Below are positions 1 to 64,000 of a DNA stretch of 64,000 bases, in pieces. The translations under genes and the position numbers were made by a program. Below the pieces are notes generated by a model. The model was not told where the DNA came from. It saw only the letters and a program-made list of their open reading frames with translations, and did not search any database. Location of the stretch: NCBI GenBank assembly GCA_943332615.1, contig CALQQB010000016.1:1-64000 (forward strand). The letters are read 5' to 3'. This stretch comes from Phenylobacterium deserti (GTDB lineage Bacteria > Pseudomonadota > Alphaproteobacteria > Caulobacterales > Caulobacteraceae). Numbering within the stretch: position 1 is the stretch's first letter; each line of letters starts with the position of its first letter.

Positions 1-95
1 CGACCTTCGAACGCTCGCTCGACAAGATCGCCCCGGCCTTCCTGATGATCCTCGGCCTCATCGCCGCCGTCGGCTCCGCCGGCCTGGGCTTCTGA
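1..95 (+). CDS. C-terminal end of an unidentified membrane protein (partial)
   Basis: An open frame enters from the left edge and stops at TGA 93-95, leaving about 30 residues. They end in a hydrophobic run (FLMILGLIAAVGSAGLGF), which suggests a C-terminal transmembrane helix. A strong intrinsic terminator 28 bases after the stop supports this being a real 3' gene end. The fragment is too short to assign a family. Confidence 0.55.
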   Translation, partial: TFERSLDKIAPAFLMILGLIAAVGSAGLGF

Positions 96-122
96 TCCCA
101 CCCAACCGCGAGCACCGTATGA

Positions 123-145
123 GGGCTCCTTCGGGAGCCCTTTTT
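123..145 (+). terminator. Rho-independent terminator
   Basis: A 7-bp GC-rich stem (GGGCTCC pairing with GGAGCCC) closes a TTCG tetraloop and is followed directly by TTTTT. This is a textbook intrinsic terminator placed just after the stop codon of the gene entering from the left edge. Confidence 0.9.
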
Positions 146-175
146 CGTGGTTCTCTTATCCGGCCTGAGGCGCGC

Positions 176-1309
176 TCAGTGGTAGGCGGCCTCGATGAGG
201 CGCCGGGGCCGCAGGTCGCCCATGAGCGCTGTGCCCTGCTTGTTCATCACATAGGCTCCGCCCAGTTTGGCCCGCGGGTCGGCGAAGGCGCAGGCGCCGC
301 CCCAGCCGGCGTGGCCGAAGGTCTCCGTCCCCGGGCCCCAGGGGAAGTTGGGGGCGTTGCGCATGAAGCCCGCGCCCCAGCTCATGTCGAACGGCAGCAC
401 CAGGTCCTGACCGCGGATGCGCTCGCGGCTGGCCTCGGCGATCAGCGCCGGCGACAGGATCTCGTCGCCCTCCAGCCAGCCGTCGTTGGCCAGCGCCCCC
501 ATCAGCCGGGCCATGGACTCTGCCGTGACGTGGCCGTTGGTGGAGGGGACGGGCAGGCGGCGCCACGCATCGGGCCCCTTGCCGGCGGCGGCGGACCAGG
601 GGGTGAGGAAAGCCGCCCGGGTGGCGTCGTTGATCTCGCCGAACTGCGGCAACGCGCTCGGCCGCTGCAGGTCGGCGACGCGGTCGACCTCAGCGTCCGG
701 GAGGCCGATGAAGAGGTCCAGGCCGAAGGGCAGCGCGATGTCCTGCCGCAACGCCTCGGCCATCGTGCGGCCGTCCACGCGGCGGAAGATCTCGCCGGTG
801 ATGAACCCCACGGTGATCGGGTGGTAGCCGCTGGCGGTTCCCACCGGCCACATCGGCGCCATCGCCGCCAGCTTGGCGCAGACCGCGTCCCAGTGGTACC
901 AGATGGCGGGGTCGGTCCTGTCCGGGAAGCCGGGCAGGCCGGCCTGGTGGGAGATAGCCTGCTCGACGGTGACGGCGCGCTTCCCCGACTGGCCGAACTC
1001 GGGCCAGACGCTGGCGACGGTCTGGCCGTAGTCGAGCCTTCCGGCGTCCACCAGCCGCGCGATCATCAGGGCCGCGATCGCCTTGGTGGTGGAGAACACC
1101 GGGGTAAGCGTCCGCTCATCCCAGGGGACGGTCGCCTTGCGGTCGGCGAACCCCGCCCAGAGGTCCAGCACCACCTCGCCGGCCTCCACCAGGGTGACGC
1201 GGGCGCCCAGTTCCTCGCCGGCCGCGAAGTTGGCGGCGAAGGCGTCTTTCACTGCGGCGAAGCGGGCGGGTGCGAACCCCCCAATCTCGACAGCTTTCCC
1301 GACGCTCAT
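176..1309 (-). CDS. Serine hydrolase, class C beta-lactamase / EstB-like family
   Basis: The 377-residue protein has the beta-lactamase-related fold used by class C beta-lactamases and EstB-type esterases. The nucleophile motif S-T-T-K is at residues 73-76. A Tyr-His-Pro at 162-164 sits where class C enzymes have Y-x-N, and HAGWGG near residue 333 matches the third (K/H)-x-G motif. The altered YxN box and the absence of an obvious signal peptide favour a cytoplasmic esterase or carboxylesterase over an antibiotic-degrading enzyme; this is inference. Its ATG overlaps the stop of pdxY in an ATGA junction, so the two are translationally coupled. The substrate is unknown. Confidence 0.88.
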   Translation of the reverse strand: MSVGKAVEIGGFAPARFAAVKDAFAANFAAGEELGARVTLVEAGEVVLDLWAGFADRKATVPWDERTLTPVFSTTKAIAALMIARLVDAGRLDYGQTVASVWPEFGQSGKRAVTVEQAISHQAGLPGFPDRTDPAIWYHWDAVCAKLAAMAPMWPVGTASGYHPITVGFITGEIFRRVDGRTMAEALRQDIALPFGLDLFIGLPDAEVDRVADLQRPSALPQFGEINDATRAAFLTPWSAAAGKGPDAWRRLPVPSTNGHVTAESMARLMGALANDGWLEGDEILSPALIAEASRERIRGQDLVLPFDMSWGAGFMRNAPNFPWGPGTETFGHAGWGGACAFADPRAKLGGAYVMNKQGTALMGDLRPRRLIEAAYH

Positions 1310-2151
1310 AGCCTCTCCATACGCACCTCGGCCTTGGGATTCACGATCCGATCGGCCAGGGCCACGATCGGCAGGTCGTTGGACTTCCAGGCATGGGCGA
1401 CCAGCAGGGTTTCGGCCACCGCGCGCGCCGCGAGTTCGGCGGCTTCGCGCGGATCGCGGCCCTGCACCAGGCCCGCGCCGAATTTCGCGGTGACCAGGTC
1501 ACCGGTGCCGTTAGGCGCCCTCTCTCGCCGCGCGTGGGCAAACAGAACGGCCTCTTCCTTGTCCACATAAAGCAGGCCGACCTCGCCCTCGCCTGCGGGG
1601 ACCGAGGTGACCAGCGCCGGCTTGCCCAGACTGCGGGCGGCGTCACGGGCCTCGGCGGCTGTGGTGATCTGTTTGTCGGCCAGAAAGGCCAGCTCCCAGA
1701 GGTTGGGGGTGATCCAGTCGGCCAGCGGCACCAGCTGGCCCTCGACCGCCTGAGCGACCTCGGGCGTCACGTAGAGCCCGCGCGGGGAGTCGCCCAGCAC
1801 CGGGTCTACGAGCACCAGGGGCCGCGCGCCCCAGGCGTCGCTGCGCTCGGCTGTGCGCACGCGCTCAATGACGCCCGCGGCGATCTCCACCTGCTCGGGA
1901 TCGGAGAAGTGGCCGGTGATGATGAGGTCCACCATGCCGAACAGGGCGTCGGCCTCGATGTCGCCCAACATGCGGCGGAAAACCTCGGGTGAGGTCACTT
2001 CGCCACGGCTGCCGCGGGCGGGAGTGCGGCCGAACATGACGGTCGGCGCCAGCACAGGATCGATCTTGTGGGCCGCCAGCACATATTGCTGGGCGGCGCC
2101 GCCAATCCGGCTGGCGGCGACGAAAGATGAGAGGATCAGGGCAAGCGGCAC
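1306..2151 (-). CDS. pdxY: Pyridoxal kinase PdxY
   Basis: PdxY phosphorylates pyridoxal using ATP in the vitamin B6 salvage pathway and is cytosolic. The 281-residue protein starts at the first beta strand of the ribokinase fold (ALILSSFVA). It keeps TPNLWEL near residue 148, typical of the pyridoxal kinase subgroup, and the anion-hole motif APNGTGDLV, with catalytic Asp218. The start is GTG at 2151; no closer ATG exists in frame. It lies directly upstream of, and overlaps, the serine hydrolase gene, so the pair forms a short operon. The metabolic link between them is not evident from sequence. Confidence 0.9.
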   Translation of the reverse strand: MPLALILSSFVAASRIGGAAQQYVLAAHKIDPVLAPTVMFGRTPARGSRGEVTSPEVFRRMLGDIEADALFGMVDLIITGHFSDPEQVEIAAGVIERVRTAERSDAWGARPLVLVDPVLGDSPRGLYVTPEVAQAVEGQLVPLADWITPNLWELAFLADKQITTAAEARDAARSLGKPALVTSVPAGEGEVGLLYVDKEEAVLFAHARRERAPNGTGDLVTAKFGAGLVQGRDPREAAELAARAVAETLLVAHAWKSNDLPIVALADRIVNPKAEVRMERL

Positions 2152-2269
2152 AAATCGGCCGTAGCCTACAAGCTCGAGGGTCGCCAGTAGGATTCCACTA
2201 CAAATAGTGCATGGCGGCGATTTTGCTATCTATAGTCGCGTTTGGCTAACCCTACCGTCCGACGCAAGC

Positions 2270-2300
2270 GGCGCGCGAAGGGAGCAACCCCGCGCGCGCC
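2270..2300 (-). terminator. Possible ahcY terminator hairpin
   Basis: An 8-bp stem (GGCGCGCG with CGCGCGCC) encloses a 15-base loop about 37 bases past the ahcY stop. No U-tract follows on the ahcY transcript, so this may be a processing or Rho-assisted end rather than a classic intrinsic terminator. Confidence 0.4.
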
Positions 2301-2336
2301 GTTCATGTCCGTCGTCGCCGTTAACGATTGGCGCGA

Positions 2337-3728
<1,392 letters not shown>

Positions 3729-3765
3729 ATCGGTCCCTGGGGCGGCATTTTTAGGATTGGGCGTC

Positions 3766-3794
3766 CCTATAACGGCGCAAAGGTTGATCGGCAA
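3766..3794 (-). promoter_or_regulatory. Candidate sigma-70-type promoter of ahcY
   Basis: On the minus strand, TTGCCG (3789-3794) and TATAGG (3766-3771) are separated by exactly 17 bases, about 40 bases before the ahcY start codon. Both boxes are near-consensus for a housekeeping promoter. Confidence 0.5.
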
Positions 3795-3800
3795 TAAACA

Positions 3801-3818
3801 CATAAAGAAATCGTTATG
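3801..3818. promoter_or_regulatory. Candidate ArsR-type (SamR/SahR-like) operator upstream of ahcY
   Basis: CATAAAGAAATCGTTATG is an 18-bp palindrome with a single mismatched pair. It lies 6 bases upstream of the proposed ahcY -35 box and between ahcY and the divergent ABC transporter gene. From memory, its ATAAAGA-TCTTTAT-like core resembles the operators described for SAM/SAH-sensing ArsR-family repressors of methionine genes in Alphaproteobacteria. No such regulator gene is in the window. Confidence 0.45.
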
Positions 3819-3918
3819 CGATTTTCGCGAGGCCACGGCCTTGCGACAGGCGGCGGCGGATCGCGACTAGCTCCGCCGCCCTCGTGACCCTATGTGGGAA
3901 CGGCTGAAGGAGCGCCCG

Positions 3919-4841
<923 letters not shown>

Positions 4842-4845
<4 letters not shown>

Positions 4846-5603
4846 ATATCCACGCCGTCCGGGCCATCTACTTCTTCGAGATGCACCGCTGGGTGCGGAC
4901 CATCGTCCAGAGCGTGGCCGCGCCGGTCATCACCACCTCGCTCTATTTCATCGTCTTCGGCGCGGCGATCGGCAGCCGGATGCCGTCCGTGAACGGGATC
5001 AGCTACGGCGCCTTCATCGTGCCGGGCCTGCTGATGCTGTCGATCCTGACGGAGAGCATCTCCAACGGCTCGTTCGGAATCTACATGCCGAAGTTCGCCG
5101 GCACGATCTACGAGGTGCTGTCCGCGCCGGTCTCCGCCGCCGAGGTGGTGCTGGGCTATGTGGGGGCGGCGGCCAGCAAGTCCGTCGTCCTAGGGCTCGT
5201 GATCTTGGCGACCGCCAGGATCTTCGTGCCCTACCAGATCGGCCACCCGTTCGTGATGCTGGCCTTCCTGGTGCTGACCTCGGTGACCTTCAGCCTGTTC
5301 GGCTTCCTGACCGGCATCTGGGCCGACGGCTGGGAAAAGCTGTCGATCATCCCGACCCTGGTGATCACCCCGCTGACGTTCTTAGGGGGCAGCTTCTATT
5401 CCATCGACATGCTGCCGGGCGTCTGGCGCCAGATCGCCCTGGTGAACCCGGTCGTCTATCTGGTGTCAGGCTTCCGCTGGAGCTTCTACGGGGTGTCCGA
5501 TGTGGGGGTCGGCGTGAGCCTGGCCGCGACGCTGGGGTTCCTGGCCGTGTGCCTCGCCGCCGTGACCTGGATCTTCCGCACCGGCTGGAAGCTGAAGACC
5601 TGA
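4842..5603 (+). CDS. ABC-2 type transporter permease (YadH-like)
   Basis: This 253-residue inner-membrane protein has about six hydrophobic segments and the ABC-2 permease signature around the stretch ending in [16 protein letters not shown], followed by [16 protein letters not shown]. It overlaps the ATPase gene by four bases, so the two subunits are made together and form a half-transporter pair that dimerises. The gene ends 17 bases from the convergent HPr gene. No periplasmic partner is encoded nearby. The transported substrate cannot be read from the sequence. Confidence 0.92.
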
Positions 5604-5620
5604 CTCTCCTTCCCTGATCG

Positions 5621-5896
5621 CTACTCGTCCTCGTCGAACCGTGCCGCCACCAGCTGCACCAGGGCGTCCACCGCCTCCGTCGCCTGGTCGCCCTCGGCTT
5701 CGATGTCGATGCAGCAGCCGGGGGCGGCGGCGAGCATCATCAGGCCCATGATCGAGCGGGCGTCGACCGTGTGACCGTCCTTGGAGACGCGCACCTCGGC
5801 GTCGAAGGTGGCCGCCAGTTTGACGAACTTCGCCGACGCGCGGGCATGGAGGCCCCGCTTGTTGACGATCTCGACGGTGCGGTTGGCTTCGCTCAC
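5621..5896 (-). CDS. ptsH: HPr family phosphocarrier protein
   Basis: HPr relays phosphate from enzyme I to EIIA-type proteins. The 91-residue protein has the phosphorylatable His17 in RGLHARAS and the regulatory Ser48 in ARSIMGLM, the target of HPr kinase, whose gene lies in the same cluster. With no sugar permease nearby and an HprK present, this is most likely the regulatory rather than sugar-transporting PTS of Alphaproteobacteria, tied to carbon and nitrogen status and envelope signalling. It starts with GTG and overlaps the EIIA stop codon (GTGA), so translation is coupled. It is the last gene of the chvI-chvG-hprK-EIIA-HPr run. Confidence 0.95.
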   Translation of the reverse strand: MSEANRTVEIVNKRGLHARASAKFVKLAATFDAEVRVSKDGHTVDARSIMGLMMLAAAPGCCIDIEAEGDQATEAVDALVQLVAARFDEDE

Positions 5897-6297
5897 TTCT
5901 CTCCGGCCAGGACGTAGGACGCGACGGAGATGTACTTACGCCCGGCTTCCTGCGCCGCCGCAACCGCATCCTCCAGCGAGACGCGGCTGCGCAGCGACGC
6001 CAGCTTGATCAGCATCGGCAGGTTCAGGCCCGCGATCACCTCGGCCTTGGTCTGTTCCATCACCGAAATGGCCAGATTGGAGGGGGTGCCGCCGAACATG
6101 TCGGTGAGCAGGATCACGCCCTGACCCTGTTCGACTCGACCGCAGGCGCCGAGGATGTCCTGCCTGCGCCGCTCCATGTCGTCCTCGGGACCGATGCAGA
6201 TGGCCTCCACCGCGGCCTGCGGCCCCACCACGTGCTCCATCGCGAAGATGAACTCTTGCGCCAGCCGGCCGTGAGTTACGATCACGAGGCCGATCAT
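5893..6297 (-). CDS. PTS EIIA component, mannose/fructose (EIIA-Man) family
   Basis: The 134-residue protein has the EIIA-Man fold: MIGLVIVTHGRLAQEF begins the domain with phospho-acceptor His9, and LLTDMFGGTPSN is the second conserved loop. It accepts phosphate from HPr, encoded immediately downstream and overlapping by four bases. No EIIB or EIIC gene follows, so a regulatory role, as for orphan alphaproteobacterial EIIA-Man proteins, is more likely than sugar import. I chose ATG 6297; an upstream GTG at 6324 is in frame but adds nine residues outside the domain. The downstream targets are unknown. Confidence 0.92.
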   Translation of the reverse strand: MIGLVIVTHGRLAQEFIFAMEHVVGPQAAVEAICIGPEDDMERRRQDILGACGRVEQGQGVILLTDMFGGTPSNLAISVMEQTKAEVIAGLNLPMLIKLASLRSRVSLEDAVAAAQEAGRKYISVASYVLAGEK

Positions 6298-6357
6298 GCT
6301 AGACAATCCAAGGGGTATCCCCACCCGATGGCGCCTCCAAGCGGGGCGCGAGCCGAG

Positions 6358-6792
6358 CTAGATACGCCTCTTGTGCGCCGCGTCAAAGGCCCCAAGCGCG
6401 CGGCTTAGTTTCGCAGGCGCCGAGAGTTCGAAGGGGTCTGCCGCCAGGAGTGGAACAGCCACGCCAAGGATCGTTTCGGTTGCAGCATCCGGGAGGCGAT
6501 CGGCTGACCCGAGCCGCACGACCAGGGCGACTTCGCAAAAGGCCACGGCCTCCACGCGCGCGACCTCGACGCCGCGAACCTCCAGCAGTCCAGCCAGGGT
6601 GTCGGGCGCCCGGCCATAGAGCCGGCCCTCCGTCGTCCACAGCAACACCCGGTCGTCGGCCACCAACTGAAAGCCGTGGTCCAGAGCCCGCAGCGCCAGG
6701 TCGCTCTTGCCGGCGCCGGACGGGCCCTGGATCAGCACACCGCGCCAGTCGCCGCCGCGCCGCTCGGCGATCAGGCCGGCGTGCCAGATCAC
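6358..6792 (-). CDS. hprK: HPr kinase/phosphorylase (short alphaproteobacterial form)
   Basis: This bifunctional enzyme phosphorylates and dephosphorylates the regulatory serine of HPr. At 144 residues it consists only of the catalytic kinase domain and lacks the N-terminal domain of Firmicute HprK, as is normal in Alphaproteobacteria. The P-loop GPSGAGKS is at residues 23-30 and the signature around LLEVRGVEV is present. It starts with GTG, overlapping the chvG stop (GTGA), so kinase production is coupled to the ChvG sensor. It connects two-component envelope signalling to the PTS proteins encoded next. Confidence 0.94.
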   Translation of the reverse strand: MIWHAGLIAERRGGDWRGVLIQGPSGAGKSDLALRALDHGFQLVADDRVLLWTTEGRLYGRAPDTLAGLLEVRGVEVARVEAVAFCEVALVVRLGSADRLPDAATETILGVAVPLLAADPFELSAPAKLSRALGAFDAAHKRRI

Positions 6793-8414
6793 GGAGCAGC
6801 GTCCGGCAGCGTCAGGACGAACAGCGCGCCCAGCACCTTGCCGTCCGCGCCGGTGCGGTTCTCCGCCCGCAGGGTTCCGCCATGCGCCTCGGCGATCTGG
6901 CGGGCAATGGAGAGGCCGAGCCCCGAGTTGCCGCCGAACGCCGCGCCCTTGGGTCGCGAGGTGTAGAACCGCTGGAACACCGTCTCCAGGTTCTCGGCCG
7001 GGATGCCGGGGCCGTTGTCGGCGACGGTGGCCACGGCCTGGCCCTTCACCCGCAGCAGGCCGACGGTCACTGTCTCGCCGGGCGGACTGAATGAGCGGGC
7101 GTTGTCGATCAGGTTGCGCAGGATCTGGCCTAAAGGGCCCTCGCGGCCCATCACCTGTACCGACTCCATGCCCCGGTGGGCCGCGAAGACCACGGCCACA
7201 TCGCCGGCCCGCGTCGCGGTCTGGTAGAGACTGACGATGTCCGGGATCAGCCGGCCAAGGTCGACGATCTTCGGCTGATCGCGGGAGAGTTCCGCGTCGA
7301 GCCGCGAGGCGTTCGAGATGTCAGTGACCAGTCGGTCCAGTCGCTGGATGTCGTTCTTCAGGATGCCGAGCAGCCGCTCGCGGGCCGCCGGATCGGCCAC
7401 CAGGTCCAGGGTCTCGACCGCCGAGCGCAGAGAGGTCAGCGGGTTGCGGATCTCGTGCGCCACATCGGCGGCGAAGCTTTCGATGGCGTCCATTCGCTCG
7501 CTCAGCGCCTGGGTCATGTCCTCCAGGCTGCGCGTCAGGTCGCCGACCTCGTCGTCGCGTTTGGCCAGGTCCGGCAGCGAGATCGCCCGGGCCCGGGCCT
7601 GACGCACCCGGTCCGCGGCGTGGGCCAGCCGCAGCACCGGCTGGGCCACCAGGCTGTTCAGCAGCAGCGACGAGGCCAGGGTCACCGAGATTGCGATCAG
7701 GATGAACGGGATCAGCGCCTTGCGCTCCCGCGCGATGATGGCATCGACGTCGCTGGCCTCCAGGGTCACCACCCCCAGCACCGCGCGGACATGCTGAATG
7801 GGGATGGAAACCGAGACCACCCGCTCGCCGCCCTCCCCGGGCCGCATGCCGGCCCGGTGATGGCCTAGCAGGGCGGCGGCCACCTCGACCTCAAGGGCGC
7901 GCTGGACCTGGCGGGCGGTCGGTCCGGCGCGGTGGGGCATCAGGTCGCGTTCGCCGCGGGCCTTGGCGGGTGGCAGCGCCTTGCGCTCGACCCGGTCGGC
8001 CATCCAGGCGCTGTCACCCACCAGGCGACCGTGGCTGTCGAACAAGCGCGCCCGCTGCGCCGTCGGGTTCGAGAGGGTCTGCAGCAGCTCGGTGGCCAGC
8101 GCCGTGTCCATCTGCGGCTCGGGCTCGCCCACCGTGGCGGCTTGGTCCAGGATCGAAGCGATCAGCTCGCCCTGGGTGGTCAAGCTGTCTATGCGCGCGT
8201 CGATCAGGCCCCGGCGCAGCTCGTTCAGCACCAGGGCCCCGCCGATCAGGATCGCCAGGCCCAGCAGGTTCAGCGCCAGGATCAATCGGCCAAGGCGCGA
8301 TCCAGGCAGCCAACGGAATCGCGATGACGGGGACATGCGCCCCCGACTCCGCGCCGACTGGGCCCGCTCAGACCTCGTCGGCTCAGGTTTCGCGGTAGCG
8401 GTATCCGACGCCAT
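6789..8414 (-). CDS. chvG: Sensor histidine kinase ChvG (ExoS family)
   Basis: ChvG is an inner-membrane sensor kinase that phosphorylates ChvI in response to envelope or acid stress. Read from ATG 8414 (541 aa), it has a first membrane helix near residues 43-64, a periplasmic sensing domain, a second helix near 235-255, HAMP, and HisKA with phosphorylated His320 in [14 protein letters not shown]. The ATPase domain has [15 protein letters not shown] and GLGLSIARQ. The chosen start overlaps the end of chvI by 32 bases; ATG 8336 is an alternative that would remove 26 cytosolic residues. Its stop overlaps hprK, making one operon. Confidence 0.94.
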
Positions 8415-9099
8415 AGAGGGTTTCGATCGCGTCGAACTCAGGGTCGACCTCGCGGAACTTCTTGCGCATACGCTTGATGTGGCTGTCGATCGTGCGGTCG
8501 TCCACATAGACCTGATCGTCGTAGGCGGCGTCCATCAGGTTGTCGCGGCTCTTCACGAACCCGGGACGCTGGGCCAGCGATTGCAGCAGCAGGAACTCGG
8601 TGACGGTGAGCTTTACCGGCTTGCCTTCCCACAGGCTTTCGTGGCGGGCGGGGTCCAGGGTCAGCTTGCCGCGCTTTATGGCGCGCGCGTTGGCCTCGGC
8701 CTCCGCCGCGGGACTGGCCATTTCGCCGTCCTCGCCGCGGCCGGCGCGCCGCAGCACCGCCTTCACCCGCTCGATCAGCAGGCGCTGGCTGAAGGGCTTG
8801 TGCATGTAGTCGTCGGCGCCGAGGTTGAAGCCGAGGATCTCGTCGATCTCCTCGTCCTTCGACGTCAGGATGATCACCGGCAGTTCGGACGTGCGGCGCA
8901 GGCGGCGCAACACCTCCATGCCGTCCATGCGGGGCATCTTGACGTCCAGGATGGCCATGTCCGGCGGATCGTTCTCCAGCGCCGCGAGCCCCGCCGCGCC
9001 GTCATAGTAGGCCTTAACGGTGTGTCCGTGGCTTTCGAGGGCCAGGCTGACGGAGGTGACGATGTTCTCGTCATCATCCACCAGGGTGATCTTTGCCAT
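8383..9099 (-). CDS. chvI: Response regulator ChvI (OmpR/PhoB family)
   Basis: ChvI is the DNA-binding partner of ChvG and in related bacteria controls envelope, exopolysaccharide and stress genes. The receiver domain has the acidic pair VDDDE near residues 8-11, phosphorylated Asp52 in [12 protein letters not shown], and Lys101 in HKPFS. The C-terminal winged helix follows an Ala/Glu-rich linker and ends in [16 protein letters not shown]. It heads a tightly packed five-gene minus-strand run with chvG, hprK, EIIA and HPr. A good extended -10 (GCTATACT on the minus strand) lies about 30 bases upstream of its start codon. Confidence 0.96.
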
Positions 9100-9212
9100 C
9101 TGAGGTCGAATTCTCCTGTGCCCGGCCGAGTATAGCCTAGTGAGCCTTCACCGTGGCCTCAATGGGGCCGGCCGGATGGGCGGCGCAAAGTCAACACGAC
9201 CTTAAGCCTGAG

Positions 9213-9228
9213 GTGGGAACGTTCCCAC
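9213..9228. promoter_or_regulatory. Perfect 16-bp palindrome, LacI-family-like operator
   Basis: GTGGGAACGTTCCCAC is a perfect palindrome ending 18 bases before the start codon of the 570-residue unknown gene. Its core fits the general LacI-family operator pattern TG-N2-A-N-CG-N-T-N2-CA at every fixed position. No LacI-type gene is visible in the window. Confidence 0.5.
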
Positions 9229-9246
9229 TGCGGGAGAGATGCCAGG

Positions 9247-10959
9247 ATGAACGACGGTCGGGTTCATTTCGAAGTCTATATCCGGAAGATTCCGGGTACG
9301 CCCTGGATTCTTGACCTGGCCACGGAGACCCGCGCCACCGCCCTGGCCCTCGCCAATGAGATGATGACCGAGGGCCGGGCCGTCGCGGTCAAGGTCACCA
9401 AGGAGACGCTGGACGAGGCGACCCGCGAGTACCGGGCCGTGATCATCATGCGCCAGGGCGCGGCCGACGTGGCCGCCAAGTCCAAGCCGCAGGGTGAGGT
9501 CCAGCCACTTTGCGTCACGCCGCAGGACCTCTACACCGTCCACGCCCGCGAACGGATCGGACGCGTGCTGGAGGAGTGGCTAGAACGCCACTACGCCACG
9601 CCTTTCGAACTACTGCATCGCCCGGACCTGGTGGAGAAGCTGGAAGCCTCCGGCAACGACCTGCAGCACGCGATCCAGAAGATCGCCATTCCTGAGGCCC
9701 ACGCCCGAAACATCTCCACCCATGAGATGATCCGCGCCTTCCACGCCCTGATCGAGCGCTCGGTCGCTCGCCTTATGAAGGACCACAATCGCGGCGTCCT
9801 TGTCGATCTCAGCTCGGAGAGCTTCGCGGCCGCCGCGGACCGGCTGTCAGGCGATCCCGAGCGTGGTTATCTCCTGGGTGCGGGCGTCGCCGCCGCCATC
9901 GCCGGCGCAGCCAGTTGGGGTGAAAAAGTCACCCAACTGCTCGACCTGGCCGACGAATGGCCAGAGCAGGGCCGCGGACGGGAGCTGGCGCTGCACACGG
10001 TGCAGCAGCCGCTGGCGGAAATCCTCGAGGTCAAGCCCGGCATCGGCGAGATCCTCGGCCGCGGCCAGGACCTGGGTGAGAACCTTGCCGCCATGACCCG
10101 TCTGGCCGCCTACGACACGGTCGCCAAGCTGATCCGGGTGGAGAAGTCGGTGGCGAAGGTGATGCCTGAGCTATCGCCGCTGGCCATGCGGCTGGCGGTC
10201 TGGCTCGAGAGCGAGACCTTTCAGGATACCCGCGCGGCGATCGGGCGACGCATCCTGCGCGAGCTGACGGGGCAACGCCGGCTGCGGCCCGGCGACGCCG
10301 CCGGCGAGATCGACATGCTACGCGCGCTCGGCATGGCGCTCACCGCGTCGGCCGGCAAGCTGCTGCCGCTGGAGGAAGTTCAGGCCGCCTTCATCGCGCG
10401 CTCGCGCATGCTGGTGACCGGCGATTTCGTGGAGGCCTACCTCGGCCAGGACATGACCCCCAAGCAGGAGGTCGAGGCGCTGATCTGGCTCACCGAGAAC
10501 ACCATTGGCGCGGCCAACAAGCGCCAGGCCGGCGGCTGGCTTAAGGCGGTCATCACCTCGTTGCGGTTCGAGAAGGACGTCGCCATGGGCAACGAAAGTC
10601 CGGCCGCCAAGCTGGCCAGCCTGGCCGGTCTGCAACGGTCCGTCGCCCGCTGCGGCCTGGTGGCGGAGGACTTCCATCCCCTGCAGGAGAAGCTGGGCGA
10701 GATCGGTGGCGAGATCGAACTTCGCGCCAAGATCACCCAGGGGGTGGCCCGCGCCGACGCGCCGGCGGTGCATCGCCTCACCGTGCTGCTGAAGCTGGCG
10801 GTGGGGGAGTCAGCGCCGCTGGGCCCGGCTGCCGACCGCGCCCGCGCCGAGGCCCTGAAGCTGGTGAAACAGGACACCACCCGCGCCGCCCTGGCCGCCG
10901 CCCCCGATCAGGTAGAGCAGGTCCGGGCCCTGATCCAGAAAGCGGGGCTGGCGGCGTGA
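9247..10959 (+). CDS. Uncharacterised 570-residue alphaproteobacterial protein
   Basis: I do not recognise a named family. The first 70 residues look like a small alpha/beta domain (HFEVYIRKIPGTPWILDLATETRATALALANEMM). The remaining 500 are almost entirely predicted helix, rich in Ala, Leu, Glu and Arg, consistent with a helical-repeat scaffold. There is no signal peptide, membrane segment or obvious catalytic motif, so it should be soluble and cytoplasmic. The ATG at 9247 follows a purine-rich stretch. It is divergent from chvI, so the two share a 147-base control region carrying a perfect palindrome. A role linked to ChvI is only a positional guess. Confidence 0.8.
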   Translation: MNDGRVHFEVYIRKIPGTPWILDLATETRATALALANEMMTEGRAVAVKVTKETLDEATREYRAVIIMRQGAADVAAKSKPQGEVQPLCVTPQDLYTVHARERIGRVLEEWLERHYATPFELLHRPDLVEKLEASGNDLQHAIQKIAIPEAHARNISTHEMIRAFHALIERSVARLMKDHNRGVLVDLSSESFAAAADRLSGDPERGYLLGAGVAAAIAGAASWGEKVTQLLDLADEWPEQGRGRELALHTVQQPLAEILEVKPGIGEILGRGQDLGENLAAMTRLAAYDTVAKLIRVEKSVAKVMPELSPLAMRLAVWLESETFQDTRAAIGRRILRELTGQRRLRPGDAAGEIDMLRALGMALTASAGKLLPLEEVQAAFIARSRMLVTGDFVEAYLGQDMTPKQEVEALIWLTENTIGAANKRQAGGWLKAVITSLRFEKDVAMGNESPAAKLASLAGLQRSVARCGLVAEDFHPLQEKLGEIGGEIELRAKITQGVARADAPAVHRLTVLLKLAVGESAPLGPAADRARAEALKLVKQDTTRAALAAAPDQVEQVRALIQKAGLAA

Positions 10960-10967
10960 GCGTGGCC

Positions 10968-11951
10968 CTACTCCGCCAGCTTCACCAGCATCTTGCCGGC
11001 GTTTTCGCCGCCCAGCAGGCCGATGAGCGCGTTCGGCGCGTTCGCGATGCCCTCGCGAATGGTCTCCTGGTACTTGACCTTCCCAGCCTTGAGCCAGCCC
11101 GCCATCTCGCGCTGGAAGTCGCCGTAGAGGTGCATGAAGTCCGGGGCCACAAAGCCGCGTAGCATCACCCGCGAATAGATGATGTTCGACAGGTTCGAGA
11201 CGTTGGAGTGGCCAGAGTTGTAGCCGGAGATGAAGCCGCACACCGGCACGCGCCCCAGGGTGTTCATCCGCCGCAGCGCCGCTTCCAGATGGTCGCCGCC
11301 AACATTGTCGAAATAGACGTCGATGCCCTTGGGCGTGGCCTCTTCCAGGGCCTTGCGGATCGGCTGGGTCTTGTAGTTGATCACCGCGTCCAGCCCGACC
11401 TCGTCGCGCAGCCAGGCCGCCTTGTCGTCCGAACCGGTTGAGCCCACGACGTAGCAGCCCTTGATCTTCGCGATCTGGGCGGCCACCGAGCCCACGGCGC
11501 CGGCGGCGGTGGAGACGAACACCTGCTCGCCGTCCTTCAGCGCCCCAATGTGCAGCAGGCCGCCATAGGCGGTGAAGCCGGTGCCGCCCAGCGCGTGCAT
11601 GTGGACGGTGAGCGGCAGGTCCGGGTCGGGGTTGAGCTTGGTCAGGCCCTTGCCGTCGCTGGTGAAGTACTCGCGGAAGCCCAGGCGGTTGGAGACCAGG
11701 TCGCCGACCTTGAAGGCGTCGATTTTCGACTGCACGACCCGACCCAGCGCCCCGCCGCCCATGGCCTCGTCCAGCGCCTGGCCGGCGGTGAGGCGCGGCC
11801 GCATGGCGGGATCGACCGACATGTAGAGGTTTTGCACCAGCACCTCGCCGTCGGCGGCGTCCGGCACGTCGCGTTCGACCAGGGCGAAATGCTCGGCCGA
11901 GGGCATCCCCGACGGACGGGTGACGAGGTGAATCTCACGGGACTTGGGCAT
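10968..11951 (-). CDS. NADP-dependent oxidoreductase, MDR family (CurA-like)
   Basis: This 327-residue, zinc-free medium-chain reductase resembles curcumin/dihydrocurcumin reductase CurA and prostaglandin/leukotriene reductases, which reduce the C=C bond of enones with NADPH. The N-terminal GroES-like half contains SVDPAMRP, and the Rossmann half has STAAGAVGSVAAQIAKIKG and FDNVGGDHLEAALRRM. The physiological substrate cannot be deduced. It converges with the 570-residue gene with only 8 bases between stops and has its own 110-base upstream region. Confidence 0.9.
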   Translation of the reverse strand: MPKSREIHLVTRPSGMPSAEHFALVERDVPDAADGEVLVQNLYMSVDPAMRPRLTAGQALDEAMGGGALGRVVQSKIDAFKVGDLVSNRLGFREYFTSDGKGLTKLNPDPDLPLTVHMHALGGTGFTAYGGLLHIGALKDGEQVFVSTAAGAVGSVAAQIAKIKGCYVVGSTGSDDKAAWLRDEVGLDAVINYKTQPIRKALEEATPKGIDVYFDNVGGDHLEAALRRMNTLGRVPVCGFISGYNSGHSNVSNLSNIIYSRVMLRGFVAPDFMHLYGDFQREMAGWLKAGKVKYQETIREGIANAPNALIGLLGGENAGKMLVKLAE

Positions 11952-12065
11952 GGATGGGGCTCGTTCTGAAATGGCTTAAGACAATGCCGCTGTTGTCGCC
12001 CGGCCGGCCGGCCACAAACAAGCCCCCGTCAGCCCGTTCGTCGCGGTCCGGGACGGTTGTTTCCG

Positions 12066-13031
12066 CTACAGCGCGTCGCCCCAGTCCAGACGGCGGGCCC
12101 GGGCATGGGCGGGCTTGTCGCGCCGGGCGACGAACCGCTGCTCAAGGCCGTCGGTCGAGCAGAGCTTGAGCTCGATGCCTGGCTTCCCCGCCTTCGGCCT
12201 CGCTAGCACCCGTGGCGTCCGCGACTGGGCGACGACGTGCGGACGGGCCGCCAGCAGGTAGGCGAACTTTTCGTCCTCGAACGGGACGTCGCCGCCCTTG
12301 GCCAGCCGATGGTCTCGGGACCGCGCCAGGCGGACGGAGAAATGGCACCAGTCGGGGGCGGCCAGCGGGCAGGGCCTGTGGTGCGGGCAAGGCGCCAGCA
12401 CCTCCGCGCCGCCGGCGATCAGCGTCGCCCGGGCGGCCAGGATGCGGGCATAGCCGCCGGTCGTGCCGGGCTCCACGAGGGCGAGCACCCCGCCGGTCGC
12501 GTCCCACAGCGCCGCCACGACCTGGGCCTGGCCCGTCTCGGGGATCTCAGCCAGGGCATAGCTCGCCAGCACCAGATCGGCGTTCGGGAAGGCTCCGGCG
12601 GTGAGGTCGCCGCGCCGGGTCTCGGCCTCAGCCAAGGGGCTGCCAGCCGCGAGCCGGGCCGCGAGGCTCAGGAAGGGCAGGCTGGCGTCCAGCCAGGTGA
12701 CGTGTCCGACCGACCCCCAGGCCTCCAGCGCCGCCCAGCTCCCACCGCCCGGCCCGCTGCCCGCGTCCAGAAGGGAGCTCGGCGCGAAGCCGGGGGTCAT
12801 TCGCCGCGCCTCGGCAAAGACGGCCGCCGTTGCGGCATAGGTGGCCGGAAGGCGGGCCAACGCATAGGCCAGCGCATCGCCTTCGTCCTTGATGGCGGCG
12901 GCCGAGGTGCGGCCGCCCCGGTAGGCGGCCGAGGTGGCCGCTGTGCGCCGCGCCAGGTCGCCACGCGGACGGCCTTCCAGCTCACGGTCGATGGCGCCCC
13001 TCAGCGCGGCGGGCAGGTCCATCTGGCCCAT
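12066..13031 (-). CDS. Rsm22-family small-ribosomal-subunit methyltransferase-like protein
   Basis: The 321-residue protein has a class I SAM-binding motif (LLDAGSGPGGGSWAA, about residues 87-101) and the Rsm22-family cysteine cluster CPHHRPCPLAAPDWCHF, thought to bind an Fe-S cluster or metal. Rsm22/METTL17 proteins associate with the small ribosomal subunit in mitochondria; bacterial copies are presumed ribosome-assembly factors and are poorly studied. Its ATG directly abuts the acs stop codon, so the two are co-transcribed, a surprising pairing of acetate activation and ribosome assembly. An ATG three codons in (13022) is an alternative start. Confidence 0.88.
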   Translation of the reverse strand: MGQMDLPAALRGAIDRELEGRPRGDLARRTAATSAAYRGGRTSAAAIKDEGDALAYALARLPATYAATAAVFAEARRMTPGFAPSSLLDAGSGPGGGSWAALEAWGSVGHVTWLDASLPFLSLAARLAAGSPLAEAETRRGDLTAGAFPNADLVLASYALAEIPETGQAQVVAALWDATGGVLALVEPGTTGGYARILAARATLIAGGAEVLAPCPHHRPCPLAAPDWCHFSVRLARSRDHRLAKGGDVPFEDEKFAYLLAARPHVVAQSRTPRVLARPKAGKPGIELKLCSTDGLEQRFVARRDKPAHARARRLDWGDAL

Positions 13032-15371
13032 TCAGGACAGGGCTTCGGCCCGCGCCTTCGACAGCTGCGCCGCCACCGCCGGATCGGCCAGGCCGAAGAC
13101 GTCGCCCGGCTCACCGGTCGCGGCGATCCGCGACAGCACCGGGCGCACGACTTCGCCCGCGACAGTCTTGGGCAGGGCGCCGAACAGCACGACCTCAGGC
13201 ACGGCCGCCTCGCCCATCTCGCGGCGCAGATAGCCCTTGATGTCGGCGACCAGGACGTCGGAGGCCAGGATGCCGGCGTCGGGGGTGACGAAGGCCCAGA
13301 GCGCCTCGCCCTTGCCCACATGCGGCGCGCCGACAACGGACGCCTCGGCAATCGCGGTATGTTCGGCGAGCTTGGCCTCGATCTCGGCGCAGGACATCAG
13401 CTTGCCGCCGGTCAGCACATGGTCGTCGCCCCGCCGCGCGGCGCGGTTGGTGACCAGGTCGTCCACGACGGCGGGCTCCGCCAGGGTCGAGATATCGCCC
13501 AGGTTGGACAGGTCGTCCTCGGCGATCTTGCGCAGGATGCGGCGCATGATCTTGCCCGAACGGGTCTTGGGCAGGCCCGGCGCGAACTGGATCACGTCCG
13601 GCGACGCGAACGGTCCGATCTCGCGCCGCACATGGCCCCGCAGGTCGGCCATCAGCGCCTCGGTCGCGTCGATGCCCACCTTCAGCGTCACGTAGCAGTA
13701 GATGCCCTGGCCCTTGATATCATGCGGGTAACCGACCACTGCAGCCTCGGCCACGTCAGTGTGGCCCACGAGCGCGCTCTCGATCTCGGCCGTGCCCAGC
13801 CGGTGGCCGGAGACGTTGATCACGTCGTCCACCCGCCCGGTGATCCAGTAGTAGCCGTCGGCGTCGCGCCGGGCGCCATCGCCGGTGAAGTACTTGCCGG
13901 GATAGGTCGAGAAATAGGTGTCGATGAACCGCTGGTGGTCGCCGTAGACCGTCCGCATCATCCCCGGCCAGCTGTCGGTGAGGCAGAGGTTGCCGTTGAT
14001 GGCGCCGTCCAGCACCAGCCCCTCGGCGTCCACCAGCTGCGGCTTCACCCCCGGCAGCGGCATGGCGCAGGACCCGGGCTTCAGCGCATGCGCGCCGGGC
14101 AGCGGGGTCATCAGGCAGGCGCCGGTCTCGGTCTGCCACCAGGTGTCGATGATCGGACAGCGGCCCTCGCCCACCACCCGGTGATACCACAGCCAGGCCT
14201 CGGGATTGATCGGTTCGCCCACCGTGCCCAGCAGGCGGATCGACTTGCGGCTGGTCTTCTGAACCGGGCCGTCGCCCTCGCGCATCAGGGACCGGAGCGC
14301 GGTGGGAGCGGTGTAGAAGATCTCCACCTTGTGCTTGTCGCAGACCTCCCAGAACCGCGAGGTGGTGGGATAGTTGGGCACGCCCTCGAACATCAGGCTG
14401 GTCGCGCCATTCGCCAGGGGTCCGTAGACCACATAGCTGTGCCCGGTCACCCAGCCCACGTCGGCGGTGCACCAGAAGACCTCGCCGGCCCGGTAGTCGA
14501 AGATGGTCTCGAACGTCCAGCCGGCCCAGGTGAGATAGCCGCCGGTGGTGTGCAGTACGCCCTTGGGCTTTCCTGTGGATCCGGAGGTGTAGAGGATGAA
14601 CAGCGGATCCTCGGCGTTCATCGGTTCAGGCGGGCAGTCGTCGGAGACGGTCGCTTTCAAGTCGGAGAAATAGGCGTCACGGCCGTCCGCCATCGGCACA
14701 TTGCCGCCGGTGCGCCTGACGACAATCACGTCGGTCACGCCGGGGCAGGCCTTCAGCGCCTCATCGACGTTCAGCTTCAGCGGCACGATCTTGCCGCCGC
14801 GCAGGCCTTCATCGGCCGTGATGACGATCCGGGAGTCGCAATCCTGGATGCGGCCCGAGAGGCTGTCCGGAGAGAAGCCCCCAAACACCACCGAGTGGAT
14901 CGCCCCGATCCGCGCGCAGGCCAGCATCGAGGCCGCCGCGGCGGGGATCATCGGCAGGTAGATCGTGACCCGGTCGCCCTTCTTGACGTCCTTGGCCTTC
15001 AGCACGTTGGCCCAGCGGCAGACCTCGGCGTGAAGCTGGCGATAGGTGAGCGCGTCATAGGCGCTGCCGTCGTCATTCTCCCAGATCAGAGCGACGGTAT
15101 CGCCATTGGACTTCAGATGCCGGTCCAGGCAGTTGACTGAAACGTTGAGGACCCCGTCGGCGTACCAGCGGACGTGGAAGTCTTCCTTGTGGAAGGAGAC
15201 GTCCTTCACCTGGGTGAAGGGCGTGATCCAGTCCAGCCGCCGGCCCATGTCGCCCCAGTAGCCCGTGGGATCGGCCTCCTCGTAGAGCACGGCGGCGTCA
15301 TAGGCCGCCGCCGTCATGTGGGCCTTTTTCGCCCATTCGTCGGGAACCGGAAAAACCTCGCCGTCGGACAT
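13032..15371 (-). CDS. acs: Acetyl-CoA synthetase with duplicated C-terminal domain
   Basis: Acs converts acetate, ATP and CoA to acetyl-CoA through acetyl-AMP. Residues 1 to about 643 form a complete enzyme: P-loop [11 protein letters not shown], the WWQTETGA motif, and catalytic Lys607 in LPKTRSGK, the usual target of regulatory acetylation. The protein does not stop at about 650 as normal. It continues in the same frame to 779 residues with a second copy of the C-terminal domain (about 644-779) that aligns along its length but carries AGE (Glu740) where SGK should be. I chose ATG 15371 because GGGAGG precedes it and homologues begin MSDG. It is upstream of, and abuts, the rsm22-like gene. 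Confidence 0.95.
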
Positions 15372-15484
15372 TTCGACCTCCCAACGCTGCCTGCCACCGC
15401 AGTAGCCGCAGACGCGGGCGCCGCGCAACGCCGCACGGGCTCGATCTTGCCGTTAGGTACGAACGCGGAGACTTTGCCTGCTTC

Positions 15485-15973
15485 ATGATTCGACGCCTTC
15501 TCCTCACCGGGTTCGCGGCCCTTAGCCTGGCCGGCTGCGGCGGAAACGCCCCCGACGGCGCCGCCCAGAGCGCCAGTCGCCTGCTGGCCGCCGCCTTCGA
15601 GGGCGACCGGGTCGCGTTCGAGGCCGAGATCGACCGGGGCGCCGTGCGCGAGGACGTGCGGCGGCAGGTCACGGCCCTGGCGCGGGCCACCACCCTGGAC
15701 GTGGACGGGGGCCCCTCGGAGTTCGCCCTGGACCGGATGATCAGTCCGGCCGCCATCCGCCTGGTCCATGCCGGCAGCGGCGAGACCCTCAGTGTCGCGC
15801 CCACGCCTGCCCAGGTGGCGCCCCTGATGACAACCATGGACGCCCGCCACGCCTGCCTGCGCGACAGAGAGGCGCCCGACCGCTGCCTGCTCACCTTCGC
15901 CAGGGCCGGCGGCGCGTGGCGCCTGGTCGGCATGCAGGCCACCGGCCTGCGGATCGAACTGGCGTCCCGCTAG
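15485..15973 (+). CDS. Small lipoprotein of unknown function (possibly DUF2939-like)
   Basis: The 162-residue protein begins with a lipoprotein signal peptide: basic MIRR, a hydrophobic stretch and the lipobox LAGC, so the mature form would be anchored by Cys18. The rest is a compact domain with an alternation of helix and strand (AFEGDRVAFEAEIDRGAVREDVRRQ) reminiscent of DUF2939 proteins; that match is tentative. It is divergent from acs with about 110 bases between starts. A pair of cysteines (in ARHACLRD and DRCLLTF) could form a disulfide in the periplasm. Confidence 0.75.
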   Translation: MIRRLLLTGFAALSLAGCGGNAPDGAAQSASRLLAAAFEGDRVAFEAEIDRGAVREDVRRQVTALARATTLDVDGGPSEFALDRMISPAAIRLVHAGSGETLSVAPTPAQVAPLMTTMDARHACLRDREAPDRCLLTFARAGGAWRLVGMQATGLRIELASR

Positions 15974-16009
15974 GCGACCGATCCGCCCGTCGGGTTACGC
16001 TGGATTCGC

Positions 16010-16033
16010 GGCGCCACTCAGTAGTATGGCGCC
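16010..16033. other. Hairpin in the 5' region of the creatininase-family gene
   Basis: GGCGCCA and TGGCGCC form a 7-bp perfect inverted repeat with a 10-base spacer, 26 bases before the start codon. It has no T-tract on either strand, so it could be an mRNA leader hairpin, an operator, or a weak terminator for the lipoprotein gene. Confidence 0.35.
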
Positions 16034-16058
16034 CTCCTGCCTTGTCCGAGGAACCGCC

Positions 16059-16808
16059 ATGCTGCTGCACCTGTCTACCTGGGCCGAGATCGAGGGTTTC
16101 CTGGTCCGCTCGAAGACGGTGGTTATTCCAATCGGCTCCAACGAACAGCACGGCCCGACGGGTCTGCTGGGCACCGACTGGCTGTGCCCGGAGATCATCG
16201 CCCACGAGGCGCAGAAGACCGGCGACATCCTGGTGGCGCCCACCTTCAATATCGGCATGGCTCAGCACCACCTGGACTTCCCCGGCACCATCGCGCTCCG
16301 GCCCTCGACCTTCATGCTGGCGATTGGCGACTGGGTGCGCAGCCTTGCCCACCACGGCTTCGAAAAGATCTATTTCCTCAACGGCCACGGCGGCAACGTC
16401 GCCACCATCGAGGCGGCGTTCTCAGAGCTCTACGCCGAGGTCAGCTATTCCGGTGGCAAGCGCGGCTTCGCCTGCAAGCTGAAGAACTGGTGGGACCTGA
16501 AGGGCGTCCTCAGCCTGGCCAACCGCCAGTTTCCCGTGGGCCACGGCAGTCACGCCACCCCCAGCGAGATCGCCGTCACCCAGTGGGCCTATCCCGACGC
16601 CATCAAGAACGCGAACTATGCCCCGCAGATCGCCCCCACCGGCCCGATCCGCGAAGCCGCCGACTTCCGCGCCCGCTACGCCGACGGCCGCATGGGCTCC
16701 GACCCGGGTCTGGCGACGCCGGAAAAGGGCGGCGAACTGGTCAAACAGGCCGCCGCCTCGCTGATCGAAGACGTGATCGACTTCGGGGTGGAAGTCACGC
16801 CGGGCTGA
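16059..16808 (+). CDS. Creatininase family amidohydrolase
   Basis: The 249-residue protein belongs to the creatininase fold, which includes creatininase, MftE-type peptidases and formamide hydrolases. Metal-ligand motifs are visible: IGSNEQHGP (Glu, His), GTDWL (Asp), FLNGHGGN (His) and GHGSHATPSE (Glu). I chose ATG 16059, with GAGGA 6 bases upstream, over the earlier ATG 16026. No mycofactocin or F420 genes are close, so the true substrate is open. It precedes an enoyl-CoA hydratase gene by 117 bases on the same strand. Confidence 0.9.
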   Translation: MLLHLSTWAEIEGFLVRSKTVVIPIGSNEQHGPTGLLGTDWLCPEIIAHEAQKTGDILVAPTFNIGMAQHHLDFPGTIALRPSTFMLAIGDWVRSLAHHGFEKIYFLNGHGGNVATIEAAFSELYAEVSYSGGKRGFACKLKNWWDLKGVLSLANRQFPVGHGSHATPSEIAVTQWAYPDAIKNANYAPQIAPTGPIREAADFRARYADGRMGSDPGLATPEKGGELVKQAAASLIEDVIDFGVEVTPG

Positions 16809-16925
16809 GCACCATCAACCCTCGGGTGACGTGATGACGCGCCGAGAGTTAGGCGGGCGAGGAGGCTTTCCTGTCGCCACGGCAGCGGCGTAGGGTCGGA
16901 GCAAGAGAACTTCAGGAGGAACCCG

Positions 16926-17765
16926 ATGGCCCCCGCCGACAGCGCTGCGATCGCCGCCGATACGCAATCCACCACCGAAACGCCCGAGGTGCTCTACGAG
17001 GTCAGCGAGCACATCGCAACGATCACGCTGAACCGTCCGGACCGGATGAACACCATCTCGGGGCCGATGCTGCACCAACTGACCGAGCTTCTGCTGAAGG
17101 CCGACCGGGACCGGGACGTGCGCTGCATCATCCTGACGGGCACGGGCCGGGCGTTCTGCGCCGGGCTCGATTTGCGGGGTGCGACGCAGGGATCGACGGG
17201 CCTGCAGGGCGCCTCGACCTCCACCGACATCGACCTCCGGGCCACGCCGCCAACCGTGCTGTTCAACCTGGGCACGCCGACGATCTGCGCCCTGAATGGC
17301 GCGGCCGCCGGCTATGGCATGGATACGGCGCTCGGCTGCGACATCCGGATCATGGCCAACGGCGCCAAGATGGCGGCGGCCTTCACCAAGCGCGGGATCG
17401 TGCCGGAGAGCGGCGGGACGTGGCTGCTGCCGCGCCTACTGGGCTGGTCGAAGGCCGCCGAGATCATCTTCACGGGGCGGACCCTGACGGCGTCCGACTG
17501 CGTGGAACTAGGCCTGGCCTCGAAGGCCGTGCCGGAGGCCGAGGTCGCGGCCGTGGCGCGGGCGATGGCGCTTGAAATCGCCGCCAACGCGCCGCTGGCG
17601 GTGCAGGCGTCCAAGCGGCTGATGCGGATGGGGCTGTCGGAGGGCTTCGACGAGCACGTGCACCACGTGTTCCTGCAGTTGCTCCCACTGCTGAAGACCG
17701 ACGACGCGCTCGAGGGCATGAAGGCGTTCATGGAAAAGCGGGCGGCGAACTTCCAGGGCAAGTAG
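16926..17765 (+). CDS. Enoyl-CoA hydratase/isomerase family protein
   Basis: The 279-residue crotonase-fold protein has the oxyanion-hole segments GRAFCAGLDLRG and LNGAAAGYGMDTALGCDIR. The second segment has Gly-Met-Asp, and KRGIVPESGGTWLLPRLLG holds the likely catalytic Glu. It would hydrate or isomerise a CoA thioester, but the exact substrate is not readable. A strong AGGAGG lies 6-8 bases upstream of the ATG. The first 20 residues (APADSAAIAADTQS) precede the usual domain start and look disordered. It stands alone between the creatininase-family gene and a convergent zinc-ribbon gene. Confidence 0.9.
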   Translation: MAPADSAAIAADTQSTTETPEVLYEVSEHIATITLNRPDRMNTISGPMLHQLTELLLKADRDRDVRCIILTGTGRAFCAGLDLRGATQGSTGLQGASTSTDIDLRATPPTVLFNLGTPTICALNGAAAGYGMDTALGCDIRIMANGAKMAAAFTKRGIVPESGGTWLLPRLLGWSKAAEIIFTGRTLTASDCVELGLASKAVPEAEVAAVARAMALEIAANAPLAVQASKRLMRMGLSEGFDEHVHHVFLQLLPLLKTDDALEGMKAFMEKRAANFQGK

Positions 17766-17859
17766 TCGCACCCCTCTTGCCGGAAGAAGGCGGTCTCCCA
17801 CATAACTCTGCGTTCGTGTTCCCTGTCTCGCAGCCCTCGCGAGCCGGAACTACGGGTGT

Positions 17860-17892
17860 ACGGCCCTGGCGCCCAACGGCAGCCGGGGCCGT
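17860..17892. terminator. Possible bidirectional terminator between convergent genes
   Basis: ACGGCCC and GGGCCGT form a 7-bp stem with a long GC-rich loop that can fold further. It lies between the stops of the enoyl-CoA hydratase (+) and the zinc-ribbon gene (-). On the plus strand CTTCATTT follows. The position is suggestive and the structure is imperfect. Confidence 0.35.
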
Positions 17893-17923
17893 CTTCATTT
17901 GGAATCAGGTCCTGCGTTTGGGA

Positions 17924-18232
17924 TCAGTTTCGGTAGCGGGCGGCGATGCGCCGGGCGTCGGTTTCCCTGAGGCTGGCGGGGTAGCAAAACCCGGCCTTCC
18001 ATTTCACTCGGCCGCAGCCCGGGCAGTTCCAGCCGACGCGGCGGGCCACCTCAGCGATGCGGGTGGCGTGGCCGCCGGCCTTCAACTGCCGAAGGCGGGC
18101 GAGGATGCGTTCGGGATTATAGCCCTTGGACCAGCCGCACAGCGCGCAGGTGATCGTCAGCCGGCAGCCGGGATAGCGAGCGAAGTCGCCGACAGAGGCG
18201 GACTCGTCGACGTGTATGGGACGGTCGGGCAT
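17924..18232 (-). CDS. Small zinc-ribbon protein, probably LexA-regulated
   Basis: From ATG 18232 the product is 102 residues, with two CxxC pairs (CALC and CPGC) plus a further Cys in GFCYPAS, the pattern of a zinc-binding ribbon. The chain is basic (GWSKGYNPERILARLRQLKAGG; RRIAARYRN at the end), so nucleic-acid binding is possible. I do not recognise a characterised homologue. A perfect alphaproteobacterial LexA box lies 28 bases upstream of the start, implying induction by DNA damage. ATG 18265 is in frame but lies inside that box, so the downstream ATG is preferred. Confidence 0.78.
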   Translation of the reverse strand: MPDRPIHVDESASVGDFARYPGCRLTITCALCGWSKGYNPERILARLRQLKAGGHATRIAEVARRVGWNCPGCGRVKWKAGFCYPASLRETDARRIAARYRN

Positions 18233-18259
18233 ATGCGCGTTTCCAGGTCTCGATATATA

Positions 18260-18274
18260 GAACATATCAAGAAC
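18260..18274 (-). promoter_or_regulatory. LexA (SOS) box
   Basis: On the minus strand the sequence is GTTCTTGATATGTTC, an exact match to the alphaproteobacterial LexA consensus GTTC-N7-GTTC. It is embedded in the only AT-rich stretch of the region, which also holds TATATA, and ends 28 bases before the zinc-ribbon start codon, the normal position for a repressor site. Confidence 0.75.
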
Positions 18275-18293
18275 ATATGCACGATGCGAGTCG

Positions 18294-18668
18294 TCAGTAT
18301 GTCGCGATCAGATAGGCGGCGAACAGGGCGACGAGCAGGCCGTCGATGATCAGCGCGACCATGGCCTTAGCGCGATAGGGCGGGTGGCTGAGCACCAGGC
18401 CGATGAAGGTGAGCTTGCTGGCGCCGGCCACGGTGAGGACCAGGGGTCGGACCTCCGGGTGGAACGCGCCCCAGACCAGCATGGCGCCGGTCAGGAAGAT
18501 AAGGACGCCCCAGTTGCGGGCCAGCAACAGCGCCAGGGGGCCCTGCGGCGCGTCGCCGAACATCATGCGGAACGCCGCCCGCGGCGCGAATGCGGCCTGC
18601 AGCATGGTCATGGTGATCAGCCCGCCGACGAGCATGACCCATTTGAACTGTGAGACGAGGATGTCCAT
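18294..18668 (-). CDS. Small four-helix membrane protein, unknown function
   Basis: From ATG 18668 the gene encodes 124 residues dominated by four hydrophobic helices: WVMLVGGLITMTMLQAAF, LLLARNWGVLIFLTGAMLVWG, PLVLTVAGASKLTFIGLVL and AMVALIIDGLLVALFAAYL. The longer open frame upstream of this ATG runs opposite the neighbouring lipoprotein and is not credible. It would be an inner-membrane protein without visible catalytic residues; similar small proteins are common and uncharacterised. It is divergent from the lipoprotein gene at 18772. Its stop lies 20 bases before the LexA box. Confidence 0.8.
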   Translation of the reverse strand: MDILVSQFKWVMLVGGLITMTMLQAAFAPRAAFRMMFGDAPQGPLALLLARNWGVLIFLTGAMLVWGAFHPEVRPLVLTVAGASKLTFIGLVLSHPPYRAKAMVALIIDGLLVALFAAYLIATY

Positions 18669-18771
18669 CCGTCCCTGCTCCTGCTGCCGACAGCCCTGAT
18701 GCCGAAGGTCGTTGGGGGCCATGCTTGACACGTACGAGCGGCGGTCCGCAATGCCGGGGACGGGAGCTAAT

Positions 18772-19443
18772 ATGGCGCGGGACGCGGGCATGGACGGCAG
18801 GAGATTGGCGCTGAGCATGGCGCTGGCGCTGATGCTGGCGGGGTGCTCGGGCGAGAAGCGCGCGGCCTCGACCCCGCCGGTCGCGCCCGTCGCCGCGCCG
18901 GCACTGGCGCCCGCTGTGATGGCGACCCGACCCGAGGGCGCGGACGCCGTGGACAACGCGCTCACCGACGTGCAGCTTTTCAACACCACAGCCACCGAGA
19001 GCCTGGCCGACATCGCCGCGGAGGAGGCCGAGATCCGTGACCTGGCCGTCAAAGGCTCTGACCTGGCGCGGCGGGCCGAGAACGCCCAGGCCGCCCAGCG
19101 GCCGGGCTTGGCCAAGAGCCTTGCCGTTGCCCTGGCCGACCGGGAGGCCGCCCACGCGGCCCTAGGCCAGAGCCTGGAGGCCTACCGCACGACCTCCGCG
19201 GAGACCACCGGGCTGGTCGCGGCGGCTGTGGCCCTCTGCGGCCCGATCCCGCCGCCGCCCGCTCCGCCGCCGCCCGGAACCCTGGCGGCCTATCCGCCGT
19301 GTGCGACACTGGCGGTCGAGCAGGCGAGTCTCGTGGCCAATATCGCCGCCCTCAGCAAGGCGTTCGAATCCGCCGAGGCCGCCTACCGCCAGGACCGGCG
19401 GCGCATTGATGAGGCGGCCGCGACGATGGCCCTGGTGCGCTGA
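18772..19443 (+). CDS. Lipoprotein of unknown function
   Basis: From ATG 18772 (GGGAG six bases upstream) the product has 223 residues. A signal peptide ends in the lipobox LAGC (MALALMLAGCSG), followed by an Ala/Pro-rich linker. The body is a helical, Ala/Glu-rich region suited to coiled coil (ESLADIAAEEAEIRDLAVKGSDLARRAENAQ), interrupted by a proline-rich loop (PPPPAPPPPGT). It is probably anchored to the envelope by lipid. Two cysteines flank the proline loop. No named family is recognised. It is divergent from the small membrane protein and 45 bases ahead of the next hydrolase gene. Confidence 0.75.
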   Translation: MARDAGMDGRRLALSMALALMLAGCSGEKRAASTPPVAPVAAPALAPAVMATRPEGADAVDNALTDVQLFNTTATESLADIAAEEAEIRDLAVKGSDLARRAENAQAAQRPGLAKSLAVALADREAAHAALGQSLEAYRTTSAETTGLVAAAVALCGPIPPPPAPPPPGTLAAYPPCATLAVEQASLVANIAALSKAFESAEAAYRQDRRRIDEAAATMALVR

Positions 19444-19488
19444 AGCGGCGCTCTTGCCATTTTTCAAACGGTCGTTAGACCGCTCGGC

Positions 19489-20550
19489 ATGGCTGATAAT
19501 GTGAACACGAAGCCGGCCGCGGCGAAAGAAACCTACGACGATCGGCCGTTCCACTCCGACAACCTGCCGCCCGAAGTGCGCGCCCCGCTGGCGCTGTTCA
19601 AAGGCGAGGTTCCGCCCACGCCGGAGTGGTTCAAGTGGGCTGTGGCCCAGGAACCCGAGCAGACCTTCGTCACTTCGCATGGCACCAGGATCGAGGCGCT
19701 GAGCTGGGGCGAGATCGGCAAGCCCGGCCTGCTGCTGGTGCATGGCAACAGCGCACATGCCGAGTGGTGGAGCCCGCTGGCGCCCTACCTTGCCAAGGAC
19801 TACCGGGTCACCTCGATGTCGCTGGCCGGCATGGGAAATTCCGACTGGCGAGAAGTCTACCGCTTCCAGGATTTCGCCGACGACGCCGAAGCGGTGGCGC
19901 GGGCGACCGGGCTCTATGACGGCGGGCGCAAGCCGATCTACATCGGCCACTCATTCGGCGGCGGGCAGGTGTTCTTCACCGCTGCGCGCTATCCGCAGCA
20001 CATGCATGCGGCGATCCTGGTGGATACCGGCTTCGGTGGCCCGCCGCCCGAGGTGCTGGAAGAACGCAAGAAGCGCCAGGAGGTGCTGGCCAGCAACCCC
20101 AGCCCGGACCGGCCGACCCGCATCTATCCGACCCTGGCCAAGGCGCTGGAGCGGTTCCGGCTGATGCCGCCGCAGCCGGCTGAAAACTACTACGTCCTCG
20201 ACTTCATCGCCCGGCGCTCACTGAAGCGGGCGCCTCTCCCCGGAGGGCAAACGGGCCCTGATGGCTCGGGCGAAGGCTGGACGTGGAAGTTCGATCCCAA
20301 CATGTGGGAGAAGATGGATCGCACCGACGGCAATTTTGGCGGCGCGATGCCGAAGCTGCAGGTGCCGATGATCCACCTCTACGGCGACCGCAGCCGGATC
20401 ATCGACCGCAAGAAATCGGGCGAGCCCAGTTTCCTGGACGGGCAGGTCCAGGAGATCGAAATCCCGGATTCACACCACCATGTGATGATCGATCAGCCGC
20501 TCGCATTGGTCGCAGCCCTCCGGACCCTTTTGGCGTCCTGGCCGGGTTGA
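19489..20550 (+). CDS. Alpha/beta hydrolase
   Basis: The 353-residue protein has the alpha/beta hydrolase fold: oxyanion segment LLVHGNSAHAEWW, nucleophile elbow GHSFGG, an acid in the HLYGDRSRI strand, and a C-terminal catalytic His in PDSHHHVMID. An N-terminal extension of about 60 residues precedes the core. It has no signal peptide, so the enzyme is likely cytosolic. Substrate is unknown; epoxide-hydrolase, dehalogenase and esterase relatives all share these features. It starts 45 bases after the lipoprotein gene with no clear ribosome binding site. Confidence 0.88.
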   Translation: MADNVNTKPAAAKETYDDRPFHSDNLPPEVRAPLALFKGEVPPTPEWFKWAVAQEPEQTFVTSHGTRIEALSWGEIGKPGLLLVHGNSAHAEWWSPLAPYLAKDYRVTSMSLAGMGNSDWREVYRFQDFADDAEAVARATGLYDGGRKPIYIGHSFGGGQVFFTAARYPQHMHAAILVDTGFGGPPPEVLEERKKRQEVLASNPSPDRPTRIYPTLAKALERFRLMPPQPAENYYVLDFIARRSLKRAPLPGGQTGPDGSGEGWTWKFDPNMWEKMDRTDGNFGGAMPKLQVPMIHLYGDRSRIIDRKKSGEPSFLDGQVQEIEIPDSHHHVMIDQPLALVAALRTLLASWPG

Positions 20551-20615
20551 GTAGGACGGGCGCATCGTGTATCGCCCCGGATGACCTTCCCCTTCATCGA
20601 AGAGTGAAAAAGCCC

Positions 20616-20849
20616 ATGGCTGGCGACTACCACCACGGCGAGATGGACATCACCGAGCAGGCGTCCACGTTCCATCTGGTGATGGGCATGACCAAGTGGG
20701 GCTCCCTGGTCCTGGCGTCGTTCCTGCTGTTCGTGGTGCTGTGGTTCTGCACCCCCAGCGCCGGCTTCATGGGCGGGGCCATCGCCGGCTTCATCTTGCT
20801 GGTGCTAGGCATCGTTTTCCTGCGCGAAAAGCCCGCGCCCGCGCACTGA
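20616..20849 (+). CDS. aa3-type cytochrome c oxidase subunit IV
   Basis: This 77-residue protein has the family's short cytosolic N-terminus (DYHHGEMDITEQASTFH), then two hydrophobic segments, WGSLVLASFLLFVVLWFC and GAIAGFILLVLGIVFL. Bacterial subunit IV is a small accessory peptide attached to aa3 oxidase in Alphaproteobacteria; the main oxidase genes are elsewhere. The gene sits upstream of the transhydrogenase operon, as in several relatives, but a 374-base repeat-bearing gap separates them. Confidence 0.88.
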   Translation: MAGDYHHGEMDITEQASTFHLVMGMTKWGSLVLASFLLFVVLWFCTPSAGFMGGAIAGFILLVLGIVFLREKPAPAH

Positions 20850-21223
20850 CGCATTCCGACCACTATTGACGGCCCGCGCGCGAAGCGGGGGTTCTGTCAC
20901 GTCTGGAGGAGCCGCGCAGGGCGTAGCGTTCTTTGAACCGCGAACGAACGCAAAACCGACGCGAACACGCCCTGCCGCTGGATGGGCCGCAGGCCAGATC
21001 TTGCGGGCTCAGGTGTCCGATCCTTGGCCTTCGGCTCCGATCCCGCACGCGCGTTCGCGTCGGTTTTGCGTTCGTTCGCGGATCCAAATTCTTGCAGCGC
21101 CGCTGCGCAGCCAGCCGCCCGAGGCAGCGGCGCTCTGGTGGTCGGGCCTTGGCTGGACAGGGGGTTGCGACCACTCCTATGGTCTCGCCGCGCTGTCTGG
21201 ACTGAACGGGAATATCGCGGACC
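20850..21223. other. 374-base intergenic region with a long inverted repeat
   Basis: I see no credible gene here. The open frames present are Arg-rich, lack ribosome sites and simply reflect the repeat arms. The main content is a 142-base inverted-repeat element (20939-21080). The last 40 bases before pntAA should hold its promoter, though no clear boxes are visible. Confidence 0.6.
20939..21080. repeat. Near-perfect 32-bp inverted repeat with 78-base spacer
   Basis: The left arm (20939-20970) and right arm (21049-21080) are reverse complements over 32 bases with one mismatch. They share the core CGAACGAACGCAAAACCGAC. The spacer is GC-rich and contains smaller repeats (CCGATCC and CCGATCCC). 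The size and structure resemble a miniature inverted-repeat or REP-like element. No target-site duplication is obvious. Confidence 0.85.
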
Positions 21224-22357
21224 ATGGCTGTCATCGCCGTCACCAAGGAGCGCCGTACCGGGGAGACCCGCGTGGCCGCCGTGCCCGAGACGGTGAAGAA
21301 GCTGATCGGCGCCGGATTCTCTGTGGTGGTGGAGACAGGCGCCGGCGCGGCCGCCGCTTATCTGGACGCCGACTACGAGGCGGCCGGCGCTTCGCTGGCG
21401 ACGACCGCCAAGGAGGCGCTGGCCAAGGCCGACATCCTGTTCAAGGTGCGCGCGCTAGAGGCCGACGAGATCGCGGCGCTGAAGACCGGCACGATCGTGG
21501 TCGCCACGCTCAACCCCTACATGGAGCGCGCGGCGCTGGACGGGCTGGCTAAGGCCGGGGCGATCGCCTTTGCCATGGAGTTCGTGCCGCGGATCACCCG
21601 GGCGCAGGTGATGGACGTGCTGTCGTCACAGGCCAACCTCGCCGGTTACCGCGCGGTGATCGAGGCGGCGGAGGCCTATGGCAAGGCGATTCCGATGATG
21701 ATGACGGCGGCCGGCACGATCGCCGCCGCCAAGGTATTCATCATGGGCGTTGGCGTCGCGGGCCTGCAGGCGATCGCCACGGCCCGGCGTCTCGGTGCGG
21801 TGGTCACGGCGACCGACGTGCGGCCGGCCACCAAGGAGCAGGTCGAGAGCCTGGGCGCCAAATTTCTCGCTGTAGAAGACGAGGAGTTCAAGAACGCCCA
21901 GACCACCGGCGGTTACGCCAAGGAGATGAGCGCGGAATACCAGGCCAAGCAGGCCGAGTTGCTCACCGCCCATATCGCCAAGCAGGACATCGTGATCACC
22001 ACAGCCCTGATCCCGGGCCGTCCGGCGCCAAGGCTGGTCAGCGCCGCCCAGGTCGCCTCAATGAAGCCGGGCTCGGTGCTGGTGGACCTGGCCGTCGAGC
22101 AGGGCGGCAACGTCGAGGGCGTGAAGCTGGGCGAAGTGGCCGTCACCGCCAATGGCGCGAAGATCATGGGCATCCCCAACCTCCCCGGCCGCGTGGCGAC
22201 CGACGCTTCGGCGCTCTACGCCCGCAACCTGTTCGCCTTCGCTGGCCTGTTCCTGACCAAGGACGGCGCCTTCGCCCCCGATTACGAGGACGAGATCCTG
22301 AAGGCGGCTCTGGTCACCCAGGGCGGCGCGGTCGTCCATCCGTCCCTGAAGTCTTGA
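21224..22357 (+). CDS. pntAA: NAD(P) transhydrogenase subunit alpha, part 1
   Basis: PntAA is the soluble NAD(H)-binding domain I of the proton-translocating transhydrogenase, which uses the proton gradient to move hydride from NADH to NADP and supply NADPH. The 377-residue protein shows MTAAGTIAAAKVFIMGVGVAGLQAIATARRLGA (nucleotide-binding fold) and the mobile-loop region with ALIPGRPAP. In this lineage the alpha chain is split, and PntAB follows 15 bases downstream. The three genes pntAA, pntAB and pntB form an operon for the complete membrane enzyme. Confidence 0.96.
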   Translation: MAVIAVTKERRTGETRVAAVPETVKKLIGAGFSVVVETGAGAAAAYLDADYEAAGASLATTAKEALAKADILFKVRALEADEIAALKTGTIVVATLNPYMERAALDGLAKAGAIAFAMEFVPRITRAQVMDVLSSQANLAGYRAVIEAAEAYGKAIPMMMTAAGTIAAAKVFIMGVGVAGLQAIATARRLGAVVTATDVRPATKEQVESLGAKFLAVEDEEFKNAQTTGGYAKEMSAEYQAKQAELLTAHIAKQDIVITTALIPGRPAPRLVSAAQVASMKPGSVLVDLAVEQGGNVEGVKLGEVAVTANGAKIMGIPNLPGRVATDASALYARNLFAFAGLFLTKDGAFAPDYEDEILKAALVTQGGAVVHPSLKS

Positions 22358-22372
22358 ACCCCGGAGCCCTCG

Positions 22373-22707
22373 ATGGACGTCGATCCCACGATCTTCCGCC
22401 TGGCGATCTTCGTGCTGGCGATCTTCGTCGGCTACTACGTGGTCTGGAGCGTGACGCCGGCGCTGCACACGCCGCTGATGGCCGTGACCAACGCCATCTC
22501 CTCGGTGATCATCGTGGGCGCCCTGCTGGCCGCCGCGGCCAACACCCCGGGCGGTGAGCTGACCGGCGGCATCCTGATCTCCAAGGGCGCCGGCGCGATC
22601 GCCGCCGCCCTCGCCGCGGTCAACATCTTCGGCGGCTTCCTCGTCACCCAGCGGATGCTGGCGATGTACAAGAAGAAGGATCCCGCCGTGAAAAAGGACG
22701 CCGCGAA

Positions 22708-22711
<4 letters not shown>
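22373..22711 (+). CDS. pntAB: NAD(P) transhydrogenase subunit alpha, part 2 (membrane)
   Basis: This 112-residue protein is the short membrane portion of the split alpha subunit. It has three hydrophobic segments: [37 protein letters not shown] and [21 protein letters not shown]. The family motif [16 protein letters not shown] is intact. It ends in a lysine-rich tail and its stop overlaps the GTG start of pntB (GTGA), coupling their translation. It contributes to the proton channel of the transhydrogenase. Confidence 0.95.
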
Positions 22712-24117
<1,406 letters not shown>

Positions 24118-24235
24118 GCTCGCGGCTCGGCCGAGCGGTTTGGTTGCCGCCAACGTCTCAAACGCCTAGAAACCGCCTGCATCCGGTGTCAGGTCCAGGC
24201 CGTAGACAGGGCTGCGCCTGGGAGTTCTTCGAGCC

Positions 24236-25135
24236 GTGCCGGTCAGCATGCCAAGGTCGAACGGACGTCGCGGACGCCTGATCGCCGAGGCCGCCATCGT
24301 GGCGACCGCGGCGCTCAGCGCCTTCGCGGTGGCGCGAGCTTCGCTGGTGATGCCGGCCAGGACCGGACTTCCGGCACCCCCACCCCTCGCCGCGGCGCCC
24401 CCCAAAGCCGTCGCCGGCTTCTCACAAGGCGTGGTGGAAGACGCCTTCCTGATCGCCTTTGTCGAGCCGGTGCCCGGTCACGCCGTGGTCTCGCCCTTCG
24501 GGCTGCGACAGCTGCCCTGGGAGGAGAATGGCCGGCTGCACGAGGGCGTCGATATTTCTGCGGATGCCGGGGTCCCCGTGCGGGTCGCCGCCGAGGGCGT
24601 GGTGGTGGTCGCAGGCGAGGGCGGCGGTTATGGCCGCTACGTGGTCGTCCGCCACGCGGTGGGCCTGCGGACCTTCTACGCCCACCTGGGCCGGATCGGG
24701 GCTAGCGTAAAGCCTGGGGTTGCCGTGGCGGCGGGCGATGCCGTCGGCGTGGTGGGCAACACAGGTTCGTCCACCGGCCCACACCTGCACTTCGAGATCC
24801 GCGACGCCGCCGATCATCCGCTCGACCCGGCCATGTTCCTGGGCCGCGCCTTCGCCGAGAAGGGCGACCTGCCCCTGGACAAGGCCAAGCGCTACTCCGG
24901 CCGCGTCCGGATCGCCTATGTCTCGAACATTCCGGCCAGCAAGCAGGCGCTGATGGACGCGCGCGCCGACAAGCCGATCACCATCCGCCGATCGAGCGTG
25001 ATCGAGGACATGGCCGCGGCGGACCGCAATCTGGACGGCCAGGCCAAGGCGGCGGCCAAAAGCGAGAAGATCGACGGGCTGAAGGGCCTCTCCATCGGTC
25101 CCGACGGCCGGCCCCGGGCCCAGCTCAGCCTATAG
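24236..25135 (+). CDS. M23 family metallopeptidase (LytM domain)
   Basis: The 299-residue protein has an N-terminal membrane anchor or uncleaved signal (LIAEAAIVATAALSAFAVARASLV) and a LytM-type domain at about residues 80-210. The zinc ligands are visible: His102 and Asp106 in LHEGVDISAD, and HLHFE with His183 and His185. Such enzymes cut peptidoglycan cross-bridges or act as activators of amidases. About 90 residues of charged, helical tail follow the domain. The start is GTG 24236; ATG 24248 is an equally possible start. It faces the periplasm. Confidence 0.9.
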   Translation: MPVSMPRSNGRRGRLIAEAAIVATAALSAFAVARASLVMPARTGLPAPPPLAAAPPKAVAGFSQGVVEDAFLIAFVEPVPGHAVVSPFGLRQLPWEENGRLHEGVDISADAGVPVRVAAEGVVVVAGEGGGYGRYVVVRHAVGLRTFYAHLGRIGASVKPGVAVAAGDAVGVVGNTGSSTGPHLHFEIRDAADHPLDPAMFLGRAFAEKGDLPLDKAKRYSGRVRIAYVSNIPASKQALMDARADKPITIRRSSVIEDMAAADRNLDGQAKAAAKSEKIDGLKGLSIGPDGRPRAQLSL

Positions 25136-25241
25136 AGGCGCTGGGGGCGTAGACGCTCAAAAGGCAAGAGAACAACGGAAAGCAGGGATCGACGTCGCCG
25201 CGCTTCCCGCTCATATCCGCAGGGACAGGGAGATCGATCAC

Positions 25242-26288
25242 ATGAAGTACAAGCAGTTGGGCCGGACGGGGCTCTATGTGTCGGAAATCTGCCTGGGGAC
25301 GATGACGTTCGGGGGCGGTCAGGACGCCGGGATCTGGAAGGCGATCGGCTCGCTGCCGCAGGGCGAGGTGGACGCGATCATGCAGAGCGCGCTGGCCAGC
25401 GGAGTGAACTTCTTCGACACCGCCGACGTCTATTCATTCGGCGAGTCAGAGAAGCGACTGGGCCAGTCGCTGAAAAACCTGGGGGCGGCGCGCAAAGACG
25501 TGGTTCTGGCCACCAAGGTGTTCGGCCAGATGGGCCCGGGGCCGAATGACCGCGGCGCCTCGCGCGGGCACATTATGGACTCGGTGAAGACCAGCCTGGA
25601 ACGGCTGCAGACCGACCACATCGACCTGTACCAGATCCACGGCAACGACACGGTCACCCCGATCGACGAGACGCTGCGGGCTCTGGACGACCTGGTGAGC
25701 GAGGGGCTGGTCCGCTACGTGGGCGTCTCCAACTGGGCGGCCTGGAAGATCGCCAAGGCGCTGGGCGTGTCGGAGGCCCGGGGCTATGCCCGCTTCGACA
25801 CCCTGCAGGCCTACTATACCATCGCCGGGCGCGACCTGGAGCGTGACCTCGTCCCGATGCTGACCAGCGAGGGGCTGGGCCTGATGGTCTGGTCGCCGCT
25901 GGCCGGCGGGCTGTTGTCGGGCAAGTTCGGGCCGGGCTCGAACAATCCGACCGACGCGCGGCGCACCAACTTCGACTTCCCGCCGGTGGAGCGGGACCGC
26001 GCCTGGAAGTGCGTCGAGGTGATGCGCGCGGTGGGCGAGGCGCATGGAGTGTCGGTTGCCCGGGTGGCGCTGGCCTGGCTGCTGGCCAAGCCGCACGTGA
26101 TGAGCGTGATCATCGGGGCCAAGACGCCGGAGCAGCTGGAGGACAACCTGGCCGCCGTCGATCTGATGCTGACGGCGGATGAGATGACCCGCCTGGACGA
26201 GGTGAGCGAGCTGCCTGCGGAGTATCCCGGCTGGATGTTCGGCCGCCAGGGTGCGGGCCGCGTGCCCACCCCCTACAAAAAGGCCTGA
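25242..26288 (+). CDS. Aldo/keto reductase
   Basis: The 348-residue protein has the TIM-barrel AKR fold with the catalytic set Asp59, Tyr64, Lys92 and His133 (contexts FFDTADVYSFGES, VLATKVFG, IDLYQIHGND). It would reduce aldehydes or ketones with NADPH; the late VIIGAKTPEQLEDNL segment is the usual cofactor-binding region. It starts with MKYKQLGRTGLYVSE, the typical family N-terminus. An alpha/beta hydrolase gene begins four bases past its stop, so they form an operon. Confidence 0.93.
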   Translation: MKYKQLGRTGLYVSEICLGTMTFGGGQDAGIWKAIGSLPQGEVDAIMQSALASGVNFFDTADVYSFGESEKRLGQSLKNLGAARKDVVLATKVFGQMGPGPNDRGASRGHIMDSVKTSLERLQTDHIDLYQIHGNDTVTPIDETLRALDDLVSEGLVRYVGVSNWAAWKIAKALGVSEARGYARFDTLQAYYTIAGRDLERDLVPMLTSEGLGLMVWSPLAGGLLSGKFGPGSNNPTDARRTNFDFPPVERDRAWKCVEVMRAVGEAHGVSVARVALAWLLAKPHVMSVIIGAKTPEQLEDNLAAVDLMLTADEMTRLDEVSELPAEYPGWMFGRQGAGRVPTPYKKA

Positions 26289-26292
26289 CAGC

Positions 26293-27156
26293 TTGGCGCG
26301 GATCGCCTTCCGCGGCGAGCGGATCGACATCGGCGGGCGATCCCTGCGGATGGTGCGCGCCGGGCCGGCGCTGGCGGACCGCAAGGGTCCGCTGGTGGTC
26401 TGCGAGCACGGCGCCTTCGGCTGTGGGACCGACTGGGCGGTGGTGCAGGAACGGCTGGCGGCGCGCGGGCTGGCCAGCCTGGCCTACGACCGCGCCGGCA
26501 TCGGCCACTCGGACCCAGGGCCGGAACCGCGCGACGGGCGGGCGATCAACGACGATCTGGAAGCCTTGCTGGACAAGCTGGGCGAGACCGGCCCGATCCT
26601 GCTGGCCGGCCACTCCATGGGCGGGCTGATCGTGCGACTGTTCGTGCTGGAGCGGACGCGGCCGGTGGCCGGGGTGGTATTCGTGGACGCGGTGACGCCT
26701 GAGGTGCTGGGCCTGCCCGGCGGCGCGCCAGCGATCCACACCTTCGGCGTCCTGTTGCAGGCGGTGAGCCACGGCGCGAAGCTGGGGATGATGGTTCCGA
26801 TCTCCTACCTCACCGGCAACCTGATCGGGTTGCCCGGCGAGGCGGCGGCGGAGAAGCGGCGCATCCACGCCATGGCCCCGCATGCCCGAGGCGCAGCGGC
26901 GGAGGTGACCGCCTGGCCAGCGACCTCGAAGCTGGCGGGGGCGGCGGAGATGCCGCTCGACCTGCCTGTGGCGGTGGTGATGGCGGGATCGCCCGCGTCG
27001 CGCGGGCCGCTGAAGGCGCTGCAGGAGAAACCGGCCAAGCGGGCGCTGCACGGCTACATCGAGCACGTGACGGCCTCGACGCACGCCAACCTGCTGGGGC
27101 CGCACTACGCCGACGCGATCCTGCGCGGCGTGGAGCATGTGCTGGCGGCGGGTTAG
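26293..27156 (+). CDS. Alpha/beta hydrolase
   Basis: The 287-residue protein contains the oxyanion segment CEHGAFGCGTDW, the nucleophile elbow GHSMGG, and a C-terminal histidine in IEHVTASTHANLLGP. I chose TTG 26293, four bases after the aldo/keto reductase stop; the in-frame GTG at 26251 would overlap that gene by 38 bases and add residues unlike the fold. It has no signal peptide. The stop overlaps the tilS stop on the other strand by four bases. Substrate unknown; co-expression with an AKR may indicate a shared catabolic step, which is inference. Confidence 0.86.
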   Translation: MARIAFRGERIDIGGRSLRMVRAGPALADRKGPLVVCEHGAFGCGTDWAVVQERLAARGLASLAYDRAGIGHSDPGPEPRDGRAINDDLEALLDKLGETGPILLAGHSMGGLIVRLFVLERTRPVAGVVFVDAVTPEVLGLPGGAPAIHTFGVLLQAVSHGAKLGMMVPISYLTGNLIGLPGEAAAEKRRIHAMAPHARGAAAEVTAWPATSKLAGAAEMPLDLPVAVVMAGSPASRGPLKALQEKPAKRALHGYIEHVTASTHANLLGPHYADAILRGVEHVLAAG

Positions 27157-28364
27157 TCAGGCTCGCAGTCGATCAGGCCGGCGGCGGCGCGCAGGCGTGG
27201 CCCAACGAGGCTGTCGCCTCCCGTCAAAGCCGGGCAGATGACGACGCCTTCAGGGGTCACTTTGGCCGGCAGGGCACCGCGGGCGGCGGCAGGGATGGCC
27301 TTCAGGGCCCGCTGTTGATCGGACGGCAGCTGGCGGGTGAGACCGGCCAGACGGCGGGCTTGGCTGGCGGCGTCGGCGGTGAGTTCGAAGCGGCCGTCCC
27401 AGACCTCTGCGCGGCCGGGCCTCAGATCGATCGCGGCCAGACCGCCGCGTGCGGCTTCGCCGGCCTCGCGGAAGATACGGATGTCCGTCGCGTCGGCCTC
27501 CAGGCGGGCGCCGGCAAGGGTGGCGACGACGGAGCCTTCGCCGCGCAAGGCATCGGTAGCGCGGGCGATGCGGGCGGTGGCCGGCCTGCGCTCGCCACCG
27601 CCGGCGCAGACGGACGCGAGCGCCACGAAGCGCCGGGCGTCGGCCGGCGCAACGGCCCGCAGCGCCGCGCGGGCGAGGGTGATGATGCCGGCATGTTCGG
27701 TCGCCGCGGAGGCTAGGCCGAGGTGCCCGGGGTCCGATCTCTCCGGCAGAATCTCATTGGTGAGGCGGGCGCGACTGCGGGCGTACCGGGGATCGACGTT
27801 TGCGGGGTCGTCGATCCAGGTCTCGCCTCGCGCCGCGAGCCAGGCACGCAGGTCGGCGCGACGGACATCCAGCAGGGCGCGCAGGAGGAAGATGTCACGG
27901 CCCTCGGGCCAGACCGGCGATGGCGCCCACACGCGAGGGTCAGGGACAGTCGAACCGGCGGCGCGCATGGCGGCGGCCTCGCGCCGGTCATCGGCCGTGT
28001 GGCCCATAAGGATCACCCGTGCACCGACGTCACGGGCGGCGTCAGCCAGCAGCCGGTGACGGGCGAGGCGGGCGGCGGCCGGGAGGCCCCTGGCGGGCTT
28101 GTCGCCGGTCCAGGCGAGGGCGTGGAAGGGGCGGCCGAGGCGCTCGGCCGTGGCGGCGCAGGCGGCAGTCCAGGCGCCGCTGCGCGCGTTCAGGCGGTGG
28201 TCCACGGTGAGGATGACGAGGTCGCGGCCAGCCTCGCGGGCCCAGGCGTCGGCGATCAGGGTCAGGGCCAGGGAGTCGCCGCCGCCGGAGAGGGCGATGG
28301 CGATGGCGCGCGGGTGGCAGCGAAGGAGACGGCGGTCGAGAACACTACGAACACGCTCTGCCAA
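27153..28364 (-). CDS. tilS: tRNA(Ile)-lysidine synthetase
   Basis: TilS attaches lysine to C34 of the CAU-anticodon isoleucine tRNA so that it reads AUA, an essential modification. The PP-loop ATP-binding motif SGGGDSLAL is intact, followed by LVILTVDHRLN and the MGHTADDRREAAAMRAAGS segment typical of TilS. The C-terminal region is short and divergent, as often seen in Alphaproteobacteria. The start is uncertain: TTG 28364 lies just inside a repeat, whereas ATG 28448 would translate part of the repeat (SGRDKPGHDG) into the N-terminus. I prefer the TTG because the fold begins right after it. Confidence 0.88.
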   Translation of the reverse strand: MAERVRSVLDRRLLRCHPRAIAIALSGGGDSLALTLIADAWAREAGRDLVILTVDHRLNARSGAWTAACAATAERLGRPFHALAWTGDKPARGLPAAARLARHRLLADAARDVGARVILMGHTADDRREAAAMRAAGSTVPDPRVWAPSPVWPEGRDIFLLRALLDVRRADLRAWLAARGETWIDDPANVDPRYARSRARLTNEILPERSDPGHLGLASAATEHAGIITLARAALRAVAPADARRFVALASVCAGGGERRPATARIARATDALRGEGSVVATLAGARLEADATDIRIFREAGEAARGGLAAIDLRPGRAEVWDGRFELTADAASQARRLAGLTRQLPSDQQRALKAIPAAARGALPAKVTPEGVVICPALTGGDSLVGPRLRAAAGLIDCEPD

Positions 28365-28373
28365 CCGTCCGTC

Positions 28374-28494
28374 GTGGCCGGGTTTGTCCCGGCCACTCAG
28401 AGACGGTGGCGGCGCGGCCGAGATCGCGGTGGCGTCGCCGTGTTTCATCCTGCCACCATCGGCGCTTCTGAGTGGCCGGGACAAGCCCGGCCAC
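28374..28494. repeat. Inverted pair of GTGGCCGGG hairpin repeats
   Basis: A 28-base unit at 28374-28401 is repeated in inverted orientation at 28467-28494 with one mismatch, separated by 65 bases. Each unit is itself a hairpin with a 9-bp stem (GTGGCCGGG and CCCGGCCAC) and a 5-base loop. When translated, such units give peptides like SGRDKPGHDG and VAGFVPATQ, which are widespread in alphaproteobacterial genomes as dispersed palindromic repeats. It lies between tilS and the quinohemoprotein gene. Confidence 0.85.
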
Positions 28495-28512
28495 AACGCA
28501 CTAGTGGTGGAA

Positions 28513-30576
28513 CTACCTCCCGTGGGTCATCTGCGGGGCGCCGGTCGGCGGGGCCTTCGCGGCCTCGGCCAGCAGATAGGCCCGCAGGTCCTCGGCGCTC
28601 GCCTCGTCGAAGAAGCGGCGGAAGGGGGCCATGCCGTGGGGCTTCTTGGCGCCCTTGAGCACGATCGCGTCGAAGCCAACCGGGTCCAGGATCACCGGCG
28701 ACTTCGCCAAGATCGGCAGGTAGCCGCCGGCGTTGTGGCAGGTCACGCAGAACTGGGCGCTGAGCGCCTCGCCCTTGGCCGGATCGCCCTTGGACGGTAT
28801 GGCCGATTTAAGGTCCAGCGGCGGCTGCGGGACAACCTCAGGGAACGGCGTCGGGACGGTCTTGCCGTCCAGCTTGAACACCAGCAGGCGACCCTTGCGG
28901 CGCGGCTCCAGCCCGCCCATGCCGCCGGCCCCGCCGAAGCCCACCATCAGGGCCACGTACTGGTCGCCGTCGATGGCATAGGTGGAGGCGGCCGCGATGG
29001 CGGCTGCGCCGGTGTCATAGGTCCAGAGCGGCTTGCCGGTGACCGCGTCGAACGCCACGAACTTGTGGCCGGCGGCGTGGAAAACCAGTCCGCCGGCGGT
29101 GGCCAGCACGCCTGAGCGCCACGGCTCAGCGAAGTCGGCCTTCCAGCGGGCCTTCTTGGTCACCGGATCCCAGGCGATCAGTTGGCCGAACGGGGTGGGC
29201 TGCACCCGGGTCGGCGACAGTGTGGAGGGGCCCAGGCCCAGGTTCCAGGCGCCTGGGATGAACTTGAATTCCTGCTTGTCGGCGTAGTCCATGTAGAGGG
29301 TCTGGGCAGGGATATAGACCAGCCCTTCCTTCGGGTTGAAGGCCATCGGCTGCCAGTTGTGGCCGCCCAAGGCGCCGGGGGTCTGCTCCTGCTCCTTGCC
29401 GTTCTCATAGCGGGCGCCGGCTGCTTCCACGGGACGGCCGGTGACCAGATCGACCTTGTCCGCCCAGGTGGTCTTCACGAACGCGTCCGCGGACAGCAGC
29501 TTTCCGGTCGCGGCCTGCAGCACATAGAAGAAGCCGTTCTTATTGGCCTGCATGACCACATGTTCGGTCTTGCCGCCGATCGGCAGGTCGGCGACCATCA
29601 GGTGCTGCGTAGCGTCGAAGTCCCAGTCGTCGCGCGGCGTGGTCTGGTAGTGCCAGACATATTCGCCGGTGTCGGGCCGCAGCGCCACGATCGAGGCGGC
29701 GAACAGGTTGTCGCCCTTGCCGCCGGTGCGGATCTTGCTGTTCCAGGGTCCGGCGTTGCCGGTGCCGACAAAGATCAGGTCGGACTTCACGTCATACGTG
29801 ATGGGATCCCAGGGTGTCGCGCCACCGCCGCCCTGCTTCCATGCGCCGTCTGACCAGGTGGCGTTGGCCTTTTCCTTCATGACCTTGTCGGAGGCGGCGT
29901 TGTCCGCCTCACCCTTGGGGTTCGGGGTCATGTGGAAGCGCCAGGCCAGCTTGCCCGTGTCGGCATCATAGGCCGAGACATAGCCGCGGACGGGATACTC
30001 GGCACCGCCGTTGCCGATGATGATCTTGCCCTTCACCGCCCGCGGGGCACCGGTGATCGTGTAGGGCTGGTTCGCGTCCGTCGTCTGCACTGACCAGGCC
30101 ACTTTGCCGGTCTTGGCGTCCAGCGCGATCAGGCGCCCATCGAGGGCTCCCACATAGACGTGGCCCTTCCAGAGGGCGACGCCGCGGTTGACCACGTCGC
30201 AACAGGCGTTGAAGCCCTTCTCGCCTGGGACTTGCGGGTCGTAGCTCCACAGCGCCTTGCCGGTCTTGGCGTCGAACGCGAAGACCTTGGACCAGGTAGT
30301 GGTGGTGTAGAGGATGCCGTCGCTGACCAGCGGCGTGGCCTCCTGCCCCCGGTCGGTGTCGAAGCTGGCCCACCAGGCGACGCCCAGGCGCGCCACAGTG
30401 TCCTTGTTGACCTGATCGAGCGGGCTGAACCGCTGCTCGTCGTAGGTCCGACCGTAGGTCAGCCAGTCGCCGGCGGCCGCCGCCTCGATCCGCTTGGCAT
30501 CGACCCCGGCCTTTCCGCAGGCCGTAACCGCCATCGCGATGCAGAGCACCGCCGCCCACCGCAGCATCCGAACCAT
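28513..30576 (-). CDS. PQQ-dependent quinohemoprotein alcohol dehydrogenase
   Basis: This 687-residue periplasmic enzyme oxidises alcohols with pyrroloquinoline quinone and passes electrons through its own heme c. A lipoprotein-type signal ends at VTAC (Cys20). The eight-bladed propeller contains W-docking repeats such as AFDAKTGKALWSYD, the adjacent-cysteine disulfide Cys125-Cys126, metal ligands Glu193 and Asn274, and catalytic Asp319 in DDWDFD. The C-terminal cytochrome domain has CVTCH (610-614) with likely axial Met in KPHGM (about 650). Asp321, two residues after the catalytic Asp, is the position associated with lanthanide use in XoxF and PedH. The pqq synthesis genes are not in the window. 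Confidence 0.94.
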   Translation of the reverse strand: MVRMLRWAAVLCIAMAVTACGKAGVDAKRIEAAAAGDWLTYGRTYDEQRFSPLDQVNKDTVARLGVAWWASFDTDRGQEATPLVSDGILYTTTTWSKVFAFDAKTGKALWSYDPQVPGEKGFNACCDVVNRGVALWKGHVYVGALDGRLIALDAKTGKVAWSVQTTDANQPYTITGAPRAVKGKIIIGNGGAEYPVRGYVSAYDADTGKLAWRFHMTPNPKGEADNAASDKVMKEKANATWSDGAWKQGGGGATPWDPITYDVKSDLIFVGTGNAGPWNSKIRTGGKGDNLFAASIVALRPDTGEYVWHYQTTPRDDWDFDATQHLMVADLPIGGKTEHVVMQANKNGFFYVLQAATGKLLSADAFVKTTWADKVDLVTGRPVEAAGARYENGKEQEQTPGALGGHNWQPMAFNPKEGLVYIPAQTLYMDYADKQEFKFIPGAWNLGLGPSTLSPTRVQPTPFGQLIAWDPVTKKARWKADFAEPWRSGVLATAGGLVFHAAGHKFVAFDAVTGKPLWTYDTGAAAIAAASTYAIDGDQYVALMVGFGGAGGMGGLEPRRKGRLLVFKLDGKTVPTPFPEVVPQPPLDLKSAIPSKGDPAKGEALSAQFCVTCHNAGGYLPILAKSPVILDPVGFDAIVLKGAKKPHGMAPFRRFFDEASAEDLRAYLLAEAAKAPPTGAPQMTHGR

Positions 30577-30760
30577 CTGGTGTTTCCCCGAAACGCTTTT
30601 CAGCAGTGTCGCAGAGGTTCGGGGCCCGCGCGAGCCTACGATTTCCGATAGGGTGAAAGTCTTGCGCGCCGATCATCGATTATCGAAGCGCGCGGGAGAG
30701 GCTAGCGTGGTTCCGCGCTGTGGCTCGCGGCGCCTTGCCCCGCCATTCGAAAGTCCCTCC

Positions 30761-31369
30761 GTGCGCCAGACTCTCAAGCTCGCCGCCCTCGCCGCGGCCC
30801 TCCTGATCCCACCGACCGCCCAGGCCCAGGTTTCAAAAGCCCCGGCCGACGTCCGCGGCGGGACCTATGTGGCCGACCCCAACCATTCGAAGATCACCTG
30901 GTCGATCACCCACTTTGGCTTTTCGACCTATGTGGGCCAGTTCCCGAGCGTGATGGCCAACCTGAAGCTGGACCCCAAGGCGCTGGCCGCCACGACGCTT
31001 GACGCCACCATCGACACGGCCAAGCTCGGCACCCTGAACACCGCGCTGGACACCCATCTGAAGTCCGCCGACTTCCTGGATGTGGCGAAGTTCCCCCAGG
31101 CGACGTTCAAGGCCACCTCGGTGAAATCGACCGGCGAGCGGACCGCCGAGATCACAGGCGACCTCACCCTGCACGGGGTCACCAAGCCGGTGACCCTGCA
31201 GGCCACCTTCAACCAAGGCGGGATCAACCCGATCGACAAGAAGTACTCCCTGGGCTTCCAGGCCAAGGGCGTGATCAAGCGTTCGGAATTCGGCGTGAAA
31301 TCCTACGTGCCCAACATCAGCGACGAGGTGACGCTGGAGATTGACGCCGAATTCAAGGCCGCGTCGTAG
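30761..31369 (+). CDS. YceI family periplasmic protein
   Basis: The 202-residue protein has a signal peptide (MRQTLKLAALAAALLIPPTAQA) followed by the lipocalin-like YceI domain, with signature regions YVADPNHSKITWSITHFGFS and ITGDLTLHGVTKPVTLQATF. YceI proteins bind isoprenoid-like or amphiphilic molecules in a beta barrel in the periplasm. I chose GTG 30761, which gives a proper signal peptide; upstream codons look unlike any leader. It is divergent from the quinohemoprotein dehydrogenase, sharing a 184-base control region, and could serve as a lipid or quinone carrier, but this is inference. Confidence 0.9.
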   Translation: MRQTLKLAALAAALLIPPTAQAQVSKAPADVRGGTYVADPNHSKITWSITHFGFSTYVGQFPSVMANLKLDPKALAATTLDATIDTAKLGTLNTALDTHLKSADFLDVAKFPQATFKATSVKSTGERTAEITGDLTLHGVTKPVTLQATFNQGGINPIDKKYSLGFQAKGVIKRSEFGVKSYVPNISDEVTLEIDAEFKAAS

Positions 31370-31380
31370 AAGATTGATCG

Positions 31381-31417
31381 CATCCTCCCTTCCTCCTCGA
31401 TGGAGGAAGGGAGGATG
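31381..31417. terminator. Strong 16-bp hairpin between convergent genes
   Basis: A perfect 16-bp stem (CATCCTCCCTTCCTCC with its complement) closes a 5-base TCGAT loop just 12 bases after the YceI stop. It has no T-tract, but its position between convergent genes suggests it ends transcription in both directions. Its CCTCC/GGAGG core belongs to a dispersed repeat seen again at 31506 and 53766. Confidence 0.55.
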
Positions 31418-31505
31418 GTGGTGCGCGCACGGTGATGAACGAACATCAGAGGACGGCCCCTACCCCTGGTTCTGCGCCGCCGCCATGGCCACACCACCAC
31501 CCAAC

Positions 31506-31523
31506 CCTCCTCCATCGAGGAGG
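31506..31523. repeat. CCTCCTC-N4-GAGGAGG hairpin repeat
   Basis: A 7-bp stem with loop CATC, preceded by CACCCAACC. The same arrangement, inverted, recurs at about 53766-53793. It lies just past the stop of the FadJ-like gene. It is probably a copy of a dispersed REP-like element of the genome. Confidence 0.6.
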
Positions 31524-31537
31524 AGAACTTTCGGAGC

Positions 31538-33622
<2,085 letters not shown>

Positions 33623-33783
33623 GGGATCTTCCTCGAAATGGGCCGAACCGCTCGTTGAAATATCTGGCGGCCGTGGAATTCAAACGCGTGTTATAGGCCT
33701 CGCGGGGTCGGGCCAAGTCAATTGCGCCGTAAGGGAAGTGAGCCCTTGGCCTGCCGCAACGACAGGGGAAGGAAACCCACCAA

Positions 33784-34563
33784 ATGGCATCCAATCTGTT
33801 CTCGCTCGACGGCCGCGTGGCCCTCGTTACGGGCGGTTCGCGGGGCATCGGCAAGATGATCGCCAAGGGCTTCCTCGAGGCCGGCGCAGCCAAGGTCTAC
33901 ATCTCTTCGCGCAAGGCCCCGGCCTGTATCGAGACCGCCGAGGAACTCGGACCGCAGTGCATCCCGCTGCCGATGGATGTCTCGACGGTGGAAGGCTGCA
34001 AGGCGCTGACCGCCGCCTACCTAGGTAAGGAGAGCAAGCTCGACATTCTGCTCAACAACGCCGGCGCGGCCTGGGGCGCGCCGTTTGACGAATTTCCCGA
34101 GAGCGGCTGGGACAAGGTGATGAACCTGAACCTGAAGTCGCCCTTTTTCCTGACCCAGGCGCTGCACAAGACGCTGGCGGCCACCGGAACCCATGAGAAG
34201 CCGGCCAAGGTGATTAACATCGCCTCGATCGACGGCATCCGCCTTAACCCGCAGGAGACCTATTCCTACCATGCGTCCAAGGCCGGACTGATTTACCTGA
34301 CCCGCCGGATGGCGGCCCGGCTGATCGAGGACAACATCGTGATGACGGCCATCGCGCCGGGCGCCTTCGCCTCGGAGATGAACCGCGTCGCCCGCGACCA
34401 GAGCGAACAGGTCGCCAAACGTATCCCGTCGCGCCGCATCGGGAGCGACGAGGATATGCAGGGCGTCGCCATCTACCTAGCCAGCCGGGCCGGCGACTAT
34501 GTGGTCGGCGAGACCATCGCGGTCGACGGCGGCGTGGCGCTGGCGAGCATGGGCGGGCTCTGA
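33784..34563 (+). CDS. Short-chain dehydrogenase/reductase
   Basis: The 259-residue classical SDR has the cofactor motif TGGSRGIG (residues 16-23), NNAG at 91-94, the catalytic Ser148, and YHASK with Tyr162 and Lys166. It resembles RhlG-like and 3-oxoacyl-ACP-reductase-like members with the ending GETIAVDGGVALASMGG. The Arg after TGGS suggests NADPH preference. The ATG is preceded by GGGGAAGGAAA. It is divergent from the FadJ-like gene, so a role in fatty-acyl or polyketide-type metabolism is possible, but the substrate is unknown. Confidence 0.92.
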   Translation: MASNLFSLDGRVALVTGGSRGIGKMIAKGFLEAGAAKVYISSRKAPACIETAEELGPQCIPLPMDVSTVEGCKALTAAYLGKESKLDILLNNAGAAWGAPFDEFPESGWDKVMNLNLKSPFFLTQALHKTLAATGTHEKPAKVINIASIDGIRLNPQETYSYHASKAGLIYLTRRMAARLIEDNIVMTAIAPGAFASEMNRVARDQSEQVAKRIPSRRIGSDEDMQGVAIYLASRAGDYVVGETIAVDGGVALASMGGL

Positions 34564-34755
34564 ACGCATCCCTGATCACGGCCGGATCGTAAGTAGAGCC
34601 AGGAGGGGGACTTCCCGCCGCGAGGTGGGAGTGGAGCGGATGAGCCGTCCGCCCGAGCCTGATCTCACCCCCTCCACCAGGCTTCCCATCCAAGAACGCA
34701 TCGTTCCGCCGGCTTCTGCGCTATCTAGGGCGCAGCTGTCGCCGAGCCCTAATCC

Positions 34756-37746
34756 TTGACCGATCCCGAGCCTGCCAAGCCCCGTCGCCTGCGCCTCGTC
34801 CTGACCCTCGTTGGCGTGGCCCTTGTGCTGCTCGCCGGCACGCTGTGGCTGAACCGAAAGGGTCTGGCGCGCGAGGCGCTCACCGGCTGGCTGAAGTCCA
34901 AGGGCGTGGCGGCGCAGGCGGATATCGAGGCCTTCGGGCCGACCACCTTCACGGCGCGCCTGCGGGTCGGCGACCCGCGCAATCCGGACTTCTCCGCCGA
35001 GCAGGCGGTGGTGCGATATCGCCTGGGTCTGAGCGGCCTGCAGGTGCAGTCGGTGACACTGCGCCGGCCGGTGCTGCGCGCCAGCCTGCACCAGGGGCGC
35101 TTCAGCTTGGGCGCGTTGGATCCACTGGTGCAGGAATTCCTGCGGCTGCCACCGCCGACCGGCCGCCAGCCGAGTATCACGGTGGAGAACGGCGTGCTGC
35201 TGCTCGCCACCGACTACGGCCCCATCCGCCTGACCGCCACCGCCACGGTGGATGACAGCAAGCTCGTCAGCCTCGCCGGAACCGCGGCGCCGACGCACCT
35301 GAAGGGACCGGGTCTGGACGCCGAGCTCGGCGCGGCCAGCGTCACGGAGACGACGCGTGGCGGACGGATCATCGCCAGCCTGGATGCGCCCCTGGCCCGT
35401 ATCGAGGCCGCCGGCGCCTCGGCCAACGACGCCCGCCTCCAGCTCAAGCTGGAAGCCCCTTACCCCGACCTGATCAAGCGACGCGGCGATGGGCCTCTGG
35501 TGGTGAGCGCGAGCGTGGCCGGGCGCGCCCTGGCCTTCGGCGGACGCAGCCTGGCCCGCGCTCAGTTCACGGGCGGCTTCGTCGGCCAGTCCACCGGCTG
35601 GGTCGGCGACCTGGCGGTCAGCGGGCGGGCGACTGGCGACCTGCGGGGCGAGGGCGCGGCGGTGGGCGCGAGCCAGGTGGGCAAGCTGAGCGCCGCCGTC
35701 GTGGCCAGCGACATCCGATGGACCCGCAAGGGCGGCGACCGGATCGCGGCGAACCTCCAGCTGACCGCCGCCGCAGCCGACATCGCCGGGGCGGGCCTGA
35801 AGGTCTCGACCCTGACCGCAGCGGCCACGGGCCCGATGTCGGCGAGCGCGCGGACGCTGGACCTGAACCTGACAGTTTCGGCCGTGGGTAGGGGCGGTTG
35901 GAACGGCCTCGGGGCGCCTGCGGCTGTGGACGACCCGACGCTGGCGACGCTGAAGCGGGCGGCCCGCGCCTTCAGCGTCGCCGCGCCGGCGGTCACGCTG
36001 GCAACGAAAGGCGGGACCTTCACCCTAGGCCTGCCCAAGCCCCTCCGGCTCGTCCCCGACAGTGGCGGCGCCGTCGAAATAGCCGCACGCGCCGGTGCGC
36101 CCTTGCTGGATCCGGACGGCGGGGCCTTCACCCTCACCTTGGCGGGCGGCGGGTTGCCGACGCTGAACGCCGATATCGCGCGGCTGAACCTCATCCCCGA
36201 TGGCGTCAGGGCGTCTGGCCATTTGCGCGCTCGCGGTGCGCTGGGGATCATCCATGGCGGCGAGTTGGATGTGGCCGGGCGGCTCCAGACCTCGGCCGGC
36301 GGGATCACCGTCAACGTCGATCGCTGCTCCGTGTTCAAGGCCGAGCGGCTGGAATTGGGGGCCAATGACGTGGAGCGGCTGGCCGGCCAGCTCTGCCCGG
36401 CCGGCGGGCCGCTGTTCGCCGCCGCGGGCGGGGACTGGAAGGTCGCCGGCCGGATCCTGGGGCTGACGGCGGCCGCGCCCTTCGCCCAGGCGCGCGTCTC
36501 CGCCGGCGGCCTGAAGTTCACCGCCGCCAGCCGTCGTGGTGCGCTCAGCGCCCAGGCCGACGTCCTGACCGGCCAGGTCGAGGACACCGCGCCGGCTACC
36601 CGCTTCAACCCCTTCGCGCTCACCGGCCATGCCAGTCTGGGGACCTATGTCTGGACCGCCGACCTTGCCGCCCGGCAGCCCGGCAGGGTGACCCTCGGCC
36701 AGGTTCACGTCATTCACGACGGAGGCCTGGGGGTAGGCTTCGCGACGCTGGAGACCGACCTCCTGACGTTCGTGGACGGCGGGCTGCAGCCGACGCAACT
36801 GTCGCCCCTGGCCAGCACGGTGGGCTCGCCGGTCACCGGCCAGGCGCAGTTCAAGGGTCGTTTCGACTGGGCGCGGATGGGGGCCGGCAGCTCGGGAGCC
36901 ATCTCGCTTCGGAGCCTCAACTTCCAGAGCCCGGTGGGCCGGGTCGAAGGCCTGGACGGCGAGCTGATCTTCTCCAGCCTCTCGCCGCTCGTGGCCGCGC
37001 CGGGCCAGACCCTGGACATCGGCTCCATCCAAGCCATCGTGCCGCTGACCCACCTGCACGCGCGCTTCTCGCTGCGCGACGATCTGCTGAAGATCGAGGG
37101 GGGCGAGGCGCTGGTCGGCGGCGGGCGCATCCGGATCGAGAGCCTAGAGGCCCCGCTCACGCCCGGGACGCCGTCACGCGGGGTGCTGATCTTCGAGGCG
37201 GTGCAACTGCACGACCTGGTCGAAGCCTCCCCGTTCGGCGACAACGTCGACCTGGACGCGCGGGTCAGCGGCCGCATCGCCTTCGAGGCCAACGCTAACC
37301 GCGTGCGGATTTCCGAGGGGGAACTGAAGGCCATCCAGCCCGGCCGCCTGTCGATCAATCGCGCCGCGCTAACCGGCGTGCAGGCCGATGGGGCCATCGC
37401 CGCGCCCGCGCCGGTGGCCAACCCCAATGAGACCTTCACCGACTTCGCCTACCAGGCGATGGAGAACCTGGCGTTCGACAAGCTGGAAGCCACGATAGCC
37501 AGCCGACCGGACGGCCGCCTGGGCGTGCTGTTCCACATCGTCGGCCGCCACGACCCTCCCACGAAGCAGAGGATCAGGATCAGCGTGATGGATTTGATCC
37601 AGAAGCGGTTCATGGGCAAGAAGCTGCCCCTGCCGTCCGGCACCCAGGTGAACCTGACACTCGACACGACCCTGAACCTGGATGATCTGCTGGCGGACTA
37701 CGCCGACTTCCGTCGGCTGCACGGTTCAGGTCCGGTTCAGCCGTGA
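34756..37746 (+). CDS. YdbH-family intermembrane lipid transport protein
   Basis: The 996-residue protein has one N-terminal membrane helix (LVLTLVGVALVLLAGTLWL) and a very long beta-rich periplasmic body with AsmA-like repeats, ending in the YdbH-type C-terminus. In E. coli, YdbH belongs with TamB and YhdP to the proteins that bridge the envelope and carry phospholipids to the outer membrane. The identity is strongly supported by context: YnbE-like and YdbL-like genes follow in the same order as in E. coli. The start is TTG 34756, as no ATG gives the full leader. Confidence 0.88.
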   Translation: MTDPEPAKPRRLRLVLTLVGVALVLLAGTLWLNRKGLAREALTGWLKSKGVAAQADIEAFGPTTFTARLRVGDPRNPDFSAEQAVVRYRLGLSGLQVQSVTLRRPVLRASLHQGRFSLGALDPLVQEFLRLPPPTGRQPSITVENGVLLLATDYGPIRLTATATVDDSKLVSLAGTAAPTHLKGPGLDAELGAASVTETTRGGRIIASLDAPLARIEAAGASANDARLQLKLEAPYPDLIKRRGDGPLVVSASVAGRALAFGGRSLARAQFTGGFVGQSTGWVGDLAVSGRATGDLRGEGAAVGASQVGKLSAAVVASDIRWTRKGGDRIAANLQLTAAAADIAGAGLKVSTLTAAATGPMSASARTLDLNLTVSAVGRGGWNGLGAPAAVDDPTLATLKRAARAFSVAAPAVTLATKGGTFTLGLPKPLRLVPDSGGAVEIAARAGAPLLDPDGGAFTLTLAGGGLPTLNADIARLNLIPDGVRASGHLRARGALGIIHGGELDVAGRLQTSAGGITVNVDRCSVFKAERLELGANDVERLAGQLCPAGGPLFAAAGGDWKVAGRILGLTAAAPFAQARVSAGGLKFTAASRRGALSAQADVLTGQVEDTAPATRFNPFALTGHASLGTYVWTADLAARQPGRVTLGQVHVIHDGGLGVGFATLETDLLTFVDGGLQPTQLSPLASTVGSPVTGQAQFKGRFDWARMGAGSSGAISLRSLNFQSPVGRVEGLDGELIFSSLSPLVAAPGQTLDIGSIQAIVPLTHLHARFSLRDDLLKIEGGEALVGGGRIRIESLEAPLTPGTPSRGVLIFEAVQLHDLVEASPFGDNVDLDARVSGRIAFEANANRVRISEGELKAIQPGRLSINRAALTGVQADGAIAAPAPVANPNETFTDFAYQAMENLAFDKLEATIASRPDGRLGVLFHIVGRHDPPTKQRIRISVMDLIQKRFMGKKLPLPSGTQVNLTLDTTLNLDDLLADYADFRRLHGSGPVQP

Positions 37747-37784
37747 CCTCGCACAATCGGAGACATGATGATGGACGCCACACC

Positions 37785-37970
37785 ATGAGCGCCTTGCGGA
37801 CGAAGGCCATGCTGGCGGGGCTCGCCTTGCTGAGCCTCGGCGCCTGCACCCCGACCATCAGGGTCGAGGTCGCACCGATCACCATCTATGCCAAGCTGGA
37901 CGCCAATGTGCGTCTGCAGCTGGACGAGGACGTCAAAGCCCTCATCCAGAAGAACCCCAACCTCTTCTAA
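37785..37970 (+). CDS. ynbE: YnbE-family lipoprotein
   Basis: This 61-residue outer-membrane lipoprotein has a signal peptide ending in the lipobox LGAC and a conserved mature part (TPTIRVEVAPITIYAKLDAN, then NVRLQLDEDVKALI). In E. coli YnbE adds a strand to the end of the YdbH beta structure at the outer membrane. ATG 37785 is chosen as the codon directly before the signal peptide. It lies 38 bases after ydbH and 19 bases before ydbL, consistent with co-expression. Confidence 0.9.
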   Translation: MSALRTKAMLAGLALLSLGACTPTIRVEVAPITIYAKLDANVRLQLDEDVKALIQKNPNLF

Positions 37971-37989
37971 AACGAGGAGGAGAGAGATC

Positions 37990-38343
37990 ATGAACAGACA
38001 TCTGACCCTTACCGCCGCTGTACTCGCTGCGCTCGCATTTGCGCCAGCCGCAGCGATCGCCATGGACGCCAAATCCGCCATCGACGCCGCCAAGACCGCC
38101 GGCGTGGTGGGCGAGCAGGCTGATGGGTTCCTGGGCTTCGTGAAACCCTCCGCCGACACGGCCCTGAAGGCCGCCGTCGAGGAGATCAACGAGGGTCGCG
38201 GCGCGCTCTACCGCCAGGCCGCCGCCAAGAACGGCGTCACCGTCGAGGCGGCCGGCGCCTCGGCCTACTCCACCGTGGTCCAGCTGCGCCTGAAGATCGG
38301 CGAGTTCTACAAGCCGGCCAACGGCGCGTGGGTTCGTAAGTAG
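37990..38343 (+). CDS. ydbL: YdbL family protein (DUF1318)
   Basis: The 117-residue periplasmic protein has a signal peptide (MNRHLTLTAAVLAALAFAPAAAIA) and the DUF1318 body containing GVVGEQADGFLGFV and YRQAAAKNGV, then a C-terminal GEFYKPANGAW. In E. coli YdbL acts as a chaperone-like partner for YnbE-YdbH assembly. A strong GAGGAGAGAG precedes the ATG. It completes the conserved ydbH-ynbE-ydbL trio. Confidence 0.92.
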   Translation: MNRHLTLTAAVLAALAFAPAAAIAMDAKSAIDAAKTAGVVGEQADGFLGFVKPSADTALKAAVEEINEGRGALYRQAAAKNGVTVEAAGASAYSTVVQLRLKIGEFYKPANGAWVRK

Positions 38344-38460
38344 GCCTCGGCGCCTGACACCACCGCCGCGTTCCATTTGATCCATCGCAATGCGGCGGTC
38401 GGAACCCGACCGTCAGGCTGACCCTCCGCCCTGCAACGACAGGACGGCGGGAGGATCGGG

Positions 38461-39228
38461 ATGTCTGGCGTCTACAGATTGCCGGCGACACGCGCCGTCG
38501 GATTCAGCGCGCCCTTCAGATGGCTGCGCCTGGGCTGGGGCGACCTCTGGGCTTCGTGGCCGGCATCGCTCGCCTACGGACTCGTGATGGCAGTGGTATG
38601 CGCCGGCCTGGGCGCCGCCCTGATCGCGTCCAACATGGCCTACTGGGCCTTCGCGTTAACCTGCGGCTTCGTGTTTGTCGCGCCGGTCCTGGCGATGGGG
38701 AACTATGAGACGGGCCGCCGATTGGAGAAGGGCCAGAAACCCACCCTGGTCTCAGCCTTCATCGTGCCCCAGGCCTTCCGCCAGGATGTCGCCTACCTGG
38801 GCCTGACCCTGCTGGTGATGTTCTTCATGTGGGGCCAGATCGCGCAAGTGGTCTACGGGCTCTCCACATCCCAGATTCATCGCACCATCGCCGCCCTCAT
38901 CCACTTCGCGACGGGCGTCCCTGAGGGGCGGCGGATGCTGGTCGTCGGATCGCTGATCGGCGGCGTAATCGCCTTCCTGACCTACTGCCTCGTCGTGGTT
39001 TCGGCGCCGATGCTGCTGGACCGGCGCAACAGCATCTTCGAAGCGACGGTCACCAGTGTTCGCGCGGTCAACGGAGCCTTCGCGCCGATGCTGCTGTGGG
39101 CGTTCATCATCGCGACCCTGACGCTGGGCAGCGCGGCGACCGGCTTCGCCGCCTTCGTGATCGTATTCCCCTGGCTGGGTCTCGCCAGCTGGCGCGCCTA
39201 TCGGGATCTGGTCGCGGAGCCCAACTAG
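38461..39228 (+). CDS. DUF2189 domain-containing membrane protein
   Basis: The 255-residue protein has six hydrophobic helices and the DUF2189 signature region ([22 protein letters not shown] at the start, [20 protein letters not shown] in the middle). The function of the family is unknown; members are inner-membrane proteins often near cytochrome oxidase genes. An AGGACGGCGGGAGGA region precedes the ATG. Its stop overlaps the convergent glcB stop by four bases. Confidence 0.88.
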
Positions 39229-41375
39229 GTGCGGACGGCCTGAGCCTTGCGTTCACGCCGTCGGCGGGTGAGCACGTGCTCGGTGTAGCCATTGGGCTGG
39301 GCGCGGCCTTCGAACACCAGTTCCAGGGCGGCTTGGTAGGCGCAACCCTCCGGGTTGCCGGCCATCGGCGTGTACAGCGGGTCGCCCTCGTTCTGGCCAT
39401 CCACCACCCTGGCCATCCGGCCCATGGTTTCGCGCACCTGCGCCTCGGTGCAGACGCCGTGGTGCAGCCAGTTGGCGATGTGCTGGCTGGAAATCCTTAA
39501 GGTCGCGCGATCTTCCATCAGGCCCACATCGTGGATGTCGGGCACCTTGGAACAGCCGACGCCCTGGTCGATCCAGCGGACCACATAGCCCAGGATGCCC
39601 TGGGCGTTGTTGTCCAGTTCCTGCTGCACGTCGGCGGGGCTCCAGTTGGACTTGGCCAGCGGCGGGGTCAGCAGGTCTTCCAAGCCGGTCTTGGCGCCCG
39701 CCGCGGCCATGGTCGCCTGCAAGGCCGGCACATCGATCTCATGGTAGTGCAGCGCGTGCAGCACGGCGGCGGTCGGCGACGGCACCCAGGCGGTGTTGGC
39801 GCCGGCCTTCGGGTGCCCGACCTTGGTCGCCAGCATCGAGGCCATCATATCGGGGGCGGCCCACATGCCCTTGCCGATCTGGGCATGGCCCTGGAAGCCC
39901 GTCGCCAAGCCGATCTCGACGTTGCGCTTCTCATAGGCCGGCAGCCAGGGTTCGGCCTTGATGGCGTCCTTGCGGGCGACCGGGCCGGCCTCCATGGCGG
40001 TGTGGATTTCGTCGCCCGTGCGGTCCAAGAAGCCGGTGTTGATGAACACCACCCGGTCCTTCGCCGCATGGATGCAGGCCGCCAGGTTGGCGCTGGTGCG
40101 GCGCTCTTCGTCCATGATGCCGAGCTTGACGGTGTTGCGTTCGAGACCCAGCGCGTCCTCGACCAGGTCGAACAGGCGCACGGCCAGGGCCACTTCCTCA
40201 GGACCGTGTAGTTTGGGCTTCACAATATAGACCGAGCCGGCGGGGCTGTTCTTTCGCGCTCCGTTCAGGTCGTGCAGGGCGGCGGTCACGGTGATCAGAG
40301 CGTCGATGGCGGTCTCGTACACCGGCTGGCCGTTCAGGGTGACCATGTCGGTCAGCATATGGTGGCCGACGTTGCGGACCAGCAGGAGCGAGCGGCCCTT
40401 GAGGGTCAGCTCGCCGCCGGCGGGGGTCGTGTAGACCCGGTCCTCTTCCAGCCGCCGCGTCTCGGTGCGACCTCCCTTCGGGAAACTGGCCTCCAGGTCG
40501 CCGCGCATCAGGCCCAGCCAGTTGCGGTAGACTTGGGTCTTGTCCTCGGCATCGACGGCGGCGACCGAGTCCTCGCAATCCTGGATGGCGGTGAGCGCGG
40601 CCTCGACCAGCACGTCGGCGACGCCGGCCGCGTCGTCCTTGCCGATGTTGTGGGTGCGGTCGATCAGGATCTCGAGGTGCAGGCCGTTGTGCTTCAGGAG
40701 CACGCCCTCCGGCGCATCGAAGGCGCCCCGCCAACCCGCGAATTGAGCGGCATCGGCCAGCCGCGACGACCGGCCGTCCGGCAGGCCGACGATGAGGTCC
40801 TGGCCCATGACGTGGTAGCCCATTGCATCTACGTGGCTACCGTTCGAGAGCGGCGCCACCCGGTCCAGTAAAGCGCGCGCATAGGCGATCACCTTGCCGC
40901 CGCGCGCCGCGTCGTAGCCCTTGGTTCCCGTCGGCGGCTCCAGGGCGTCGGTGCCATAGAGGGCGTCGTAGAGGCTGCCCCAGCGGGCGTTGGCGGCGTT
41001 CAGCGCATAGCGGCCGTTGGACACCGGAACCACCAGCTGCGGGCCAGCCAGCTTGGCGATCTCCGGATCGACGCCGCGGGTGCCGATCTTGAACGCGGCC
41101 GGCTCGGGCAGCAGGTAGCCGATCTCCCGCAGGAAGGCGGTTTCCTCGGCCACGTCCACCGGCTTGCCGCGGCGCTCACGCCAGTAGGCGTCTATCTGCG
41201 TCTGCAGCTCATCGCGACGGGCCAGCAGGTCGGCGTTCCTGGGCGTGAAGTCGGCCAGGACCGCCTCCAGCGCCAGCCAGAAGGCCTGCGGGCCAATACC
41301 GGTCCCAGGCAGCAGCTCGTCCTCGACAAAGGCGTGGAGGAGGTCGTCGACGGAAACGGCGCTTGAGATATCCAT
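39225..41375 (-). CDS. glcB: Malate synthase G
   Basis: GlcB condenses glyoxylate with acetyl-CoA to malate, the second step of the glyoxylate shunt. At 716 residues it is a full-length isoform G enzyme, with the characteristic N-terminal region ([15 protein letters not shown]) and the conserved segments NCEDS-like [33 protein letters not shown] and [13 protein letters not shown]. It follows aceA on the same strand after 87 bases that contain a hairpin, so it could be co-transcribed with partial attenuation or have its own promoter. Confidence 0.97.
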
Positions 41376-41411
41376 GCCCCAACCCAGCTTGTCAGTACCC
41401 AGACAACAGGA

Positions 41412-41439
41412 CGGCCCGGGGCGGTAAAGCCCCAGGCCG
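41412..41439 (-). terminator. Hairpin between aceA and glcB
   Basis: On the minus strand, CGGCC-T-GGGGC and GCCCC-G-GGCCG form two stacked 5-bp stems around a 6-base loop, followed by TCCTGTTGTCTG. It sits 23 bases past the aceA stop and may partly end transcription before glcB or stabilise the aceA message. Confidence 0.5.
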
Positions 41440-41462
41440 CCAAGTCTTGTAACCCTATCGCC

Positions 41463-43055
41463 TTATGCGAACTGGTTCATCGTGTTGTGCGCGCCGCCGG
41501 CCTTCAGGGCCGCCTCGCCGGCGAAGTATTCCTTGTGGTCGTCGCCGATGTCCGAGCCGGACATGTTCTGGTGCCGGACGCAGGCGATGCCCTGGCGGAT
41601 CTCCTGGCGCTGCACGCCCTTGACGTAGCCCAGCATGCCCTGGCTGCCGAAGTATTCCTTGGCCAGGTTGTCGGTGCTGAGCGCGGCCGTGTGGTAGGTC
41701 GGCAGCGTGATCAGGTGGTGGAAGATGCCCGCCCGCTTGGCGCTGTCCGCCTGGAAGGTGCGGATGCGCTCGTCGGCCTCGACCGCCAGTTCCGTGACGT
41801 CGTAGTCCACGCTCATCAGGCCATCGCGGCTGTAGGCGGAGACGTCCTTGCCGGCCGATTTCCAGGCGTCATAGACCTGTTGGCGGAAGTTCAGCGTCCA
41901 GTTGAAGGACGGGCTGTTGTTATAGGCCAGCTTGGCGTTGGGGATGACCGCGCGGATGCGATCGACCATGCCGGCGATCTGTTCGATGTGCGGCTTCTCG
42001 GTCTCGATCCACAGCAGGTCGGCACCATTCTGCAGCGAGGTGATGCTGTCGAGGACGCAGCGGTCCTCACCGGTGCCGGCGCGGAACTGGAACAGGTTGG
42101 ACGGCAGGCGCTTGGGCCGCAGCAGCTTGCCGCCACGGTTCAGCACCACGTCGCCGTTCTTCATGTCGGCGGGCGCGATCTCCTCGCAGTCGAGGAAGCC
42201 GTTGTACTGGTCGCCGATGTCGCCCGGCGTGTGGCTGACGGCGATCTGCTTGGTCAGGCCAGCGCCGAGGCTGTCGGTACGGGTGACGATGATGCCGTTA
42301 TCGACGCCCATCTCGAGAAAGGCGTAGCGGCAGGCGCGGACCTTGGCGAGAAAGTCCTCGTGCGGCACGGTGACCTTGCCGTCCTGGTGGCCGCACTGCT
42401 TCTCGTCGGAGACTTGGTTCTCGATCTGCAGGGCGCAGGCGCCCGCCTCGATCATCTTCTTGGCCAGCAGATAGGTGGCTTCCGCGTTACCGAAGCCAGC
42501 GTCGATGTCGGCGATGATCGGAACGACGTGGGTCTCGTAGCCGTCGATCGCATCGACCAGCTTCTGTTCCTTGGCCTTGTCGCCGGCCGCGCGGGCGGCG
42601 TCGAGGTCGCGGAACAGGCCGCCCAGCTCCCGGGCGTCGGCCTGCTTCAGGAAGGTGTAGATCTCTTCGATCAGCGCCGGCACCGAGGTCTTCTCGTGCA
42701 TCGACTGGTCGGGCAGCGGCCCGAAGTCCGAACGCAGGGCGGCCACCATCCAGCCGGAAAGGTAGATGTAGCGCTGCTTGGTGGTGCCGAAGTGCTTCTT
42801 GATGGAGATCAGCTTCTGCTGCGCCACGAACCCGTGCCAGCAGCCCAGCGACTGGGTGTAGTGGGCCGGGTCGGCGTCATAGGCCGCCATGTCGGTGCGC
42901 ATGATGCCGGCCGTGTACTTGGCGATCTCCAGGCCTGTCTTGAACCGGTTCTGCAGGCGCATCCGCGCCACGCCTTCCGGGTCAATCCCGTCCCACGTGC
43001 CGTTCTTGCTTTTGATGAGCTGGCTCATCTCGATGATGTGGTCTTGGTAGGCCAT
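41463..43055 (-). CDS. aceA: Isocitrate lyase
   Basis: AceA cleaves isocitrate into succinate and glyoxylate, diverting carbon from the TCA cycle during growth on acetate or fatty acids. The 530-residue protein is the longer isocitrate lyase class. The catalytic loop reads KQCGH with Cys221, and the upstream segments DIDAGFGNAEATYLLAKKMIEAGA and QIENQVSD are intact. The Gln in place of the usual second Lys/Arg is common in this class. It is divergent from the ScfR-type regulator gene, with three TTGTAA half-sites in between, so it is probably regulated by acyl-CoA levels. Confidence 0.97.
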   Translation of the reverse strand: MAYQDHIIEMSQLIKSKNGTWDGIDPEGVARMRLQNRFKTGLEIAKYTAGIMRTDMAAYDADPAHYTQSLGCWHGFVAQQKLISIKKHFGTTKQRYIYLSGWMVAALRSDFGPLPDQSMHEKTSVPALIEEIYTFLKQADARELGGLFRDLDAARAAGDKAKEQKLVDAIDGYETHVVPIIADIDAGFGNAEATYLLAKKMIEAGACALQIENQVSDEKQCGHQDGKVTVPHEDFLAKVRACRYAFLEMGVDNGIIVTRTDSLGAGLTKQIAVSHTPGDIGDQYNGFLDCEEIAPADMKNGDVVLNRGGKLLRPKRLPSNLFQFRAGTGEDRCVLDSITSLQNGADLLWIETEKPHIEQIAGMVDRIRAVIPNAKLAYNNSPSFNWTLNFRQQVYDAWKSAGKDVSAYSRDGLMSVDYDVTELAVEADERIRTFQADSAKRAGIFHHLITLPTYHTAALSTDNLAKEYFGSQGMLGYVKGVQRQEIRQGIACVRHQNMSGSDIGDDHKEYFAGEAALKAGGAHNTMNQFA

Positions 43056-43149
43056 CGCGGTGATCCCCGATCGGACAGGACTGATTGCTAAGGCCGATAG
43101 CGTGCAAGCCGGGCGCCGGGGAAGATCGTGCGCGGTCTAGATGTCAAGC

Positions 43150-43178
43150 TTTACAAGTTTTCTTTGTAATGTTGTAAT
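43150..43178 (+). promoter_or_regulatory. Regulator promoter overlapped by TTACAA/TTGTAA operators
   Basis: TTTACA (43150-43155) and TGTAAT (43173-43178) are 17 bases apart, a good promoter for the regulator gene starting at 43201. Overlapping it are TTACAA (43151-43156), TTGTAA (43164-43169) and TTGTAA (43172-43177); the first two form an inverted repeat with 7 bases between. This is the likely binding site of the ScfR-type regulator for itself and aceA. Confidence 0.5.
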
Positions 43179-43200
43179 AATTGACAGTTAGAGGCCTGAC

Positions 43201-44628
43201 ATGCCAGCCGAGCGCCGCACCCCCGAACGCAGACTCTACGTGGGACCCAGCCTGCGCCGCCTGCGCAGGGACCTGGGCCTGACCCAGGCCGACATGGCCG
43301 CCGACCTGGAGGTCTCCGCCTCCTATGTCGCCCTGCTGGAGCGCAACCACCGCCCGCTCAGCGCCGAGATGCTTCTGCGGCTGGCCAAGACCTACAAGAT
43401 GGACATGGCCTCGCTGGCCGCCGACGCCGGCTCGAACGACGCCGCCCGGCTGCAGGCAGTGCTGAAAGACCCGATGTTCGCCGACATCGACCTGCCGTCG
43501 CTGGACGCAGCCGACGTCACCACCAACTTTCCGGGGATCACCGAGGCGCTGCTGCGCCTCTATACCGCCTACCGGGAGGAACAGCTGGCCCTGGCCGACC
43601 GTGGCGTCGGCTCGGACCCGGGGGCGGCCCAGAGCGCGGATGTCTCCGACCCGGTGGCCGAGTCCCGCCGCTTCCTGGAGGCGCGGCGCAACAGCTTCCC
43701 CAGCCTGGACGACGCAGCCGAGCGGCTGGCGCAAGCGGTGGCCGGCCACGACGGCATGACGGCCTACTTCAAGGCCCGCCACAATCTGCGGGTTCGCCGG
43801 CTGCCGTCTGAGGTGATGGTGGGCTCGACGCGGCGACTGGACCGCCACCGGCGCGAGGTGCTGCTCAGCGACGACCTGGACAACGCCAGCCAGTCCTTCC
43901 AGCTGGCCCTGCAGCTGGCCTATCTCGAACTGGGCGATGATATCGACGGGGTCACCGGCGACGGCGCCTTCGCCACCGAGAGCGGGGAGCGGCTGACCCG
44001 CCGGGCGCTGGCCAGTTACGCCGCCGCCGCCGTGCTGATGCCCTACACCGCCTTCGCCCGCGCCGTGGAGACGCGGCGCTACGACCTGGAGGCGCTGGGC
44101 CGCCAGTTCGGGGCCAGCTTCGAACAGATCGCGCACCGGCTCACCACCCTGCAGAAACCCGGCCAGGAACGCGTGCCGTTCTTCTTCATCCGCGTGGACG
44201 AGGCCGGCAATGTTTCCAAGCGGCTGGACGGCGCGGGCTTCCCCTTCGCCCGGCACGGCGGCGGTTGCCCGCTGTGGAACGTTCACCAGGCCTTCCGCAC
44301 GCCGCGCGAGATCGTCACCCAGTGGCTGGAGCTGCCCGACGGCCAGCGGTTCTTCTCGATCGCCCGGACGGTCACCGCTGGTGGCGGTGGATTCGGCAAG
44401 CTGCGGGTCGAGCGCGCCATCGCGCTCGGTTGCACCGCGGAACACGCGGGGCGACTGATCTACACCGACCATCGGCCCGATCCCGAAGTCGCCACGCCGA
44501 TCGGCGTCACCTGCCGGATCTGCCACCGCACCGAATGCACCGCCCGCTCCGCGCCCCCGATCGGCCGCCCGATCCTGCCGGACGATATCCGCCGCACAAC
44601 CGCCCCGTTTGGCTTCTCAGATACCTGA
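43201..44628 (+). CDS. ScfR/RamB-type short-chain fatty acyl-CoA regulator
   Basis: The 475-residue protein has an N-terminal XRE helix-turn-helix (residues about 14-70, LRRLRRDLGLTQADMAADLEVSASYVALLERNHRP), a central DUF955/ImmA-like region (FQLALQLAYLELGDDID) and a C-terminal DUF2083 domain. It ends with the metal-like cysteine motif CRICHRTECTARSAPP typical of ScfRs. ScfR proteins such as RamB, PccR and MccR sense short-chain acyl-CoAs and control glyoxylate and propionyl-CoA genes. Its divergent position to aceA makes isocitrate lyase the probable target. GAGG lies 7 bases before the ATG. Confidence 0.93.
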   Translation: MPAERRTPERRLYVGPSLRRLRRDLGLTQADMAADLEVSASYVALLERNHRPLSAEMLLRLAKTYKMDMASLAADAGSNDAARLQAVLKDPMFADIDLPSLDAADVTTNFPGITEALLRLYTAYREEQLALADRGVGSDPGAAQSADVSDPVAESRRFLEARRNSFPSLDDAAERLAQAVAGHDGMTAYFKARHNLRVRRLPSEVMVGSTRRLDRHRREVLLSDDLDNASQSFQLALQLAYLELGDDIDGVTGDGAFATESGERLTRRALASYAAAAVLMPYTAFARAVETRRYDLEALGRQFGASFEQIAHRLTTLQKPGQERVPFFFIRVDEAGNVSKRLDGAGFPFARHGGGCPLWNVHQAFRTPREIVTQWLELPDGQRFFSIARTVTAGGGGFGKLRVERAIALGCTAEHAGRLIYTDHRPDPEVATPIGVTCRICHRTECTARSAPPIGRPILPDDIRRTTAPFGFSDT

Positions 44629-44716
44629 AGTTCGATGCTAAATGACGTAACGTAACCTATTGGCGACGCGCGACTTGCGCGGCACAACTAGGTTTCATCA
44701 GGGAAACATCTTTCCA

Positions 44717-45949
44717 ATGGCCCAACGAAGCGCCGCGGCGAAGGCCACGGACCGGTTTGAACGCAAGCGCGAGGCTATTCTGGATGCGGCGACGCTTATC
44801 CTGAACCGCAAGGGGATCAAGGGTCTGACCCTGGGCGACACAGCGGCGGCGGTCGATCTCTCCACCACCAGCGTCACCTACTATTTCAAGCGCAAGGACG
44901 ACCTGGCGGCGGCCTGCATCACACGTGGCATCGAGACCCTGCACGACATCGCCGATGTGGCGGTCCGCAGCCCCACGCCGCAGGAACGGCTGCACGCCTT
45001 CCTGACCGGCTACCTCGACACCCGGAAGGCGATCGAGGCGGGGGCCGCGCCGCCGCTACCGATCATCTCGGAACTGCGCGCCCTGTCGTCCCCGCGCCGC
45101 GAGGAGGTGGCCACCGCCTATGGCCGACTGTTCCGCAAGGCCCGCCAGATCTTCGACCACCCGGACCTGATCTGGATGTCGCGCGGCCGTCGTACCGCGC
45201 GCACGCGGATGCTGTTGGAGCAGGTGTTCTGGGGCGGCGCATGGCTGGCCAGGTACGAGCCCGAAGACTATCCGCGTATTCGCGACCGGATGGTCGACAT
45301 CCTCTTGAACGGCGTGGCGCCGGAGGGCTCTTCCTGGGGCCCGACGACGATCCCAACGGCCATGCTCGCCGCCCGCGAGGGGCCGGAGCCGGCGCGGGAG
45401 ACGTTCCTGCTGGCCGCGACCCGCCTGATTAACCGGCGCGGCTATCGTGGCGCTTCGGTGGACAAGATCTCGGCTGAGCTCAACGTCACCAAGGGCAGCT
45501 TCTACCACCACAACGAGGCCAAGGACGACCTGGTGGTGGCTTGTTTCGAGCGCAGTTTCGAGGTGATGCGCCGGGCCCAGCTGCTGGCCCGCGACCTGCC
45601 CGGCAGCCAGTGGGACAAGCTGTCGGCCTGCGCCGCGGCCCTGGCGGAATTCCAGCTCTCCGAACACGGCCCGCTGTTGCGCACCCTGGCGCTGACCGCC
45701 CTGCCGGAGCAGATGCGCAAGGTGATGGTGGAGCACGCCAACCGCGTCTCCGACCGCTTCGCCTCGATGATCTCCGACGGCATCGCTGAAGGCTCCATCC
45801 GCCCTGTCGATCCCTTCATCGCCGCCCAGATGCTGAACGCCACCCTCAACGCCTGCGCCGATCTGGGCTATCTGGTGCCGGACGTGCGGCCCAAGGCCGC
45901 GGCCTCGGTGTTCGTGCGGCCGCTGCTGATGGGCATATTCGAGAAGTAA
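44717..45949 (+). CDS. Tandem TetR/AcrR-type regulator (two HTH domains in one chain)
   Basis: The 410-residue protein is about twice the normal TetR length. The first DNA-binding domain is at residues 15-65 (REAILDAATLILNRKGIKGL, then DTAAAVDLSTTSVTYYFKRKDDL). A second one is at about 225-280 (RETFLLAATRLINRRGYRGA, then VDKISAELNVTKGSFYHHNEAKDDL). Each is followed by its own helical ligand/dimer domain. It would act as a built-in dimer or bind two sites. I chose ATG 44717, which starts just before the first helix-turn-helix; the longer frame to 44660 adds 19 residues without a motif. The targets are unknown; its downstream neighbour is the convergent rpmE. Confidence 0.93.
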   Translation: MAQRSAAAKATDRFERKREAILDAATLILNRKGIKGLTLGDTAAAVDLSTTSVTYYFKRKDDLAAACITRGIETLHDIADVAVRSPTPQERLHAFLTGYLDTRKAIEAGAAPPLPIISELRALSSPRREEVATAYGRLFRKARQIFDHPDLIWMSRGRRTARTRMLLEQVFWGGAWLARYEPEDYPRIRDRMVDILLNGVAPEGSSWGPTTIPTAMLAAREGPEPARETFLLAATRLINRRGYRGASVDKISAELNVTKGSFYHHNEAKDDLVVACFERSFEVMRRAQLLARDLPGSQWDKLSACAAALAEFQLSEHGPLLRTLALTALPEQMRKVMVEHANRVSDRFASMISDGIAEGSIRPVDPFIAAQMLNATLNACADLGYLVPDVRPKAAASVFVRPLLMGIFEK

Positions 45950-45961
45950 GCGCGCAGCCCA

Positions 45962-45996
45962 ACGAGAAACGCCGCGAAGGTTGCCCCTCGCGGCGT
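45962..45996 (-). terminator. Terminator between tetR-like gene and rpmE
   Basis: ACGCCGCGA and TCGCGGCGT form a 9-bp stem, extendable by GG/CC beyond one mismatch. On the minus strand it is followed by TTCTCGTT, so it best serves rpmE; it could also stop the convergent regulator transcript. Confidence 0.7.
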
Positions 45997-46020
45997 AGAA
46001 TTCCGGAGTTCCGACCGAGC

Positions 46021-46245
46021 CTACTTTCGCGTGAAGGCGCCAAACTTGGCGTTGAAACGCGACACGCGGCCGCCGCGATCCAGCATGTGGTGGCCGCCGC
46101 CGGTCCAGGCCGGGTGGGTCTTCGGATCGATGTCCAGGTTCAGCGTGGCGCCCGGCTTCCCGTAGGTCGAGCGGGTCTGAAAGCTGGTGCCGTCCGTCAT
46201 CACGACGGTGATGAAGTGGTAGTCGGGATGCGTGTCTTGTTTCAT
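46021..46245 (-). CDS. rpmE: 50S ribosomal protein L31
   Basis: The 74-residue protein is a large-subunit ribosomal protein with typical segments [23 protein letters not shown] and [12 protein letters not shown]. It lacks the four zinc-binding cysteines, so it is the zinc-independent (C-) type. ATG 46245 is chosen because MKQDTHPDY is the conserved family start; the frame continues upstream but that part has no similarity to L31. It is followed by an intrinsic-type terminator and is divergent from the ABC exporter gene. Confidence 0.97.
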
Positions 46246-46390
46246 CGAACGGGCGCCTGACGTATGGGACGGAACTTGGTGGAAACGGCCAGATAAGACC
46301 GGCCGCCCCGCGAGGGGCAGCGAAATCGAAGCCGCGCGTATAGAGAAACGTGGCGGCGAATGCAAGGTGTGACGCCGATGAGTGAGCCCC

Positions 46391-48235
46391 ATGGCTGAAC
46401 CAGGTCCGCAAGCCGCGGCGCCGGGAAGGCCGACTGAGGGCCAGGCCCTGGCCCAGTCCCTAGCCGAGGGCGCCGCGCGGCGCGACCGCAGCCGCAACGT
46501 CCACGCGCTCCGCCGACTGGGACCGTTCCTGGTCGCCCACTCGGGCCGGGCGCTGGCCTCGCTGGTGTTCCTGCTGCTCTCCACCGGCGCCACTCTGGGG
46601 ATGTCCGGGGCGATCCGGCTGGTGGTCGATCATTTGACCGACAAGGGGCTGGATCCGGCGACGGTGGACCAGCGGTTCCTGGTGATCGGCGCGGTGGCGG
46701 CGACGCTGGCGGTCTCGACGGCGCTGCGATTCTATTTCGTCACCAGCCTGGGCGAGCGGGTGGTCGCCGACCTGCGCAAAGCCACCTACGGCCACATCCT
46801 CACCCTGGACCCGGCTTTCTTCCTGCAGACCCGCACCGGCGAGGTGCTGTCGCGCCTGACCACCGACATCGCCATCGTCGAGAACCTGCTGGCCACCTCG
46901 GTCTCGGTGGCGCTGCGCAATCTGCTGACCCTGATCGGCGCCCTGATCCTGCTGGTGTTCGTCAGCCCGCAGCTGACCGGACTGGTGCTGCTGACCTTCC
47001 CCTTCGTGATCGCGCCGCTGTTCCTGTTCGGACGCCAGGTCCGCAAGCTGACCACCCGCGCCCAGGACCGCTTCGCCGACGCGGTCGGCTCGGCCGGCGA
47101 GAGCCTGGACGCGCTGGAGACGGTGCAGGCGTTCGGGCGCGAGCGCGCCGCCGCCGACCGGTTCGGCGCGGCCGTGGAACAGGCGTTCAGCGCCCAGCTG
47201 CGCCGGATCAGCACCCGGGCGGCGATGACCGCGGCGGTGATCGTGCTGGTGTTCGGCGGCATCGTCGGCGTGTTCTGGCTGGGTGTTCATGCCGGCCTGC
47301 GCGGCGAGATCAGTTGGGGCGCCCTCTTCCAGTTCGCCTTCCTGTCGGTGATGGCCGCCGGCTCTGTCGGGGCCCTTGGCGAGACCTGGGGCGATGTGCA
47401 GAAGGCCTCCGGCGCCATGGAGCGCGTGGGCGAGCTGCTTGACGCGCAGCCCGGCGTGGCGCCGCCGGCCAACCCCGTCGCCCTGCCGCAGCCGCCGCGC
47501 GGCGAGGTAGCGTTCGAGGGCGTCACCTTTGCCTATCCAGGCCGGCCCGAGCTGCCGGCCCTGAAGGGGTTCTCGCTGCACGTGCGACCGGGTGAGCGGG
47601 TGGCGCTGGTCGGCCCGTCGGGCGCCGGCAAGAGCACGGTCTTCCGGCTGCTGCTGCGGTTCTACGATCCCCAGGCCGGCCGCGTGGTGGTGGACGGCGT
47701 GACGCTCACGGACGCCGATCCGAAGGAGGTCCGCGCCCGCATGGCCCTGGTGGCTCAGGAGAGCCCGCTGTTCTCCGGGTCGGCCGCCGACAATGTCCGC
47801 TTCGGTCGCGAGGGGGCCAACGACCTGGACGTCCAGTCTGCGGTCCGCGCCGCCCAGGCCGAGGGGTTCCTCAATGCCCTGCCCGAGGGCCTGGCCACCC
47901 AGGTGGGCGACCGCGCGCGGTCGCTGTCCGGCGGCCAGCGTCAGCGGCTGGCGATCGCCCGCGCTTTGATCCGCGAGGCGCCGATCCTGCTGCTCGACGA
48001 GGCCACCAGCGCACTGGACGCCGAGAACGAGCACCTGGTGCAGCGCGCCCTGGATGAGGCCATGCGCGGCCACACCACCCTGGTCATCGCCCACCGCCTG
48101 GCCACCGTGCTGAAGGCCGATCGCATCGTGGTGATGGACGACGGCCGCGTGGTCGAGGAAGGCACGCACAACGAGCTGGTGGCCAAGAACGGGCTCTACG
48201 CCCGGCTGGCGGCGTTGCAGTTCGAGGCGGCGTAG
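46391..48235 (+). CDS. ABC exporter, fused permease and ATPase (MsbA/ABCB-like)
   Basis: The 614-residue half-exporter has a six-helix transmembrane domain (about residues 45-340) and a nucleotide-binding domain with Walker [10 protein letters not shown], signature [16 protein letters not shown], Walker [13 protein letters not shown] and the switch His in VIAHRLATV. It works as a homodimer in the inner membrane and resembles lipid A flippases and multidrug exporters of the ABCB class. I chose ATG 46391 over GTG 46382. It is convergent with the phosphodiesterase gene with 3 bases between stops. The cargo is unknown. Confidence 0.93.
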
Positions 48236-48238
48236 GGC

Positions 48239-49276
48239 TCAGTCGCGAGGATTGTCCCGCGCCCGCACCGCCAGGGCCGGGAAGTCGCTGAACAGGCCGT
48301 CGACGCCCGCGGCGTAGATGGCGCGGTAGACCTGCTCGACCTCGCCGTGGTCGGCCGGGTTGGTCCCGCGCTTGAGCTTCGCGGGCAGGAAGGCGTTTTC
48401 CGCGCGCACGGTCCAGGGATGCACCGCCATCCCCGCGGCGTGCGCCCATCCGACCAGCCCGGTCGGCGCGCCCAGGCCGCCCTCCGGCGTGATGGGAACC
48501 ACCAACGGCCACTCGGCCCCAAGGCCCTCCGCGAAGGCGGCGATGGCCTTGATCCCGGCCTGCGACTTGACGTCCACCGGCGCCGCGCCCTGGCTCACCA
48601 GCATCACCCGGCGGCACCTGCCCAGCTTGCGGTAGACCTTCAACGGCTCGACCTCGAAGCACTGGACGAAGACCGGGGCGGTCGGGCTGTCCAATCCGTT
48701 CCTCTTCAGCGTATCCGCCAGGCGCTTCTCGATCGGCAGGCCCAGGGCCGCGAAATAGGTCGGGTGCTTCATCTCCGGATAGGTCCCGATCGTGCGCCCG
48801 GTCCGGTGGCTCTCGGCCTTCGCCAGGTCGATGACCTCCTGGTAGGTGATGATCGGCTCGCGGCCATCGAACGTGGCGCTGCCCATGCGCAGGGCCGGCA
48901 GCCGTTCGCGGGCGCGCAGGGTCTTCAGTTCGGCCAGGGTGAAGTCCTCGGTGAACCAGCCGCTGATCTTCTCGCCATCGACGATTTTCTCGGCCTTGCG
49001 GGCGGCGAACTCGGGATGGCTGGCGACATCCGTCGTGCCGCCGATCTCGTTTTCGTGGCGCACCACCAGCTCACCGTCTTTCGACACCACGCAGTCGGGC
49101 TCGATGAAATCGGCGCCCTCTTCGATGGCCAGGCGATAGGCCATGATCGTGTGCTCGGGCCGCTCACCGCTGGCGCCGCGATGGGCGATGACGAGCGGCT
49201 TCTTCGCCGGCTGGGCGAGGGCTGGCGTGACTGCGGCGGCCATGGCCGTTGTTGCGAGGGTGCGGCGGGTGATCAT
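48239..49276 (-). CDS. Glycerophosphodiester phosphodiesterase (periplasmic)
   Basis: The enzyme hydrolyses glycerophosphodiesters to glycerol-3-phosphate and alcohols. The catalytic set of the GDPD TIM barrel is visible: His32 in AHRGASGERPEHT, Glu59 and Asp61 in FIEPDCVVSKDG, and His74 in VVRHENEI. The N-terminus MITRRTLATTAMAAAVTPALA is a twin-arginine-like signal peptide, so the enzyme is probably exported folded with its metal. At 345 residues it is the longer GlpQ-type form. It shares a short divergent or tandem spacing (16 bases) with the next minus-strand gene. Confidence 0.93.
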   Translation of the reverse strand: MITRRTLATTAMAAAVTPALAQPAKKPLVIAHRGASGERPEHTIMAYRLAIEEGADFIEPDCVVSKDGELVVRHENEIGGTTDVASHPEFAARKAEKIVDGEKISGWFTEDFTLAELKTLRARERLPALRMGSATFDGREPIITYQEVIDLAKAESHRTGRTIGTYPEMKHPTYFAALGLPIEKRLADTLKRNGLDSPTAPVFVQCFEVEPLKVYRKLGRCRRVMLVSQGAAPVDVKSQAGIKAIAAFAEGLGAEWPLVVPITPEGGLGAPTGLVGWAHAAGMAVHPWTVRAENAFLPAKLKRGTNPADHGEVEQVYRAIYAAGVDGLFSDFPALAVRARDNPRD

Positions 49277-49292
49277 GACCCGTAGCTTAGCC

Positions 49293-50087
49293 CTATTTTG
49301 CGGCAGTCAGGCGACCCTGCAGCAGCGGATGGATTTCGAGGTTGCCGGCGCAGATCGAGCCGGTGGTCAGCATCGTGTCGTCCCCCTCGGCGTCGGTCAC
49401 CTTGCCGCCGGCTTCCCGGACCAGCAGGATGCCGGCCGCCAGGTCCCAGGGCTTCAGGTCCCGCTCCCAGTAGCCATCAAAGCGGCCGGCCGCGACCCAG
49501 GCCAGGTCGAGGGCTGCCGAGCCGAACCGGCGGACGCCCGCGACCCGCTGGCTGATCTGGTGCAGTTCCTTGAGGAACTTCGCGTGCTGGCCATGGCCCA
49601 GGAACGGGATGCCGGTGGCGATGACGGATTCGTCGAGCTTCTGGCGCGCCGCCACCCGCAGTCGGTGGTCGTTGACGAAGGCGCCCTTGCCCTTCTCGGC
49701 CCAGAACGTCTCGTTGGTCACCGGATTATGGGTCAGCGCCGCCACGATCGCGCCGTCGCGTTGCAGGGCGATGTTGATCGCGAAGTGCGGGATGGCGTGC
49801 AGGAAGTTGGTGGTGCCGTCCAGCGGGTCGACGATCCAGGTGTGGGTCTTGTCGGTGCCCTCGATCAGGCCGCGTTCCTCGCCGAGGAAGCTGTAGCCGG
49901 GGCGGGCCTTGGAGAGCGACTCGAAGATCACCTGCTCCGCCTTCAGGTCGGCGGCCGAGACGAAGTCGGCCGGCGCCTTCTTGGCGACCTGCAGCTCGGC
50001 GAGTTCGCCGAAGTCACGGTTGAGCCCGCGCGCGGCCTTGCGCGCAGCGTCGCTCATCACCTTCAGGAGGGCGGATTGGGTGCTCAC
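49293..50087 (-). CDS. Inositol monophosphatase family protein (SuhB/ImpA-like)
   Basis: The 264-residue phosphatase has the metal-site motifs GEERG (Glu70) and WIVDPLDGTTNF (Asp87, Asp90) and the late motif DLKPWDLAAGILLVREAGG. It removes phosphate from inositol-1-phosphate or related substrates; SuhB members also take part in rRNA maturation. I chose GTG 50087, which gives the normal length; the open frame reaches 50240 but that part is low-complexity. An ATG at 50057 is an alternative. It precedes the phosphodiesterase gene by 16 bases, so the two are probably one operon of phospholipid-headgroup turnover. Confidence 0.92.
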   Translation of the reverse strand: MSTQSALLKVMSDAARKAARGLNRDFGELAELQVAKKAPADFVSAADLKAEQVIFESLSKARPGYSFLGEERGLIEGTDKTHTWIVDPLDGTTNFLHAIPHFAINIALQRDGAIVAALTHNPVTNETFWAEKGKGAFVNDHRLRVAARQKLDESVIATGIPFLGHGQHAKFLKELHQISQRVAGVRRFGSAALDLAWVAAGRFDGYWERDLKPWDLAAGILLVREAGGKVTDAEGDDTMLTTGSICAGNLEIHPLLQGRLTAAK

Positions 50088-50304
50088 GGTGTGAAAGATC
50101 TCGGCGGGGATAGAAGCCGCGATCCCTACGCGCGAGGGGGCTGGAAAGCAAGGTGGGCGGGCGTCAGCGGCTGGCGGCTCGGCCGGGGCGGGCCGCGAGC
50201 TTGCTTGGCGGCGCTGAAGCCTTGCCACGGACGCGCCCATCCCATGCTAGAGCGCGCCCGCTGACGGGAGCTTCCCCGCATTCGCCCTCCAGCCCCGGAT
50301 CCCG

Positions 50305-50919
50305 ATGACCCAACGCATGCACGACCTGGCGGAGGAGATCGTGCGTCTCCAGGCCGAGCTGGACCGCGAGATCGAACGGCGGCGCAAGGCCCTGGGCTGG
50401 GCGCTGAAGGAACAGATCGGCGAGTTCGAGCACGGTATCGCCGTCCAGCACCGCCAGCTGCGCAAGACGCTGGTCAAATTTTTCGGCGGCGCCAGCTGGC
50501 CGGTCGTACTGACCGCACCGGTGATCTATTCGCTGATCGTGCCCATGGTGATCGTCGACCTCTGGGTCAGCGCCTATCAGGCCATCTGCTTCCGCGCCTA
50601 TGACATCCCGCGGGTGAAGCGCAGCGACTACATCGCCTTCGACCGCGGACGGCTCTCCTATCTGAACGTCATCGAGGCGCTGAATTGCGCCTTCTGCGCC
50701 TATGCCAACGGGGTGGTGGCCTATGTGCGCGAGGTCTCGAGCCGCACCGAGCAGTACTGGTGCCCGATCAAGCACGCCGTGAAGATCACCGACCCCCACC
50801 GGCGCTACTACCAGTTCCTGGAATATGGCGACGCGGAGGGCTATCGCGAGCGGCTCGACGCCTTCCGCCAGCGCCTGAAGACCGAGGCGCCGGCCACACC
50901 CGCCGAGCGCGACGCCTGA
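50305..50919 (+). CDS. Uncharacterised protein with coiled coil, membrane helix and CPIKHA motif
   Basis: The 204-residue protein starts with an amphipathic coiled-coil region (about residues 1-60: LAEEIVRLQAELDREIERRRKAL), followed by a hydrophobic segment (VVLTAPVIYSLIVPMVIVDLWV, about 67-88). The C-terminal part holds a striking set of residues, CAFCAYANG and YWCPIKHA, that could bind a metal or redox cofactor. Similar proteins with this motif occur in other Proteobacteria, from memory, but I know no function. It stands alone, divergent from the inositol-phosphatase-family gene. Confidence 0.8.
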   Translation: MTQRMHDLAEEIVRLQAELDREIERRRKALGWALKEQIGEFEHGIAVQHRQLRKTLVKFFGGASWPVVLTAPVIYSLIVPMVIVDLWVSAYQAICFRAYDIPRVKRSDYIAFDRGRLSYLNVIEALNCAFCAYANGVVAYVREVSSRTEQYWCPIKHAVKITDPHRRYYQFLEYGDAEGYRERLDAFRQRLKTEAPATPAERDA

Positions 50920-51009
50920 GGCGGAGTCCGCTGCTCTGAGACGATAGCTTGCCAAGGGCGCCTGCGCGGGTTCAGGTTCGGACTTCCGTGGCATTCGGGG
51001 AGGAATGGT

Positions 51010-51606
51010 ATGGGCCTCGCACTCATCGCGATGTTGTTCATGCAAGCCGCCGCACCGCAGCGGCCGCCGGCACCCAACGCCGACCTGCCCGGGTGGTCGA
51101 AGACGCCCAGCCAGGCCGAAATGACCGCCGCCTATCCGCCGGACGCGCTGAAGGCGAACCTCGCCGGATCGGCCGTCGTGGAATGCACGGTGGCCGGCAC
51201 GGGAGAGCTGGCCGACTGCGCAGTCGCCGGCGAGTCGCCGTCGAACGCCGGGTTCGGCGCGGCGGCGCTGTCACTGTCGCCCAGGTTCCAGATGCCGCCG
51301 AAGAGCCCGTCGGGCGCCGCCACCGCGGGGCGGACCGTGCGGTTTCCGATCCGCTGGCTGAACAGCGCCAAGACCCAGATGCCGCCGGTGATCATCTATG
51401 GCGACACCGGACAGAGCGGCAGCGTGGTGTTCAACTGCCGCGTGGCGGCCGACCGCAGCATCGACAACTGCGTGTTCGTCGATGCGAAGCCGCCCGGAAA
51501 CACCCTGCTCAAACAGGCTGGCGAGGCGGTTTTTCGCCTGAAAGCTCCCTATGCGGTCCAGCCCGGCGCGCGGCTGATGGTGGTGGTGCAGATCAAACCG
51601 ATCTGA
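51010..51606 (+). CDS. TonB C-terminal-like protein with two repeats
   Basis: The 198-residue protein has a short hydrophobic N-terminus (MGLALIAMLFMQAAA), then a domain resembling the TonB C-terminal fold (AYPPDALKANLAGSAVVECTVAGTGELADC). A second, weaker copy follows (GSVVFNCRVAADRSIDNCVFV). Paired cysteines in each copy suggest disulfides and a periplasmic location. It lacks the long proline linker of true energy transducers, so it may be an accessory or binding protein. It ends 78 bases before the TIR gene on the same strand. Confidence 0.75.
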   Translation: MGLALIAMLFMQAAAPQRPPAPNADLPGWSKTPSQAEMTAAYPPDALKANLAGSAVVECTVAGTGELADCAVAGESPSNAGFGAAALSLSPRFQMPPKSPSGAATAGRTVRFPIRWLNSAKTQMPPVIIYGDTGQSGSVVFNCRVAADRSIDNCVFVDAKPPGNTLLKQAGEAVFRLKAPYAVQPGARLMVVVQIKPI

Positions 51607-51684
51607 CGCACTCGAACTATTGCTGTGATGGTGCGGACGGCGCCCGCCAGCGCCTCAATTGGCCTGCGGATCAGGGGCGACGGC

Positions 51685-53691
51685 ATGAAATACTCGGCGT
51701 TCATCAGCTACAACCACCGTGATCGAAAGACCGCGGCCTGGTTGCATAGTGCGCTTGAGACCTATCGCATCCCAAAGGCGCTCTGGGGTCGGGAAAGCCC
51801 GCTTGGCGTGCTGGGCAAACGACTGCCGCCGGTGTTCCAGGATCGCGAGGAACTGGCCGCCTCCACGGACCTGGCGGGCTCGGTGCTGGAGGCGCTGGAG
51901 CAGTCGGCGTCGCTGATCGTGATCTGCACGCCGAACGGCCGCCGCTCGCGCTGGGTGAACGAGGAGATCCGCACCTTCACCAAGATGGGGCGGCGCCACC
52001 GCATCCAGTGCCTGATCGCGGGCGGCGAGCCCAACGCCTCCAACGTGGCCGGCATGGACCCGGAGCTGGAGGCCCTGCCCCCGGCCCTGTTCGAGAACGG
52101 CGAGACCGAGCCGCTGGGCGCCGACATCCGCGACGGCCAGGACGGCAAGCTGAACGGCAAGCTCAAGCTGCTCGCGGGCCTGCTGGACGTGCGCTACGAC
52201 GAACTGCGCCAGCGCGAGGCGATCCGGCGACAGCGGCAGCTGACGATGGTGGCCGCGGGGTCCGCCGCGGGCTTCGTGGTGATGAGTGGGCTGACGGCGG
52301 CGGCCGTGCTGCAGCGCGCTGAGGCGATCAAGCAGCGGGATATCGCGCGGCAGAAGACGCTCACCGCCGAGCGGACGGTCGAGTTCGTGAAGTCGATCTT
52401 CACGGTCTCGGACCCGTCCGAGGCCCGGGGCGCCAGCATCACGGCGCGGGAAGTCCTCGACCGCGGCGCGCGGCAGATCGAGGCGGAACTGAACGACGAG
52501 CCGTCGGTGAAAACCGAACTCAGCGTGACGCTGGGCGAGGTCTATATGGGCCTGGGCCTATATCGTCAGGGCGAGACCCTGGTGCGGAGCACGTTCAAGA
52601 TTCCCGGGCGCGACCGGGACGCGGTTGTCCGGCAGTTCGCAGCGCTTGGTGACGCCCAATCCAAGCAGAGCGATTTCGCGGGGGCGGCGAAGTCGTATGG
52701 CGCCGCGCTGGCGGAAGCGCGCAAGCCGGACAGCCGCAGCGAGGAGATGATCCCGCGGATCCTGGTCGGGCTGGGAGAGGCGCAGGCCTCCAACGACGAC
52801 TTCGCCAGCGCCGACAAGTCGGTCGGTGAGGCGCTGCGCCTGGATATCGCCCGGCTGGGGCCCGATCACCCCGACGTCGCGCGCGATATCGAGACCCAGG
52901 GCTTGAGCGCGCTCTACGCGGGGGAGATGGAACGGGCGCAATCGCTGTATGAGCGCGCCCTGAAGATCCGCGAGCGCCGGCAGGGCGGGCTTCACCCGAA
53001 GGTCGCCGAGGACCTGAACCAGCTCGGGACGATCGCTTTTTTCCGCCGCGACGGCCGCACGGCGGAAGCCTACTGGCGTCGTGTATTGGCGGCCAATGAG
53101 GCGGTACTGGGACCGATGCACCCCGACCTGGCGACGACCTTGAACAACATCGGCCGCGTGCTGCTGGAGCGGCGCGACTTCGCCAAGGCGGAGGCGTCCT
53201 ACAGGCGGTCGCTGGCCATCACGCTGCGGGAACGCGACGAGACGTTCGAGGACCTCGCCTTCACGTTCGCCAGCCTGGGGCTGATCAAGGGTGCGACGGA
53301 CGAGCCTGCGGCGGCTGAAGCCCTGTTCCGCAAGGCGCTGACGGCGGCAAGGATCCACCGCCACCGCAACCTGGCGCCGGTGATGACCGACCTCGCCGAT
53401 GTCCTTTGCGTGCTGGGCCGCCAGGCCGATGCGGCGACCCTGCTCCGCGAGGCGCGGCCGATCATGGCGAAGACCTATCCGGACGATCCGTGGCGGGTCG
53501 CCTGGATCGACAACGTGCAGGGCGGGTGCCTGCTGAAGCAGGGACGGCTCGCCGAGGCCCAGAGGCTGCTGGGGGACAGCCAGAAGGTGCTGGCGAAACG
53601 CTGGCCCATCGACAGTCTCTACGGCTATGCCGTGAGGGAGCGCATCCGAGACCTCGACTCGGCGCTGCGGAAATCGGGCGCGATCCTCTGA
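51685..53691 (+). CDS. TIR domain - membrane helix - TPR protein
   Basis: The 668-residue protein has an N-terminal TIR domain (about residues 1-150: KYSAFISYNHRDRKTAAWLH, FQDREELAAS, SASLIVICTPNGRRSRWVNEE), a single hydrophobic helix at about 187-209, and then tetratricopeptide repeats from about 270 to the end (for example ALYAGEMERAQSLYERALKIRE and LLERRDFAKAEASYRRSLAI). Glu94 in WVNEEI aligns with the catalytic Glu of NAD-cleaving TIR domains. The topology would put TIR in the cytosol and the TPRs on the other side. I chose ATG 51685, which starts the TIR strand. It could be a stress or phage-defence sensor or a housekeeping signalling protein. Confidence 0.9.
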   Translation: MKYSAFISYNHRDRKTAAWLHSALETYRIPKALWGRESPLGVLGKRLPPVFQDREELAASTDLAGSVLEALEQSASLIVICTPNGRRSRWVNEEIRTFTKMGRRHRIQCLIAGGEPNASNVAGMDPELEALPPALFENGETEPLGADIRDGQDGKLNGKLKLLAGLLDVRYDELRQREAIRRQRQLTMVAAGSAAGFVVMSGLTAAAVLQRAEAIKQRDIARQKTLTAERTVEFVKSIFTVSDPSEARGASITAREVLDRGARQIEAELNDEPSVKTELSVTLGEVYMGLGLYRQGETLVRSTFKIPGRDRDAVVRQFAALGDAQSKQSDFAGAAKSYGAALAEARKPDSRSEEMIPRILVGLGEAQASNDDFASADKSVGEALRLDIARLGPDHPDVARDIETQGLSALYAGEMERAQSLYERALKIRERRQGGLHPKVAEDLNQLGTIAFFRRDGRTAEAYWRRVLAANEAVLGPMHPDLATTLNNIGRVLLERRDFAKAEASYRRSLAITLRERDETFEDLAFTFASLGLIKGATDEPAAAEALFRKALTAARIHRHRNLAPVMTDLADVLCVLGRQADAATLLREARPIMAKTYPDDPWRVAWIDNVQGGCLLKQGRLAEAQRLLGDSQKVLAKRWPIDSLYGYAVRERIRDLDSALRKSGAIL

Positions 53692-53765
53692 GACCCCTTG
53701 CGGCGATTCTCTAACGGAGCCCGCTGCGCGCCGATCATCAGGCGGACCATCGAATGGCCACGAGT

Positions 53766-53793
53766 CCTCCTCCTCAGTTGAGGAGGGTTGGGC
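53766..53793. repeat. CCTCC/GGAGG hairpin repeat (third copy)
   Basis: CCTCCTC-AGTT-GAGGAGG lies here, flanked by GTTGGGCGACC. Read on the minus strand it matches the 31506 copy including CCCAACC before the stem. It lies between the TIR gene and the convergent PEP-CTERM gene and probably serves as a transcription end or a REP-like element. Confidence 0.6.
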
Positions 53794-53812
53794 GACCGCA
53801 GCCAACCGGCGA

Positions 53813-54640
53813 TCAGACTGCTGTCAACGGAACCTTGCGCCGCGACCGCAACGCTGAACCGACGCCTGCGAACCCGGCGACGAGCAGCCCCCATACGCCC
53901 GGTTCCGGAGCGGCGGAGATCCGTTCCGGGTCGAACTTGGCCAAAAGTGTGTAGCCGGCCTTTGCGCTATTCAGTCCGCCGAAGGCGACGTTGAAGCCGC
54001 GCGCGGCCGGCGTCAGGGTCAGGGTGTGGAGATTCTTTGGGCAGTCGAAGTTGGAGCTTGAGCATGAAAACCATGCAACATGAATGACCGGGTCGATATG
54101 GTTGTAGTTGGCGTCGAAAGGAAAGAAAGAATTCGCATTGTCTCGCGTATCGCTACCCAAATAGTAAGGATCCTTGAGGGTGCTAGCGATCTGCGGCGGG
54201 AAGAACCCCTCTCCCGAAAAGCCCGTATCGATAGACTCCAGGATTTTGAAGCTTGACCTCCAATAGTCCTGGAGCTTCTTGAACTCAGGCGTGTCTTCGA
54301 ACGGTCGCCCAAAGAAACCGGTATTTACGCCATCAGGAGGTGGAATCAGGTCTCCGGCAACGAATTGCAGAACTCCGTTGTCAAGGATGCGAAATCGATC
54401 CGTCTTTCCAGATGAAAATTCTATGGAATAAGGAAGTGTGTAAAAGCTTCCGCACTCGTCTCCAATAGAGCCACGGGAGAATGTGGCGCAGTAGCCGCCA
54501 AAGTAGAAATTTTTAGGGAGGCCGCCCGACGAGTCCACGGCCGTGTACCGCGCCTGGGCCGCGGTCGCGAGCATCAGCCCGGCCGCGACGGTGGCGCCCA
54601 TGAGCAGGGCGTGGAGCGCGGCCTTGAGTCTCGAAGCCAT
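53813..54640 (-). CDS. PEPxxWA-CTERM sorting domain protein
   Basis: From ATG 54640 the product has 275 residues with a signal peptide (MASRLKAALHALLMGATVAAGLMLATAAQA) and a C-terminal sorting signal: PEPGVWGLLVAGFAG followed by a basic RSRRK cluster. Such proteins are exported, processed by an exosortase-like system and often end up on the surface or in the matrix. The middle part is rich in Gly, Phe, Tyr and Asn and has no named domain. The gene is noticeably richer in A+T than its neighbours, suggesting recent gain or relaxed codon use. The sorting machinery is not encoded in the window. Confidence 0.85.
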   Translation of the reverse strand: MASRLKAALHALLMGATVAAGLMLATAAQARYTAVDSSGGLPKNFYFGGYCATFSRGSIGDECGSFYTLPYSIEFSSGKTDRFRILDNGVLQFVAGDLIPPPDGVNTGFFGRPFEDTPEFKKLQDYWRSSFKILESIDTGFSGEGFFPPQIASTLKDPYYLGSDTRDNANSFFPFDANYNHIDPVIHVAWFSCSSSNFDCPKNLHTLTLTPAARGFNVAFGGLNSAKAGYTLLAKFDPERISAAPEPGVWGLLVAGFAGVGSALRSRRKVPLTAV

Positions 54641-54904
54641 CTTCCGCACCCCCCGATCCGCTGAGATGGCGTGCGCGCGCACCACGACGCGTTCGAGCGT
54701 GACGTCATATCCGCCGGCCTGCGCCGGTTCAGCGAGCCACATTGTCCTTCGCGTGGCTAAAGCGGACGCCATGAGGCGCGCGGTGTGCCTGATCCGCTTC
54801 AGCATCTTGAAGTCCTCCGCGCCGGTCCAAACTCGGCACCCACCAGAGCCAGAGAGCCCTCAGCAGGTCACAGCCAAGCCTGGTGCGGGAGTGCACAATT
54901 TTGA

Positions 54905-55804
54905 TCAGCCCGCGCGCGCGAGCCCGTGTTCCCGCGCCGCCAGGGCGCCGGCGGCGAGGGTCTGCGCCAGCTGGATGGCGTAGAAGATGGCCATCTCCTC
55001 GCGGGCTGCCGGCCGGAAGTTGACGTAGCCATCGGCGTCCAGGTCGGCCAGGCCCTCGGCGGCGGCGGTCTTGAGGATGCGAGCCACCTGAACCCGCGCA
55101 ACGCCCGCGACCTGGGCCAGGCCCTTGATCGTGATGGGGCCGGCGCGGGCCGGCGGGAAGGCCGGGTCAGCGTCACTGGCCAGCAGGGTCCACAGGACAT
55201 GGCTGCCGGCATAGGGGTGCATGAACACGCGCAAGAAGGCGGGCACAGGCTGCTCCCGTTGCATGGAGACGAGGTAGCCTGCCGCCGACAGGCGGCCGTA
55301 GGTCTGCCGCGCCACCGCGCCGTCCGGTCCCAGCAGCAGCGCGATATCGGGTGCGATCGGTCGCACGGCCGACAGAGCGGCTTCGAAATGACGATCCCAC
55401 GCCGCTGCGAAGATGGGTGTCGGCGTGTAGATCGTCGCGCCGCGGAGGCCGCCCGAACCGCGGACCAGATAGCCCAGATACTCCAGGAAATGCAGTTGCG
55501 CCCGCGCGCGACCGGCGCTCAGCAGGCCTGAGGCGGCGCAGGCCGCCTTCAGCCGCGGCAGCGTGAGGCCGCCATCCTGATGCAGGCCAAAGCCCCACAT
55601 CGCCGCGACGTAGCGTCCCGCATCCTTGAAGATCGCGTCCAGCGCCGGGTCGCTGGCCGAGAGGTTGAGCATTCCGCGCGCCAGCGCCCGCGCCGCCTCG
55701 CTGAACGCGGGGTGGGTCATCACCCGCCCGGCCGCGCCGAACACATCGCTCGCGGCGTCCGCCCAGGACGAAAGGCCGGCAGGATCGCCAACTGAGTCCG
55801 CCAT
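54905..55804 (-). CDS. Hypothetical regulator with two winged-helix-like regions
   Basis: The 299-residue protein shows two segments that look like winged helix-turn-helix domains. One is at about residues 78-120 (LTLPRLKAACAASGLLSAGR, ending in LEYLGYLVRG). The other is at about 225-268 (ITIKGLAQVAGVARVQVARI, then AEGLADLDADGYVNF). The N-terminal 60 residues are helical. There is no signal peptide. It resembles an uncharacterised alphaproteobacterial family of putative transcription factors; DNA binding is inferred from the motif shape only. It stands alone, with about 200 bases on either side. Confidence 0.72.
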   Translation of the reverse strand: MADSVGDPAGLSSWADAASDVFGAAGRVMTHPAFSEAARALARGMLNLSASDPALDAIFKDAGRYVAAMWGFGLHQDGGLTLPRLKAACAASGLLSAGRARAQLHFLEYLGYLVRGSGGLRGATIYTPTPIFAAAWDRHFEAALSAVRPIAPDIALLLGPDGAVARQTYGRLSAAGYLVSMQREQPVPAFLRVFMHPYAGSHVLWTLLASDADPAFPPARAGPITIKGLAQVAGVARVQVARILKTAAAEGLADLDADGYVNFRPAAREEMAIFYAIQLAQTLAAGALAAREHGLARAG

Positions 55805-56007
55805 GCTGCCCCCTGATCACGTCAAAGAAGCAGACCTTTGGCCCGGTTGTCCAGGGACGGGCGGTTGCCATCGCCCGGGAGCTTTCCCCCCCGCGTGACC
55901 GCGAATCCAGGTCGCGTGCACGCCCGTGAAGTCCCGATCAGAAAGGTGGGCGACGTCGGGATCATGACGCCTCGACGCCACCCGTCGGGCCGACTCAGCA
56001 CCTTTGC

Positions 56008-56658
56008 TTAGGCCCGCTCCGCCACCCCCGCGGCGATCTCGTGGTTGAGCGCCTTTATGGCGGCCGCGGGGCCGTCGGGGTAGGTCCAGACGCCGGCCGA
56101 GACGGCGGCGAAGTCGGCGCCGGCCCGGGCGATCTCGCGGACATTGGCGGCGGTGATGCCGCCGATGGCGACACAGGGGACTTCCATCACCGCCTGCCAG
56201 TCGGTGAGGATCTCAAGCTCGGCGCGGGTCGGCGCGTCCTTGGTGGTGGTGGGATAGAAGGCGCCGAAGGCGACGTAGTCGGCGCCGGCCTCGGCCGCTT
56301 CCATGGCCAGATGGCGGCTGTCGTGGCAGGTGACGCCGACCATGCGGTCCTTGCCGACGATGCGGCGGGCCTCGGCATAGCTGGCGTCGGTCTGGCCCAC
56401 ATGCACGCCGTCGCAGCCCAGGCGGGCGGCCAGGTCGGGACGGTCGTTCAGGATCGCGGCGACGCCCCGCGCCTGGCACATGGGCAGGATCACATCGGCG
56501 GCGGCGGCGATGATGTCGTCGAGGGCGTCCTTCAGCCGGATCTGCAGGGCGGCCACGTCGCCGGCGTCCAGCGCGTGCGCCAGGGTGTGGCCGAACGCGG
56601 CCAGGTCATCCAGGCGGGGCGGGGTGATCAGGTAGAGACGGCAGAGGGGCAGGGCCAT
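56008..56658 (-). CDS. thiE: Thiamine phosphate synthase
   Basis: ThiE joins the thiazole and pyrimidine halves to make thiamine monophosphate. The 216-residue TIM-barrel protein has LYLITPP at the start, [22 protein letters not shown] in the centre (pyrophosphate and Mg binding) and [42 protein letters not shown] near the end binds phosphate. The length fits a single-domain ThiE. No other thiamine genes are nearby; it is divergent from the bfd-bfr pair. Confidence 0.95.
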
Positions 56659-56770
56659 GCCGCCTCAAGACCCTATCTGAGCAGCAGCTTCAAGGCATAG
56701 GCGATGGCGGCGCAGGAGAAGGCGCCTGCGGACGCAGAGCCTACCTTGGGGATCGCCACCTTCAAAATAC

Positions 56771-56809
56771 TGCGAATGACTTGCAAACGCGTTCGCAAAG
56801 AGCTATCTG
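56771..56809 (+). promoter_or_regulatory. bfd promoter with Fur/iron-type palindromes
   Basis: TTGCAA (56781-56786) and TATCTG (56804-56809) are 17 bases apart, 29 bases before the bfd ATG. Overlapping them are two palindromes: TGCGAATGACTTGCA (56771-56785) and TTGCAAACGCGTTCGCAA (56781-56798, one mismatched pair). The TGC...GCA pattern is reminiscent of alphaproteobacterial Fur boxes, fitting iron-starvation induction of bfd. Confidence 0.5.
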
Positions 56810-56838
56810 TGACGCCTCAGCAGGAACCCCCTCGCGCC

Positions 56839-57024
56839 ATGTACGTCTGCAACTGCAACGGCATCCGGGAACGTCAGGTCCGCGCGGCGATCGCCGCCGG
56901 CGCCACCCGCCCGGCGCAGATCTTCAAGGCCTGCGATTCGGCCGCCCAGTGCGCCCGCTGCGTCTGCGACATGCGCAAGATCCTGGACGAAGAGCGCGAG
57001 GCCCTGCGGTTCGCCGCCGAATAG
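56839..57024 (+). CDS. bfd: Bacterioferritin-associated ferredoxin
   Basis: Bfd is a small [2Fe-2S] protein that docks on bacterioferritin and feeds electrons to release stored iron. The 61-residue protein has four cysteine ligands in the Bfd pattern: MYVCNCNG near the start and CARC in the second half (SAAQCARCVCDM). I chose ATG 56839, which matches the family start; upstream in-frame codons run through the promoter. It lies 111 bases upstream of bfr on the same strand. Confidence 0.93.
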   Translation: MYVCNCNGIRERQVRAAIAAGATRPAQIFKACDSAAQCARCVCDMRKILDEEREALRFAAE

Positions 57025-57135
57025 GCGGGGCTTCGCGGGCCGTCCAGCGACCGCAAATCACTCGCAGACATAGTCTTTGACACGGCGGGCCACGGCGATG
57101 CACTCCCGCAGCAGGGGACTGGACGGAGCACGACG

Positions 57136-57618
57136 ATGCAAGGCGACAAGGCGATCATCAAGCTGCTGAACGCGGTGCTCACCAATGAACTCACGTCGGT
57201 GAACCAGTATTACCTGCACGCGCGGATGTACGAGAACTGGGGCTTCGCGCGGATCGGCAAGATCACCTACGAAGAGTCGATCGGCGAGATGAAGCACGCC
57301 GACAAGCTGATCAAGCGCATCCTGTTCCTCGACGGCCTGCCCAACCTGCAGGACCTGCACAAGCTGGCGATCGGCGAGACCCTGGTCGAGGGCATGACCT
57401 CTGACCTGGGCCTGGAGACCAAGGGACGCGCGACCCTGATCGAGGGGATCAAGCTCAGCGAGACCTCCGCCGACTTCGTGACCCGCGCGATCCTGACCGA
57501 GATTCTCTCCGACACCGAAGAGCACATCGACTTCCTCGAAACCCAGCTCAGCCTGGCCAAGAGCCTGGGCGAAGGCAACTACCTGCAGAGCGCCATGGGC
57601 GAGTTGCCGTCGAGCTAG
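57136..57618 (+). CDS. bfr: Bacterioferritin
   Basis: Bfr stores iron in a 24-subunit shell. The 160-residue protein keeps ferroxidase ligands Glu18, Glu51, His54, Glu94 and His130 and the heme-ligand Met52 (SIGEMKHADK). The position of the sixth ferroxidase ligand, Glu127 in E. coli, is Thr127 here (SDTEEHIDF). It follows bfd, its redox partner, so the pair manages iron storage and release. The ATG has GGACGGAGC upstream. Confidence 0.96.
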   Translation: MQGDKAIIKLLNAVLTNELTSVNQYYLHARMYENWGFARIGKITYEESIGEMKHADKLIKRILFLDGLPNLQDLHKLAIGETLVEGMTSDLGLETKGRATLIEGIKLSETSADFVTRAILTEILSDTEEHIDFLETQLSLAKSLGEGNYLQSAMGELPSS

Positions 57619-57678
57619 GCTTGCGGCCCGCCGCAGGGCGCCCCACCGTCGCCCGCAACAGGACGCGGGGAGATCGGG

Positions 57679-59322
57679 ATGACGGCAGCGGGTGAGACGC
57701 GCGGGTCGAGTGCGACGGTGATCGCCGGCGCGTCGGTCGGCACGGTCTTCGAGTGGTACGACTTCTACCTCTACGGCTCGCTGGCCGGGTTCATCACCAC
57801 CCACTTCTTCTCCGGCGTGAACGAGACCACGGGCTATATCTTCGCCCTGCTGGCCTTCGCTGCCGGGTTCGCGGTGCGGCCGTTCGGGGCCATCGTGTTT
57901 GGCCGGTTGGGCGACCTGTGGGGGCGCAAGAACACCTTCCTGGTCACCATGCTGCTGATGGGGATCTCGACCTTCACCGTGGGGCTGCTGCCGGACTACG
58001 CCACGATCGGGGTGGCGGCCCCGATCCTGCTGATCACCCTGCGCCTGGTCCAGGGCCTGGCGCTGGGTGGCGAGTACGGCGGGGCGGCGACCTATGTGGC
58101 CGAGCATTCGCCGCCCGGGAAGCGCGGCCTCTATACCAGCTGGATCCAGACCACGGCGACGTTCGGCCTGTTCCTCAGCCTGATCGTGGTGATCGCGGTG
58201 CGCACAAACATCGGCGAGGACGCCTTCAAGGCCTGGGGCTGGCGCATCCCGTTCCTGGTCTCGGCGCTCCTGCTGGGGGTCTCGCTGTGGATCCGCCTGC
58301 GGCTGAACGAGAGCCCGGTGTTCCAGAAGATGGTCGACGAGGGCACCACGTCCAAGAACCCACTGACCGAGAGCTTTGGCCGCTGGCCCAACCTGAAGCT
58401 GGTGATCCTGGCGCTGCTGGGCCTCACCGCCGGCCAGGCGGTGGTCTGGTATACGGGCCAGTTCTACGCCCTGTTCTTCCTGGAAAAGATGCTCAAGGTC
58501 GACGGGGTGCTGACCAACGGCCTCGTGGCCCTGGCCCTGCTGCTGGGCACGCCGTTCTTCCTGGTGTTCGGCTGGCTGTCGGACAAGGTGGGCCGCAAGC
58601 CGATCATCCTGGCCGGCTGCCTGATCGCGGCGCTGACCTATTTCCCGATCTTCAAGGCCCTGACCGCGGCGGCCAATCCGCAACTGGCGGCGGCGTCGGC
58701 CTCGGCGCCGGTGACCGTGGTGGCCGATCCGGCCAGCTGCACCTTCCAGTTCGACCCAGTGGGCAAGGCGGCCTTCACCTCCGGTTGCGACGTCGCCAAG
58801 TCGGCGCTGGCCACCGCCGGCGTCTCCTACGCCAACCAGGCCGCGCCGGCGGGTACGCCTGCCGTGATCCGCATCGGCGCCAGGGAGATCGCCAGCCTGG
58901 AGGGCTCGGCGCTCTCCAAGGCTGACTTCAAGGCCGCCAAGGCGGCCTGGACCAAGGGCTTCGCCGCCGACCTCAAGGCCGCCGGTTATCCCGCCAAGGC
59001 CGACGCCGCAAAGATGAACAAGCCGCTGGTGGTGGCCCTGCTCTGGCTGCTGGTGATCTATGTGACAATGGTCTACGGCCCGATCGCTGCGGCCCTGGTG
59101 GAGATGTTCCCGGCCCGCATCCGCTACACCTCCATGTCGCTGCCCTACCACCTGGGCAACGGCTGGCTGGGCGGCTTCCTGCCGACCACGGCCTTCGCCA
59201 TGGTCGCGGCCACGGGGAATATCTACTACGGCCTCTGGTATCCGATCGGCGTCGCGGCCTTCACGGCGGTGGTTGGCTTCTTCTTCGTGAAGGAGATGAA
59301 CGGGAACCGGATCGAGGACTGA
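57679..59322 (+). CDS. MFS transporter, metabolite:H+ symporter (MHS) type
   Basis: The 547-residue protein matches the MHS family (ShiA, ProP, KgtP): FEWYDFYLYGSLAG at the start, RPFGAIVFGRLGDLWGRKNTF as the signature loop, and GGEYGGAATYVAEHSP. It carries an unusual insert of about 120 residues (328-447), soluble and Ala/Lys-rich with two cysteines (354 and 370), between two helices in the second half. Family members without the insert are around 430-450 residues. Substrate is likely an organic acid or compatible solute, not identifiable from sequence. It stands alone behind bfr. Confidence 0.92.
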   Translation: MTAAGETRGSSATVIAGASVGTVFEWYDFYLYGSLAGFITTHFFSGVNETTGYIFALLAFAAGFAVRPFGAIVFGRLGDLWGRKNTFLVTMLLMGISTFTVGLLPDYATIGVAAPILLITLRLVQGLALGGEYGGAATYVAEHSPPGKRGLYTSWIQTTATFGLFLSLIVVIAVRTNIGEDAFKAWGWRIPFLVSALLLGVSLWIRLRLNESPVFQKMVDEGTTSKNPLTESFGRWPNLKLVILALLGLTAGQAVVWYTGQFYALFFLEKMLKVDGVLTNGLVALALLLGTPFFLVFGWLSDKVGRKPIILAGCLIAALTYFPIFKALTAAANPQLAAASASAPVTVVADPASCTFQFDPVGKAAFTSGCDVAKSALATAGVSYANQAAPAGTPAVIRIGAREIASLEGSALSKADFKAAKAAWTKGFAADLKAAGYPAKADAAKMNKPLVVALLWLLVIYVTMVYGPIAAALVEMFPARIRYTSMSLPYHLGNGWLGGFLPTTAFAMVAATGNIYYGLWYPIGVAAFTAVVGFFFVKEMNGNRIED

Positions 59323-59344
59323 TGGCCGGCCGGACCGGGCGTCC

Positions 59345-59881
59345 TCAGTGGAACCAGCCGGTCTTGGCCAGCGGGATCTCGGCCACCTTGTGGATGACCT
59401 CTCCCGTCTGACGCTCCACCTCCAGGCTCTCGATGTGGCCGGCGATGTCGATACCGCCCTGGTTCAGCGCCTGCGCCAGCTTGCGGGCGGCCAGGGGGTC
59501 GGCGCTGGTTCCGACGGTGATGTGCGGCAGGTAGGGCACGTCCGGGCGCATGGCCGCCTCGATCGGCCCCTCGTGCAGCCGGTCATGCAGCCACGAGATC
59601 GCGCCGAAGCCTTCGTCGGGGATCAAGAACACATGGAATCGATGCACGGTGGGCTCGGGCGCCACCAGGGCCGAACGAAGCCGGAAGCGGATGCGCGGGA
59701 TGTCCTGCGCGCTGCGCCGAATCCGTTCGGCGAACCTCGCCGGCGTCAGCTGCGCCCCCGGGAACACCAGGGTGAAGTAGGGCGCGCCGCGGTTGCCGGT
59801 CCGCCGCGCGCGGATGTCGGTCAGCCAGGCGAGATCGTCCTTGTCGAAATGCGGCCGGGCGATGACCTCGAGGGACTCCAT
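59345..59881 (-). CDS. 2'-5' RNA ligase / 2H phosphoesterase-like protein
   Basis: The 178-residue protein has the two-lobed 2H phosphoesterase fold. The second signature, HITVGT, is intact. The first lobe has YFTLVFP where HxT or HxS is expected, so the first catalytic histidine appears to be Phe. The region DVPYLPHITVG is otherwise family-like. With one histidine missing it may be a binding protein or use another residue; function is unknown. It is divergent from nothing nearby and is convergent with the MFS gene. Confidence 0.75.
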   Translation of the reverse strand: MESLEVIARPHFDKDDLAWLTDIRARRTGNRGAPYFTLVFPGAQLTPARFAERIRRSAQDIPRIRFRLRSALVAPEPTVHRFHVFLIPDEGFGAISWLHDRLHEGPIEAAMRPDVPYLPHITVGTSADPLAARKLAQALNQGGIDIAGHIESLEVERQTGEVIHKVAEIPLAKTGWFH

Positions 59882-59947
59882 GTCCCCCTCCTATCACGAC
59901 CCGCCTTTGCCGGGGCTTAAGGCCCAAGACCACAGGCGAACAGCACA

Positions 59948-59975
59948 ACGCCGCCGATCCGAAGACCGACGGCGT
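59948..59975 (-). terminator. Terminator-like hairpin after PEP-CTERM gene
   Basis: On the minus strand a 12-bp stem with three G-U type pairs (ACGCCGTCGGTC with GATCGGCGGCGT) closes a TTCG tetraloop, 22 bases past the stop. The following TGTGCTGTT is only moderately T-rich. Confidence 0.6.
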
Positions 59976-59997
59976 GCATTAGGTGCGGAACGGGTGG

Positions 59998-60603
59998 TTA
60001 GGCTTTGACCGCCGTACGACGCCGAAGCGTGGCGCCGGCCAGGCCGAAGCCCAGGATCATCAGGCCCCAGGTCGCCGGCTCGGGCACGCCCCCCGGTTGC
60101 GTGATGAAGTAGAAGGTGTCGACCTGGCCATCGGCCCAGGTCACCTGCGAGTGGAACTGCCGGCCCGGGGCTTCATGGATCGCCGGAAGCTGCGGAAAAG
60201 AGGCCGAGCACGCGTCGTTGAAGCAGCTGCCCTGCGGGCCGCCGCCCTCAATTCTGGAGAGCATGTAGCCCTGGAAGGTGCGCCCGTTCACGCCGCTGTA
60301 GAGACGGGCCGACAGGCTTAGATCGGCATCAAGCACCGGCGTCGAATACAGGTTTACAAAGGGCAGGGCTCCCGAAGGGACCAGCGCCGAGATGATGTCT
60401 ACGTTCCGGTAAAAATTGAAAGAGCAGTTATCGTTGGAAAAGCCTGGGGCGCCGCAAATGAACGAGAGGCCGCCCGGGCCGGAATCCAGCGAAATGGTCA
60501 TGGGCGATGCGGTTTCGTCATGGAACGTGTAGACGCTCGCCTGGGATTGAGCGGCCATTCCTATGGCCAGGGCGAAGGCAGACGCCGTCGCAATGCGTGA
60601 CAC
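59998..60603 (-). CDS. PEPxxWA-CTERM sorting domain protein
   Basis: The 201-residue protein has a signal peptide (SRIATASAFALAIGMAAQSQA), a beta-rich domain with paired cysteines (ICGAPGFSNDNCSF and SCFNDACSA) and a C-terminal sorting signal PEPATWGLMILGFGLAG followed by RRR. It is presumably exported and processed by a dedicated exosortase system. The start is GTG 60603, immediately before the signal peptide. It is the second such protein in the window and is unrelated in its central domain to the first. Confidence 0.86.
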   Translation of the reverse strand: MSRIATASAFALAIGMAAQSQASVYTFHDETASPMTISLDSGPGGLSFICGAPGFSNDNCSFNFYRNVDIISALVPSGALPFVNLYSTPVLDADLSLSARLYSGVNGRTFQGYMLSRIEGGGPQGSCFNDACSASFPQLPAIHEAPGRQFHSQVTWADGQVDTFYFITQPGGVPEPATWGLMILGFGLAGATLRRRTAVKA

Positions 60604-60982
60604 ATTCGTTGTTGAAGTCCCCGGAGAATTCTATGGGCCTGGGCTCAGGTGAAACGCCACCACCTGAATGCGGCCTCTAACTCCACGCACCCAGACTGGT
60701 GAGCCAGAACTTTAAGGTTCTGGTAACGGCGTTAACCCTGCCACTACGGCGCAACCTTAGCAATAGGGTTCCCCTATCAGACTACCAGGGGGCGTCATTG
60801 GCCTGACGGGACCAGCTTCACCTGCTCAATTCACGAGCACCTAGGCGATAGAGTCGGCGTCGCACGGCATGCCAGGGCGAGACCCAGCGCCGTCGCTGGC
60901 GTGCGGTCAGACTCTGGCCGGGCGATGCCCGCGCCTTGGGATGTTCTGCGCGGCCCCCTAATGGACGGCGGCGCGCAGACCG
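60604..60982. other. 379-base intergenic region
   Basis: No convincing gene is present. The stretch near 60700-60770 is AT-richer and should contain the promoter of the PEP-CTERM gene; it includes a 20-bp palindrome at 60704-60723 and a GTTAACC half-site. The rest is GC-rich and forms the 3' region of fba, without a clear terminator. Confidence 0.5.
60704..60723. promoter_or_regulatory. 20-bp palindrome, possible operator
   Basis: CCAGAAC-TTTAAG-GTTCTGG has perfect 7-bp arms and a mostly symmetric centre. It lies about 100 bases upstream of the PEP-CTERM gene on the minus strand, in an AT-richer stretch typical of promoters. The cognate regulator is unknown. Confidence 0.4.
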
Positions 60983-62068
60983 CTACTCCGCCGCCGCCCG
61001 GGTGATGCCGATCTTCGCCGCAAGCTCGCCGGAGCTGTAGCGCTTGGCCATGGCCGACATCGGCAGCGGCTTGATCTTGCTGGCCTGGCCGGCCGTGCCG
61101 AATTCCTCCAGGCGCTGCTTGCAGACGGCGCGCATGGCGGCCATCGCCGGGCCCAGGTACTTGCGCGGGTCGAACTCGCCGGGGTTCTCGGCGAACACCT
61201 TGCGGATGGCGCCGGTCATGGCCATGCGGTTGTCGGTGTCGATATTGATCTTGCGCACGCCGTGCTTGATGCCGCGCTGGATCTCTTCCACCGGCACGCC
61301 CCAGGTCTGGGGCATCTCGCCGCCGTACTTGTTGATCACGTCCTGGAGGTCTTGAGGAACCGACGACGAGCCGTGCATCACCAGGTGGGTGTTGGGCAGG
61401 CGGCGGTGGATTTCCTCGATTACGTTCATCGCCAGGACCGCGCCGTCTGGCTTGCGGGTGAACTTGTAGGCGCCGTGCGACGTGCCCATCGCGATGGCCA
61501 GGGCGTCAACCTCGGTGGCCTTCACGAACTCGACCGCCTGTTCGGGGTCGGTCAGCAGCTGGTCGTGGTCGAGCTTGCCCTCGAAGCCGTGGCCGTCTTC
61601 CTTCTCTCCCTCGCCGGTCTCCAGGCTGCCCAGTATGCCCAGCTCACCCTCGACGGAGGCGCCGACCCAGTGGGCCATGTCCACGACGTTGCGAGTGACC
61701 TGGACGTTGTAGTCGTAGTCGGCGGGCGTCTTGCCGTCGGCTTTCAGCGAGCCGTCCATCATCACGGACGTGAAGCCATACTGGATCGCCGTGGCGCAGG
61801 TGGCCTCGTTGTTCCCGTGGTCCTGGTGCATGCAGATCGGGATGTGCGGGTACATCTCGGCGACCGCGTCGATCAGGTGCTTCAGCACGATATCGTTGGC
61901 GTAGGACCGCGCGCCGCGGGAAGCCTGGATGATCACCGGTGCATCGACGCTGTCGGCGGCCTCCAGGATGGCCAGGGCCTGTTCCATATTGTTGATGTTG
62001 AACGCCGGGACGCCGTAACCGTGCTCCGCGGCGTGATCCAGAAGCTGTCGAAGCGTGATCCGAGCCAT
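60983..62068 (-). CDS. fba: Class II fructose-bisphosphate aldolase (Calvin-cycle subtype)
   Basis: This zinc-dependent aldolase interconverts fructose-1,6-bisphosphate with glyceraldehyde-3-phosphate and dihydroxyacetone phosphate. The 361-residue protein shows MHQDHGNNE (zinc His and catalytic Asp), the [21 protein letters not shown] loop and the MHGSSSVP phosphate-binding segment. I chose ATG 62068, which starts [10 protein letters not shown] as in homologues. It is 26 bases downstream of pgk, the last gene of a gap-pgk-fba operon covering lower glycolysis or gluconeogenesis. Confidence 0.97.
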
Positions 62069-62094
62069 AGCCGTCCTTAAGTCCCTGCTGTCTC

Positions 62095-63285
62095 TTACTG
62101 AGCCAAAGCCGCCACACCGGGCAGCGCCTTGCCTTCCATCCATTCAAGAAACGCGCCGCCGGCGGTCGAGATGAAGGTGAAGTCATCCGCCACCCCGGCC
62201 GCGTTCAGGGCCGCCACGGTATCACCCCCGCCGGCCACCGCCACCAGCTTCCCGGCCTTGACCAGTTCGGCGGCGTAGCGGGCGGCTTCCATGGTGCCCT
62301 TGTCGAACGGCGGAATCTCGAAAACACCCAGCGGACCGTTCCAGATCAGGGTCTTGGAATTGCCCATGGCGCGGCACAGCCGCTCCACCGTTTCGGGCCC
62401 GGCGTCCAGGATTCGCTCGTCGTCGTCCACCGACCCCACGTCGCGCACCCGGGCCGGCGCGCCAGGCGCCAGCTTCTCGGCCACCACGATATCCAGCGGC
62501 AGGAACAGCTTGCAGTTGTTCTGGCCGGCCAGGCGGATGATCTCCCGCGCGGTCTCAGCCAGCTCCTTCTCGCAGTAGGAGGCGCCGACGTCGTGGCCCT
62601 GGGCGTAGAGGAAGGTGTTGGCCATGCCGCCGCCGATGGCCAGCTTGTCCAGCTTAGTCACCAGGTGCTTCAGCAGATCCAGCTTGGTGGAGACCTTCGA
62701 GCCGCCGACGATGCCCATCACCGGCCGCTCGGGATGGCCCAGCGCGCGGTCCAGGGCGTCCAGCTCCAGCCGCATCTGCTCGCCCGCGTAGGCCGGCAGG
62801 CGGTGGGCCAGGCCCACGGTGGTGGCGTGCGCCCGATGCGCGGCGGAGAAGGCGTCGTTGACGAAGAGGTCGCCGTTGGCGGCCACCGCATCGGCGAAGC
62901 CCGCGTCATTAGCCTCTTCGCCCGCGTGGAAGCGGACGTTTTCCAGCAGGAGGACATCACCCGGCTGCATCGCTGCCACGGCCTCTCGCGCCTTGGACCC
63001 GATACAGTCCTCGGCGAAGGCCACCGGGCAGCCCAGCACCTGGCCGAGCGGCGCCACGATCGGTTCGAGGCTCATGGCCGGCACGACCTTGCCCTTCGGC
63101 CGGTCGAAGTGGGCCAGCAGGATCACCTTGGCCCCGCCAGCGCGCAGCTTGTCCACGGTCGGCTTGGCGGCGCGCAGGCGTGTGTCGTCACTGACCTGGC
63201 CGTCTTCCATAGGAACGTTCAGATCTACCCGCACCAAGGCGCGCCGGCCCTGGAGATCGGCGTCGTCGAGGGTGCGGAAGCGCAT
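62095..63285 (-). CDS. pgk: Phosphoglycerate kinase
   Basis: Pgk converts 1,3-bisphosphoglycerate and ADP into 3-phosphoglycerate and ATP, or the reverse in gluconeogenesis. The 396-residue protein has [11 protein letters not shown] near the start, [11 protein letters not shown], the hinge region [10 protein letters not shown] and the nucleotide loop GGGDTVAAL near the end. I chose ATG 63285; the open frame upstream runs into gap. It is 11 bases after the gap stop, so the two are translationally close. Confidence 0.97.
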
Positions 63286-63296
63286 GCCGGGCCTGT

Positions 63297-64000
<704 letters not shown>

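Follow-up and report, generated by a model that had tools for sequence, protein, structure and literature searches.

The window, by which we mean the whole 64,000-nucleotide stretch of Phenylobacterium deserti DNA analysed here, contains a small gene for a putative zinc-ribbon protein, preceded by an exact copy of the LexA (SOS) box and flanked by two further genes (Table 1). One of these lies upstream on the same strand, and the 61-base gap between its stop and the ATG of the zinc-ribbon gene contains the box. The other, which we take from its sequence to be enoyl-CoA hydratase-like, is convergent. The box GTTCTTGATATGTTC is separated from the ATG by 27 bases, which agrees within one base with the 28 given in the original prediction. 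A second in-frame ATG at 18265 falls inside the LexA box and would add 11 residues if used. A consensus promoter scan returned no site at the TATATAT element.

Table 1. Features of the zinc-ribbon locus, in coordinates of the window.
Feature	Position	Strand	Remarks
LexA (SOS) box GTTCTTGATATGTTC	18260..18274	-	exact GTTC-N7-GTTC; conserved before homologues
TATATAT, possible -10 element	18253..18259	-	immediately 3' of the box; read by eye
Zinc-ribbon gene, 102 aa, stop included	17924..18232	-	ATG 18232-18230, stop 17926-17924
First CxxC pair, C29 + C32 (C29-x2-C32)	18137..18148	-	invariant, 23 aligned members
Second CxxC pair, C70 + C73 (C70-x2-C73)	18014..18025	-	invariant, 23 aligned members
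C-terminal RYRN of the zinc-ribbon protein	17927..17938	-	last four residues; see tally in text
Upstream gene, hydrophobic 124-residue protein	18294..18668	-	start picked by eye
Enoyl-CoA hydratase-like neighbour, convergent	16926..17765	+	

The product had been described, from the letters of the DNA, as a basic protein of 102 residues with two CxxC pairs, and the frame, both cysteine pairs (C29/C32 and C70/C73) and a computed pI of 10.1, with 19 Arg+Lys against 8 Asp+Glu, bear this out. The two conserved CxxC pairs are those by which a zinc ribbon is recognised; zinc binding itself is predicted. AlphaFold2, run with 17 sequences, returned a model with a pLDDT of 87.6 and a pTM of 0.73, with strands at residues 24-29, 35-38 and 78-84 and helices at 14-19, 40-49, 59-65 and 90-101. 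We read this model as a zinc-ribbon-like core in which a two-helix insert parts the cysteine pairs, followed by a basic C-terminal helix. The zinc-ribbon reading of the original prediction fits the invariant cysteines and is compatible with the predicted structure, for which solved zinc ribbons gave no convincing match.

Family searches placed the protein in no curated group. The window protein gave two Pfam matches, both below the cut-off, and no match in NCBIfam, and the best match of other family members to Pfam or NCBIfam had an E value of 0.005. PHROGs and PDB sequences held no convincing family, with nothing below E 0.4 in the profile search of PDB sequences, and Foldseek and VIA-align (PDB, viral models) gave noise-level matches only. 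Among these, a likeness to HypA (E 0.08, Z 2.2) and one to MCM-type zinc domains (Z 2.0-2.5) are weak local structural similarities with scores at noise level, and were set aside. Since the fold matches in the PDB are no better than weak, it is charge and fold that would suggest binding to DNA, or to nucleic acid generally.

Zinc ribbons are common in transcription- and RNA-directed proteins, and among the structural matches of the window protein are a domain of a release factor and a translation factor from archaea. A ribbon aimed at RNA polymerase, the ribosome or mRNA could adjust expression after damage. We consider this unlikely, since both matches have a Z of 2.3, which is at noise level and led to their rejection, the 37 residues between the cysteine pairs are unlike the spacing of DksA-type fingers, and the window protein exceeds the cut-off of no Pfam family.

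Relatives of the protein are concentrated in one genus. A zinc-ribbon match was found in 28 of 100 genomes, the source genome included, all of the same genus. The named loci likewise come mostly from Phenylobacterium records (14/17), the rest being unclassified Alphaproteobacteria or Caulobacterales. A profile search extended the range to 54 of the 390 genomes searched in the family, 44 of them within the genus, and to 3 of 22 genera. No zinc-ribbon match was found in 40 genomes from other families of the order, and a class-wide sample of 289 genomes produced a single match (G000). Across 23 aligned members the four cysteines, P21, Y38, R46, L47, G53, G54, T57 and W78 are invariant, and the pI is at least 9.3 in 22 of the 23. 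The C-terminus may itself be important, as the last two residues are RN in 19 of the 23 and RD in two others.

Comparison of the 17 named loci and the window revealed little conserved synteny. The hydratase-like neighbour is common to the window and L067, where a relative 87% identical to it lies about 2.2 kb past the zinc-ribbon homologue. Other shared flanks are a stretch in L071 and L077, one flanking frame in L063 and L075, and a weak one in L065 and L068. In L072 a hydratase matches at 29%, probably as a paralogue, and was not accepted as shared synteny. Patchy occurrence and changing neighbourhoods would suit part of a mobile or anti-phage system placed under borrowed LexA control, but searches of viral contigs and of phage and plasmid records turned up no zinc-ribbon relative, and we regard such an origin as quite improbable.

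By itself the box is weak evidence for regulation, because exact GTTC-N7-GTTC occurs three times in the window where 1.26 would be expected, a count that 21 of 100 shuffles reached. The two other matches lie at 20935-20949 (-) and 37724-37738 (+); they have G/C-rich spacers and are perhaps chance occurrences. GTTCTTGATATGTTC is nevertheless distinguished by its position in the gap between two genes and by its spacer, in which six of the seven bases are A or T, against two of seven in each of the other two copies.

The original prediction had proposed looking for the same box before orthologues, and there it proved to be conserved. Among 39 clear members (at least 70 bits in the fetched loci, the box being accepted in either orientation and measured from the aligned start), an exact box lies no more than 600 bases upstream in 34, the window's own included, and within 100 bases in 23. 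The 39 contain the window's own gene as L032 and two members from each of three genomes; they amount to 38 independent members, since the surroundings of L052 and L053 are identical. L062, L067, L068, L069, L071 and L074 were excluded because their genomes were already represented. In the same upstream stretches the reversed pattern occurred in 0/39, and spacers of 5, 6, 8 and 9 bases in 0, 0, 2 and 0 of 39, respectively, while three 300-base windows downstream of the members held the box in 1, 1 and 2 of 39. A one-mismatch box, GTTCTTGTTTTGTTT, precedes two further genes (L055 and L122). In L034 the contig ends 128 bases upstream, with no exact box in what remains, and L061 and L124 are degenerate zinc-ribbon copies in which the box is absent. 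Conservation is therefore 34/39 exact, plus two with one mismatch, against 0-2/39 for the control patterns.

Where the box lies more than 200 bases upstream (ten members), a gene of one of two upstream partner families, HFT or AWF, each named from its motif, intervenes in all ten. In L067 the HFT stop overlaps the zinc-ribbon start as TGATG. Some individual loci depart from the common arrangement. Two zinc-ribbon copies with a split frame or internal stop, L054 (G037) and L051 (G025), retain the box, and in L105 (G418) two oppositely oriented boxes stand ahead of the zinc-ribbon gene, at -42 and -150.

The window counts given above are also what would favour reading the box as a chance match, with the gene outside the SOS regulon. 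Its conservation before homologues and before the partner families, with controls near zero, makes that reading scarcely credible.

That GTTC-N7-GTTC is the LexA site, as originally stated, is supported by the source genome itself. It has one match to PF01726 (LexA), and the exact box stands upstream of lexA, recA, ruvA, radC and a ComM/ChlI-like gene, presumably comM. At ruvC the box overlaps the start codon of the chosen frame. Pfam confirmed the products of all six genes. LexA control of the window zinc-ribbon gene is, on sequence grounds, well supported, and we regard the gene as a lineage-specific candidate SOS gene.

The whole genome contains 153 exact GTTC-N7-GTTC matches but has only 67 when the pattern is reversed. 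At least 7 of the 153 fall in a repeat, and part of the genome-wide excess consists of repeat copies, not ordinary operators. This repeat, of about 100 bases, contains GAACAAACCA[AC]GAAC and GCTCTTTCTCAAGTGAATTCAA and was seen at seven loci of the source genome (L011, L014, L027, L132, L133, L134 and L140). Its core, a 22-mer, has ten copies in the genome and none in the window. Four copies of the repeat searched against Rfam gave no match; the repeat may be an RNA, or may code for protein on the opposite strand.

A further set of box-bearing genes in the source genome comprises paralogues of about 190-230 residues (L130, L131, L135, L143, L144, L145 and L127, on C8, C9, C13, C32, C33, C35 and C7), of which L127 is cut and L145 stands at a contig end, without upstream bases. 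Their boxes, such as GTTCTATCTTTGTTC, lie 1-2 bases before the ATG, with TTGAC upstream, and three of them gave no match in Pfam. They are possibly a multi-copy, leaderless SOS family.

The zinc-ribbon family is one of several kinds of small protein found behind this box. Its distant relatives are for the most part double zinc ribbons, about 195 residues long, and the single- and double-ribbon profiles match each other at E 3.5e-15. The double-ribbon profile, which also catches single forms, matched 58 of 390 genomes and 5 of 22 genera, and a double-zinc protein used as query found no relative in plasmid records. Among the double-zinc relatives the box is present within 600 bases in 17 of 19 loci, a count made without control patterns, and in one of them, L156 from another genome, it is identical to the window's GTTCTTGATATGTTC. 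In L262 a small paired-cysteine protein (5156-5467) lies between the box and the double-zinc gene and is another possible module.

Of the 390 genomes, 40 were matched by HFT and 59 by AWF, and the members searched had no Pfam or NCBIfam match. HFT is predicted to be a three-helix protein; its structural matches were to unrelated helical proteins, none convincing. In the best-scoring 30 loci of each family, the box occurs within 100 bases in 24/30 for HFT and 17/30 for AWF, and within 600 bases in 28/30 and 23/30, respectively, with the reversed pattern in 0/30 of either. These counts overlap with those for the zinc ribbon, because a zinc-ribbon gene is part of the same operon at 8 or more of the 30 HFT loci and at some of the AWF loci. 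HFT is absent from the source genome by both single query and profile. These four small-protein families thus have the SOS box in common and occur in varying combinations, both among themselves and with SRAP.

The SRAP connection is seen in L067 (G414), where the operon runs box, HFT, zinc ribbon, ZR65, SRAP. The SRAP protein there is confirmed by Pfam (E 1.2e-40), and ZR65, which precedes it, is a second zinc ribbon of 65 residues that aligns with the window family with an hhalign probability of 87 and an E of 3.9e-6, a pairwise and not a database value. Two of the 22 clear single-ribbon regions have SRAP within about 6 kb, namely L067 (3 kb flank) and L244, where it is convergent, on the other strand and pointing towards the cassette. 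The same holds for 7 of 19 regions with distant or double members (L258, L259, L260, L264, L265, L275 and L262, with SRAP at 3.8 and 4.4 kb in the last two). Pfam bears out SRAP in all nine regions. A SRAP-like match in L268 (41 bits) was not counted, as Pfam found no SRAP in G036.

Box, module or modules and SRAP lie on one strand in L259, L260, L264, L233 and L205, and less tightly in L258. The order box, AWF, (ZR65), SRAP, again on one strand, is seen in L279 and L280. L281 and L282 have box, HFT or AWF, and ZR65, with SRAP convergent, and in L278 SRAP lies beside a weak ribbon match and the box is absent.

To place these arrangements against the background, SRAP genes were located in 42 genomes, of which 37 have one by Pfam. 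Two of the 74 SRAP places fell below the cut-off and were dropped, leaving 72, and 15 of these lie within 2 kb of a module, against 0.13 expected from random placement. Four of the 15 belong to G040, G299 and G115, which were added because SRAP had already been seen there; without these genomes the count is 11 of 65. Counted from the modules, SRAP is within 2 kb of 4/28 single ribbons (two of the four being weak, distant matches), 5/23 double ribbons, 5/14 AWF and 4/20 HFT genes. No SRAP was found in 51 control loci (138 kb) of the source genome, nor in the window, so that the shared operon with SRAP seen in L067 does not extend to the window gene. The source genome has two SRAP genes, both away from the zinc-ribbon gene, and the roughly 1.5 kb fetched on each side of them held no A/T-rich box. 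The SRAP link is thus real for the module set, in a minority of its members, and indirect for the window gene.

Small, lineage-restricted accessory SOS genes are often inhibitors of division or replication. The window gene might likewise encode an SOS-induced checkpoint protein that halts division or replication through a protein target, like SidA, the SOS-induced division inhibitor of Caulobacter (PMC12700426). Most of the single-ribbon regions examined have no partner module or SRAP within 6 kb, which such a protein would accommodate. We nonetheless give it little probability: the protein has no membrane-spanning hydrophobic stretch, as judged by eye, the basic character noted above is shared by nearly all members, and the cassette links that were found point to SRAP, a repair gene.

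We favour, at a probability of roughly 0.55, an SOS-induced zinc-ribbon accessory or adaptor protein, encoded by a solo gene, which probably acts where single-stranded DNA is damaged and may share a repair branch with SRAP. LexA would occupy the box beside the promoter until DNA damage, when RecA would trigger its self-cleavage and the basic zinc-ribbon protein of about 11 kDa would be made. The protein may then bind, at sites of damaged single-stranded DNA, either the DNA or a repair protein. It may serve the repair branch of SRAP (YedK/HMCES, abasic sites), a link suggested by the SRAP genes found in LexA-box cassettes together with its relatives and the partner modules. Encoded by a solo gene, the protein would work in trans with the genome's two SRAP genes, which lie at other places.

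A wider scheme, possible if doubtful, would see in the Caulobacteraceae a modular LexA-switched toolkit, in which interchangeable zinc-ribbon, double-ribbon, HFT and AWF adaptors direct the action of SRAP at abasic sites to particular damaged DNA, with the window gene as a solo adaptor for SRAP encoded elsewhere. To our knowledge, no accessory protein is known for bacterial abasic-site handling in single-stranded DNA. Four small-protein families whose searched members have no Pfam family all stand behind a putative SOS box, and, should they prove to be accessories of SRAP, they would reveal how this handling is guided in bacteria.

Many of the genes that DNA damage induces in Caulobacter and related bacteria are described as having no clear function (PMC13384398). 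Our literature search found no paper on this zinc-ribbon protein family, which is also not named in the available text of the Caulobacter SOS papers, supplementary gene tables apart. The original prediction had placed the gene outside the SOS functions it could name, as a nucleic-acid-binding protein. The SRAP-cassette link of the wider family is a part that it did not see.

Among known systems, SRAP (YedK, HMCES; PF02586) is a cassette partner in a minority of the relatives, and the window protein is not itself SRAP. YedK is reported to open abasic sites through its SRAP domain, which also reverses the cross-link that it forms with DNA (PMC9436759). Zn-ribbon domains beside SRAP are already known, having been reported in 2013: the neighbourhoods of SRAP (DUF159) and Ku described by Aravind et al., in the portion of that paper available, encode two uncharacterised Zn-ribbon-like domains (PMC3765255). 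Their systems likewise have uncharacterised zinc ribbons beside SRAP in SOS settings, but the neighbourhoods there are those of Ku, whereas here they are LexA-box cassettes of Caulobacteraceae, and ZR65 and the window family are set beside those domains by description only (PMC3765255). What is new is the place of the zinc-ribbon gene in a modular set of small proteins behind LexA boxes, of which some are linked to SRAP. In the Caulobacter and alphaproteobacterial LexA regulon, where the window gene is placed from its sequence alone, the box is the same GTTC-N7-GTTC. Two early SOS genes of Caulobacter carry GTTCttgttatGTTC, as given in the text available, and the window box GTTCTTGATATGTTC is one base away from it (PMC12700426).
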